A stretch of DNA of 52,943 nucleotides from Myxococcales bacterium (GTDB lineage: Bacteria; Myxococcota_A; UBA9160; SMWR01): NCBI GenBank assembly GCA_029881215.1, contig JAOUNA010000002.1, positions 1-52,943 of the forward strand, read 5' to 3'. Positions within the stretch are counted from its first letter, which is position 1; each line of letters starts with the position of its first letter. Below are positions 1 through 52,943 of this stretch, piece by piece. A program made the translations under genes and the position numbers. The notes beneath the pieces are model-generated. The model was given only the letters and a program-made list of their open reading frames with translations. It ran no database searches and had not been told where the DNA came from.

Positions 1-1
1 T

Positions 2-1105
2 GCCGCGGGGCGGGAATGCCCGATTTTCACGGACGGGGCGCTCGCGACGGTCTACCGCGTGTCCGGCGGTGTACCGCGGCTGATCAATCTCCTCTGCGAG
101 CGGGCCCTGCTGGCGGCGTACGCGGATAACGCCCGTCAGGTGAATCGCGCGCTGGTGCGCGTGGTCGCGAAGGAGGTCTGGCCGCCGCGGCGCCCCCGGA
201 CGCGCCGCGCGCTGCGGCGCGCGAGCTGGGCGGCGCTGGCCGTCGTGATCACGGCGCTCGGTTTCGCCGCCGGGCTGCATCTGGGCACGACGACCGAGAC
301 CGGCGAGGCGCGGGCGAGCGCGGGGCGCGGGGCGACGCCGCCGGCCGTCGCGAGCGCCCCGCCGCGCGTTTCGGCGCCCCCGTCTCCCGCGATGCCGCCG
401 ACGACCGCGGAGCCCAGCGCGACGACGGACGACACGTCCGCTGCGGGCGACAGACGCGTGCTCGACGATCTCCTGCCGCTGAATACGAGCGATCGCGCGA
501 ACGCGGCCGCGCTGACGGCTGCGCTCGACGCCTGGCGAATGCCCGCCGCGCAGGTCGCGCCATTCGAGGTGGACGCGCTGCCGGATGCACTCGCAGCACA
601 CGATCTCCGCATGCTGCGCGTTCCGGAAAGCGACTTCGACGCGCTGCAACGCCTGGATCTTCCGGCCATCGTGTGGCTGAGCGCCGCGGCGAGCGAACCG
701 CGCGCAGTCCTGGTTCGCCGCATCGAGCGGGACACGGCGTTTCTGCGCGGCGTGCTGCCGGGCGAGACGGTGCGCATCCACCTGGACGAGCTTCTCGAGC
801 GTTGGACCGGAGACGCGATCGTGCCGTGGCGCGACTACGCCGGGCTGCCGGATCTCGTCGCCTTCGGCGATTCCGGACCCCACGTCACCTGGCTGCAGGA
901 GGTGCTCACCCGCACTGGATACTTCGTCGGGCTGCCGCGTGGCGGCTTCGACGAAGGGACGCGCATGGCCGTGCGCGCCTTCCAGCTCGCCAGTGAGATC
1001 CCGGCGGACGGACAGGTGGGTCCGCTGACCAAGATCCGCATCTATCAGACGCTCGGAGAGCACGCCGCACCTGCCCTGCTCGCGGATTCCGATCCGTCGG
1101 GCTGA
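2..1105 (+). CDS. ExeA/GspA-like AAA ATPase C-terminal part with Pro/Ala linker and C-terminal peptidoglycan-binding domain (5'-truncated by window)
   Basis: Frame is open from base 2 (FTDGALATVYRVSGGVPRLINLLCERALLAAYA = end of ExeA-type ATPase), then a low-complexity linker, then a PGBD-like segment (DSGPHVTWLQEVLTRTGYFVGLPRGGFDEGTRMAVRAFQLASEIPADGQVGPLT). Confidence 0.8.
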   Translation, partial: AAGRECPIFTDGALATVYRVSGGVPRLINLLCERALLAAYADNARQVNRALVRVVAKEVWPPRRPRTRRALRRASWAALAVVITALGFAAGLHLGTTTETGEARASAGRGATPPAVASAPPRVSAPPSPAMPPTTAEPSATTDDTSAAGDRRVLDDLLPLNTSDRANAAALTAALDAWRMPAAQVAPFEVDALPDALAAHDLRMLRVPESDFDALQRLDLPAIVWLSAAASEPRAVLVRRIERDTAFLRGVLPGETVRIHLDELLERWTGDAIVPWRDYAGLPDLVAFGDSGPHVTWLQEVLTRTGYFVGLPRGGFDEGTRMAVRAFQLASEIPADGQVGPLTKIRIYQTLGEHAAPALLADSDPSG

Positions 1106-1181
1106 CGCGGGCCGGTGCGCAGCGTCCGCCGCGCGCCGCGACAGGGCCGTCCGGCAGCCGGGACCCTATAGTGAGACTGCC

Positions 1182-2168
1182 ATGAAGCTTCCGCTGTACA
1201 AGATTCTGCGCGGCCTGCTTCCGTGGATCATCTCTGGCTGCCTGCTCGCGTATGTGTTCGGCTGGGCAACCGATTGGCAACGCCTGCGGCAGGCCACGGA
1301 GCAGGCGAATCTCCCGCTCTTCGTTCTGTTCGTGACGGCGGATCGCCTGGCCTTCTTCGTGATCTGGACGTGGCTCTGGGCCGCAGCCCTGCGGCGCCTG
1401 GTGGCCAACGTGCCGCTGCGCTCCGTCTTCGCCATTCGAGGCGGCTCGGAGCTGGCGCGCGTGGTCAGCAGCCCGGTCTCCGACGCAGCCTTCTTCCTGG
1501 GCCTGGTCCAGCTCGCCGGCGGGCGCATCGAGGCCGTCGCGGCCGCGGCACTCGTCCCGGCGATCGCACACTTCGCCGTCATGCTGGTCCAGATGACGAT
1601 CGCCGCGCCCTTTCTCGAGGGTGGCGTCGCCGCGAATCCAGGCCTGGCGAGCGCGCTCGCCGTCCTGTGGACGCTCTTGATCGCGTGCGCGATCGCCGTG
1701 TGGCTGTTCCGGACCGAGCGGCTGAAGTTTCGCGCGGCCGCTCGCGTCGCAGCTTGGATCGATCGCTTCCCGCCGCGCGAGCTGGCGATCTTCTTCTGGG
1801 GCTTCGCGGCGTTGGCACTGTTCGACGTGCAGATCCAGTGGCTCGCATCGCACGCCTTCGGCGTCCCGATCGACTGGACGGCCCTCGCAGCGCGCATCCC
1901 GATCGTCTATCTGCTCTTTACGATCCCGACCCTGGGCAATTTCGGCACACGCGAGCTGGCGTGGGCCGGCTTGTTCGCCGAGTTCGGCGCGCGCGACGCC
2001 CTCATCGCCTACGCCTTTGCCGTGAATGCCCTGTTCATGGTGCTGAACCTGGCGATCGGCATCGTCTTCCTGCCGCGCGCGGTGGAATTGATTGCCGCGC
2101 TGCGCCGGGCACGGCGCGAGGGTGAGCGCGTTCCGCGGCCACTCCTGCACGACCCCACCGATCATTGA
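1182..2168 (+). CDS. Polytopic membrane protein, flippase-like / lysylphosphatidylglycerol synthase TM-region-like
   Basis: Complete ORF, multiple hydrophobic helices, LPIVYLLFTIPTLGNFGTRELAWAGLF-type C-terminal segment. Confidence 0.55.
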   Translation: MKLPLYKILRGLLPWIISGCLLAYVFGWATDWQRLRQATEQANLPLFVLFVTADRLAFFVIWTWLWAAALRRLVANVPLRSVFAIRGGSELARVVSSPVSDAAFFLGLVQLAGGRIEAVAAAALVPAIAHFAVMLVQMTIAAPFLEGGVAANPGLASALAVLWTLLIACAIAVWLFRTERLKFRAAARVAAWIDRFPPRELAIFFWGFAALALFDVQIQWLASHAFGVPIDWTALAARIPIVYLLFTIPTLGNFGTRELAWAGLFAEFGARDALIAYAFAVNALFMVLNLAIGIVFLPRAVELIAALRRARREGERVPRPLLHDPTDH

Positions 2169-2194
2169 GTGCAGCGCGGCGCACAGCGCGCCGG

Positions 2195-2210
2195 GCCGGC
2201 TGGGGCCGGC
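2195..2210. terminator. Short GC hairpin downstream of the flippase-like gene (possible terminator)
   Basis: GCCGGC-TGGG-GCCGGC perfect 6-bp stem, no U tract. Confidence 0.25.
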
Positions 2211-2309
2211 AGGTGACCGCGCGGGGAAGCCGATGTAGGATCACGGGTCGGGCGGCGAGGCAGAAGTTGGGGGCGCGGGTGCCGAGCCCGACGAATCGCG
2301 AGAGCAAGC

Positions 2310-2507
2310 ATGGCCAGAAAGAGCAGAACGGCGGTTCTCAAGCGCCAGCGAGAGGCGCGAAAGGCGGAGAAGGCGGCCGCCAAGCGAGAGAAGCGCGAGC
2401 TGCGCGAATCGGACGCTTCGGGCGAGACGCAGGTGGCGACGGAAGAAGACCTGGCCGGCTACGGGTTCCCGATCGAAGAAGACGAGCCCAAGCGCAGAGG
2501 CTCCTGA
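2310..2507 (+). CDS. Small highly charged protein (65 aa)
   Basis: ATG start in intergenic space on same strand as neighbours; Lys/Arg/Glu-rich helical N-term (MARKSRTAVLKRQREARKAEKAAAKREKREL) and acidic C-term. Confidence 0.6.
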   Translation: MARKSRTAVLKRQREARKAEKAAAKREKRELRESDASGETQVATEEDLAGYGFPIEEDEPKRRGS

Positions 2508-2604
2508 GTCCCCCTGCGGCGCAACGCTGCCCGAGAGCCGCGCGCTCCGCCGCTCCGCGCCGCACGACCGCACGCCCCTCGATCGAACACAGGGTGGAGT
2601 TGAA

Positions 2605-3369
2605 TTGGCCGAAGAACCGCTGATCGCCGTCTTCGTGGACTACGAGAACCTCGCCATCGGCGTGCGCCGCATGCGCAAGGGCAAGTTCAAGATCGACCTG
2701 GTCTTGCGACGCCTGCTCGAGAAGGGGCGCATCGTCTACAAACGCGCGTATTGCGATTGGAGCAACTACCGCGATGCAGTCCGCGAGTTCCACGCGCAGG
2801 GCATCGAGCTGATCGACATCCCGCAGTCGAAGGCGAGCGGAAAGAACAGCGCCGACATCCACATGGTCGTCGACGCAATCGATCTCTCCTATCAGAAGGA
2901 GCACATCGACACCTTCGCCCTGATCTCGGGGGACAGCGATTTCTCGCCGCTGGCGAGCAAGCTCAAGGAGAACGACAAGCGCGTGCTCGGCTGCGGTGTG
3001 AAGACATCCACCTCCGATCTGCTGATCGGGAGCTGCGATGAGTTCATCTACTACGACGACCTCATGCGCGAGAGCGCGGCGAAGCCGCGCCCGTCGGCCA
3101 AGTTGAAGGCGGAGCCGGAGGAGCAGAAGCGTCAGGACGCCGCGGAGAAGGTCGTCGAGATCGTGCGCTCGCTCGAACGCGACTACGACACGGTCTGGGG
3201 CTCGATGGTCAAGCAGGCGATTCGACGCGTCTACCCGGGATTCAACGAGGTCTATTACGGCCACGACTCCTTCGCCGACCTGCTGTCGAGCGTGGAGAAG
3301 GACGGACACATCGAGCTGGAATTCGACGAGCGCCGCGGCAACTACGTCGTGCGCACGCGGCGCCGCTGA
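2605..3369 (+). CDS. NYN domain protein (LabA-like PIN fold) with C-terminal OST-HTH/LOTUS domain
   Basis: VFVDYENLAIG...SADIHMVVDAIDLSYQ...FALISGDSDFSPLASKLKENDKRVLGCG, C-terminal SMVKQAIRRVYPGFNEVYYGHDSFADLLSSVEKDGHIELE; TTG start. Confidence 0.88.
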   Translation: MAEEPLIAVFVDYENLAIGVRRMRKGKFKIDLVLRRLLEKGRIVYKRAYCDWSNYRDAVREFHAQGIELIDIPQSKASGKNSADIHMVVDAIDLSYQKEHIDTFALISGDSDFSPLASKLKENDKRVLGCGVKTSTSDLLIGSCDEFIYYDDLMRESAAKPRPSAKLKAEPEEQKRQDAAEKVVEIVRSLERDYDTVWGSMVKQAIRRVYPGFNEVYYGHDSFADLLSSVEKDGHIELEFDERRGNYVVRTRRR

Positions 3370-3385
3370 GGGGTCCGAGGCCGCT

Positions 3386-4534
3386 TCAGCCGAGCCCGAG
3401 CCTGCGCGCGATGATGATCTTCATGATCTCGTTCGACCCGGCGTAGATCGGCTGCACGGCCGCGTCCGCGTAATCGCCGGCGATCGGGGTCTCGGACATG
3501 AAGCCGTAGCCGCCGTGCAGCTGCAGGCATTCTCCGGTGAGTCGCTTCTGCAGATCGGTCGTCCAGTACTTCGCCATGCTGACCTCGGCGACGATCTCGT
3601 CGCCGCGCACGTGCGCGGCGAGCAGCTTGTCGACGAATGCCTGACCGATCTCGACCTCCGACGCGAGCTCGGCAAGCACGAATTGGGTGTTCTGGAAGGC
3701 CGCGATGGGCCTGCCGAAGGCCCGGCGCTCCACGACGTACGCGATCGTGTCCTCGAGCGCGCGCCGCGACGACGCGACGGAGCCCACCGCGATGCAGAGT
3801 CGCTCCTGCTGCAGCTGCGCCATGAGCATCGCGAATCCGCCCCCCTCCGCACCGAGCAGGTTCTCCGCCGGCACGCGACAGTCGCGGAAGAAGAGCTCGC
3901 TCGTATCCTGTCCCTTGAGTCCGAGCTTCTCGAGATTGCGGCCGCGCTCGAAGCCCGGCGTGTCGGCGTCGACGAGGAAGAGGCTCATGCCGGCGTGGGG
4001 AGGATCGGCCGCGGGATCCGTCTTGGCCACGACGATGACGAGATCGCAGATCTGACCGTTCGAGATGAAGGTCTTGGAGCCGTTCAGCACATAGTGATCG
4101 CCGTCGCGCACCGCGCGCGTCTGGATTCCGGCAAGATCGGAGCCCGCTGCGGGCTCGGTCATGGCGATGGCGAGCAGGATCTCCCCCGCGATCGCGCCCG
4201 GGAGGTAGCGCGCCTGCTGCGCGGGGCTGCCGTAGGCCACCAGATAGGGCATGCAGATGTCCGCGTGCAGGGACACCATGAGCGCGTGCGCCCGGATGCG
4301 GGCCAGCTCCTCGATGACGATTGCGTCGAAGAGGAAATCCCCTCCCGCGCCCCCGTATGCCTCCGGCGCGCTGGCGCCCAGATAGCCGGCCGCACCGAGT
4401 CGGCGCCAGCTGTCGCGATCGGTGCAGCCCGCCCGGTTCCACTCCGCCACCCGGGGTGCAACCTCGGCCTCGGCGAAGCGGCGGAACTCGTTCCGGAAGA
4501 GCTCGTGCTCCTCTGCGAAGACGTCTCGCCGCAT
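3386..4534 (-). CDS. Acyl-CoA dehydrogenase
   Basis: ACAD motifs: AMTEPAAGSDLAGIQTRAVRDGDHYVLNGSKTFISNG, ECLQLHGGYGFMSETPIAGDYADAAVQPIYAGSNEIMKIIIARRLGL; ATG at 4534 (ORF extends further upstream spuriously). Confidence 0.95.
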   Translation of the reverse strand: MRRDVFAEEHELFRNEFRRFAEAEVAPRVAEWNRAGCTDRDSWRRLGAAGYLGASAPEAYGGAGGDFLFDAIVIEELARIRAHALMVSLHADICMPYLVAYGSPAQQARYLPGAIAGEILLAIAMTEPAAGSDLAGIQTRAVRDGDHYVLNGSKTFISNGQICDLVIVVAKTDPAADPPHAGMSLFLVDADTPGFERGRNLEKLGLKGQDTSELFFRDCRVPAENLLGAEGGGFAMLMAQLQQERLCIAVGSVASSRRALEDTIAYVVERRAFGRPIAAFQNTQFVLAELASEVEIGQAFVDKLLAAHVRGDEIVAEVSMAKYWTTDLQKRLTGECLQLHGGYGFMSETPIAGDYADAAVQPIYAGSNEIMKIIIARRLGLG

Positions 4535-4583
4535 TCCCTCGATTCTCCTCTCGGGCGCCGCGCCCCCGATTCGATCCGCCGCG

Positions 4584-6899
4584 CTAGAGATGCCTCCAGA
4601 TGCGAATGCCGAGGAAGCTCGCGGCCACAGCAAAGATGAGCGTCGGCCCCCATCCGCCCACGGCGGGCGGCACCGTTCCGCCGTAGCCCAGGGATACACC
4701 CACGGCGGTCACCATGATGTAGGCCACGCCCAGGATTCCGCTCACCAGCAGGGTCTGGGCCGGACCCGGGAAGGGCGGGCCGCCCACTGCGAAGAACAGC
4801 ACGCAAACCGGGAGCACCAGACACGCCAACGCGTCGGCGAGCTTGACGTGAAAATCGACGCGCAAGGCGGTGGCATCGTAGCCGGCGGCTTCCACCTCGG
4901 CGATCTCCTCGGCGAGCTGCCCGACGCTCAGGTGCATGGTGTCCAGGTCCGCCGGCAGCGCCTCTCCGAGATTGGCGTAGGGAAGCGCGGCCACCTCCTG
5001 CGCGCGCCCCTCGCGGATCTCGACGCGGTGCGGCTCCCAGAGGCGCCAGATGCCGCGGCCGACGTGGCGCGCCGCGCGCGCATCCGAGCGGCTGATCGGA
5101 AGGCCGTTCTCCCCGATCTCGTAGATCGTGAGATTCCGCGCGTCGCCGTAATCGGGATCGAAGCGCGCGGCTTCGAGAACGCGATTTCCCGAGCGGCGCC
5201 ACACTTCCATCTTCGCCTGCTCCGAAAATCTCTGGTAGAAGTCCGCCTTGATCTCGGTCTGCTTGAGCTCGTCGGCCAACGCGTTCGCGCGCGGCACGAC
5301 CACGTTGCGCAGCACGAAATAGGCGGGCGCGACCAGCATGCTGAGCACCAGGACGGGCAGCAGCGCCCGGGGCGCGGAGATGCCGCAGGCGCGCATTCCG
5401 ATCAGCTCGCCCTCGACCGCCAGCAGACTCACCAGCAGCGCCGTGCCGACCAGCAGTGCCATGGGAACGACGCGCGATGCGAGCAGCGGAAGTCGCGCCG
5501 CATAGAAGCGCGCCACCTGGCCGCCCGATGCGTGGAAGCGCGCGAACCAGTCGAGGCGCTCCATCACGTCGATCAGCAGATACGCCACGAGCAGAACGCC
5601 GAACGCGAGGGCAACCAGCTGCAGCGCCCGCTCGGTGATGTAGATCGTGAGCGCGTAGGGCCGCGGCCTGCCGGCGGCGTGCGCGCTGAACAAGGTGAGG
5701 CGCCGCGTGGGCAGTTGGGGTCGGTCGAAGGCGAGACCGAGCACCTCGGCACGGCGCGCGCGCAGCAGCAGCAGGCCCGCCAGCAGCGCCAGCACTCCGT
5801 TGGGGAGCCAGACACCCGCGGCTACACCGACGACCTCGGCCTGAATCAGTCCTTCCCCGAACTGGACGAGCACGAAGTAGGCGAGCGTCGTCACGATCCC
5901 GAGCACGCTGCCACCGGCGCGAGAGAAGTGGCGGCGCATCAGGAACAGCGGCACCGCCAGAAGACCGAAGAGCAGGGTCGCGGCGGGCGTGGAGAATCGG
6001 CGCTGCAGCTCGATCGCGGCGCGCGGCAGCGGTTCCGCCTCGCTGGGAACGAAGGCTTCGGCGGCAGCGGCGAGCTCCTCGAGCGTGAGGCTCTGCAGCT
6101 GTTTTTCGGCGCTGCGCGCGATGGGCTGGTCGCCCGCGGGCAGCGCGGTCGTCATCGACTCGAAGCGCAGCAGGTGCGCACCCTCGCGCGGCGAGAGCAG
6201 CAAGGCGCCGTTCTCGAGCGTGATCTCCACGCCGCCATCCGGCGTGCCGATCACGAGACCGCTGCGCGCGAAGATCGTCTCGGCGATTCCGGGAGACCAG
6301 ACCAGCACCCCGCGCAGGTCGTCTCCCCGGGCCGAGACTTCGCGCGCCTCGATCTGCCAGTCCCCGAAACGACTGACGGCAGCGGGCCGGAAGTTCACCA
6401 GCGGCTTCTGACGCCCGATGCTCTCCAGGGTCGCATCGAGCGTGCGGCTCGCGAAGGGCGCGCCCCACAGCGACAGCGCCAGGGAGACCAGACCGAGCGT
6501 CGCAGCCAGACTCGCGATGGGCCCGATGAGCCGGGGCGCAGACACACCGGAGGCCTCGAGCGCCAGGATCTCGCGATCGGCACCGAGTCGACCGAGCGCC
6601 ACCATCGCACCGATCAGCACCGCGAACGGGTAGATCTCCGCGGCAACCGGCAAGGCCTCGTAGAAGGCGACGAGCGCGACCTGGCCGGCGGCGATGCCCC
6701 GATTCAGGATCAGCTGCGAGAACACCACGAGATCGCGCGTGAGGACGATCAACGTGAGGCCGACGAGCCCGAACAGGAACGGACCCAGCGCTTCGCGCGC
6801 CACATACCAGTAGAGGGTGGGCCCGGGGTGACGTCGCCACGGAAGCGAGCGACCGGCGAGCGCGTATTCACCGGACGGCGACAACGCGAGGCGATCCAT
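4584..6899 (-). CDS. LptF-LptG single-chain fusion permease (YjgP/YjgQ family x2)
   Basis: 771 aa with two consecutive LptF/G-type permease units: N-half YWYVAREALGPFLFGLVGLTLIVLTRDLVVFSQLIL...EILALEASGVSAPRL; C-half TIYITERALQLVALAFGVLLVAYLLIDVMERLDWF...ELIGMRACGISAPRALLPVL...NVVVPRAN. Confidence 0.85.
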   Translation of the reverse strand: MDRLALSPSGEYALAGRSLPWRRHPGPTLYWYVAREALGPFLFGLVGLTLIVLTRDLVVFSQLILNRGIAAGQVALVAFYEALPVAAEIYPFAVLIGAMVALGRLGADREILALEASGVSAPRLIGPIASLAATLGLVSLALSLWGAPFASRTLDATLESIGRQKPLVNFRPAAVSRFGDWQIEAREVSARGDDLRGVLVWSPGIAETIFARSGLVIGTPDGGVEITLENGALLLSPREGAHLLRFESMTTALPAGDQPIARSAEKQLQSLTLEELAAAAEAFVPSEAEPLPRAAIELQRRFSTPAATLLFGLLAVPLFLMRRHFSRAGGSVLGIVTTLAYFVLVQFGEGLIQAEVVGVAAGVWLPNGVLALLAGLLLLRARRAEVLGLAFDRPQLPTRRLTLFSAHAAGRPRPYALTIYITERALQLVALAFGVLLVAYLLIDVMERLDWFARFHASGGQVARFYAARLPLLASRVVPMALLVGTALLVSLLAVEGELIGMRACGISAPRALLPVLVLSMLVAPAYFVLRNVVVPRANALADELKQTEIKADFYQRFSEQAKMEVWRRSGNRVLEAARFDPDYGDARNLTIYEIGENGLPISRSDARAARHVGRGIWRLWEPHRVEIREGRAQEVAALPYANLGEALPADLDTMHLSVGQLAEEIAEVEAAGYDATALRVDFHVKLADALACLVLPVCVLFFAVGGPPFPGPAQTLLVSGILGVAYIMVTAVGVSLGYGGTVPPAVGGWGPTLIFAVAASFLGIRIWRHL

Positions 6900-7100
6900 G
6901 TTCCTCCCCGTGGGGCCGGCGATGTCGCGCCGGAGTCCGATGGGTCGGTTGACAAGGAGGCGGGACCCGCGCAGTCTTGCCGCTTCCCCCTCATGACGAC
7001 GGAATGAATCCTAGAGCGCCGGTGCGCCTCCAAGCAACGGCACCGCGCTCGCGCCGGCCGCACCCTCCACGCGCCGCGACCGAATTCATCGGGATACCTC

Positions 7101-7841
7101 ATGAAAGCCATCATCCTGAGCGCGGGCCAGGGTCGCCGCCTGCTTCCGATGACCGCCGAGCGGCCGAAGTGCCTGCTGCCGGTGGACGGCGATCAGTCGA
7201 TGCTGTCGATGCAGCTCGGTGCGCTCGCGCGCTGCGGCATCGAGCGCGCGAGCGTCGTCGTGGGCTTCGGAGCCGCCGCCGTCGAGGCGCAGCTGGCGGA
7301 GCGCCCGGTCCCCGGCCTGGCGGTGGAGACGCTCTTCAATCCCTTCTTCGCCTCCAGCGACAACCTCGTCAGCTGCTGGCTCGCCCGGAGCCTGATGCAC
7401 GACGACTTCCTGCTGCTCAACGGCGACACGCTCTTCGAAGACGCCGTGCTCGAGCGCCTGCTCGAGGCGCCGCCCGCACCGATCGCGGTGACGATCGATC
7501 GCAAGACGGCGTACGACGACGACGACATGAAGGTCGGCCTGGATGCAAACGGGCGCCTGCTCGCCATCGGAAAGGATCTGCCCGCGCCCACGGTGGGAGC
7601 GGAGTCGATCGGGCTCATCGCGTTCCGGGAGTCGGGAGCCAAGATCTTCGCGGACGAACTCGGTCGCGTGATCCGCGCGCCGGCGGCCCTGCGCCGCTGG
7701 TATCTCTCCGTCGTAAACGAGCTCGCGCAGCACAATGCCGTGGAGACCGTCTGCATTCAGGGTCTCTGGTGGTGCGAAATCGACTCCCCGGATGATCTGG
7801 CTCGCGCGCGAGCCGATTGTGAGGCGCGAAGCCGCGCGTAA
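7101..7841 (+). CDS. NTP (sugar/phosphocholine) nucleotidyltransferase, LicC-like
   Basis: MKAIILSAGQGRRLLPMTAERPKCLLPVDG signature; NGDTLFED; ESIGLIAF; WCEIDSPDDL. Confidence 0.85.
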   Translation: MKAIILSAGQGRRLLPMTAERPKCLLPVDGDQSMLSMQLGALARCGIERASVVVGFGAAAVEAQLAERPVPGLAVETLFNPFFASSDNLVSCWLARSLMHDDFLLLNGDTLFEDAVLERLLEAPPAPIAVTIDRKTAYDDDDMKVGLDANGRLLAIGKDLPAPTVGAESIGLIAFRESGAKIFADELGRVIRAPAALRRWYLSVVNELAQHNAVETVCIQGLWWCEIDSPDDLARARADCEARSRA

Positions 7842-7981
7842 CATCGCCCCCCCGGGCCCACACCGGGGCTCCCGGGAGGCACTCCGAGGCTGAACGGCTC
7901 GGTTTCGGTGCGCCGGGAGTAGTCAACCGCCCCGGTTCTCGCTATTCACCCCCCGAGGACGGGTGGGAGGCCCAGAATCCC

Positions 7982-8797
7982 ATGCAGATCCGCGACATCC
8001 CGCTTGGACACGGCGCGCCCCTCGTCCTGATCTCCGGGCTGAACGTGCTCGAGTCGCTCGAAGGTGCTCTCGCCTGCGCCGCGTCGGTTCAGGCGATTGC
8101 CGAGCGCCATGGCCTGCCCGCAATCTTCAAGGCGTCCTTCGACAAGGCGAACCGATCGAGCCACAGCAGCTTCCGGGGACCCGGTCTCGACGAAGGCCTG
8201 CGCATGCTCCAGCGGGTCAAGGCCGAGACGGGTCTGCCCATCACCACCGACGTACACGAGCCGGGCCAGGCGAAGATCGTCGCCGAGGTGGCGGATCTCC
8301 TGCAGATCCCGTCCTTCCTCTCGCGACAGACCGATCTGGTCGCCGCCTGCGCGGGGACGGGGCGCCCCCTCAACGTCAAGAAGGGCCAGTTCATGGCACC
8401 GGCGGACGTCGCGCTCGTGGTGGAGAAGGCGGAGCGCTACGGCGCGGGTGGCACGATGGTCACGGAGCGCGGCACGAGCTTCGGCTACAACGACCTCGTC
8501 GTCGACATGCGCAGCCTGGTGACCATGCGGGAGTACGCGCCGGTGTGTCTGGACGCAACGCACGCCGTGCAGAATCCGGGCGGGGGCGTGCGGTCCAGCA
8601 GCGGGGATCGCCGCTTCGTGTCGCCGCTCGCGCGGGCGGGCGTCGCGGTGGGCATCGACGCCCTCTTCGTCGAAACGCACGCCGATCCGGACGCGGCGCC
8701 GTGCGACAGCGCGTGTCAGATCCGCATCGAGGACCTGGACCGCTTGCTCGCCGAGGTCTGCGCGATCCGCGCGGCGGTCGCAGACGCCCGGCCCTGA
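7982..8797 (+). CDS. kdsA: 3-deoxy-8-phosphooctulonate synthase (KDO8P synthase)
   Basis: FKASFDKANRSSHSSFRGPGLDEGL, TTDVHEPGQA, DLLQIPSFLSRQTDL, NVKKGQFMAP, DATHAVQNPGG: diagnostic KdsA motifs. Confidence 0.97.
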   Translation: MQIRDIPLGHGAPLVLISGLNVLESLEGALACAASVQAIAERHGLPAIFKASFDKANRSSHSSFRGPGLDEGLRMLQRVKAETGLPITTDVHEPGQAKIVAEVADLLQIPSFLSRQTDLVAACAGTGRPLNVKKGQFMAPADVALVVEKAERYGAGGTMVTERGTSFGYNDLVVDMRSLVTMREYAPVCLDATHAVQNPGGGVRSSSGDRRFVSPLARAGVAVGIDALFVETHADPDAAPCDSACQIRIEDLDRLLAEVCAIRAAVADARP

Positions 8798-8798
8798 C

Positions 8799-9962
8799 GT
8801 GGCCACGCGGGGGGCAGTGCTTGCGCGGCAGGAGCCCCGCAGCGACGCCGCCCGGCACCCACCGCGCGTCTGGGTGCTCGCCGACGACCGGCCCGGCAAC
8901 ACGACCCAGTCGATCGGCCTGGCGGAGACGCTGGGCTGGCCGTACGAGCTCAAACGCCTGCAGTGTCGCTGGCCGTCGCGGCTGCACAATCGGCTGCTCG
9001 GGGCGCACCGCCTCGGCATCGACGCGCGGCGTTCGTCGCCGCTCGAGCCTCCCTGGCCGGATCTGGTGATCGCCGCGGGAAGGCGCACCGCACCCGTAGC
9101 GCTCTGGATCCGCAAGCGTGCGGGCGGCGACACGAAGATCGTGATGCTCGGGCGCAAGGGAGCCGACGATGCGCGCCGTTTCGATCTCGCGGTGACACCC
9201 TCCTATTGCCGCCTGCTGCCGCATCCTCGGCGCGTCGAGATCGCCGCGCCGCTGCACCGCGTGTCCGAAGCGCTTCTCGCGGAGGCGCGCCGCGGCTGGC
9301 AAGAGCGCCTCGGGGCAGCCCGGCGGCCGCGCATCGCGCTGCTGGTGGGTGGCACCTCGGGACAGTATCGACTGGGCGCCGCCGTGGCGCGGCGCCTCGC
9401 CGCGGACGTCGTGCGCATGTCACAATCTTGTGGCGGATCCGTCTTCGTCACCACGAGCCGCCGTCTCGGCGCGGCGGCGACGCACGCGCTGTGCAGCGGC
9501 ATGCAGGAAGTCGCTCACCTGCACCGCTGGACGCCGCGCGCGACGGAGAATCCCTATCTGGGCTATCTGGCGCTGGCCGACGCATTCGTCATCACGGGAG
9601 ACAGCGAGTCGATGCTGTCCGAGGCCTGCTCGCTGGGCAAACCGGTCTATGTGTATCCCCTCCCCGTGCGCCGCTCCTTCCGCATCTTGAGCACCCCGCG
9701 CGACGCGGTGTGGCGGCGGGCGGTCTCGGGGCGCGGCGCCCTCGCGCGCATCTGCAGCGCCCTGATCGAGCGCGGCTGGGTCCGCCCCGCGCGCGATCTC
9801 GACCGCTTCCACGCGGCGCTCCAGGCGTGCGGCGCGGCTCGGCGCTTCGCGGGTGTCTATGACCCCGCCCATGCGGCTGCCCCGCTGCACGATCGCGACG
9901 CGGTCGCCGCGCGCGTGCGCGCGCTGTGGCCGCACGGGGCCGGCGCGGCGCTTCCGCTATAG
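8799..9962 (+). CDS. ELM1 / DUF1022 family GT-B-like protein
   Basis: VWVLADDRPGNTTQSIGLAETLGWPYELKRL...ALLVGGTSGQYRLG...FVITGDSESMLSEACSLGKPVYVYPL. Confidence 0.8.
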   Translation: MATRGAVLARQEPRSDAARHPPRVWVLADDRPGNTTQSIGLAETLGWPYELKRLQCRWPSRLHNRLLGAHRLGIDARRSSPLEPPWPDLVIAAGRRTAPVALWIRKRAGGDTKIVMLGRKGADDARRFDLAVTPSYCRLLPHPRRVEIAAPLHRVSEALLAEARRGWQERLGAARRPRIALLVGGTSGQYRLGAAVARRLAADVVRMSQSCGGSVFVTTSRRLGAAATHALCSGMQEVAHLHRWTPRATENPYLGYLALADAFVITGDSESMLSEACSLGKPVYVYPLPVRRSFRILSTPRDAVWRRAVSGRGALARICSALIERGWVRPARDLDRFHAALQACGAARRFAGVYDPAHAAAPLHDRDAVAARVRALWPHGAGAALPL

Positions 9963-10041
9963 TTCTTGACCTGCGCGGACCCCTGAGAACTCCGCGCCTC
10001 CCCTCCCCCGCCAACCCGTGCAATTCGGTCCGGATCGCCGC

Positions 10042-11784
10042 ATGCGCCTGCTCCGCTACTTCTTGCGCGCCTATCCCTGGCAGAGCCTGGTGGTGCTCGC
10101 GTGTCTGCTCGTCGCGGCGCTGACCGAGGGCATCGGACTCTCCGCGCTGCTCCCGCTGCTCTCCCTCGCCACGGGATCGGGTGCCGACGGCGCGGTGCGC
10201 GCAGCGCCCTCCGCATACGAGCAGTGGGTGCGCGCAGAGCTCGCCGAAATCGGCGTCGAGCCGACGCTGGGCGTGCTGCTGGCGCTGATCGCCACGGCGT
10301 TCTGGCTCAAGGGCATGCTGCTGCTGCTCTCCAAGAAGCAGGTCGGATACACGGTGGCGCGCGTCGCCACCGATCTGCGCCTGAACCTCCTGCAGGCGCT
10401 TCTCACCGCGCGCTGGCGTTTCTATACGCGGCAGCCCATGGGCGCCGTCGCGAACTCGATGGCGACCGAGGCGGATCGCGCGTCGGAGGCCTACCGACAT
10501 CTGGCGCTGATCGCGAGCTACGGGGTCGAGGCGGTGCTCTACGCCGGGATCGCGCTGGCGATCTCCTGGCGCGCAACGCTGGCGGCCGGACTCGGCGCGC
10601 TGTTCACCGTCTCCGTGCTGCACGCGCTCGTGCGCATGTCGGGACGCGCCGGACGCAAGCAGACCCGGCTGCTCAAGTCGCTGCTGGAGCGGCTCACCGA
10701 CGCGCTGCAGGCCGTGAAGCTCCTCAAGGCGACCGGTCGGGAGGCGTCGATCGGACCGCTGCTCGCCGAAGACACGCGCAAGCTGAACCGCCAGCTCGAG
10801 CGCCGCGTGCTGTCGCAGGAGGCGCTCCGCGCCCTGCAAGAGCCCATCCTCGTCAGCTTGATGTGTGCGGGCGCCTTTGTCGCGCTGGTCGTGCTGGCCA
10901 TGCCTTTTTCGAGCGTCATGGTCCTGATCGTGATCGTCACCCGGACGCTGACCCGCGTGAACTCGATGCAGTCGAAGTATCAGTCGATGGTGACGGAGGC
11001 GAGCGCCCTCTGGTCGCTCAGCGAGCTCATCGATCGCGCCAGGCAGGAGCGCGAGCCGCTCGGCGGCAGCGTCGCCCCGCACCTCGATCGCGCCATCGAG
11101 TTCAAGAAGGTGAGCGTCCGCTACGAGGATCGGCCGGTCCTCGACGAGGTCTCCCTCGAGCTGCCGGCCGGACGCATCACCGCCATCGTGGGCCCCTCCG
11201 GTGCGGGCAAGACCACGTTCGTCGATCTGATCACCGGATTGCTGAAGCCGGATTCGGGTCAGGTCGTGATCGACGGCGTGCCCCTGGACGCGTTCGACCT
11301 GCACCGCTGGCGCGAGGGCATCGGCTACGTACCCCAGGAAATCCTCCTGCTGCACGACTGCATCCGTACCAACGTCACGCTGGGGGATCCGAACGTGACG
11401 GATGCCCAGGTGGAGCAGGCGCTGCGCAGCGCCGGGGCGTGGGAATTCGTCGCGAATCTGCCGGATGGCATCCGCGCCAGCGTGGGCGAGCGGGGCGCCC
11501 TGCTCTCGAGCGGGCAGCGGCAGCGCATCGCGATCGCCCGTGCGCTGGTGCACCGCCCCAGACTCCTGATCCTCGACGAGGCCACAGCTGCGCTCGACGC
11601 GGCGAACGAAGCGGCGATCTGGGCCAGCGTGGAGCGACTGCGCGGCGCAACCACGGTGGTCGCCATCTCCCACCAGCCGTCCCTCGCGAAGATCGCCGAT
11701 CGCGTCGTGCGCATCGACGACGGCCGCGCCGTCGAGACCGCGCCGGAGAGGCCGGCTCGAGCTCCAAGTCAGGAAGTGGCGTAG
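10042..11784 (+). CDS. MsbA-like ABC transporter (fused TM and ATPase domains)
   Basis: TM region then IVGPSGAGKTTFVDLITGLLKPDSG (Walker A), LSSGQRQRIAIARALVHRPRLLILDEATAALD (signature/Walker B). Confidence 0.95.
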   Translation: MRLLRYFLRAYPWQSLVVLACLLVAALTEGIGLSALLPLLSLATGSGADGAVRAAPSAYEQWVRAELAEIGVEPTLGVLLALIATAFWLKGMLLLLSKKQVGYTVARVATDLRLNLLQALLTARWRFYTRQPMGAVANSMATEADRASEAYRHLALIASYGVEAVLYAGIALAISWRATLAAGLGALFTVSVLHALVRMSGRAGRKQTRLLKSLLERLTDALQAVKLLKATGREASIGPLLAEDTRKLNRQLERRVLSQEALRALQEPILVSLMCAGAFVALVVLAMPFSSVMVLIVIVTRTLTRVNSMQSKYQSMVTEASALWSLSELIDRARQEREPLGGSVAPHLDRAIEFKKVSVRYEDRPVLDEVSLELPAGRITAIVGPSGAGKTTFVDLITGLLKPDSGQVVIDGVPLDAFDLHRWREGIGYVPQEILLLHDCIRTNVTLGDPNVTDAQVEQALRSAGAWEFVANLPDGIRASVGERGALLSSGQRQRIAIARALVHRPRLLILDEATAALDAANEAAIWASVERLRGATTVVAISHQPSLAKIADRVVRIDDGRAVETAPERPARAPSQEVA

Positions 11785-11789
11785 CTCCC

Positions 11790-12596
11790 GTGGACCGCTT
11801 GAGGACATTGGTGCTCGCCGGCCAACGCGGTGCCGCAGATCCCTTCGCCGCGAGCCTCGCGGCGCGCCATCGAGCGCTCCTGCCCGTAGCGGGCATGCCG
11901 ATGCTTCTGCGCGTGATCCGCACGCTGCGCGAGACGGGTGCGGTCGGGCGCATCGCGCTGAGCATCGACGAGCCCGCCGCGCTCGACGAAGTGCCCGAGC
12001 TCCGCAACCTGATCGCGAAAGGAGAGATCGACGTACACCGCAGCCTCGACTCGCCCAGCCGAAGCGTCTCCGCCGTGCTCGCCGACTGCGCTGCGGACGA
12101 GCCCCTGCTGGTGACGACCGCGGACCATCCGCTGCTGACGCCCGAAATGGTCGCGCACTTCGCCGCAGCCGCGGGGCACAGCGACGCGGATCTGCTGGTG
12201 GGCGTTGTCGCCGCCTCGCTGCTCCGGCGCAGCTACCCCGAGACGACGCGCACCTACGTGCGCCTGCGCGGAGAGGCCTACAGCGGCGCGAATCTCTTCT
12301 GCTTTCGCACGGAGCGGGCGCGCCGCGCCGCGCGCTTCTGGCTGCGTGTCGAGCGGCAGCGCAAGAGCCCCTGGCGCATGGTGCGCGCCTTCGGGCCCCG
12401 CCTGCTGCTGCGCTTCGCGCTGCGCCGCCTCGATCTCGATGCGGCACTCGAGGCCGCCTCGCAGCGGATCGGGGCGGTGATCCGCGCGGTCTCGCTGCCC
12501 TTCCCCGAGGCTGCCATCGACGTGGATCGCCCAGCGGATCTCGAGCTGGCGGAGCGCATCCTCGCCGCGCGGGCCGGAACGGCGCCGCGCACCTGA
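11790..12596 (+). CDS. MobA-like NTP transferase family protein
   Basis: GTG start 6 nt after ABC stop; LRTLVLAGQRG...LLPVAGMPMLLRVIRTLR...LLVTTADHPLLTPEMVAHF...AAIDVDRPADLELAERIL. Confidence 0.75.
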   Translation: MDRLRTLVLAGQRGAADPFAASLAARHRALLPVAGMPMLLRVIRTLRETGAVGRIALSIDEPAALDEVPELRNLIAKGEIDVHRSLDSPSRSVSAVLADCAADEPLLVTTADHPLLTPEMVAHFAAAAGHSDADLLVGVVAASLLRRSYPETTRTYVRLRGEAYSGANLFCFRTERARRAARFWLRVERQRKSPWRMVRAFGPRLLLRFALRRLDLDAALEAASQRIGAVIRAVSLPFPEAAIDVDRPADLELAERILAARAGTAPRT

Positions 12597-12602
12597 TCGA
12601 TC

Positions 12603-13589
12603 TCACGCGGGTCCGGCGAGGAGCGTTTCGGGGCGATCGCTCTCGACGAAGCGCTGCGTCTGCGGATCCCAGCTGCGAGCGCGCAACGTGACGCGGAAGC
12701 GCGCTGTGCCCGCCCCGGCGTCGCGCGCTTCGAATGCGAGCACATGGTATTGCGCGCGCTTGTGGGGCTTCGTACCGATGTCGGAGGCGGAGCGGGCGCA
12801 CACGACCGGAATCGATCCATGCGGCCCTTCGATGCGCGCGATGCGCGTGCGGTGCAGATGCCCGTGCAGCACGATCTCCGCGCCGGCGCGCTGCAACACG
12901 TCACACAGCGCGCGCGCGTCGCAAAGCCCTCGACGCGGGGACGTCGCACCCGGATCCGGCGGATGGTGGATCAAGACCACGCGCTGCAAGCCGGTCGGTG
13001 CGAGCGCACTCAACACGCGCTCGAGGCGCGCGAGCTGCTGACCCCCGACCCGGCCCGACGCGAGAAACGGAGGCGTCGGGACCGCGGAGGATACGCCGAT
13101 GAGCGCCACGGGCTCCCGGATGCGAACACTCGGAAAGGCGAGCCCGCGATAGGCGCCACCCTGCGATTCGCCCAGCAGCGCGCGGCCCGCGGCGTCCGAT
13201 TCGAGATACTCGCTCCACAGATCCCAGGAGCACGCACGGGGCACGCGCACGTAGGTGTCGTGGTTCCCCGGCACGGCGGTGACGCGCTCGGGACTCCCGA
13301 TGCGCCGCAGCCAATCCCGAGCTACGAGGAACTCTTCCTCGAGCGAGACATTGGTCAGGTCGCCCGTGATCACGAGCTGATCCGGAGATGTGACAGCGAG
13401 GTCTTCGAGCAGCGCATCCAGCACCTCCGTGCGATGCGTTGCGCCGCGGCGCAGACGCCACGACAGCCAGCCGAGCAAGCGCTTGCCGAGCAGCGGACGC
13501 AGCGAGCCCGGAGCCACGGGCGTGGCGTGCAGATCCGAAAGGTGCGCGAGGGTGAAGATGGCTTGGACCTCCGCGCGGGCGATCGGCAA
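12603..13589 (-). CDS. Calcineurin-like metallophosphoesterase (start uncertain)
   Basis: LAHLSDLHA, VITGDLTN, VPGNHDTY, LIHHPPD, LHGHLHR; TTG at 13589 is one candidate start. Confidence 0.9.
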   Translation of the reverse strand: MPIARAEVQAIFTLAHLSDLHATPVAPGSLRPLLGKRLLGWLSWRLRRGATHRTEVLDALLEDLAVTSPDQLVITGDLTNVSLEEEFLVARDWLRRIGSPERVTAVPGNHDTYVRVPRACSWDLWSEYLESDAAGRALLGESQGGAYRGLAFPSVRIREPVALIGVSSAVPTPPFLASGRVGGQQLARLERVLSALAPTGLQRVVLIHHPPDPGATSPRRGLCDARALCDVLQRAGAEIVLHGHLHRTRIARIEGPHGSIPVVCARSASDIGTKPHKRAQYHVLAFEARDAGAGTARFRVTLRARSWDPQTQRFVESDRPETLLAGPA

Positions 13590-13633
13590 GGCTAACCCAC
13601 GCCGCGCCGCTGTGATACCTTGAGTGACTTCTG

Positions 13634-14830
13634 ATGCCCGCTTCGTCCTTCGATGACGCGTCCTCCGCGTGGGTCCTGCGCAGCAAGAAGCCGCGCGTCG
13701 AGATCTACGGACTGACGACGGAAGAGCGGCTGCTGCGCTCGCTGGCAAGAGCCGGCTGCACGTCCGCAGAGCTCGTGACGCCGGACGCGCGACCGGCGCT
13801 GCCGCGCGCGAAATCGGTCGTCGTGGTCCGCGGCGACGCGATCCTCGACGAGCGCCTCGTCGCCGGCCTCGTCGCGCGCCCCGGCGCACTGCTCGTTGCG
13901 CGCGGACCCGGGCTGTTGGGTGGCCACGTGCCGAGCGAGCGTGCCGAAGAACTCGTGCACGCGCTGGCCAGCGGCGTGCCGCCGGAGGGAATCGGGGGCG
14001 TGCCGCAAGTCTCGCCGGCAGAGTTCGCGCCGGCCTACGTGGCCAGCCTGCGCAAACGCGAGGCGCCGTTCGCGCTGTTGGCAGCTCCGGAGCGCGCGCG
14101 AGAGATCGAGGAGCGCATCTTCGGGGCTGCCTACAAGGGCGTGACGGATCTCGTCACCAAGTGGATCTGGCCGCGGCCGGCCCTGTGGGCCACGCGCGTG
14201 TGCGCGCGTGCCGGCGTGCACCCCAACACGGTCACCATCGCGAGTTGGGTGCTCGCGATCGGCGCGGTGGGCCTCTTCGCGACCGGCTGGTTCGGGACGG
14301 GCTTGCTGGTGGCGTGGCTCATGACCTTCCTCGACACGGTGGACGGCAAGCTCGCCCGCGTGACGCTCACCTCGAGCAGGCTCGGCGACGTGCTCGATCA
14401 CGGCCTCGATCTCGTCCATCCCCCATTCTGGTACGCCGCATGGGGCCTCGGACTCGGCGCCGGATACGAGCTCGCCACGGCCATCGCGGTCGGAGGCTAC
14501 CTGCTCGGGCGCTTGCAGGAAGGGATCTTCCTGGCCGCCTTCGAGATCGAGATGCACTCGTGGCACCCCCTCGACGCGTTGTTCCGCACCATCACCGCGC
14601 GCCGCAATCCCAACCTGATCCTGTTGAGCGTGGGAACGCTCGGGGGGCGCCCCGATCTCGGCCTGGTGATGGTGGCGCTCTGGACACTCGTCTCGCTCGG
14701 CTTCCACGCGATCCGAATGCTGCAGGCCTTCGCGCGGCGTCGCCGGGGCGAAGCCGTCGCCGCGTGGGACACCGGCGCAACCCCGGAGCCGCGCGAGCCC
14801 GCATCGAGCGGCGCGCTGACGCAACGCTGA
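13634..14830 (+). CDS. CDP-alcohol phosphatidyltransferase with ~150-aa N-terminal extension
   Basis: Exact CDP-OH-P motif DTVDGKLARVTLTSSRLGDVLDHGLD (D-x2-DG-x2-AR-x8-G-x3-D-x3-D), followed by TM helices. Confidence 0.92.
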   Translation: MPASSFDDASSAWVLRSKKPRVEIYGLTTEERLLRSLARAGCTSAELVTPDARPALPRAKSVVVVRGDAILDERLVAGLVARPGALLVARGPGLLGGHVPSERAEELVHALASGVPPEGIGGVPQVSPAEFAPAYVASLRKREAPFALLAAPERAREIEERIFGAAYKGVTDLVTKWIWPRPALWATRVCARAGVHPNTVTIASWVLAIGAVGLFATGWFGTGLLVAWLMTFLDTVDGKLARVTLTSSRLGDVLDHGLDLVHPPFWYAAWGLGLGAGYELATAIAVGGYLLGRLQEGIFLAAFEIEMHSWHPLDALFRTITARRNPNLILLSVGTLGGRPDLGLVMVALWTLVSLGFHAIRMLQAFARRRRGEAVAAWDTGATPEPREPASSGALTQR

Positions 14831-15858
14831 TGCGGCGCTGCGCGCGACCCGGCTGGCTCGCGCTCGCGTGGCTGTGCGCCGCGAGCGCCAGTGCAGGGGG
14901 CCTCGCGGAGAGCGTGGATCCGTCTGCGCGACTGCCCGGCGGATCCGCCGCGTCGGAATACTGGGATCTCGTGGCGCATTTCAGCGCCGGGCACCGCGTC
15001 TACGCGCGCTTCCAGATCACCAACGAGGGGCCCGGCGAGCGCAACGGCCTCGCCTTCGGACACGTGATCTTTCCCGACGGCAGCGTCACGCCCTTCCAGA
15101 ACGGGCGCCGCAGGGATCGCTGGACGCTCGGTCCGCAGGGGCGCCGTCTCGAGATCGGCGCGAGCGTGCTCGACCTGTCGCAGGACACGCGACGCCGGCT
15201 CTCGGTGGTCAAGCAAAAGAAGGGGATCCGGGTGCAGCTCGAGTGGGCTGCCGATGCCGCGGCCGTCTCGCTGCCGGAGTCGAGCGGCTCCGGCTTCCAG
15301 ATCGACGTGCTCGCCCTGGCCGCGCCGATCTCGGGGACGCTCTGGGTGCGCGGCATGGACGCGCCTCACGAAGTGCAGGGTCGCGCGGCGTTGACGCACA
15401 CCTGGATGAACTCGGCGGAGAGCAAGATCGTCGCGCGCCGCGTCGACATCGTGACGTTCGATCCCGATGCAGCGCTCTTCCTGGCCGACGTCACCGCGCC
15501 AGACGGCACACATCGTCAAGCCGCAGCGCTCGCGGAGCACGCGCGCATCACGTTCGTGTCACACGGAGTTGCATCCGATGCGCCGCCGCCCGGCGTCATC
15601 CCGGCGCAGCTTCGCGTCGCGCTGCCCGAGTTGAGCGGCTCGGTCTCCCTGGGGGAGGTGCGTTTGCGGCACGATCCCCTCGACGCGCTACCGCTCGCGC
15701 TGCGAATGGTGTACTCCTTCGGGACTCGACCGCATCGTGTCTGGGCCGACGCCGGCGTAGCGATGTCTCGATCGAGCGGAGCGGATCGAGCCCCTCTCTC
15801 GATTCGGGATACGGGCATCGCCGCCCTCACATTTCTCGGCTCTCCCCCCTCCAACTAG
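14830..15858 (+). CDS. Secreted beta-rich protein, possibly Svf1/AttH lipocalin-like
   Basis: ATG overlaps preceding TGA (ATGA); signal peptide MRRCARPGWLALAWLCAASASAGG; YWDLVAHFSAGHRVYARFQITNEGPGERNGLAFGHVIFPDG...RAALTHTWMNS. Confidence 0.6.
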   Translation: MRRCARPGWLALAWLCAASASAGGLAESVDPSARLPGGSAASEYWDLVAHFSAGHRVYARFQITNEGPGERNGLAFGHVIFPDGSVTPFQNGRRRDRWTLGPQGRRLEIGASVLDLSQDTRRRLSVVKQKKGIRVQLEWAADAAAVSLPESSGSGFQIDVLALAAPISGTLWVRGMDAPHEVQGRAALTHTWMNSAESKIVARRVDIVTFDPDAALFLADVTAPDGTHRQAAALAEHARITFVSHGVASDAPPPGVIPAQLRVALPELSGSVSLGEVRLRHDPLDALPLALRMVYSFGTRPHRVWADAGVAMSRSSGADRAPLSIRDTGIAALTFLGSPPSN

Positions 15859-15888
15859 TGGACGTCTGCGGATCCGGAGGATCCATCC

Positions 15889-16845
15889 GTGCGTATCGGT
15901 GTGGTGAACAACTTGCGCGCCGGCCAGAGCCGGCGCTGCGTCTCGAAGCTCCTCGCGCTCCTCGCGCGCTACCCCGACGTCCGCCACATCGAGACCGAGA
16001 GCGCCCATGCGCTGCCCGAGGCCCTCGCGGCCCTTCTGCACGAGCGGGTCGAGTTGCTCGTGCTCAACGGAGGCGACGGAACCCTGCAGCATGCCCTCAC
16101 CGCGCTCTTGTCGAATCCGGATCTCGAGAAGCCGCCCTGGGTTGCACCGCTGCGCGGCGGCCGCACCAACATGGCCGCGCTCGATCTCGGCGTGCGCCGC
16201 GATCCCGTCGCGGCGCTCGAGCATCTGCTGCGCAGCGCCGCGGCGGGGCGCCTGCAGGAGCTGCGCGTCGCCCGCCCCGTGTTGCGCGTCGCGTCTTCGC
16301 ACAGCAACGAGGTGCACTACGGCATGTTCTTCGGCGCCGGCATGATCCAGCGCGCCATCGGCCTCACACACCGCATCTTTCCGAAGGGCCGCAGCCAGGG
16401 CGTTCTCGGTGCGAGCCTCGTGACGACCGCCCTGATCGCGAAGACGCTCGCCCGCCCCACGCACGGGATCCTCACGCCGGACAAGGTGGAGATCCTGCTC
16501 GACGGGCGCGCCGTGCCGGACGGCGAGTTCTACCTGGTGATCGCCTCGTCGCTGCAGCGCCTCTTCCTGCGCCTGAATCCCTTCTGGGGAGAGGGGCCGG
16601 GGGGCGTGCGTTTCACAGCGCTCGCGAGCCGCGTCCCGCGCCTTGCGGCGGCCGTGCCCGGCATCCTGCGCGGCCGACCGGGCGCTGGCGTCAGGCAGGA
16701 CAGCGGCTACACCAGCGTCAATTCGCATCGGATCGAGCTGCGACTCGCCTGCGGCTTCACCGTGGACGGTGAGATCTTCCCCGCGCGCGCCGACGAGCAC
16801 GTGACGATCACCGCGGACTCGCGCATCCACTTCGTCCGCGCCTGA
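15889..16845 (+). CDS. Lipid kinase, diacylglycerol kinase catalytic-domain family
   Basis: RIGVVNNLRAGQ...LLVLNGGDGTLQHALTALL...GGRTNMAALDLG; GTG start. Confidence 0.85.
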   Translation: MRIGVVNNLRAGQSRRCVSKLLALLARYPDVRHIETESAHALPEALAALLHERVELLVLNGGDGTLQHALTALLSNPDLEKPPWVAPLRGGRTNMAALDLGVRRDPVAALEHLLRSAAAGRLQELRVARPVLRVASSHSNEVHYGMFFGAGMIQRAIGLTHRIFPKGRSQGVLGASLVTTALIAKTLARPTHGILTPDKVEILLDGRAVPDGEFYLVIASSLQRLFLRLNPFWGEGPGGVRFTALASRVPRLAAAVPGILRGRPGAGVRQDSGYTSVNSHRIELRLACGFTVDGEIFPARADEHVTITADSRIHFVRA

Positions 16846-16853
16846 GGCCGACC

Positions 16854-17822
16854 GTGAAGCAGAGCCACGCCGCGCTCGCTCAGCTCGCATCGAATACACT
16901 GTTCCGACCCGCCTCCGAGGCGGCCAGCCGGGTCTGCGAAGAGATCCGCTCCCGACACGGGGATGCGCTGGTGGCGGTGCTCTTCTACGGCTCGTGTCTG
17001 CGCGGCGAGAGCAGCGAAGGCGTGCTCGATTTCTACGCGCTCGTGGACGATTACGTCCGCGCCTACGACGCGCGCTGGCCCGCGTGGCTCAACGCAGCGT
17101 TTCCTCCGAGCGTCTTCTATCTCGAGTGTGATGCGGGATCGCAGCGCCTGCGGGCCAAGGTCGCCGTCATCTCGGTGCGCGACTTCTTGCGGGGAGTCGG
17201 AGCCCGCAGTGTGCGCTCGGGGATCTGGGCGCGCTTCTGCCAGCCCTCCGTCGCGGTATGGGTGCGTGACGCAGCCGCGCGCGAGGCGCTGGTCGCGGCG
17301 GTGGTCCGCGCGGCGCTCACCGCCGTCGAGCGAACACTTCCGCAGCTGCCCGACGCACGCGGCATGCAGCGCTTCGACGCGACGTCGTTCTGGCAGGCGT
17401 CGTTCCGGGAGACCTACGCCGCGGAGCTGCGCGCCGAGAGCGACACCACCATCCAGAATCTCTACCACACGGCGCCGGAGTACTACGCGCGCCTGCTCGA
17501 GGCGGCGCTCGAGTCTCTCGCCGGCGAGCGGCGGATCGCGCTGCGGCGCGACGGCGCGCTGTGGATCGTCGAGCATCCGCTCCGCCGCCTGAGGCGCGCG
17601 CGCACCATCGCGCGGCTGCGCAGACCCGCTGCCAAGCTGCTCGCCCTGATCCAGCTGCTGAAGAGTGCCTGCACCTTCGGCGATTGGCTGCCCTACGCGC
17701 TGTGGAAGCTGGAACGGCATACGGGCACGCGACTCGTGCTCACGGAGAGGCAGCGCCGTCATCCGTGGCTGTTCGGCTGGCCCCTCATCCTGCGCGTGCT
17801 GCGCCGCGGCGAGCTGCGTTGA
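16854..17822 (+). CDS. Nucleotidyltransferase, Tam41/MMP37-like candidate phosphatidate cytidylyltransferase
   Basis: VLFYGSCLRGESSEGVLDFYALVDDY nucleotidyltransferase motif; KVAVISVRDFLRGVGARSVRSGIWARFCQPSVAVWVRD and RETYAAELRAESDTTIQNLYHTAPEYY resemble the Tam41 blocks around K-YGVVS...W..FY.AGR.QKPV and LSY..DIR...GE...K..NIV. Confidence 0.65.
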   Translation: MKQSHAALAQLASNTLFRPASEAASRVCEEIRSRHGDALVAVLFYGSCLRGESSEGVLDFYALVDDYVRAYDARWPAWLNAAFPPSVFYLECDAGSQRLRAKVAVISVRDFLRGVGARSVRSGIWARFCQPSVAVWVRDAAAREALVAAVVRAALTAVERTLPQLPDARGMQRFDATSFWQASFRETYAAELRAESDTTIQNLYHTAPEYYARLLEAALESLAGERRIALRRDGALWIVEHPLRRLRRARTIARLRRPAAKLLALIQLLKSACTFGDWLPYALWKLERHTGTRLVLTERQRRHPWLFGWPLILRVLRRGELR

Positions 17823-17895
17823 GACCGGACGGCACGCCGCGCTCTGCAGGAGCCCTGCGCCCGGCTGACGCCCCACGCCGTGCGGGTCGCGGGAG

Positions 17896-18381
17896 TCAGG
17901 CTCCGACGGGCGGATTCGCCTCGAGATCGAGGGCGGCGGCCAGATCGGCCACCACGCCACTCACGCGCTGCAGCGTTCCGTTGGTGTCGCCCTGGAACAG
18001 GCCCAGGAAGCGCTCCGTCAGCACCTGCTCCGCGCGCAGGATGGCGCGTCGCCCTTCCTCCGCGAGCTCGAGCCGGACGCCGCGCCGATCCGAAGCCACC
18101 GGAACGCGCCGCAGCATCCCGGCGTGCTCCAGGCCGTCGACCAGGGACGTGAGCGTGGGACGGCTCACACCCAGGGTCGAGGCGAGAATACTGGCGCGCA
18201 CGGGCCCGTCCGCGATTGTGACGAGCAGGCGATACTGCGGCAGGCTGATGCCGGTGCTGCGGCAGACCTGCTCGGCCAGCCGGGCCAGCCGGGCCAGCAA
18301 GCGGATGCCAGGTCGGAAGTCCGGAAGCGGCAGCGCGAGCCGATCGGATCGTCCCCCGACCAGGAGCAGCGATTGCGAGCT
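17896..18381 (-). CDS. MarR-family transcriptional regulator
   Basis: wHTH: LPQYRLLVTIADGPVRASILASTLGVSRPTLTSLVDGLEHAGMLRRVPVASDRRGVRLELAEEGRRA; ATG at 18381 or 18396. Confidence 0.9.
   Translation of the reverse strand, partial: SSQSLLLVGGRSDRLALPLPDFRPGIRLLARLARLAEQVCRSTGISLPQYRLLVTIADGPVRASILASTLGVSRPTLTSLVDGLEHAGMLRRVPVASDRRGVRLELAEEGRRAILRAEQVLTERFLGLFQGDTNGTLQRVSGVVADLAAALDLEANPPVGA
18275..18298. repeat. 9-bp tandem repeat inside the marR-like gene
   Basis: gccagccgg x2 plus gccagc, encoding LARLARLAEQ on the minus strand. Confidence 0.6.
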
Positions 18382-18452
18382 CATGGGTTGATTCACCTCA
18401 GGGGTTGGCGCTGATTCGATGGCGCGGCGCGAGTATAGAACCGGAAAACCTA

Positions 18453-18468
18453 ATTAGACTAGTCCAAT
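18453..18468. promoter_or_regulatory. Candidate MarR operator (near-perfect palindrome)
   Basis: ATTAGACTAGTCCAAT: 14 of 16 positions match its reverse complement; sits in the only AT-rich stretch between divergent marR-like and SDR genes. Confidence 0.55.
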
Positions 18469-18552
18469 CTCTGAAAAATCTTCTAACTGATCGACAGCAG
18501 TAGATTTTCTTCTGAGGTGACAGGGGGATACGGCGCGATACGCTTGGCCCCC

Positions 18553-19359
18553 ATGGGATCTACCGCCCTGGTGACGGGCGCTTCTTCGGGGATCGGCGCC
18601 GCGACGGCTCGCGTGCTGGCGCAGCGGGGCTTCGAGGTCTTCGGCACCAGCCGCAGGCCCGAGGCGCTGCCGCCGGAGGCGCCGACCGGCATCCACTGGC
18701 TCGGCATGGACGTGCGCGACGAGGCGTCGGTCGGCCGCGCCGTGGCCCAGCTGCTGGACACGGGCTCCGGGCTCGACGCGCTCGTCTGCAACGCCGGCTG
18801 CGGCATCTTCGGCAGCGTCGAGGAGGTTCCACTCGAGGCGGCGCGGGCCCAGTTCGAGACCAACTTCTTCGGCACGCTCTGCACGCTGCGCGCCGCGCTG
18901 CCGCATCTTCGAGCGCGAGGCTCGGGCCGCGTCGTGCTGGTCGGCTCGCTTGCCGGGCGGGCCCCGATCCCGTTCCAGGCGCATTACTCGGCGTCGAAGG
19001 CGGCGATCGAAGCGCTGGCGCTGGCGCTGCGCAACGAGCTGCACCCGCTCGGCGTGCGCGTCTCCCTGGTCGAGCCCGGAGACATTCGCACGGCGTTCAA
19101 CGACGCCGTGGACTTCGGAGACCCGCAGGCCTCGGCGTACCGCGATCGCATCGCGCGCTGCCAGGGGGTCATCGAGAAGACGATGTCCGAGGCGCCGGGC
19201 CCCGAGATCGTCGCAAATGCGATTCATCGCGCGCTCACCGCACGCCGGCCGCGCGTGCGCTACGCGGTCGGTCCGGAATCGCGGCGCGTCCCCCTCGGTC
19301 GTCGCCTGCTGCCGGACGCCCTCGCGCTGCGCCTGATCCGCGCGCACTTCCGCGTTTGA
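18553..19359 (+). CDS. Short-chain dehydrogenase/reductase
   Basis: [18 protein letters not shown] motif (CNAGCGIFG), S-Y-K (VGSLAG...[11 protein letters not shown]). Confidence 0.95.
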
Positions 19360-19501
19360 CACTGGGAGGTGCAGCGCTCGGGGATGCGGCGAGCGCTGTG
19401 CTATTTTTCCGCTTCGCGCCACGGTTCGAATCGAGCTCTTGCGGCTCGCCTCTCACACCGGAACTCGGACCTGCGAACCCCGTGCAAGAGGAGCGCTTCC
19501 G

Positions 19502-20704
19502 ATGAGCAATCGCGTGTACGTCGTCGGCGTCGGCATGACCCGGTTCGAGAAGCCCGGCTCCCGGGAGTGGGACTATCCGGACATGGCGCGGGAAGCGGGC
19601 GAGAAGGCGCTCTCGGACGCGGGCATCGCGTATGAAGAGATCGAGCAGGTGATCGCGGGCTACACGAGCGGCGACTCCACCAGCGGCGAGCGCGCCGTCT
19701 ACACGCTCGGTCTCACGGGCATTCCCATCTACAACGTGAACAACAACTGCTCGACGGGTTCCACCGCGCTCTTCATGGGGAAGCAGCTGATCGAGGGCGG
19801 CCTCGCCGACTGCGTGCTGGCGATCGGCTTCGAGAAGATGGAGCGGGGATCCATCGGGATGAAATACACCGATCGCACGCCCCCGCTCGATCGGCACATC
19901 AAACACATGGCGGAGCTGCGCGGCTTCTCGGAGGCGCCGATGGCCCCCCAGCTCTTCGGCAATGCTGGCCGGGAGCACATGGAGCGCTACGGCACGCGAC
20001 CGGAGCAGTTCGCAAAGATCGGCTGGAAGAACCACAAGCATTCGGTCAACAATCCGTACTCGCAGTTCCGGGACGAGTACACGCTCGAAGACATCCTCGG
20101 CGCGCCGATGATCTACGAACCGCTGACGAAGCTGCAGTGCTGTCCGACGTCGGACGGTGCCGCAGCGGCCCTGCTGGCGAGCGCGACCTTCGTCGAGAAG
20201 CACGGGCTGCGAGACCAGGCGGTGGAGATCCTCGGCATGGCCATGGCCACCGATCTGCCGAGCAGCTTCGAAGAGAAGAGCTCGATCAAGCTCGTCGGCT
20301 ACGACATGACGAAGAAGGCGGCCGAGCAGGTATACGAGCAGTCGGGGTTCGGCCCCGAGAACGTGGATGTGGTGGAACTTCACGACTGCTTCTCGACGAA
20401 CGAGCTGATCACCTACGAGGCGCTCGGCTTGTGCGCGGAAGGCAAAGGCGGAGAGCTGGTGGACTCCGGCGCCACGACCTACGGCGGACAGCCGGTCGTG
20501 AACCCTTCGGGCGGATTGATCTCGAAGGGACATCCCCTGGGCGCCACCGGCCTCGCGCAGTGCGCGGAGCTCAACTGGCAGCTGCGCGGCATCGCCGACG
20601 CACGCCAGGTCGAAGGCGCCGAGCTCGCGCTCCAGCACAACCTCGGTCTCGGCGGCGCCGCCGTCGTCGCGATGTATCGCAAGGCAGCGTTCGGCGACCG
20701 CTGA
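19502..20704 (+). CDS. Thiolase-family / SCP2-type lipid-transfer thiolase
   Basis: [31 protein letters not shown] (active Cys), [36 protein letters not shown]. Confidence 0.93.
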
Positions 20705-20728
20705 GCGCTACAGCCGCCCGAGGATCGC

Positions 20729-22117
20729 TTGAGCCGAGTCGCTGCAGATCGCGCGCCCGCCGCAACGAGCGAAGACCCCCGACTGAATTCTGCGCGCAAG
20801 CTGGTCTACGCGAGCGGCGACGTCACACTCAACACGGCGCTGTCGGCGCTCTCGATCATCTTCATCCAGTACTTCCTCACCCAGGTCGCCGGGCTGAGGC
20901 CGGAGCTGGCAGCCGCCGTGCAGCTCGTGGGCCGCGCCGTGGATGCCTTCACCGATCCGGCAATGGGCCGCCTCTCGGATGCGTGTCGCTGGAAGCTCGG
21001 CCGCCGGCGCCCCTTCCTGCTGATCGGCGCCGTGCCGTTCGGTGTCACCTTCGCGCTGCTGTGGGTCGATCTCGGCGCGGCTTCCCAGTGGGAGATGTTC
21101 ACCTACTACACCGGCATCTACGTGCTGCTCAGCCTGGCGATGACCGTGCTGTCGATCCCGTACCTGGCGCTCCAGCCCGAGATGGCGCTCGGCTACGACG
21201 CGCGCACGTCGCTGAACACCTTCCGCAATGCCGGATCGGTGCTCGGCATTCTCGCAACCGTGGCGTTCCGGCCGCTGGCGCACGCCCTGGGCGACGGCCC
21301 GCGAGGCTTCGCCTGCGCGGGCATCGCGTTCGGACTGCTGCTCGCGCTGCCGTGGCTCCCGATCTTCCTCGCCACGTGGGAGCGCCCGGAGTTCCAGCAG
21401 CGCACGCCCCGCATGACGCTTCGCGCCGGCCTGCTCGCCGTCGCGCGCCACCGCGCCTTCCGGAAGCTCGTCGGCCTGTATCTGTGCGGTCGCGTGGCCA
21501 TGGATCTGGTGGGCGCGATGCTCATTCTCTACTTCACGCACTACATGGGCCGCACCCACGACTTCGAGCGCGTGATGCTGCTCTTCCTGGCCGTCGTGCT
21601 CGTCTCTCTTCCCTTCTGGCTGCGCGTCGCCCAGGGATTCGACAAGGCGTCGATCTTCATCGTGGGCTCGCTGTGGTGGATCGTGTCCCTGCTGTCGCTC
21701 CTGCTCGCGGAGCCCGATTGGCCGCGCTGGTCCGTCTTCGCGCTCGCCGCGCTCGGCGCCGTGGGGTACGCCGTCGTGGATCTGATGCCGTGGTCGATGC
21801 TGGGCGAAGTCGTCGACGCGGACGATCTCGCCACCGGCGAGCGCCGGGAGGGCATCTACAACGGCTTCTTCACCTTCCTGCGCAAGCTCGCGGGCACGAT
21901 CGCCGTGGCCCTGGCGCTCGCATCGCTGGGAGCGCTCGGCCTCACGAAGGGGGACGCCCAGTCCGAGACGGTGCGCAGCGCGATCCGATTGCTGTCCACG
22001 CTCACGCCGGCCGTGTTTCTCGCACTCGGGGTGTGGATCGCCCGCGGCTACCCGCTCTCCCGCGAGCGGCACGCCCGCATCGTGAAGCAGCTCGCGGAGC
22101 GCAACGCGAAGCGCTGA
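20729..22117 (+). CDS. MFS/GPH-family cation:sugar-type symporter
   Basis: VYASGDVTLNT...AVDAFTDPAMGRLSDACRWKLGRRRPFLLIGAVPFG, typical GPH N-terminal signature, 12-TM-like profile; TTG start. Confidence 0.88.
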   Translation: MSRVAADRAPAATSEDPRLNSARKLVYASGDVTLNTALSALSIIFIQYFLTQVAGLRPELAAAVQLVGRAVDAFTDPAMGRLSDACRWKLGRRRPFLLIGAVPFGVTFALLWVDLGAASQWEMFTYYTGIYVLLSLAMTVLSIPYLALQPEMALGYDARTSLNTFRNAGSVLGILATVAFRPLAHALGDGPRGFACAGIAFGLLLALPWLPIFLATWERPEFQQRTPRMTLRAGLLAVARHRAFRKLVGLYLCGRVAMDLVGAMLILYFTHYMGRTHDFERVMLLFLAVVLVSLPFWLRVAQGFDKASIFIVGSLWWIVSLLSLLLAEPDWPRWSVFALAALGAVGYAVVDLMPWSMLGEVVDADDLATGERREGIYNGFFTFLRKLAGTIAVALALASLGALGLTKGDAQSETVRSAIRLLSTLTPAVFLALGVWIARGYPLSRERHARIVKQLAERNAKR

Positions 22118-22151
22118 GGTGAACCGCGCAGGCGCCCGCGCAGGAACCGCT

Positions 22152-23558
22152 TCAGCGCGTCAGGCCGCCGGCGCGCAGCCCCTCCTCGACGAGCGCGCGG
22201 GGCTCCGGATGCGCGGCGAAGGTGAGGTGCGCGCCCGGATACCACGCCATGCGCGGTCGCTCCCAGTGGCGCCACAGATCGCGCGCCTGCTCGGGGGGCA
22301 CGATGCGGTCGGCCGTCCCGGCGAAGAGGAAGCGCCGCTCGCGGCTCACGCGGGGTGTCAACGCGAGGGGCGAGACGACGCGGAGCACATCCGAGACGTC
22401 CCGTTCCTTGATGTCGTGGAGCTGCGCTTCGCGCACCTGCATCGCAGGGCTGTGCCGGAACAGCAGGTGCGCGAGATCCACGGCGGGGACGCCCACGATC
22501 GCGCAGGAGAGGCCCTCGCAGAGCGAGGCGAGCAGCGCGGCGTTGTATCCCCCGAGCGAGATGCCGTAGACGCCGATCTTCATGGCGCCCTGCCCCTCCA
22601 GCCAGGCGAGCATGCGGCGCACGTCCCAGACCGCCTGCGCCTCCGCGTGGAGCGTGTCGATCACGTCCGCTCCCAGGTAGCCGTCGCCGCTGCTCCAGCC
22701 GGGCGCGCGGGGCCCGTGCAGCGGGAGCACGGGGAGCAGCAGATTGAGTCCCAGCTGACGGTGCAGCCAGTCGGGGCGGAACGCGTGGAGGTCCACGATC
22801 GGTCGGCCCATTCGATAGCCGTGGATGCAGATCAACCAGGGGCGCGGGGCGCCGCGGTGGCGCAGGACCCAGGCGTGCGCCACCCGGTTCTCTGCGTAGC
22901 CGAGCCAGCGCGAGGCGCCCGGCTCTTCGTCGTGCGGCTCGTAGCCGCTCTCGAAGCGCAGGTGTTCATAGGCGATGCCGCCCGTCGCGGCGGGCGAGAG
23001 CTCGGGAGACTCGAGACCCGGAGGTCCCCGGTGATAGCTCTCCGGCTTCTCGAGCCAGCCGGCGGCGTCGAAGAGCTCGCGCGCGCGCGCCACCTCGCGC
23101 CGGATGCGCGCGAGATCGCCGCCGCTCCGGAGCATCGCCGCGAGCGTGTTGCTCGAGAGGACCAGCTCATCCAGCGCGACCTCGGCGGCCAGCCGCAGAC
23201 CCTTCGCGGACGCCGGCACCTCCTCGACGCGGGTCTCGACGCGCAGCGTGTACGCCCCCGCCGCGACGAAGCCGAGCGCCGAAGCGGCCAGCAGCAGGAG
23301 CCCGTGTCCGGCGCCCACCAGGGGGAGAGCGGGCAGTGCCGCGAGCACGCCGAGTGCGCCTCCCAGCGCCGCGAACTGACCGATGCGCAGCTCGCCCGGC
23401 ATCCCGAGCATGGCGAGACCGGATCCCAGCAGCAGGGTCCCGGGAAGCACCGAGACGAGGAAGCCGGGAAGTCCGTGCGCGGGCGCACTCCACAGCCAAT
23501 AGAGCCCCGCGATCAGCGGCAGCCAGCCCTCTCGGTACCCGCGAGACGATTCGACCAC
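22152..23558 (-). CDS. Alpha/beta hydrolase with N-terminal membrane segment
   Basis: LICIHGYRMG oxyanion region, IGVYGISLGGYNAALLAS nucleophile elbow (GxSxG), terminal His region. Confidence 0.85.
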   Translation of the reverse strand: MVESSRGYREGWLPLIAGLYWLWSAPAHGLPGFLVSVLPGTLLLGSGLAMLGMPGELRIGQFAALGGALGVLAALPALPLVGAGHGLLLLAASALGFVAAGAYTLRVETRVEEVPASAKGLRLAAEVALDELVLSSNTLAAMLRSGGDLARIRREVARARELFDAAGWLEKPESYHRGPPGLESPELSPAATGGIAYEHLRFESGYEPHDEEPGASRWLGYAENRVAHAWVLRHRGAPRPWLICIHGYRMGRPIVDLHAFRPDWLHRQLGLNLLLPVLPLHGPRAPGWSSGDGYLGADVIDTLHAEAQAVWDVRRMLAWLEGQGAMKIGVYGISLGGYNAALLASLCEGLSCAIVGVPAVDLAHLLFRHSPAMQVREAQLHDIKERDVSDVLRVVSPLALTPRVSRERRFLFAGTADRIVPPEQARDLWRHWERPRMAWYPGAHLTFAAHPEPRALVEEGLRAGGLTR

Positions 23559-23696
23559 GTATTGCGCTCCCGTCCGGCCCTGCGCGCGATGCGCCGTGCC
23601 GCGCCCACTCGGTTCTGCGCGCCCGAGCGAGCATAACCTGGGCCGTTCGATCCCGTCAGTCGCCCGCTCCCGGCTCGCCGCGTCGCTGGCGAGCGC

Positions 23697-25031
23697 TCAC
23701 GACGCGAACAGTCCGCGGATCGCGTGCCACGTCTCGGGCACGGCGAACCAGAGCACGAAGATCAGGAAGATGGGAACGGCGAAGCGAAGCAGCCAGCGCC
23801 ACAGGAAGAACCAGGGCACGCCGTGGGCTCCCGCGCGCGCCTCGGCGACGGGATCTCGCATGAACCATCCCACGAAGACCGAGAGCGCGAGGCCGCCGCC
23901 CAGCAGGAAGAGGTTGTTCGCGATCTGATCGACCACCCCGAGCACGTCGGTGCTCCAGGCGGAAGGCGTCCCGAGCAGCGTGATCGCCGTACCGCTGACG
24001 AGGGCCGCGCGCCTGCGCGACCACCCGAGTCCGTCGATCGCAGAGGCAACGACGACCTCGAGGAGCGAGATCGCCGAGGTGAGTGCGCCCACCACGAGAG
24101 CGGCGAAGAAGGCAAATCCCACCACGCGTCCCACGCCGCCCATCTCCGCGAAGGCCTGCGGCAGGGTGATGAAGAGCGCACCGACGGTGCTCGCCTCCAC
24201 GCGCGCTTCCAGCCCCAGCGCGAAGATCAGCGGAAACACCACGAGTCCGGCGAGAAACGCGATCGCAACGTCCGCGCCGACGATGATCAGCGACTCGTTG
24301 GGTAGGTGTTGATCGCGCCCGAGATAGCTGGCGAAGGTGAGCATGGCGCCCATTCCGAGGCTCAGGCTGAAGAAGGCCTGACCCGCGGCGTCCTTCAACA
24401 CGCTCCAGTGGAGCAGCTTGGAGACGTCTGCCGAGAGATAGTAGGCGTAGCCGGCCGAAGCTCCGTGGAGCGTGGTGGCGTAGACCGCGAGGCCCGCCAC
24501 GATGACGAAGAGCGCGGGCATCAAGAGCATGGCGGTGCGCTCGATTCCGCGCTTCACGCCGCCGGCCACGATCCCGATCGTGACGGCCATGAAGAGCACG
24601 TGGAAGCCGAACGCGTCCCATCCGGTCGCAATCTCGCCGAACCGGTCGGCCGCGTGGGCACCGAAGCCTTCGGTCAGCACGATCAGGCCGTAGCGGACCG
24701 TCCAGCCCGCAATCACGCCGTAGTAGGAGAGGATCAGGAAGCCTGCCGCCACGAAGACGCCGCCGAGCAGCTTCCAGCGCGGGCCGCCGAAGTGCTGCAG
24801 CGCACGGATCGGACTCTGCTGCGCCCCGCGACCGACCACGAGCTCGGCCAGCAGGACGGGCAGGCCCACGACCAACGTGACGCCGACGTAGAAGATCACG
24901 AAGGCGGCCCCGCCGTTCTCGGCGGCGAGGTACGAGAAGCGCCACATGTTGCCGAGCCCGACGGCGGAACCCACCGCGGCGAGGACGAAGCCCGTGCGGC
25001 TCGACCACTGCTCTCTGGCTGCGCTGGCCAT
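23697..25031 (-). CDS. Sodium-dependent transporter (NSS/SNF family)
   Basis: REQWSSRTGFVLAAVGSAVGLGNMWRFSYLAAENGGAAFVIFYV is the SNF signature. Confidence 0.95.
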   Translation of the reverse strand: MASAAREQWSSRTGFVLAAVGSAVGLGNMWRFSYLAAENGGAAFVIFYVGVTLVVGLPVLLAELVVGRGAQQSPIRALQHFGGPRWKLLGGVFVAAGFLILSYYGVIAGWTVRYGLIVLTEGFGAHAADRFGEIATGWDAFGFHVLFMAVTIGIVAGGVKRGIERTAMLLMPALFVIVAGLAVYATTLHGASAGYAYYLSADVSKLLHWSVLKDAAGQAFFSLSLGMGAMLTFASYLGRDQHLPNESLIIVGADVAIAFLAGLVVFPLIFALGLEARVEASTVGALFITLPQAFAEMGGVGRVVGFAFFAALVVGALTSAISLLEVVVASAIDGLGWSRRRAALVSGTAITLLGTPSAWSTDVLGVVDQIANNLFLLGGGLALSVFVGWFMRDPVAEARAGAHGVPWFFLWRWLLRFAVPIFLIFVLWFAVPETWHAIRGLFAS

Positions 25032-25201
25032 GAATCCCTCCGGCGGCCGTGCCCCACGCAGGCACCCTGCCTCGCACGGGGTCGTTGCGGAGCCGGGCGA
25101 GCATACAACGCCCGGCCGGGGAGGGCCGACGGCGCACTACACCGCCGGCGCGAGCCGGTCGATAGATGGGGTCGGAGCCCTGCCGGATCACGGAGAGCTG
25201 C

Positions 25202-26167
25202 ATGCGAAGCGCGCGCTACGAACGCATGACGAAGATCCTGGCCGATCCGGACGTGATGCTGCGCGTGGCCGAACGGATCGGCCGCTTCGAGTTGGGCACG
25301 CGCGACACCCGTCCGGGCGATGCCAGCGAGAGCTTTGCGCCGCGCCAGCGCGCAGCGCTGCAGGCGCACGCAAGCTACTTCCGGGAGAGGTACTTCGAAA
25401 GCGGCAGCTCCGTCGCCGGCATCGAGCCCCTGTTGCAGCACGCAGTCTTCATCGAAGCCTCGAAGCACCTGTACGGCAGGACGCACGTGCGCCCCGTTTC
25501 CGTGTGGGCGAACCTGCTGCTGCCCGGACAGAAGATCGCCCTGCACACGGACGTGCCCGAGTTCCGCGGCATGCGTCGGGGCAAGGAGCCGGACTGGCTG
25601 CTCGTCGCGATGCACCACTCGGGGCTCTTCGACGACTGGCGCATTTCCGCGGCCACCATCGTGATCTGCTTCGGCAGCGAACCCGCCGGCGGAGAGTTCG
25701 TCTTCTACCCCGACGGCCCCTACGGGCGCTCGGTCGCCGCCCCCGCCGAGCCGAACACCGGCATCTTGTTCGACGCGGAGAGCGTGTACCACGGGGTCGA
25801 TTCGCTGGCGCGGAAGAACACGTCCCTGCCCGAGCTCACGCCGCGCGTGGCGCTGCGCTACGGCGGTGACGGCGCGTGGGTACTCGACGACGACCACTCG
25901 GAGATGGCGCGCTACCGCTGGGAAGACGTGCGCTACGCGGTGGCCTGGAAGGCACACTGCTTCGCCGACGCCGCGGAGGAGACCAAGGTGCGCGAACACA
26001 CCCGCGACATCTCGCGCCAGCGCGTGCTCGAGGTCTTGCGCGACGATCTGAACAGCCGAGGCCGCGGAGGAGACGCGCCGCGGGACGAAACCCAGCTCGC
26101 GCAGAGAATCTTCGAAAACTACGTGAAATTCCCGCCCGCCAGGCCCTCGACCGCCGCGGGGCGCTGA
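25202..26167 (+). CDS. Putative 2-oxoglutarate/Fe(II) oxygenase-like protein
   Basis: Possible HxD...H facial triad (ALHTDVPEFRG ... VYHGVDS) with downstream Arg (TPRVALRYGG). Confidence 0.5.
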   Translation: MRSARYERMTKILADPDVMLRVAERIGRFELGTRDTRPGDASESFAPRQRAALQAHASYFRERYFESGSSVAGIEPLLQHAVFIEASKHLYGRTHVRPVSVWANLLLPGQKIALHTDVPEFRGMRRGKEPDWLLVAMHHSGLFDDWRISAATIVICFGSEPAGGEFVFYPDGPYGRSVAAPAEPNTGILFDAESVYHGVDSLARKNTSLPELTPRVALRYGGDGAWVLDDDHSEMARYRWEDVRYAVAWKAHCFADAAEETKVREHTRDISRQRVLEVLRDDLNSRGRGGDAPRDETQLAQRIFENYVKFPPARPSTAAGR

Positions 26168-26288
26168 GGGCGAACGGCCGGCCCCGGCACCTCTCCGTCG
26201 GCGACCCACGGCTCGCGTGAGCCGGAGCGGCGCAGCTCCCGCTCCTGCGAGGCTCTTCGGAGCGACATCGGGCCGCTACCCTGGGCGC

Positions 26289-28088
26289 GTGGGCGACGCG
26301 AACGAACTCCGGCGCATCCTCTCGCGCATCGACGGCAGGGGCTACAAAGCCTATCGCGACCTGCGCGGCGCGTTCGACCTCGGAAGCTCGACCCTGTACG
26401 TGGACCGCGTGCAGGCCGATCCCTTCGCCGCGCCGACGCGGATCCGCGTGCGCATCCCCGCCGAGCGCGCGTCGCTGCCGCCCTCTTCCCTCGAGAATCG
26501 CGTCCGCCGCCTGGCGCTCGCCGACTTCCTCGCGCGCCGGGTGCGCGACGCGACCGACCAGCTCGGCGACCGGAAGCGGGGCAGCGCCAGCAGCGGCCTC
26601 GTGCGCGTGGACGCCGGGGGGCAGCAGGTGCTGGAGCGCAGTGCCGTCGCAATCGCAGACGACTGGGTCGAGGTGCGGCTCGAGGTCGGGCTGCCGGCGG
26701 CGGGACGGCGCGTGCTCGGCCGGCAGGCGGAGGCGCTGCTGTGCGGCGATGTCGCGCGCGTCGCCGAGCGCGGACTCTGCGCGGCGCACGGGCCCGAGGG
26801 CGCGCTGCGTGAGTTCGTCGCGTGCGTCGAGAACCAGGAGGATTTGCGCGCGCAGCTCGACCGCCTCGGCCTGCTCGCATTCGTGGCGAATGGCGCGGTG
26901 CTGCCCCGTGAGAGCGGCAGGAGCGATCGACCGCTGCGCGGCGACGCGGTGATTCCCTTCGCGGCGCCGCGCAGCCTCGAGGTGGAGCTCTCGCTCACGC
27001 ATCCGATGCCGGGCCCGGAAGGCCCGCGCCGAACGCTCACGGGCCTGGGCATTCCGAAGGGCGTGACGCTCATCGTGGGCGGCGGCTACCACGGCAAGTC
27101 GACCCTGCTGCGCGCGCTCGAGCGCGCTGTGTATCCGCACATTCCGGGAGATGGCCGGGAGTGGGTGGTGAGTCGCCCGGATCTGGTGAAGATCCGCGCC
27201 GAGGATGGCCGGCGCGTGGCGTGCGTCGACATCAGCGGCTTCATCTCGGCGCTGCCCGGGGGTCGCCGCACGGACGTCTTCTCGAGCGACGACGCGAGCG
27301 GCAGCACCAGCCAGGCCGCCAACATCGTCGAAGCGGTGGAGGCCGGCGCGCGCGGCCTGCTGCTCGACGAGGACACCTCGGCCACCAACTTCATGGTGCG
27401 CGACGCGCGCATGCAGGCGCTGATCGCGAAGCAGCACGAGCCCATCACCCCCTTCCTCGACCGCGTCCGCGAGCTCTACGAGCGCCAGGGCGTCTCGAGC
27501 GTGCTGGTCATGGGCGGCTGCGGGGACTACTTCGACGTCGCCGACACCGTGATCCTGATGCGCGAGTATCGCCCCCACGACGCCACCCGCAAGGCGCGCA
27601 GCATCGCGCGCGCCCAACCCTCCGCGCGCCGCGCGGAGCTTCGCGACCCCCTGCCGGTCAGCCCCGCGCGCATTCCGCGGCCGGACAGCATCGACGCTTC
27701 GCGGGGCCGGCGCGAAGTGAAGATCGACGCGAAGCACATCGACCTCATCGTCTACGGAACCGAGCCGATCGACCTGCGCTGCGTGGAACAGCTGGTGGAC
27801 CCGAGCCAGACGCGCGCAATCGGCTTCGCGATCCACCTGGCAGCGGAGCGGTTCATGCAGGCGGACGCCTCGCTTGCCGAGATTCTCGAGGCTCTCGAGG
27901 CATTTCTCGACGCCCGGGGACTCGACGCCCTCGAGCCCTTTCACCGCCCGGAGCTTCACCCGGGCAACCTGGCCCGGCCCCGCCGCTTCGAAATCGCCGC
28001 CGCGCTCAACCGCCTGCGAACCCTCGAGATGCGCGTGCTGTCCGAGGGCGCATCCGATGGCCTCGGGCGGCGGGACAGAACCGGGTAA
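26289..28088 (+). CDS. ABC-class P-loop ATPase, COG3044 / MRB1590-like
   Basis: LTGLGIPKGVTLIVGGGYHGKSTLLRALERAVYPHIPGDGREWVV, DASGSTSQAANIVEAVEAGARGLLLDEDTSATNFM; GTG start at 26289 or 26217. Confidence 0.85.
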   Translation: MGDANELRRILSRIDGRGYKAYRDLRGAFDLGSSTLYVDRVQADPFAAPTRIRVRIPAERASLPPSSLENRVRRLALADFLARRVRDATDQLGDRKRGSASSGLVRVDAGGQQVLERSAVAIADDWVEVRLEVGLPAAGRRVLGRQAEALLCGDVARVAERGLCAAHGPEGALREFVACVENQEDLRAQLDRLGLLAFVANGAVLPRESGRSDRPLRGDAVIPFAAPRSLEVELSLTHPMPGPEGPRRTLTGLGIPKGVTLIVGGGYHGKSTLLRALERAVYPHIPGDGREWVVSRPDLVKIRAEDGRRVACVDISGFISALPGGRRTDVFSSDDASGSTSQAANIVEAVEAGARGLLLDEDTSATNFMVRDARMQALIAKQHEPITPFLDRVRELYERQGVSSVLVMGGCGDYFDVADTVILMREYRPHDATRKARSIARAQPSARRAELRDPLPVSPARIPRPDSIDASRGRREVKIDAKHIDLIVYGTEPIDLRCVEQLVDPSQTRAIGFAIHLAAERFMQADASLAEILEALEAFLDARGLDALEPFHRPELHPGNLARPRRFEIAAALNRLRTLEMRVLSEGASDGLGRRDRTG

Positions 28089-28099
28089 GCTCACGGCCC

Positions 28100-29038
28100 A
28101 TGAAGCGCGTGCTCTGCCTCTTCACGACGCGACCCGCGATCGTCGAGCTGACGCCCGTGCTGCGCGCGCTCGACGCACGCCGCGAGCGCATCGCGACGCG
28201 CCACGTGGCCGCCTCCCCGCGCGCAGAGCTCCTCCAGCTCTTCGCGCGCGACGTCGGCATGCGAGTCGATCACGACCTCCCGCTGGCGGAGACGTGTCAG
28301 AGTGCGGCAGAGATCGTCTCCAGCGTGCTCGCGTCGCTCGATCCGCTCTTCGAGAGCGAGCCGATCCAGCTGCTGCTCGTCCAGGGAGAGACGAGCGCGG
28401 CGCTGGCCGGCGCGCTCGGCGCCTTCCTGCGCGGCATTCCCGTCGCCTACCTGGAGGCGGATGCATCCGTTCGGGCAGGCGCGCAGCCTTCGCCCGAGGC
28501 GTTTCATCACAGACTCATCGCGCATCTGGCTTCGCTGCACTTTGCGCCGACGCAGGGCAGCGGAGACAGTGGAGAGCGCATCGCCGATGCCCTCGAACGC
28601 TTCCTCGCGGCACGATCGGCGCGCGCGCGCGACGCAGACCCGTCGCCCGGCGCGGCCCGCTCGCTCGCGGATTTCGTGGCGGCGGCGAAGCAGTGCGTCG
28701 TGGAAATCCCGCCCGAGGAGGCGCGGCGCATCCTCGACGCACCGGATCGCGAGGGCTGGAGCTTCGTGGATGTGCGCGAGCCGGACGAATACGCCGAAGG
28801 CCACGTACCCGGCGCCCGCAGCTTCCCGCGCGGCTTTCTCGAGGTTCGGGCAGACCTCGAGCACTACAAGCGCGATGCCTGGCTCGCGGACCGCAGCCGC
28901 AAGCTGATCCTCTACTGCGGCGGGGGGCATCGCAGCGCGCTGGCCGCGCAGACCCTGCGGCAGATGGGATTCCAGCGCGTGGTGTCGATGTCGGAAGGTT
29001 GGACGGGCTGGACGCAGCGCGACTACCCGCAGGAGTGA
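28100..29038 (+). CDS. Fusion: N-terminal half of UDP-GlcNAc 2-epimerase (WecB-like Rossmann domain) + C-terminal rhodanese domain
   Basis: N: TTRPAIVELTPVLRAL...LLVQGETSAALAGALGAFLRGIPVAYLEADASVRAG...SPEAFHHRLIAHLASLHFAPTQ; C: GWSFVDVREPDEYAEGHVPGARSFPRGFL...KLILYCGGGHRSALAAQTLRQMGFQRVVSMSEGWTGW. Confidence 0.82.
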   Translation: MKRVLCLFTTRPAIVELTPVLRALDARRERIATRHVAASPRAELLQLFARDVGMRVDHDLPLAETCQSAAEIVSSVLASLDPLFESEPIQLLLVQGETSAALAGALGAFLRGIPVAYLEADASVRAGAQPSPEAFHHRLIAHLASLHFAPTQGSGDSGERIADALERFLAARSARARDADPSPGAARSLADFVAAAKQCVVEIPPEEARRILDAPDREGWSFVDVREPDEYAEGHVPGARSFPRGFLEVRADLEHYKRDAWLADRSRKLILYCGGGHRSALAAQTLRQMGFQRVVSMSEGWTGWTQRDYPQE

Positions 29039-29102
29039 TGCGGCGGGCGCCAGCGGGCCGCCCGCGCGGCCGCCGCGCGCCGCCGCGGCTATGCTTCGCG
29101 GC

Positions 29103-29726
29103 ATGGTCCATCGCTTCGACTCGGCGCTGCGCGGACGCGTCGCTGCCCACTTGCAGCGCTTCGATTGCCGCGCCCACGGCGGGCCCGGCCTGCGCCACGC
29201 GGCGGTCGCGGTCACGCTTCTCGCCGACGGCGAAGGCCGCGCCTGTTTCGCGCTCACGCGGCGCACCACGCGCCTGAGCGCCCACAAGGGGCAATGGGCG
29301 CTCCCCGGCGGACGCGTGGACGCCGGCGAGACACCCGCCGAGGCCGCCTTGCGCGAGCTCGGCGAAGAGCTCGGGCTCGAGCTCCCGGCCGACAGCGTGC
29401 TCGGCCGGCTCGACGACTACCCGACGCGCTCGGGCTACTGCATCAGCCCGGTGGTGATCTGGGCGGGCGACGGCGCCCGACTCGAGCCGAACCCGGACGA
29501 GGTCGCCGCCGCCTACTGCGTGCCGCTGGCGGAGCTCGAGCGCGACGACGTGCCGCGGCTGCGGGCCATTCCCGAGAGCGATCGCCCCGTGCTCTGCATC
29601 CCCCTGCTGGGCGCGCACATCCACGCGCCGACGGCGGCCATCCTGTACCAGCTGCGCGAGGTGGGGCTGCGCGGCGAGGCCACGCGCGTGGCCCACTACG
29701 AGCAGCCGGTCTTCGCCTGGCGCTGA
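29103..29726 (+). CDS. Nudix hydrolase
   Basis: Nudix box GGRVDAGETPAEAALRELGEELGL. Confidence 0.93.
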   Translation: MVHRFDSALRGRVAAHLQRFDCRAHGGPGLRHAAVAVTLLADGEGRACFALTRRTTRLSAHKGQWALPGGRVDAGETPAEAALRELGEELGLELPADSVLGRLDDYPTRSGYCISPVVIWAGDGARLEPNPDEVAAAYCVPLAELERDDVPRLRAIPESDRPVLCIPLLGAHIHAPTAAILYQLREVGLRGEATRVAHYEQPVFAWR

Positions 29727-29772
29727 GCTTCGGGGATCACTCGGGAGCTGCGTCCGGTCGATGAGTCCCGAC

Positions 29773-30522
29773 ATGACGCGATCCAGCGGGATCTCCACCG
29801 AGGGCTGGACGGCGCTGTGGGCTGGGGCGCTGCTCGCCGCCGTCGCGCTGTGGCTTCCGCTGGCGAGCTTCGTTCTCTCCTACTTCAGCGTGCTGGTCCA
29901 CGAGATGGGCCACGCGCTGATGGGCTGGATCTACGGCTATCCATCGCTTCCCGCGTTCGACTTCGTCTACGGAGGCGGCGTCACCTCGCACACGCAGCGG
30001 GCACCGGCGTTGGCGCTCGGCGTGCAGGGCGCGCTGCTCGGAGTCGCCTGGGTCGTCCGCCGCAATCCCGCCGGCCTGATGCTCGCCCTCGGCAGCGCCG
30101 CGCTGTATGCGCTCACCGCCTGGACCCCTCTCCACGAGCCCCTGATCGTCGCCATGGGGCCCGGCGCGGAGCTCGTCGTCTCCGCCGTCTTCCTGCACCG
30201 CGGGCTCAGCGGACGCACCTGCCACCACCGAGCCGAACGGTTCGCCTACGCTTTCCTCGGCTGGTTCGTCATCCTCGACAATCTGCGCTTCGCGCATCGG
30301 CTCCTCACCAGCGCCTTCCAGCGGGAGATCTACGCGGAGGCCAAGGGCGGCGGGCACTGGATGGACTTCTCCGTGCTGGCCGAACAGCACCTGCACGTCG
30401 CCCTCGAGCAGGTCGCCGCGCTCTTTCTCATCCTGTGCTTGCTCGCGCCGACCCTCGCCGTTCTCGGCAACTGGAACCGCCGGACGCTCGCTGCCGCGAT
30501 CCTCGAGCTGCGCCGCCTGTAA
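29773..30522 (+). CDS. Membrane protein with HEMGH zincin-like motif (M50-like)
   Basis: SYFSVLVHEMGHALMGWIYGYPSLPAFDF within a hydrophobic segment; several TM-like stretches. ATG at 29761 or 29773. Confidence 0.55.
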   Translation: MTRSSGISTEGWTALWAGALLAAVALWLPLASFVLSYFSVLVHEMGHALMGWIYGYPSLPAFDFVYGGGVTSHTQRAPALALGVQGALLGVAWVVRRNPAGLMLALGSAALYALTAWTPLHEPLIVAMGPGAELVVSAVFLHRGLSGRTCHHRAERFAYAFLGWFVILDNLRFAHRLLTSAFQREIYAEAKGGGHWMDFSVLAEQHLHVALEQVAALFLILCLLAPTLAVLGNWNRRTLAAAILELRRL

Positions 30523-30548
30523 ACGCGCGCACGGCCAGCGCGCCGCGC

Positions 30549-33350
30549 TCAGTCGGCCACGCGCTCCACGCGCACCGCGCAGAACTTGAACTCGGGGATC
30601 TTCCCGTCCGGATCGAGCTCGTCGAGGGTGAGCAAATTGGCCGCGGCCTCGCGGAAGTGGAACGGGATGAATACGGACCCCGGGTACTCGCGCACCGCGA
30701 CGCGCGCGCGCAACGTGACGCTGCCCCGAGGACTCGCGACGCGCACCCGATCCCCGTCGGCGATATCGAGCTTGGCAGCGTCATCCGGATGGATGCCGAC
30801 GAACGCCTCCGGCTCGATGGCATCCAGGGCCCGGGCGCGGCGCGTCATCGAGCCGGTGTGCCAGTGCTCGAGCAGGCGGCCGGTGTTCAGCACGAACGGA
30901 TAGACGTCGTCGGGCAGCTCGCGCGCCGCCTCCCACTCGGCCGGCACGAACTTCGCCTTGCCGCTCTCCGTGGGGAAGCCGCCCGAGAACAGCACGACGG
31001 GGCCGTCCTCGTTCTCGGGGTCCGGATTCGGCCACAACCTTCCGGTCGGGCTGAGATTCCCGTAGGAGAGCGTCGCGTAGGAGCCCGAGAGCTGCGCGAA
31101 CTCGTCGAAGATCTCCTCCGAAGAGCCGTAGTGCATCGGGTAGCCCATGCGCGTCGAGATGTCGCAGATGATCTGCCAGTCGAGTCGCGCCTGGCCGGGC
31201 ATGCGCAGGGCGGGGCGACCGATCTGCACGCGGCGGTCCGTATTGGTGTAGGTGCCGAGCTTCTCGAGATAGGCGCTGGCCGGCAGGATCACGTCTGCGA
31301 ACTCGGCCGTTTCGGTCAAGAAGATGTCCTGCACCACGAGGAAGTCGAGATTGGCCAGCGCCTGGCGCACCTTGTTGACGTTCGGGTCCGAGAGGAAGGG
31401 ATTCTCTCCCATGATGTACATGCCCTGGATGCTGCCCTCGAGCGCGCCCTTCGTGATCTCGACGACCGTGAGGCCGCGCACCGGCGAGAGCGGCCGCCCC
31501 CAAGCCCGCTCGAACTTTTCGCGAACCTCGGGGTTCTCGACGGGCTGATAGTCCGGATACGCCATGGGGATCAGGCCCGCGTCGCTGGCGCCTTGCACGT
31601 TGTTCTGACCGCGCAGCGGATGCAGTCCCGAGCCCGCCCTTCCCACGTTGCCCGTCAACAGCGCGAGCGAGATGAGACAGCGCGCGTTGTTCGTGCCGTA
31701 TACGTGCTGCGAGATGCCCATGCCCCAGAAGATGATCGCGCTCCGCGCTCGACCGAACGCGCGCGCAATCGCGCGGATGGTGTCCGGCTCGATGCCGCAG
31801 ATCTTCGCGGCCAGGTCCGGCGTGTACCTGCCGACCACCTCCCGCAGCGCATCGAAATTCTCCGTGTGCTGCTCCACGTAGGCCCGATCCACCAGATCCT
31901 CCGCGATGATGACGTGCATCATCGCGTTGTAGAAGGCCACGTCGGTACCGGGCTTGATGCGGCAGTAGAAATCCGCGTGATCGGCCAGATCGGAGCGCCG
32001 CGGATCCACGACGATGAGCTTCGTTCCCGCCTTGTGCGCCTGCTTGAAGAAGCTGGCCGCAACGGGGTGATTGGCGGTGGCATTCGAGCCAACCACCAAC
32101 GCGGCCTCGGCGTTGACGATGTCGCCGTACGTGGTGGTGACGGCGCCGCTGCCGATCATCTCGAGCAGGGCAGCCACGCTCGACGCATGACACAAGCGCG
32201 TGCAGTGATCGACGTTGTGCGTTCCCCAGGCCGCGCGGATCAACTTCTGGAAGAGATACGCCTCCTCGTTGGAGCACTTCGCGCTGCCGAAGCCCGCCAG
32301 CGCGTCCGGCCCGCTCGTGTCCCGAATGGCGCAGAGTCGCGCCGCGACGAGATCGAGCGCCTCGTCCCAGGTTGCCTCGCGGAAGGCGGGCATCACCTCC
32401 GCGTAGTCGACCAGACCACCGGGCTTGCGGCGCCCATCGTGCTCGCCGCGGACGTCTCTCGACAGGGCTCCCTTCGGGTAGTGGGAGTCCCGCCGGATCA
32501 GCGGCACCGTCAGTCGCTGCGCGTGCTGCGCGTAGTCCCAGCCGTAGCGACCCTTGACACACAGGCGCTGCTGATTCCCCGGGCTCTCGCGGCCCTCGGC
32601 GAAGACGATCGAATTCTCTTGTTCGTCCACGTAGTAGGTGAGCGCACAACCGACGCCGCAGTAGGGACAGACGCTGGCGACCCGCGCGAGCTGCGCTCGA
32701 GGCCGCAGCGGCCGAACGATCGGCTTGTCCACCAGGGCGCCGGTCGGACACACCGCGGCGCACTCGCCGCAGGACACGCAGCTGCTCGCGCCCATCGGAA
32801 GGTCCAGATCGAACGCGATGCGCGCGCTGTAGCCCTTGCCGGTACGGCCCATGACCTCGTTGTTCTGCACATCGTCACACGCGCGTATGCAGCGATCACA
32901 GAGGATGCAGGCCTGGTGATCGACGGCAATCACCGACGAGCTTGCATCCGTCGGCCGGGCGTCGCCGCGGGGCAGGCGCTCGCCCCGCGCATCGTAACGG
33001 CGGGCGAGATCGAGCAGCGCGTTGCCTCCCACGGTGGATTCCTTGGGATCCTCCGCCTCGGTCGGCTGATCCGACATCAAGAGCTCGGTGAGCATCTTGC
33101 GATGCAACTCGACTTCGGGCGTGGAGGTCTTGACTTCCATGCCCGGGGCGCAGCGGCGCACGCAGGACGCCGCCAGCACGCGCTCTCCGACGTCCACCAC
33201 GCACATGCGACAGACGCCCACGGGGTCGAGGCGGGAATCGTGACACAGCACCGGAATCTCGATGCCGCGGGAACGCGCGGCCTCCCAGATCGTGGCGCCC
33301 TCGTGCACCTCGACCCGCAACCCGTCGATCGTGAGCTCGATCCTCGACAC
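30549..33350 (-). CDS. Formate dehydrogenase alpha subunit, NAD-linked FdsA/FdhF type (Mo/W bis-MGD, Cys form)
   Basis: N-term 2Fe-2S (IPVLCHDSRLDPVGVCRMCVVDVG), 4Fe-4S (CILCDRCIRAC; CVSCGECAAVCPTGAL), CPYCGVGC, active-site region DHCTRLCHASSVAALLEMIGSGA. Confidence 0.9.
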   Translation of the reverse strand: MSRIELTIDGLRVEVHEGATIWEAARSRGIEIPVLCHDSRLDPVGVCRMCVVDVGERVLAASCVRRCAPGMEVKTSTPEVELHRKMLTELLMSDQPTEAEDPKESTVGGNALLDLARRYDARGERLPRGDARPTDASSSVIAVDHQACILCDRCIRACDDVQNNEVMGRTGKGYSARIAFDLDLPMGASSCVSCGECAAVCPTGALVDKPIVRPLRPRAQLARVASVCPYCGVGCALTYYVDEQENSIVFAEGRESPGNQQRLCVKGRYGWDYAQHAQRLTVPLIRRDSHYPKGALSRDVRGEHDGRRKPGGLVDYAEVMPAFREATWDEALDLVAARLCAIRDTSGPDALAGFGSAKCSNEEAYLFQKLIRAAWGTHNVDHCTRLCHASSVAALLEMIGSGAVTTTYGDIVNAEAALVVGSNATANHPVAASFFKQAHKAGTKLIVVDPRRSDLADHADFYCRIKPGTDVAFYNAMMHVIIAEDLVDRAYVEQHTENFDALREVVGRYTPDLAAKICGIEPDTIRAIARAFGRARSAIIFWGMGISQHVYGTNNARCLISLALLTGNVGRAGSGLHPLRGQNNVQGASDAGLIPMAYPDYQPVENPEVREKFERAWGRPLSPVRGLTVVEITKGALEGSIQGMYIMGENPFLSDPNVNKVRQALANLDFLVVQDIFLTETAEFADVILPASAYLEKLGTYTNTDRRVQIGRPALRMPGQARLDWQIICDISTRMGYPMHYGSSEEIFDEFAQLSGSYATLSYGNLSPTGRLWPNPDPENEDGPVVLFSGGFPTESGKAKFVPAEWEAARELPDDVYPFVLNTGRLLEHWHTGSMTRRARALDAIEPEAFVGIHPDDAAKLDIADGDRVRVASPRGSVTLRARVAVREYPGSVFIPFHFREAAANLLTLDELDPDGKIPEFKFCAVRVERVAD

Positions 33351-33354
33351 GCGC

Positions 33355-35127
33355 CTAGATTCCCACCGGTTGGCTGTCGACCGCGAGGTCTGCGAGCACC
33401 GAGGCGGAAAGATATCCCCGCTCGGTCCAGCCGCGGGCGAGATTGTAGCTGCGAATCATCTCCTGGAGGCATTCGCGCGTGAGGCGCGCGCCGTCGGCCG
33501 TGCCGTCGGGGAGCGACTCCGAGAGAAAGCGCTCCGGGAGCGCGTCGTCCTCGGGCTTCCAGCCTTCGCGGATGTTGAACGACTTGCGCAGGCTGACGAT
33601 GCGCCGCGCGATCCCCTGGAGCTCGGCGGCGCTGACATCCCATCCCACGACGGCTTGCAGCAGCTCCGCCGTGTCCGCGTAGAAATCCTCGAAGACGCCG
33701 CGCAGGAACTTGCAGAGGATGAGCGAGTCGATCAACGCCGCCCGATCCTCCGTTTCGAGCGCGAGCTGCGCGGCCCGCGCGTCCCCGTGCAGGCGGTCCA
33801 CGCGATCCGAGAAATCGAGCTCGTAGGCGCCACTCCTGTTGTGATCCGCCCCGCGCGTGCCCACCGCAAAGCCGAGCGCCATCGTCTGCAACGCACGGGG
33901 CTCGTATCCCGGAATTTCGAGTCCCTTCACCTGCGGCGCAAAGTCGAGGCTGCCGCGACCGACCTGGATCGCTGCGCGGCGCGAGCCTTCCGCGAGGAGA
34001 TCGCCCAGCCCGCGCCGCTGCGCGATGTCGTCGAGCAGCGCGAGCAGCCCCGCACCGTCGCCAAAGCGCGGCGCTTCGGGCAGGTAGCCGCGCTCGCCGC
34101 ACTCCATCGCGAATGCGATGGTGCCGCCGGCCGAAACGGTGTCGAGGCCGAGTTCGTCGCAGCGCCGCGATGCGGCCAGCACGGCGTCTGCGTCCGAGAC
34201 GCCACAGAGGGAGCCCAGCGCGAAGAGGTTCTCGTACTCGATCCGCGTCCTGTCGGTCCTGTTGAAGCCGTAGATGTGCGTGCAGCCGATGGTGCAGCTC
34301 GCGCACGTCGATCGAGCCCGCTCGCGCGCGCTCTGCAGGTCCTCGGCCGCGAGCGCCTCCGCGCCGGCAAAGCTGCCGCTCTGAAAGTTTCGCGTGGGAA
34401 GCGCGGCAATCCGGTTGAACGCCATCAGATTCGCCACCGTGCCGAGCTCTCGGTACTTGGCGGTCTCGGGGCCGAGCGAGCGCCGGGACAGCTCCCGCGC
34501 GAGACGCGCGACCCGCTCCGGATCCGCGACGGGCGTGACCTGCTCGCCGTCGACCACGAGGGCCTTGAGACGCTTGGCGCCCATGACGGCGCCGAGACCT
34601 CCGCGGCCCGCGTGGCGCCCGTCGTTCGAGATCGTCGCGAAGCGCACGCCGTTCTCGCCCGCCACACCGATCGCCGCCACGCGCCCGTGAGGGGCGAGCG
34701 CCTCCGCCGCCTCCCGGGCGGAGCACCCCCACAGCGACGTCGGGCGCAGCGCGCCATTCACGAGCTCCGAAGGCTGCGCACAGCGGCCGACCAGCACGAT
34801 GGCGTCGACGCCGCTGCGCTTGCCGGCGATCGCGAAATGCGAGCCCGAGAGGCCGTCGCTGACGAATCCCGTGAGCGGCGACTTCCCCACCACCGCGAGC
34901 TTCGCGGAGGTCGTGAGCGGCGTGCCGACCAGGGGCGAGAAGCAGAAGATCAGGGGCGCCTCCGGAGACAGCGGATCCACGCGCGGCGGCGCCTCGCGGT
35001 GCAGCAGCCAGGCGCCCAGCCCCACGCCCCCCAGATGTCGGCGCAACACCGACTCGGGCAGCGGAAGGATTTCCTGGCGGCCCGTGGTCAGATCGAATCG
35101 CGCGTAGCGACCGTGGAATCCGTACAC
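33355..35127 (-). CDS. Aldehyde:ferredoxin oxidoreductase (AOR) family
   Basis: GLGAWLLHREAPPRVDPLSPEAPLIFCFSPLVGTPLTTSAKLAVVGKSPLTG, GRGGLGAVMGAKRLKALVV, TCASCTIGCTHIY, TRGADHNRSGAYE. Confidence 0.95.
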   Translation of the reverse strand: MYGFHGRYARFDLTTGRQEILPLPESVLRRHLGGVGLGAWLLHREAPPRVDPLSPEAPLIFCFSPLVGTPLTTSAKLAVVGKSPLTGFVSDGLSGSHFAIAGKRSGVDAIVLVGRCAQPSELVNGALRPTSLWGCSAREAAEALAPHGRVAAIGVAGENGVRFATISNDGRHAGRGGLGAVMGAKRLKALVVDGEQVTPVADPERVARLARELSRRSLGPETAKYRELGTVANLMAFNRIAALPTRNFQSGSFAGAEALAAEDLQSARERARSTCASCTIGCTHIYGFNRTDRTRIEYENLFALGSLCGVSDADAVLAASRRCDELGLDTVSAGGTIAFAMECGERGYLPEAPRFGDGAGLLALLDDIAQRRGLGDLLAEGSRRAAIQVGRGSLDFAPQVKGLEIPGYEPRALQTMALGFAVGTRGADHNRSGAYELDFSDRVDRLHGDARAAQLALETEDRAALIDSLILCKFLRGVFEDFYADTAELLQAVVGWDVSAAELQGIARRIVSLRKSFNIREGWKPEDDALPERFLSESLPDGTADGARLTRECLQEMIRSYNLARGWTERGYLSASVLADLAVDSQPVGI

Positions 35128-35130
35128 GCG

Positions 35131-35946
35131 TCAGCCCCCCACCGACGCATCCATGACGATCACGTGCTCACCGGGTCCGACGGGAATCGAGGCGTCGCGC
35201 ACGAAAGCGCGCGCCTCGATCGACACCAGGAATGGACGAGCGACGCGCTCGCCCTCGAGGAGCTCGAGCGTCGGATGCGCCCGCGACAACACCTCGGCCA
35301 GGGTCCCCACCGGCACCTCGAGCGTGCGGCACCCCATCGCGAGGCGCGCTCGCCCCAGGAACTCGAGCGTCGCGACCGCGTGCTCGTCCTCCTCCCGCAC
35401 CGCCTTCAGATATTCATCCGGCGTATTGAAGCCGCGCAGGGATTGCAGATCCGGCAGCTCGCGCGCCGGCACCCTGCGGTAGTGCAAGGCCTCGAGGAGA
35501 AAGAGCGGCCGCATGCGCCCGGCCAGGATCAGCGCCTCGGCGTGCTCGAGCGCGGCCTTCGGATAGACCGCGGAGAGCGTCTGCACGTAACCGTCCACAT
35601 CGGGCGCCGCGGCACACCCGAAAGCGAGCATCGCCTCGACATAGCGCGGCGTGATGAAGGGTGCATCCGTTGCGCAGACGAACGCGAGATCGCCGCGCAG
35701 ATGCGCCAGACCCTCGCGAATCCCGGCCAACGGCCCGAGTCCCGGCGCGCGATCTCGCACGACGCACGCAGCGAGCGGGGGCAGCCCGTGATCCTTCGAA
35801 GCGACGACGATCACCTCGCCCACGACCTGGCGCAGGATTTCGACGACGTGCGCGACGAGGGGCCGATCGCGCCAGGGAAGCCACGCCTTGTCCCTCCCCA
35901 TGCGGGAGGATCTGCCTCCGCACAATACGATGCCTGCCGCGGTCAC
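35131..35946 (-). CDS. MobA (molybdenum cofactor guanylyltransferase)-MoaD/ThiS-like fusion
   Basis: N: AAGIVLCGGRSSRMGRDKAWLPWRDRPLVAHV...FVCATDAPFITPRYVEAML (MobA). C: VATLEFLGRARLAMGCRTLEVPVGTLAEVLSRAHPTLELLEGERVARPFLVSIEARAFVRDASIPVGPGEHVIVMDASVGG* (beta-grasp, terminal GG). GTG start 35946. Confidence 0.85.
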   Translation of the reverse strand: MTAAGIVLCGGRSSRMGRDKAWLPWRDRPLVAHVVEILRQVVGEVIVVASKDHGLPPLAACVVRDRAPGLGPLAGIREGLAHLRGDLAFVCATDAPFITPRYVEAMLAFGCAAAPDVDGYVQTLSAVYPKAALEHAEALILAGRMRPLFLLEALHYRRVPARELPDLQSLRGFNTPDEYLKAVREEDEHAVATLEFLGRARLAMGCRTLEVPVGTLAEVLSRAHPTLELLEGERVARPFLVSIEARAFVRDASIPVGPGEHVIVMDASVGG

Positions 35947-35950
35947 GGCC

Positions 35951-37549
35951 TCAATCCCGTCGGACCCGCTCGGGAAAGTTGGCGAGAATCGACAGCAGCG
36001 GCCCGAGGGCCACCTGCCCCAGGCCGCAGATGCTGGTGCGGAGCATCGTCGCGTTGAGCTCCTGGAGCAGCGCCCGCGTCTCTTCGCCGACGCCTGCGCC
36101 CGACTCGAGCAGCTTGACCGCCTTCTCGGATCCGACGCGACAGGGCACACACTTGCCACACGACTCGTTGCGGAAGAAGCGCGTCACATTGCAGCCGACC
36201 TCGATGAGATCGTGCCCTTCCGCGATGAAGACGGCCGCTCCGGAGCCCAGCATCGAACCCGCATCCGCGAGCGTCTTGAAATCGATCGGCACGTCCAGGC
36301 AATCCGGCGGCAGGAAGTTGCTGGAGGCGCCGCCCGGCGCGATCGCCGCCAGCGGCCTGCCCCCGCGCATGCCGCCGCAGCGCTCGAGCAGCTCCCCGAG
36401 CGTCGTCCCGAATGGAACGAGCGCCACGCCCGGCTCGGCGACGTGTCCGCTGACGCTGATGAACTTGTGCCCCGCGAACCCGCGCTTGCCGAGCGAACGC
36501 CACCACTCCACGCCCCGGCCCAGGATTCCGGTCGCGTGCGCGAAGGTCTCGACATTGTTGATCAGCGTCGGCTGGCCGAAGAGGCCCACCGTCCCGGGGA
36601 AGGGCGGTTTGTTGCGCGGCTCTCCGCGGCGACCCTCCATGCACTCGAGCAGCGCCGACTCCTCGCCGAGGATGTAACCGCCGGGCGAGACGAAGATGTC
36701 GATGTCGAAATCGAAATCGCTGCCGAAGATCCCGGCGCCGAGCGCGCCCCGCGCGCGCGCCTCCGCGAGGGCCACTTCGAGCGCGCGGCGCTCCGGCGCG
36801 TACTCGTGCCGGATGAAGACGAAGCCCCGCTCGGCACCGACGCAGTGGCCCGCGAGCGCCATGCCTTCGAGCACGAGATGGGGCAGATCCCGGAGGATCT
36901 CGCGATCCTTGAAGCTCCCCGGCTCGCTCTCGTCCGCGTTGCAGATGACGTACTTCGGCAGCGCCGCTTCGCCCGCCACCAGCGCCCACTTGCGACCGGT
37001 GGGAAAGCCGGCGCCACCCATGCCGCGCAGACCCGCATCTTCGAGCGCGCCGATCGATGCCGATCGCTCCCGTTTCAGCGCGCTGCGCAGCGTTCCGTAG
37101 CGATCCTGCGCGCTCGAATAGATCTCGGCCAATCCCCAGTCGCGCGGAGCGCGCTCGTCGGCGCGCGTCTGCGGGTGATCGATCGCCTCGAGAATCTCGT
37201 CGGTCCGGTCGAGTCGCAGCACGCGAGGCCCGATCGCCGCAGCCGGCGCCCCGTCGCAGCGACCCAGACACGACACTTCGCAGACTTCCACGTCGTCGCG
37301 GCCCGCGAGCACCCCGCGCAGGCGCGCGGCGCTCGCGCCGCCTTCCGCCAGGGCACAGGCGAGATCGCGACAGACCGCCACCTCGGTGCGCGCCGCAGGC
37401 TTGCGCCGGAAGTGGGGATAGAAAGTCGTGACGCTCTCCAGTCGGTGCAGCGGAACGTTCAAGCGCCGAGCCAGCTCGCGCAGCGCGGCCTCACTCAGCC
37501 AGCCTTCCCGCTCCTGCAGGAGCGTCAGCTCGTGAACGATGGAAAACAC
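35951..37549 (-). CDS. NAD-linked formate dehydrogenase beta-type subunit: NuoE-NuoF fusion
   Basis: NuoE Cys set (CRDLAC...CEVSCLGRC), NuoF GMGGAGFPTGRKW (FMN/NADH), NADESEPGSFKDR, ESCGKCVPCRVG. AGGAGG at 37556-37561 points to GTG at 37549 rather than TTG at 37555. Confidence 0.92.
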   Translation of the reverse strand: MFSIVHELTLLQEREGWLSEAALRELARRLNVPLHRLESVTTFYPHFRRKPAARTEVAVCRDLACALAEGGASAARLRGVLAGRDDVEVCEVSCLGRCDGAPAAAIGPRVLRLDRTDEILEAIDHPQTRADERAPRDWGLAEIYSSAQDRYGTLRSALKRERSASIGALEDAGLRGMGGAGFPTGRKWALVAGEAALPKYVICNADESEPGSFKDREILRDLPHLVLEGMALAGHCVGAERGFVFIRHEYAPERRALEVALAEARARGALGAGIFGSDFDFDIDIFVSPGGYILGEESALLECMEGRRGEPRNKPPFPGTVGLFGQPTLINNVETFAHATGILGRGVEWWRSLGKRGFAGHKFISVSGHVAEPGVALVPFGTTLGELLERCGGMRGGRPLAAIAPGGASSNFLPPDCLDVPIDFKTLADAGSMLGSGAAVFIAEGHDLIEVGCNVTRFFRNESCGKCVPCRVGSEKAVKLLESGAGVGEETRALLQELNATMLRTSICGLGQVALGPLLSILANFPERVRRD

Positions 37550-37573
37550 CCGCAACCTCCTGAATTGTCTTAT

Positions 37574-37601
37574 CTTATATCTTCTGCGGCGGAAAACACA
37601 A
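37574..37601 (-). promoter_or_regulatory. Candidate sigma70-like promoter for the AOR/FDH operon
   Basis: Minus strand TTGTGT-16 nt-TATAAG, followed by AGGAGG SD at 37556-37561 and GTG start; local AT-rich stretch. Confidence 0.35.
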
Positions 37602-37781
37602 AGACGTTCTCGGGCAATCTCGAGGGCGAATCGGACAAAGGGAAGTGCGGGGCCTTTGCCCAGGTCGCTTCCGCTGGAATCGAAGCGCGTGACGCGCCCC
37701 CGGCCCGCGTACGCCGGACGCTGCGCGCCCGTTGCTGCAATCTAGCCGCCGCGTGCGCCGCGCGTCACAATGCGGGCGCGC

Positions 37782-38618
37782 ATGGCCATCCGCCTCCTCG
37801 CTCTCGATCTCGACGGCACCGCGCTGGATGCTCACGGTGCGCTCACCGGCTCCGTGCGCGCAGCGGTGGCGGCGGTGCGCAGGCGCGGCATCCGCGTGAT
37901 CCTCTGCACGGGGAGGCGATTCCGCACCGCCCTCCCGATCGCAGAGCTCTTGCATCTCACCGGCCCCATCGTGGTGAACAACGGCGTTCTCGTGAAGGAG
38001 ATCGAGAGCGGAGCGACGCTGCAGCACGCGTATCTGCCACGCGGCGTCTACGGCGAGGTCTTGGCCCTGGTGCGCACCATGGGCCCGCCGCTCGTCTATG
38101 TGGACGCCTATCACGAGCGGCGCGACATGCTGACGGAACGGATCGATCAGGCGCATCCGTTCCAGCGGGAGTACCTGTCGGAAAACGGCGAATTCTGCGA
38201 TGTCGTCGACGACCTGGCCGTCGCGGCGCCGGAAGAGATCATCATGCTGAGCGCGATGGCGGACGAGGCGACGCTCGGCGACCTGCGCGCGCGCGCCCAA
38301 GCCGCACTGGGCGAGCGCGTCAAGACCCACGCGCTCATGAACAAGAACTATCGCGGCCAGATCCTCGAGTTCCTGTCACCGGGCTCGGGCAAGTGGCCCG
38401 CGCTCGCCCGCATCGCCCGTGCCGGCGGCATCGCAGTCGAAGAGATCGCCTGCGTCGGCGACGACTGGAACGACGTCGAGATGATCCGGCACGCCGGTCT
38501 CGGCATCGCCATGGGCAATGCCGTCGAACCCGCCAAGCAGGCCGCCGCGCTGATCGTGCGCAGCAACGCAGAGGGCGGCGTCGTCGAGGCGCTCGAGCGC
38601 GTGCTGCTCCACGCCTGA
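37782..38618 (+). CDS. HAD-superfamily (Cof-type) phosphatase
   Basis: LLALDLDGTALD, LCTGRRF, CVGDDWNDVEMIRHAGLGIAMGNA. Confidence 0.93.
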   Translation: MAIRLLALDLDGTALDAHGALTGSVRAAVAAVRRRGIRVILCTGRRFRTALPIAELLHLTGPIVVNNGVLVKEIESGATLQHAYLPRGVYGEVLALVRTMGPPLVYVDAYHERRDMLTERIDQAHPFQREYLSENGEFCDVVDDLAVAAPEEIIMLSAMADEATLGDLRARAQAALGERVKTHALMNKNYRGQILEFLSPGSGKWPALARIARAGGIAVEEIACVGDDWNDVEMIRHAGLGIAMGNAVEPAKQAAALIVRSNAEGGVVEALERVLLHA

Positions 38619-38639
38619 AGAGGCGGCGCGCTGCAGCGC

Positions 38640-39860
38640 CTAACGGGGTCCGGCGACGACGCCGTCGTCGTGGAGCTTGCCCACATCCGCCTCGCTCATG
38701 CCGAGGATCGAGAGCAGGATCTCGTCCGTGTCTTCGCCGATCGCCGGCGCGTGCTCGGGGTGGACGCGGGAACACGCGTTGAACTCGAGCGGTGATCCGG
38801 GTGCGAGATAGCTGCCGATTCCGGGCTGCTCGATCATCTCGAACATGGGGTTCTCGGTGGAGCAGTCGGGATCCTTCTCGACCACCTCCCGGATCGTCCG
38901 GTATTGCGACCAGCAGACGCGATTGGCGTCGAAGATCTCGCGGATCTCGGCGAGCCTGCGCGTCTCGAACCACGGCTCGAAGACCCTCGCGATCTCGCGG
39001 CGCGCGAGGAAGCGATCGCCCTCCATGGAGAAATTCAGACCCAGGCGCTTCTGCAGCGCGTCGAGCTCAGCCGCCGCGCCGGTCGCCTTGACCAGACTGG
39101 CCCACTGACTGCGCGTCAATCCGACGACCATGACGCGCTTCTCGTCGAGCGTCTCGAAGTCCCGCCCGAAGGCGCCGTACAGATAGTTGCCGTCCCGCGC
39201 GCGATCCGAGTCGTTGATCATCACCTCGGCGATCTTGCCGAGATTCCCCAGCATGGCGAGCGCCACGTCGTGGAGGGCGACCTTCACGAACTGTCCCTCG
39301 CCCGTGAGGCGCCTGTGCCGCTCCGCCGCGAGCAGGGCGACTACGGCGAGGTTTCCCGTGATCGCATCCCAGGCGGGCAGCATGTGGTTCACCGGCCGCG
39401 GATCCTCCTTGGGTCCGGTGATGGCGGGCAGGCCCACGGCAGGATTGACGGTGTAATCCACCTGCGAGCTGCCGTCTCTGCGGCCCGTCAGGTTCACCAT
39501 CACGAGATCTCCGCGCCGCTGCTTGAGGCGCTTGTAATCGAGCCATCCGCGGGCGGGAAAATTCGTGATGAACATGCCCGCGTTCTCACCCGGTGCGCAG
39601 ATCAGCGCGGTGAGAATCTCCTGACCCCGCCGAGAGCGGATGTCGACGGCGATCGAGCGCTTCCCCTTGTTGAACCCCGCCCAGAACAAGCTCTTGCCGT
39701 CGCGCGTGACGGGCCAGCGCGTGTAATCGAGTCCACCGCCGATGGGATCGAAGCGGATGACGTCGGCGCCGAGCTGCGTGAGCGTCAGTCCCGCCAGGGG
39801 CATGGCCACGAACGCCGAGCCCTCCACGACACGCATTCCATCGAGCACTGCTTGGGTCAT
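38640..39860 (-). CDS. CaiB/BaiF (family III) CoA-transferase
   Basis: LDGMRVVEGSAFVAMPLAGLTLTQLGADVIRFDPIGGGLDYTRWPV, LFWAGFNKGKRSIAVDIRSRRGQEIL. Confidence 0.93.
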   Translation of the reverse strand: MTQAVLDGMRVVEGSAFVAMPLAGLTLTQLGADVIRFDPIGGGLDYTRWPVTRDGKSLFWAGFNKGKRSIAVDIRSRRGQEILTALICAPGENAGMFITNFPARGWLDYKRLKQRRGDLVMVNLTGRRDGSSQVDYTVNPAVGLPAITGPKEDPRPVNHMLPAWDAITGNLAVVALLAAERHRRLTGEGQFVKVALHDVALAMLGNLGKIAEVMINDSDRARDGNYLYGAFGRDFETLDEKRVMVVGLTRSQWASLVKATGAAAELDALQKRLGLNFSMEGDRFLARREIARVFEPWFETRRLAEIREIFDANRVCWSQYRTIREVVEKDPDCSTENPMFEMIEQPGIGSYLAPGSPLEFNACSRVHPEHAPAIGEDTDEILLSILGMSEADVGKLHDDGVVAGPR

Positions 39861-39897
39861 CTGCTGTCTCTCTCCCGACTCCAGTTCTTCAGGGCGC

Positions 39898-40932
39898 TCA
39901 CGCCATCCATCCGACGACACGCCAATCGAGCACCGCCACGTCGTCGCCGGGCGCGGGCGCTTCCGCCCCGCGCTCGGCAAAGACGTGCGCGTGCAGATCG
40001 ACCAGCCCCCCCCCGCTCTCGAGGGCGTGCTTCGCCTCCAGCGCGAACTCCGTGCGCAGCACGTCCCCTTCGAATACCGGTGCCGTGTGATCGCAGCTTC
40101 GCCAGGCCACGAAGGTGACGAGATTGGGGAGCGCGCGCACGATCTGGGACGCGGCGATCGAAATGGTATGACCGCCGTACACGAGGCGTTTCCGGTAGGC
40201 GCTGCCAGCCGCATCCGTGTGTGCGCGCGCGACGTTGAGTGTCATGCGCGCAATCTCGGGCGCGCAGCTCACCGTATCCCGGCCCTCGACTCGGAAGCGC
40301 GCTCCCTCGCGAGCGTCCGCGAAATGGCTGCCGCTGCACCGCTCGCGAAACCGGTCCAGCCGCCAGTCGCGGGGCGCCGCGGCGCGCACCTGATCCATGT
40401 CGAGCTCGGAGGGAATGGCCTCGAACGAATCGGCGTGTCCCGTGCGGGCCTCCGGGTCCCGACACGGAAGCATGGGGCAGCGCCAGAAGTGCAGGACCGT
40501 CTCGCCGTGCTGGTTCTCGACGTGGACTTCGAACACCGCCATGCCGCTCGCCGCCCGTCCCGGCTTGGGCCGGTTCTGTCGCAGCGCGACGATCTTCGTG
40601 GTGGTGCGCAGCGTGTCGCCCAGGAACGCCGGGCGCTGCAACACGAGGCCCCGATAGAAGAGATTGCCCATGACGCGGCCGGAGGGCTCCGTCGTCTGGC
40701 CGATCGCGATGTTGCAGACCAGATTCGGATTCGCCAGCAGTCGCTCCGCTCCGGTCACCGCGCGGGAGAGCTGCGCGTCGAGGGGAAGGCGCAGCCGGTC
40801 CCCGAAGACGGCCTCGTGCAGCGCCGCGTGGCCGCTCGTGAGGGTCACGGCCGGCGCCGCGTCGAAGACCTGGCCGACTTTCAAGTCCTCGAAGTAGGGG
40901 CTGCCGATCTGGAGGGTCTCGTCCCGCATCAA
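39898..40932 (-). CDS. Double-hotdog MaoC-type hydratase (mesaconyl-/2-methylfumaryl-CoA hydratase-like)
   Basis: YFEDLKVGQVFDAAPAVTLTSGHAALHEAVFGDRLRLPLDAQLS...GNLFYRGLVLQRPAFLGDTLRTTTKIV, second half RKRLVYGGHTISIAASQIVRALPNLVTFVAWRSCDHTAPVFEGDVL. Confidence 0.82.
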   Translation of the reverse strand: MMRDETLQIGSPYFEDLKVGQVFDAAPAVTLTSGHAALHEAVFGDRLRLPLDAQLSRAVTGAERLLANPNLVCNIAIGQTTEPSGRVMGNLFYRGLVLQRPAFLGDTLRTTTKIVALRQNRPKPGRAASGMAVFEVHVENQHGETVLHFWRCPMLPCRDPEARTGHADSFEAIPSELDMDQVRAAAPRDWRLDRFRERCSGSHFADAREGARFRVEGRDTVSCAPEIARMTLNVARAHTDAAGSAYRKRLVYGGHTISIAASQIVRALPNLVTFVAWRSCDHTAPVFEGDVLRTEFALEAKHALESGGGLVDLHAHVFAERGAEAPAPGDDVAVLDWRVVGWMA

Positions 40933-41879
40933 CAGCCTCCACCACCGGGCAGCACGCCGGCGCGCCGGGCGCGCTCCAGGATGCGCTTCTCGATCGCCAC
41001 GAGCGGAGCGTCGACCATCTTGCCGTCGAGACTGAAGACGCCGCTGCCGCCCGCGAGCGCCCGCTCGAAGCCCTCGACGACGCGCTGCGCGTGGGCCACC
41101 CGCTCGGGCGCGGGAGTGTAGACGTCATTCGCGATCCGCACCTGGGTCGGGTGGATACAGAGCTTGCCCTCGAAGCCGAGGCGCAGCCCGAGCGCGACGT
41201 CTGCTGCGAACGCCTGCTCGTCGCGCACGTCGAGGAAGACGCAGTCGATCGGAGACACGCCCGCCGCCTTCGCGGCGATCGCCACGGCGCAGCGCGCGTG
41301 GAGGAGAACCCCGGCCGAGGCGTCCGCATCCGCGAGCCCCATTTCGCGCGCGAAGTCGGCGTGCCCGAAGCAGAGCGCGTCGATCCGCTCGCTCGCATCC
41401 GCCAGCCAGGCGACGCGGGCGACCCCGGCGGGCGTTTCGACCAGCGCGAGCAGGCGCAGCGCCGCGTCGGGAGCCCGCTCGAGCCGGCGCTCCAGGCGAT
41501 CGAGCCGCGCCGACACCTCGGCGAGCGTGTCGGCACGCTGCGACTTCGGCAGCATCACGGCGTCGGCGCCCGCAGCCACCGCCGCCTCGAGATCCGCCGC
41601 GAAGTGCGGCGTCCCGGGTGCGTTGACACGCACGATGGCCTCCGCTTCACCCAGGGCTCGCGCGCGCAGCGTGTCGGCGACGAGCTGGCGCGCGCGATCC
41701 TTCTCCTCGGGCGCCACGGAATCCTCGAGGTCCAGCACCAGGCTGTCCGCGCCCGTCTCGGGCGCCTTCTCGAGCCTGCGCGGGTGGCCGCCGGGCACGA
41801 ACAGCACGGATCGCCGCAGGCGATCGCCGCGCTGATTCCGCTCCGCCGGCGAAGCGGCGCGTGCCTCGGGTCCGGACAT
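40929..41879 (-). CDS. HpcH/HpaI aldolase / CitE-like (malyl/citramalyl-CoA) lyase
   Basis: RRSVLFVPGGHPRRLEKAPETGADSLVLDLEDSVAPEEKDRAR, VRVNAPGTPHFAADLEAA, MLPKSQRADTL, CFGHADFAREMG, GKLCIHPTQV. Stop overlaps start of the MaoC gene (ATGA). Confidence 0.93.
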   Translation of the reverse strand: MSGPEARAASPAERNQRGDRLRRSVLFVPGGHPRRLEKAPETGADSLVLDLEDSVAPEEKDRARQLVADTLRARALGEAEAIVRVNAPGTPHFAADLEAAVAAGADAVMLPKSQRADTLAEVSARLDRLERRLERAPDAALRLLALVETPAGVARVAWLADASERIDALCFGHADFAREMGLADADASAGVLLHARCAVAIAAKAAGVSPIDCVFLDVRDEQAFAADVALGLRLGFEGKLCIHPTQVRIANDVYTPAPERVAHAQRVVEGFERALAGGSGVFSLDGKMVDAPLVAIEKRILERARRAGVLPGGGGC

Positions 41880-41925
41880 GCGGGGGCTCCCAGGTTTCGC
41901 GACCCGAAGACGGGCGCGCGATCGC

Positions 41926-42408
41926 TCAGAGTGTGCGCAGGATCGCCTCGGCGCTGCTCACCTCGAATTTCATGGGCGCGTCGACGGCGAGCGTCTTCAC
42001 CACAGCGTCCTCGGCAACGAGCGCGTAGCGCTGTGAGCGCAGCCCGAAGCCGATGCCGGAGCCGTCGAAATCGAGGCCGAGAGCCCTGGCGAAGTCGCCG
42101 TTGCCGTCGGCGAGCATGAGCACCTTGTCGCCCGCTCCTTGGCCCTGGCCCCAGGCATCCATCACGAAGGCGTCGTTGACCGACACGCACGCGATGAGGT
42201 CGACACCCTTCGCCTTGATCTCGTCCGCCTTCTCGATGAAGCCGGGCAGGTGTTGCATCGAACACGTCGGGGTGAATGCCCCCGGAACCGCGAACAGAAC
42301 CACCTTCTTGCCGGAAAAGAGCTCGTCCGTCGTCACGGTCTGCATCTTTCCGGCTTCCATGCGCCGCAGCGTCACGCTGGGAATCTTGTCTCCGACCTGG
42401 ATCGCCAT
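41926..42408 (-). CDS. Peroxiredoxin (Prx5/redoxin type)
   Basis: KKVVLFAVPGAFTPTCSMQHLPGFIEKADEIKAKGVDLIACVSVNDAFVMDAWG. Confidence 0.93.
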   Translation of the reverse strand: MAIQVGDKIPSVTLRRMEAGKMQTVTTDELFSGKKVVLFAVPGAFTPTCSMQHLPGFIEKADEIKAKGVDLIACVSVNDAFVMDAWGQGQGAGDKVLMLADGNGDFARALGLDFDGSGIGFGLRSQRYALVAEDAVVKTLAVDAPMKFEVSSAEAILRTL

Positions 42409-42649
42409 GCTCTTCCCTCTCCGTGAGTCCAACGCCCCACCGGTTTGGTTGCCTTCATCCCGCCCCGTCGCGGCCTGCTCGCGTCGGCAACGGGGGGTCG
42501 CGAAGAGATAGCCGCTCGCCCGTGGCGCCGCATCCTGCGTCGGCGCGAGCTCCCGTGCGGCGCGCCGCGGCTGGTCGGCAAGCGCGCAGCGGATATGCTC
42601 TGCGGCGCTTCGACAGGGCGCGGTGCGGGTGGCGCGCGAGGAGACCCCG

Positions 42650-42940
42650 ATGGGCGCGGGCAGCAAGCTCTCGCGTGAGGAAATCGAGCAGGCGCTCGCG
42701 ACGCTCAGCGGCTGGTCGCTCGCGGAGGGCAAGCTGCACCGCGAATTTCGCTTCCCGGACTTCGTGCGCGCCTTCGGCTTCATGGCACGATGCGCGCTGA
42801 TCGCGGAGGCGATGGACCACCACCCCGAATGGTGCAATGTGTACGGGCGCGTGAGCGTGGATCTCATCACCCACACCGCGCAGGGCGTCACCGCCCGCGA
42901 CGTGGAGCTGGCGCAGCGCATGAACGAGCTCGCCGACTGA
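42650..42940 (+). CDS. 4a-hydroxytetrahydrobiopterin dehydratase (pterin-4a-carbinolamine dehydratase)
   Basis: HREFRFPDFVRAFGFMARCALIAEAMDHHPEWCNVYGRVSVDLITHTAQGVTARDVELA. Confidence 0.93.
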   Translation: MGAGSKLSREEIEQALATLSGWSLAEGKLHREFRFPDFVRAFGFMARCALIAEAMDHHPEWCNVYGRVSVDLITHTAQGVTARDVELAQRMNELAD

Positions 42941-43121
42941 GCGCGCACAGCCAGGCCCATGGGTTGCGGGCTCCGGCACGCGCCACCCCTCGGGGAGATC
43001 CTGGAACCGCAGCGGATGCGCAGGCATCGTACGCTCGCCCGGGTTGCGCGCTGCCAGCGCGGACCGATGCTGAGCAGCCGCCGAGACCGTGCAACGCAAC
43101 GGACACGCGAGGGAGAATCGA

Positions 43122-44288
43122 ATGACCGCGAAAGAGCAGCGCCCGGACATCGAGCGAGCCGTCAGGGAGCGCTATGCCGCTGCTGCGCAGGAGCGCTCTG
43201 CAGCGCTGTGCTGCCCCGTCGACTACGACCCGCGCCTGCTGGAAGTGATCCCGCCGGCGGTTCTCGAGCGCGACTACGGCTGTGGCGATCCCTCCCGCCA
43301 CGTGCGTTCGGGCGACACGGTGCTCGATCTCGGCAGCGGCGGCGGCAAGATCTGCTTCGTGGCATCCCAGATCGTCGGCAAGGAAGGCCGGGTGCTGGGG
43401 GTGGACATGAACGACGAGATGCTGGCGCTGGCGCGCGGCGCGGCGCCCGCGGTGGCTGAGCGCGTCGGCTACGCCAACGTCGAGTTCCTGCGCGGCCGCA
43501 TCCAGGATCTCGCCCTGCCTCTCGATCGGGTGGACGCGTGGCTGGCCGCGCATCCGGTACGCGACACCGCGAGCCTCGCAGATCTCGACGAGACGCTCGA
43601 CCGGCTGCGCCGCGAGCAGCCGCTCGTCGCCGACGCCTCCGTCGACATCGTGATTTCGAATTGCGTGCTCAATCTGGTGCGCAGCGAACACAAACGCCAG
43701 CTCATCGACGAGATCTATCGCGTGCTCAAGCGCGGAGGACGCATCGCGATCGCGGATATCGTGAGCGACGAAGAGGTCCCCGACGCGCTGCGCGCGGACC
43801 CCGCGTTGTGGAGCGGCTGCATCTCCGGCGCCTTCCACGAGGAGGAGTTGCTCCAGGAGCTCGTGCGGGCCGGCTTCTACGGCGTCGCCATCGACACGTG
43901 GGTCCAGGAGCCCTTCGCGGTGATCGACGGAATCGAATTCCGATCGGTGACGGTGACGGCGCACAAGGGGCTCGAAGGCCCGTGCTACGAGGCCAACCAG
44001 GCAGTGATCTACCGGGGACCCTGGCGCGAGGTGCGCGACGACGACGGGCACACGTTGCGGCGGGGCGAGCGCACGGCGGTGTGCGCCAAGACCTTCGACC
44101 TGCTCACGTCGGAGCCCTACGCCGACCACGTGATCCCGATGGCTCCGCGCGATGAGGTCCCCGAAGAAGAGCGCGCGCTCTTCGACTGCTCGCGCAGCGC
44201 GCCGCGGCATCCGCGCGAGACGAAGGGCGAGGACTACGCCGAGACCCGCGCGGCTTCCGGCTGCTGCGCACCCGACAGCTGCTGCTGA
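43122..44288 (+). CDS. ArsM-like arsenite S-adenosylmethionine methyltransferase with Cys-rich tail
   Basis: VLDLGSGGGKICFVASQIVGKEGRVLGVDMN (SAM motif), three expected Cys contexts (AALCCPVDYD, VISNCVLNL, GCISGAFHEEE), C-terminus SGCCAPDSCC. Confidence 0.82.
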   Translation: MTAKEQRPDIERAVRERYAAAAQERSAALCCPVDYDPRLLEVIPPAVLERDYGCGDPSRHVRSGDTVLDLGSGGGKICFVASQIVGKEGRVLGVDMNDEMLALARGAAPAVAERVGYANVEFLRGRIQDLALPLDRVDAWLAAHPVRDTASLADLDETLDRLRREQPLVADASVDIVISNCVLNLVRSEHKRQLIDEIYRVLKRGGRIAIADIVSDEEVPDALRADPALWSGCISGAFHEEELLQELVRAGFYGVAIDTWVQEPFAVIDGIEFRSVTVTAHKGLEGPCYEANQAVIYRGPWREVRDDDGHTLRRGERTAVCAKTFDLLTSEPYADHVIPMAPRDEVPEEERALFDCSRSAPRHPRETKGEDYAETRAASGCCAPDSCC

Positions 44289-44292
44289 ACCC

Positions 44293-44312
44293 GAGCCGCG
44301 CGAGCGCGGCTC
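44293..44312. terminator. Perfect hairpin between convergent genes (possible bidirectional terminator)
   Basis: GAGCCGCGC-GA-GCGCGGCTC. Confidence 0.45.
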
Positions 44313-44877
44313 AGGGAGAGCGGATCTCGAAGGAATCCAGGAATCGGGCGGCGTCTGCGCCGCCTTCCGAGGACACCGGCCAGGTGGCCAGCGCGATGTA
44401 GAGGCGGTTCTCCAGCAGGACCAGCAGTGCCGTCTCGCGCCGCGGGGGCGACCCCCCGATCTCGTAGCGGAGAGAGCGCGCGGGATGCCCGCCGCGCGGC
44501 GCGTCGTCCGCGTCGATCAAGCGACCCCCGGCCGCCTCCAGCAGCGCGTCGCGCGCCCGGTTCAGGATCCCAGCCGAGGAGAGCAGCAGCACGGCGATGC
44601 GCGGCAGATCGCGCAGCTCGACGGCCATCTCCGTGTCGGCGAGGGCCGTCGCGAAGCGCACTTCCTGGATGGAGCCCAGCACCGTGCGGCGCGTGGAGCG
44701 GACCACCTGCGGCTCCGCGGGCAGCAGCACCCGGAAGCCACCCTCGGCGGAGTCGAACCCCTGCCACCCCGACGCCTGCGCGGGATGCGTCTCGGCGCGC
44801 GCCCAGGTCGGCGCGGCGGCAAACGCCGCAGACAAGAGCAGGAGCAGCGCGCGCGGTGCGCGCGCGGCTTTCGACAT
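44311..44877 (-). CDS. Secreted protein of unknown function
   Basis: Signal peptide MSKAARAPRALLLLLSAAFAAAPTWARAE followed by GFDSAEGGFRVLLPAEPQVVRSTRRTVLG...AARFLDSFEI. Confidence 0.7.
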   Translation of the reverse strand: MSKAARAPRALLLLLSAAFAAAPTWARAETHPAQASGWQGFDSAEGGFRVLLPAEPQVVRSTRRTVLGSIQEVRFATALADTEMAVELRDLPRIAVLLLSSAGILNRARDALLEAAGGRLIDADDAPRGGHPARSLRYEIGGSPPRRETALLVLLENRLYIALATWPVSSEGGADAARFLDSFEIRSP

Positions 44878-44960
44878 GGCGATGCAGACATCGCGCGTGG
44901 TCCCGAACGGTCGGGACCGCCACGCGGGGATGCCTTCGGCGCGGCGAGACCTGCCCGTTC

Positions 44961-45962
44961 TCATTCGAGGCGAAGCGGGTAGATCGCGTCGAGGAGCAGG
45001 CCGATCACCAGCAACCCCCCCGCATTGCGCGCCAGACGAAATGCCCAGACCACGTACCAGAGCGGCCACTCGGGCGAATCGGGCGGTGCCGACTCGGGCC
45101 GCGGGCGGTTGTAGATGCGCAGGGCCCGCAACAGGGACGGCATCGCCAGGAAGCTCAAGAGCGTCCACACGCCGAAGGTACCGACGAGCACGAGGCAGAG
45201 CAGCAGCACGAAGAATCCGACCATGACCTCCTGGGTCAGAAAGAGCGCGCGCTCCCGCCCGAGGAGTACCGGCAGGGTTCGCACGTGGATGGCGGAATCG
45301 GCGTCGAACTTGTCGATGTGGCTGCCCATCACGACGACGGTGACGAGGAGTGCGTACGGCAGACTTGCCACCAACACCCACGGCGGGAGCACGCCGGTGG
45401 TCACGTAGTAGGTGCCGCCCGTCATGAGCGGCCCCCACACCAGCAGCACCCCGGGCTCCCCGAGGCCGCGGCGCTCGAGCTTGAGCGGTGGCGCCGCGTA
45501 GAAGACGACCACGAACAGACCCGTCAGCGCGAACGCGGCGACGGGCCAGGCGCGGGCCTCCGTGAGAAAGAGGAGCATGCCGAGGGCGAGCAAGAGCACG
45601 CCGGCGATCGCCAGCAGCAGCCCCTTCTTGGAGATCAGGCCGGAGAGCACGGGATGCGGCGCGTAACGCATGCGCGCGTACTCGTCGCGGTCGACGCCGC
45701 TCTCCAGATCGAAGTAGTCGTTGATCATGTTGCTCGCAGCGTGCGCCGCGACGAGTCCGAGCAACGCGAGGATCGCGTAGAACCAGTGGGGATCTTCGGA
45801 GCGCGCCGCCAGCAGCACGCCGATCGCGCCGGAGAACAATGTCACCGGGATCACGCTCGCGCGCGTGATCAGCAGCCAGCGGGAAACGGCGTCCATCGCC
45901 CGCTCGGACGACAGGTTCTGCGTGCGGAAGATCTCGCCCCAGTTGTGGAGGGAGCCTGCCAT
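44961..45962 (-). CDS. UbiA/MenA-family prenyltransferase
   Basis: AHAASNMINDYFDLESGVDRDEY (NDxxD motif), VVFYAAPPLKLERRGLGEPGVLLVWGPLMTGGTYYV, GSHIDKFDADSAI. Confidence 0.9.
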   Translation of the reverse strand: MAGSLHNWGEIFRTQNLSSERAMDAVSRWLLITRASVIPVTLFSGAIGVLLAARSEDPHWFYAILALLGLVAAHAASNMINDYFDLESGVDRDEYARMRYAPHPVLSGLISKKGLLLAIAGVLLLALGMLLFLTEARAWPVAAFALTGLFVVVFYAAPPLKLERRGLGEPGVLLVWGPLMTGGTYYVTTGVLPPWVLVASLPYALLVTVVVMGSHIDKFDADSAIHVRTLPVLLGRERALFLTQEVMVGFFVLLLCLVLVGTFGVWTLLSFLAMPSLLRALRIYNRPRPESAPPDSPEWPLWYVVWAFRLARNAGGLLVIGLLLDAIYPLRLE

Positions 45963-46212
45963 CGCCCACGCCTCCCGCGCGGCCGAGATCCCGCGGCCGC
46001 GCCGGGCAGGCTAGCGGACACACTGCGCGCGCGAGAGGGAGCGCGCGGGAAGAAGTGCGCCGCTGCAACCCCAAGGGGATATGGGGGAAGGGAGCGCCCC
46101 ATCGCGCGGGAGGCTCGAATCGGGCACGGGCGCGGCCGACGCCCTAATCTATCGAACCCTCTCGTTCGAGAGACGCCCGCCTCGAACGCCTGACGCCGAC
46201 CGAGGAATCGCG

Positions 46213-48297
46213 TTGTCCCATCCGATCGTCGCCGAGGAACTCGAGCTCCTCGAGCGTGTCCGAACGCGCCTCGAGCAGCAGCCGGAAGCGGCGGCGCCGA
46301 GCGAGCTGCCCATCCTGCGCGACCTCGAGCGACTGCGCGAGCAGCTCGTCTCGGGCCGCGAGAGCAAGGACGCGATGACGCTCATGGAGCAATGGAACCG
46401 GCAGAACGCGCTGTTGCGGCAGCTGCGCTGCTCCCGCGAGACGCCCGTCATCGATCCCCACTCCCCCTACTTCGCGCATCTGCGCCTGCGCGAGAACGGC
46501 GAGGAACGCGACCTGTGTCTCGGCCGCGCCACGTACATCCGAGGCGACGTGCGCATCGTCGATTGGCGCAACGCGCCGATCTCCCGAATCTTCTATCGCT
46601 ACCAGCAGGGCGAGGACTACGAAGAGGAGCTCGGCGGACGCCTGCGCAGCGGCGAAGTGAGGGCGCGGCGCGCCGTTCGCATCCGCGATGGCGTGCTCGA
46701 TCGGATCGAAGCCCCCGAAGGCGTCTTCACACCACACCGCGACGAGAGCAGCGAATGGCAGCGCGTCGATGCGGCGCCGCCCCGGCTGGCTGGAGGGGAA
46801 GCGCAGGCGCTCCGGGTCTACGGAGTGGATCAGGGCATCGAGCGTCGGCTCGGAACCGGCCTGCAAAGCGACCGCCGCCGCATCGACAAACACCTGCCGG
46901 AGATCACGGGACTGATCGACCCGGCGCAGTTCGAACTCATCTCGCGCCCGTCTGCGGGATTCCTCGTCATTCGCGGCAGCGCCGGTTCTGGAAAGACGAC
47001 GGTGGCGCTGCACCGCATCGCCTATCTCGCCTACGACGACGCGGCTGTCGATTCGGCTCGCACGCTGTTCGTGGTCTTCTCCATCGCCCTGCGCAACTAT
47101 GTGAGCTACGTGCTCCCGGCCCTCGGCGTCACGCGCGCGCGCGTCGTTACCTTTCGCGACTGGGCATTGGAGCAGCGCCGCCGTCACTTTCCGCAACTGC
47201 CCTCGGCGCCCCGGCCGGACACGCCGGCCGCCGTGCAGCGCCTGAAGCTCCATCCGGGCGTGGCGGCCGCGCTCGCGCTGCACGTGCAGCAGACCCCGGG
47301 GCCGCGCACGCCGGAACAGGCGCTCGACGATTGGGCGAGCGCGCTCACGCGCCCGGATCTCGTGCTCGAGTGCTGCCGGAGATCGGAGGATCGCGACATC
47401 CGGAAGAGCGACGTGGATCAGCTCGCGGAGTGGAGCCGGCTGCGCAACGAGAAACTCTTCGCGTGGATCGAAGGCGATACCGAGAGCGACGGCGCGCTCG
47501 ATCCGGAAGACGACGCGCTGCTGCTGCGCGCCTGGCAGCTGCGTGTGGGGCCACTGCGGGCCCGCGAGGACAAGCCCCTCCGCTTCCGTCACGTGGCCAT
47601 CGACGAGGTGCAGGACTTTGCGCCCATCGAAGTCCAGATCCTGCTCGAATGTCTCGATCGACACCGCAGCATCACGCTGGCGGGCGATACCCAGCAGCAC
47701 CTGATGGAGAACAGCGGCTTCACCTCCTGGAGCGCGTTCCTCTCCCATCTCGGCGTACCGGGCAAGGCCGTCGAGACGCTCCGCGTGAGCTACCGATCCA
47801 CGCGAGAGATCGTGGCGTTCTCCCTGTCGCTGCTCGGCGATCTGCAAGAAGACGACGAGGCACCGCAGGCGACGCGCACGGGCCCGCCCGTCGAGCTGTT
47901 TCGCTTCACCGATCGCGGTGCCTGCATCGCATTCCTCGCCGATGCGCTGCGCCAGCTCAGCAGAGAGGAGCCCCTGGCATCGATCGCGGTGCTGACCCCC
48001 TCGAGCGCGTCGAGCGCCGCGCACTACGAAGGGCTCGCGCGCGGCGATCTGCCCGCGCTGCGGCGCGTGGAGATGCAGGACTTCACCTTCGCGCCGGGCA
48101 TCGAAGTGACCGAAATCGAGCAGGCCAAGGGCCTGGAGTTCGACTACGTGATCCTGGTGGATGTCAACACCGTGCACTTCCCCGACACGCCCGCAGCGCG
48201 GCGCTTGCTGCACGTGGGAGCGACGCGCGCCGTGCATCAGCTCTGGCTGACGAGCGTGGGAACGCCCTCCGCGCTGGCGCACGACCTCGAGCGCTGA
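46213..48297 (+). CDS. HelD-like UvrD/Rep-family helicase
   Basis: LCLGRATYIRGDVRIVDWRNAPISRIFYRYQQGEDYEEEL (HelD-type N-term), VIRGSAGSGKTTVALHRIAYLAYD (Walker A), HVAIDEVQDFAPIEVQIL, AGDTQQHLM, VTEIEQAKGLEFDYVILVD. Start approximate (TTG 46213; ORF opens at 46081). Confidence 0.85.
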   Translation: MSHPIVAEELELLERVRTRLEQQPEAAAPSELPILRDLERLREQLVSGRESKDAMTLMEQWNRQNALLRQLRCSRETPVIDPHSPYFAHLRLRENGEERDLCLGRATYIRGDVRIVDWRNAPISRIFYRYQQGEDYEEELGGRLRSGEVRARRAVRIRDGVLDRIEAPEGVFTPHRDESSEWQRVDAAPPRLAGGEAQALRVYGVDQGIERRLGTGLQSDRRRIDKHLPEITGLIDPAQFELISRPSAGFLVIRGSAGSGKTTVALHRIAYLAYDDAAVDSARTLFVVFSIALRNYVSYVLPALGVTRARVVTFRDWALEQRRRHFPQLPSAPRPDTPAAVQRLKLHPGVAAALALHVQQTPGPRTPEQALDDWASALTRPDLVLECCRRSEDRDIRKSDVDQLAEWSRLRNEKLFAWIEGDTESDGALDPEDDALLLRAWQLRVGPLRAREDKPLRFRHVAIDEVQDFAPIEVQILLECLDRHRSITLAGDTQQHLMENSGFTSWSAFLSHLGVPGKAVETLRVSYRSTREIVAFSLSLLGDLQEDDEAPQATRTGPPVELFRFTDRGACIAFLADALRQLSREEPLASIAVLTPSSASSAAHYEGLARGDLPALRRVEMQDFTFAPGIEVTEIEQAKGLEFDYVILVDVNTVHFPDTPAARRLLHVGATRAVHQLWLTSVGTPSALAHDLER

Positions 48298-48314
48298 CAC
48301 GCGGCGCGCGTGTC
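48296..48314. terminator. Perfect hairpin just after the HelD-like stop codon
   Basis: GACACGC-GGCGC-GCGTGTC. Confidence 0.4.
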
Positions 48315-48355
48315 GTGGCACGCCGAGGCGCTCTCGCCCACTCCCTCCACCCACC

Positions 48356-49249
48356 TCAGCCGTCGGCGAGAAGCATGCGCACCGAGGTGACGGCGAGGAA
48401 GAGGGCGAAGGCGCGCCGCAGACCGACCCGCGGCACGGCGTGCGCCAGTCCCGCACCCCACGGTGCCGCCAGCATCGTGACTGGCGCGATCAGGGCCAGG
48501 CCCAGCAGGTTCACGTAGCCGAGGGAGAGCGGCGGGCGCTCCGGCACGCCGACCCCCGCCAGGACGAAGCCAAGCGTGCCGGGCAGTGAGATCAGCAGGC
48601 CGAGACCTGCTGCGGTTCCCACGGCGCGCCGGATGGGTACGCCCAGGAGCGTGAGCGTCGGAACCGCCAGCGTCCCCCCGCCCAGTCCGAGGAGCACGGA
48701 GCAGCAGCCGATCGCCGCGCCCAGCGCGGAGCGCAGCAGTCCCGCCTGGGGCAGCTCCGCCACGCGCCACTCCGCATTTCCGAGTGCCATGTGCAGCGCG
48801 ACGCCGAGCGCGACGCCGCCGAAGATCAGCGCCAGAACCCGACCCCCGAGCACGCTCGCCAGCGCGACGCCGACCAGCACGCCGAACAACACGGGAGCGA
48901 TCCAGGAGCGCAGCAGCGCCTCGTCCACCGCTCCACGTGCGCGGTGTGCGCGCATCGAACGCCACGCCGTGAAGACGATCGTGGAGAGCGATGTCCCCAC
49001 CGCGAGATGCATGCGCACGTTGGGATCGACTCCGAAATGCTCGAAGACGTGATACAGGACCGGCACCAGGACGATGCCACCGCCCACACCGATGAGCCCC
49101 GCAACGAATCCGGCGACGAGGCCGGCGCCGAGCAGCAGCGCGACGAACGGCAGCAGCGCGACGATGGAATGCGGGTCCTGCAGTGGAGCCTCCCGTGCGG
49201 CGCGACGGCGCCGCCGCGACCATCCCAGCGATCGCTCCGGGGCGAGCAT
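48356..49249 (-). CDS. TauE/SafE-family sulfite-exporter-like membrane protein
   Basis: GFVAGLIGVGGGIVLVPVLYHVFEHFGV...GCCSVLLGLGGGTLAVPTLTLLGVPIRRAVGTAAGLG. Confidence 0.92.
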   Translation of the reverse strand: MLAPERSLGWSRRRRRAAREAPLQDPHSIVALLPFVALLLGAGLVAGFVAGLIGVGGGIVLVPVLYHVFEHFGVDPNVRMHLAVGTSLSTIVFTAWRSMRAHRARGAVDEALLRSWIAPVLFGVLVGVALASVLGGRVLALIFGGVALGVALHMALGNAEWRVAELPQAGLLRSALGAAIGCCSVLLGLGGGTLAVPTLTLLGVPIRRAVGTAAGLGLLISLPGTLGFVLAGVGVPERPPLSLGYVNLLGLALIAPVTMLAAPWGAGLAHAVPRVGLRRAFALFLAVTSVRMLLADG

Positions 49250-49286
49250 GACGCCGCCGCCGGCCGCCGCAAGGCCCGTCGCGCGC

Positions 49287-49688
49287 TCAGTCGTCCGCGG
49301 GCTCGAGCTCCAGGGCGCAGGAGTTCATGCAGTAGCGCTGACCGGTCGGCGCGGGTCCGTCGCTGAAGACGTGACCCAGATGGGCATCGCAGCGCGCGCA
49401 CAAGACCTCGATGCGCTGCATGCCGTGACTCGCGTCGTTCTCCGTGCGAATGCTCTCCGGGGCCACCGGCTGGGTGAAGCTCGGCCAGCCCGTGCCCGAG
49501 TCGTACTTGGCGGCAGAGCTGAACAGCTCGTTGCCGCAGCACGCGCAGCGATACGTCCCCGTCTCCTTGGCGTTCCAGAAGGCGCCCGAGAAGGCCGGCT
49601 CGGTGCCTTTCCTCCGGCACACTTCGAACTGCGCGGGCGTGAGCTGCTCGCGCCACTCGGCTTCGCTCTTGACGATCCGTCTGCCCAT
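49287..49688 (-). CDS. msrB: Peptide-methionine (R)-S-oxide reductase MsrB
   Basis: [58 protein letters not shown]. Confidence 0.97.
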
Positions 49689-49983
49689 GCGCACCTCCCC
49701 TCGCGGATGCTCAGTGTACCCACGGCGCGCCAAGCCGGCCTGGTCCAGGACGGATCCCATGCCGACGATCTGCCACTCCCGCGAGCGCGAGGCACGCGCC
49801 GGCGCGCCGACTTTGCCAAGCGGGAGCGCGCGATAGGCGCACAAGCTGCCCGAATACCGCGCAGGACTGAGCGCATCGAACGCAGCGCCCGATTCAAGTC
49901 GCTGTCGGCGCGGGTCGATTCGCGCCAGGCGCGCTGACGACGCGGTCGCATCGCGCACACGCCGCGATTCGAGGAGTGCCCCG

Positions 49984-50853
49984 ATGCAGCACGCAAGACC
50001 TCTCGTCGTCCTGTCCCTCGCCGTTCTCTGCTTCGCGTCGGGCGCGGCCGCCGCCCCGGCGCCGCATGATCCGAAAGGGCAGATGGACGAGATCTTCTTC
50101 CTCTCGGGCCTCGAGGAGCAGCTCCGGATCCTGAGCGACGGGCTCGGCGCCGGCCTGGCGCCACACATCCAGCAGCTTCCCGCGCCGCAGGCCCAAGCGC
50201 TCGAGCGCGCCATCCTGCGCGAATTCAGCAGGGATGCGCTCCAGCGCGCGGTCGAGGCACGCCTCGAGCGCGCCTACGATGCCCGGAACGCCAGCGCGGT
50301 GCTGATCTGGCTGCGCTCACCGCTCGGACGCCGCATCTCGAAGCTCGAGATCGCTGCCTCGAGCGCCGACGCCGCGCGAGAGATGCAGTCGTACGCCCAG
50401 CTCATCCAGACCGAGAGCGGTGCGCCGCCCGCCGCACGCGTCGCGCTGATCGCGTCGCTCGAAGAGGCGACGGGCATGTCCGACTTCACCGTGGATCTCT
50501 CCCTGACCTCGGCCCTGGCGACAGCGCTTGGCGTCAACGGCGCGCTGCCCGTCGAGCATCGGGCCGACGAGGACGAGATCCGCGCCGGCATCGAGGCACA
50601 GCGCCCGATGCTCCGCGCCCAGATCCAGCAGGTGACGCAGATCGCGATGCTGTATTCCTATCGCAGTCTCAGCGACCCGGAGCTGCGAGACTACGTGGCG
50701 TTCGCGAGCGGCGGGCCGGGGCAGTGGTATCACGGCGTCGTGAAGAGCGCGCTGCTCGACGCCATCGTCAGGGCCTCGCTGCGCGTGGGAGAATCGGTCG
50801 CCACGGACCTGCGCGAGATGCCGAGTCCGCTACCCGCCAGCCCCGCGCAGTGA
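49984..50853 (+). CDS. Secreted protein, DUF2059-like
   Basis: Signal peptide [54 protein letters not shown]. Confidence 0.65.
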
Positions 50854-50971
50854 ACCACCGCCCGCTTCAAGCTGCGGCGGCTGCGCGCCGACAGAGACGG
50901 CGAATGCGATTCTCCCGGATCGTGCTGTCGAACGCCGTGGCCGGAAGGCCGGAGTCGGGATCCACAGGGGC

Positions 50972-52943
<1,972 letters not shown>

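Follow-up and report, generated by a model that had tools for sequence, protein, structure and literature searches.

A partly eroded half of a WecB-type epimerase joined in frame to a complete rhodanese in a Myxococcales bacterium

In UDP-GlcNAc 2-epimerases of the GT-B type the substrate sits in a cleft between two domains, and the last helix of WecB packs on the N-terminal domain in the structure of P. alvei MnaA (PaMnaA) (PMC11464976). Single-domain rhodaneses (PF00581) of the order examined here typically have a CGGGHRS active-site loop and, as stand-alone proteins, are roughly 130 residues long, starting near (A/S)(K/R)SLADFV. We analyzed a stretch of 52,943 nucleotides from a Myxococcales bacterium (the window), in which one gene encodes a portion of a WecB/MnaA protein (TIGR00236, PF02350) followed by such a rhodanese. 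The terms UDP-N-acetylglucosamine 2-epimerase, rhodanese and fusion were not found together in the literature searched; WecB and rhodanese were mentioned together there in a Yersinia pestis gene essentiality study, which, judging by its title, is apparently unrelated.

The fusion protein and its junction

The fusion gene, at 28100–29038 (+), is an uninterrupted reading frame of 312 residues plus stop. Its first 154 residues (28100–28561, +) form a WecB-type N-terminal Rossmann domain. Pfam Epimerase_2 matched residues 41–154 over profile positions 19–133 of 347, far beyond chance, with 58.2 bits against a cut-off of 30.6. The NCBIfam wecB model TIGR00236 matched residues 4–154 (profile 3–152 of 366) with 94.2 bits, below its curated equivalog cut-off of 210 bits, and the second Rossmann domain of WecB was absent by both Pfam and alignment. 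The Pfam Rhodanese profile matched residues 206–306 (28715–29017, +) over positions 3–101 of 102 with 74.6 bits, a full-length domain above cut-off. These matches bear out a sequence-only reading of this DNA, which had described a GT-B epimerase half attached to a complete rhodanese. AF2, run on a small alignment, gave a pLDDT of about 90 across most of residues 1–120 and a helix at 158–178. The rhodanese part, sparsely covered by that alignment, was poorly modelled as a result; alignments that mixed fragments of the N-domain with those of the rhodanese were misaligned and were left out of the folding. Among the Foldseek matches listed (top 50, both models), all were UDP-GlcNAc 2-epimerases or close relatives, with E values down to 3e-11; given that the AF2 alignments contained WecB rows, this indicates compatibility with, rather than proof of, the WecB N-domain fold.

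In the alignment LHFAPTQ runs directly into GSGDSGERIADALERFLA (residues ~155–175), which we read as the C-terminal last helix of WecB (compare GQGDAGERIADAIETFL in the related genome G004 and GDGDAGPKIAAEVERFLA in G007). This remnant, residues 158–178 (28571–28633, +; GERIADALERFLA against GERIADAIETFL in G004), coincides with the predicted helix. MAFFT had aligned the piece to the GNPVVDAL segment with which the linker begins; we preferred the manual assignment because GERIADA-L/I-E-x-FL is clearly the better match and because in G007 this helix is followed by a linker of the same kind. By the same manual reading, the junction lies at 28562–28570 (+), where about 190 residues are missing relative to the WecBs of G007 and G004, namely the end of the N-domain, the linker and the whole second Rossmann domain. 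The sequence-only reading was thus correct about the N-domain, but its endpoint, LHFAPT, was set too early, as the last helix also derives from WecB. A linker and the rhodanese N-terminal helix (PSPGAARSLADFVAAAK; 28634–28714, +) follow.

The rhodanese active-site loop, CGGGHRSA at 28916–28939 (+), is near-universal among 24 orthologues and is of the C-x4-R-S type (C273-GGGHRS); the window protein is most likely a sulfurtransferase using Cys273. The domain is 66–78% identical to the rhodaneses at the same site in the family, and the closest solved structures are PDB 6mxv and 1yt8.

Relatives at the conserved site

A gene from another genus of the same family (G007) shows the two proteins joined at full length: a single frame (L070:253-1773, 507 residues from a GTG start) encodes a complete WecB and then a rhodanese (Epimerase_2, 333 bits, profile 9–345; Rhodanese, 68 bits). 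Its WecB part is the nearest WecB relative of the window N-domain, with 51% identity. The two proteins share the domain order and a similar linker (PSPP-TARSLASFV / PSPGAARSLADFV), but G007 keeps the whole epimerase, including the HRRES, HPNP and SDSGG motifs of domain 2, whereas the window protein does not. A second genus of the family (G009) carries at the orthologous site a half-epimerase plus rhodanese like that of the window (328 residues scanned), in which Epimerase_2 was detected below its cut-off (22.6 bits, E 5.6e-5); about 20 more residues are kept before the break than in the window. In G004 the wecB (380 codons) and rhodanese (142 codons) frames are separate and adjacent, and the open frames overlap by 8 bases. 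Most other relatives have a stand-alone rhodanese at that site. Among 377 genomes of the phylum, one match spanning both halves was found only in the window genome (G000) and G009, and among the matches listed at E <= 1e-25 the intact fusion was found only in G007. The architecture is rare, as had been supposed, and the half-fusion occurs in 2 of the 17 family genomes. The window gene is the sole Epimerase_2 match in G000, and G009 has an intact WecB elsewhere in its genome.

The surrounding genes place all these forms at one site. The complete order OGDH - GST - UbiA - wecB - rhodanese - alpha/beta hydrolase - NUDIX is found in G004 (UbiA, alpha/beta hydrolase and OGDH being Pfam assignments, and GST named by sequence resemblance only). 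UbiA directly precedes the rhodanese, with no wecB, in six genomes (G006, G008, G010, G013, G015 and G016), and G003 has OGDH - GST - rhodanese - hydrolase - NUDIX. The G007 locus reads GST - fusion - hydrolase, at which point the contig ends; that of G009 reads OGDH - half fusion - hydrolase - NUDIX; and in the window the half fusion stands between an ABC-class ATPase gene and the NUDIX hydrolase gene (29091–29726, +) that marks the conserved site. By this comparison, the fusion occupies the former place of adjacent wecB and rhodanese genes. The sequence-only reading had proposed that the rhodanese replaced the second domain; G007, which carries both, points instead to fusion first and loss of domain 2 afterwards. 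In G005 (L073:4081-6780, −) the order is UbiA - wecB - NUDIX with the rhodanese missing, a reciprocal loss at the same site. Elsewhere in the window, a 333-residue frame at 25166–26167 (+) had no Pfam match at E<=0.001, and its HTDVPEF and later His residues are reminiscent of a 2-oxoglutarate/Fe(II) oxygenase; a molybdopterin oxidoreductase gene with ferredoxin-type domains (30549–33350, −) adjoins a gene of the aldehyde ferredoxin oxidoreductase family (33355–35127, −).

A species tree was built from LeuS and two UvrA copies (2757 columns), since the bins of G007 and G009 lack RpoB and RpoC. G007 and G009 were sisters (support 100/99.9), and a grouping of G000 with G009 was rejected (p-AU 2.7e-5); errors in MAG binning could mislead this tree, from which the foreign-looking LeuS of G006 and G013 was left out. 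Those two sequences (L190, L191) diverge strongly from the family, with a branch of 1.8, indicating replacement by transfer or mis-binning. Because G007 retains a full WecB and the junctions of G000 and G009 differ, the simplest reading is that domain 2 was lost independently in the two lineages, as apparently happened, although the two half-fusions could also stem from horizontal transfer or from an ancient history of polymorphism.

The three fusion genes, full or half, also share the sequence before the start. CGGG(C)TAAGCTC-N7-(A/G)TG precedes the start with identical spacing in G000, G007 and G009; among the loci inspected, it was not seen upstream of stand-alone rhodaneses or of wecB genes that are intact and separate. 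In the window, TAAGCT (28086–28091, +) lies 8 nt before the ATG and overlaps the stop codon of the ABC-class ATPase gene; it is possibly the −10 element of a near-leaderless promoter. The pattern occurred seven times in 91 genomes of the class, three of them at the fusion gene, and all seven stood before a frame of at least 138 codons starting at RTG; the pattern itself is not enriched, a reversed control being no rarer (about 20 matches), and it is the placement that is notable. The pattern, written as CGGG-N(0,1)-TAAGCTC-N7-(A/G)TG (window 28082–28102; L205–L211), a possible near-leaderless promoter motif, also stands before unrelated frames of the class that, by sequence only, resemble an enoyl-CoA hydratase, a protein kinase and an alpha/beta-hydrolase.

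State of the half-epimerase

Aligned residue by residue with intact WecBs, the TTRP, QGET, YLEA and SPEAF motifs of the window protein fall on GTRP, QGDT, HVEA and FPEEM. In PaMnaA numbering, R13, E121 and E135 are kept, K18, D99 and R139 have become E, E and H, and the allosteric QH pair reads PR. H208, S285 and E291 are absent, all belonging to the missing domain 2, and standard epimerase activity is for that reason very unlikely. Of the catalytic set D99, E121, E135 and H208, then, the window retains the two glutamates, with D99E and no H208, and G009 retains none; all six catalytic or substrate residues of the N-domain are changed in G009. A set of 11 intact WecBs shares 35 invariant N-domain positions, of which 21 are retained in the window and 14 in G009; in a leave-one-out control each intact WecB kept 35 of its 35–40 invariant positions.

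The half-epimerase has also evolved quickly. In the N-domain tree the end branch was 0.82 for G000 and 3.18 for G009 (4.66 when the neighboring branch beyond the midpoint root is added), against 0.17–0.37 for the close intact WecBs and 0.6–0.7 for three distant WecBs. In the rhodanese tree, which is too short for resolving relationships, the end branches were 0.16 for G000, 0.20 for G007 and 0.43 for G009. The N-domain tree left G000 unplaced on its long branch, and a grouping of G000 with G007 was not rejected (p-AU 0.17).

We compared these losses with neutral simulations at equal divergence, which pool the time before and after truncation, so that a constrained epimerase phase before truncation inflates retention. 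Invariant positions were kept near the neutral level in the window (21 against a mean of 17.5, P=0.12) and at 14 against a mean of 10 in G009 (P=0.05). Of 31 core sites, defined as hydrophobic but variable in all WecBs, 28 remained hydrophobic in the window (22.5 expected, P=0.005) and 25 in G009 (17.7 expected, P=0.003). The codon-position GC pattern was coding-like in both remnants. In a branch codon model the synonymous branch lengths ran to their bound, and at such saturation the model cannot measure selection after truncation. In short, the half-epimerase appears to be constrained in its fold and relaxed in its active site.

How the remnant may have persisted

We consider the window protein best explained, with a probability of about two in three, as a single-domain rhodanese carrying a folded, frame-locked and probably inactive half-WecB passenger left by erosion after a gene fusion. 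The family would ancestrally have had a row of genes for a UbiA-type prenyltransferase, WecB and the rhodanese. The latter two would then have become a single reading frame served by a short promoter region of its own, a state kept in G007, and in the G000 and G009 lineages this fused gene would subsequently have lost its second Rossmann domain. What was left, the N-domain and the helix packing on it, would be a unit still able to fold, in which the active site could decay while the fold and the reading frame had to be kept. Between residues 77 and 192 the window protein has no in-frame ATG, GTG or TTG, and a GTG at residue 193 already belongs to the first helix of the rhodanese. The rhodanese is therefore probably synthesized only as the C-terminus of the fusion; lacking a start codon of its own where the domain begins, it could not easily drop the remnant. 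Two points tell against a mere passenger: a real structural function would equally predict a remnant in two genera with its fold retained above the neutral level, and a few mutations could yield a nearer start (in-frame GTG and TTG codons are even present within the G009 remnant), so that frame-locking alone may not explain such long persistence.

A structural role, in which the half-epimerase dimerizes, positions or stabilizes the rhodanese and its active site is irrelevant, is the alternative that fares best, although we think it distinctly less probable. It would account for the core hydrophobic sites kept above expectation in both genera, for the retained last helix that completes the N-domain, for the confident AF2 model of that domain in G000, and for the same layout arising in two lineages whose grouping is rejected. 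However, relatives across the order carry the same rhodanese, about 60–78% identical, with no half-epimerase; the rate of evolution is several times higher in the half-epimerase than in the rhodanese; and the half-epimerase occurs in so few of the family genomes. That excision of one Rossmann domain, twice and independently after the fusion, created a new stable half-epimerase domain for sulfurtransferase oligomerization or partner docking seems to us slightly more doubtful still.

The sequence-only reading had favored a repurposed ligand-binding module, in which the half-domain would bind a nucleotide-sugar or other ligand and regulate the rhodanese. The R13, E121 and E135 equivalents are indeed kept in the window, but K18, D99, R139 and the allosteric QH pair are changed, the G009 set is gone entirely, and of the two domains that form the substrate cleft (PMC11464976) one is missing. 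Ligand binding would seem to be a property that the half-epimerase is losing, and we regard this proposal as very improbable. Least probable, and largely refuted, is an artefact of assembly or gene decay, whether a contig mis-join or a recent internal deletion, in what is a fragmented MAG (3.43 Mb in 375 contigs, 89% complete, 5% contamination), since the frame is open, the junction coincides with a boundary in the structure, mis-joining would not produce the many missense changes found at invariant positions, and the independent genome G009 has the same layout at the same site. The two outcomes that the sequence-only reading had named as fatal, a fusion absent from all relatives and an N-domain unrelated to Epimerase_2, did not occur.

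The favored account, of a rhodanese with an eroded half-WecB upstream, describes a real, rare and instructive case rather than a categorically new system. Annotation pipelines may label such a protein an epimerase, as Epimerase_2 passes its cut-off, though it is at most a sulfurtransferase. Adjacent genes, an intact fusion and a half fusion all survive at a single site among living relatives, so that successive stages in the dismantling of a two-domain enzyme within a fusion protein can be followed, and the family offers a case for asking whether an inactive domain may persist merely by being upstream in the reading frame.
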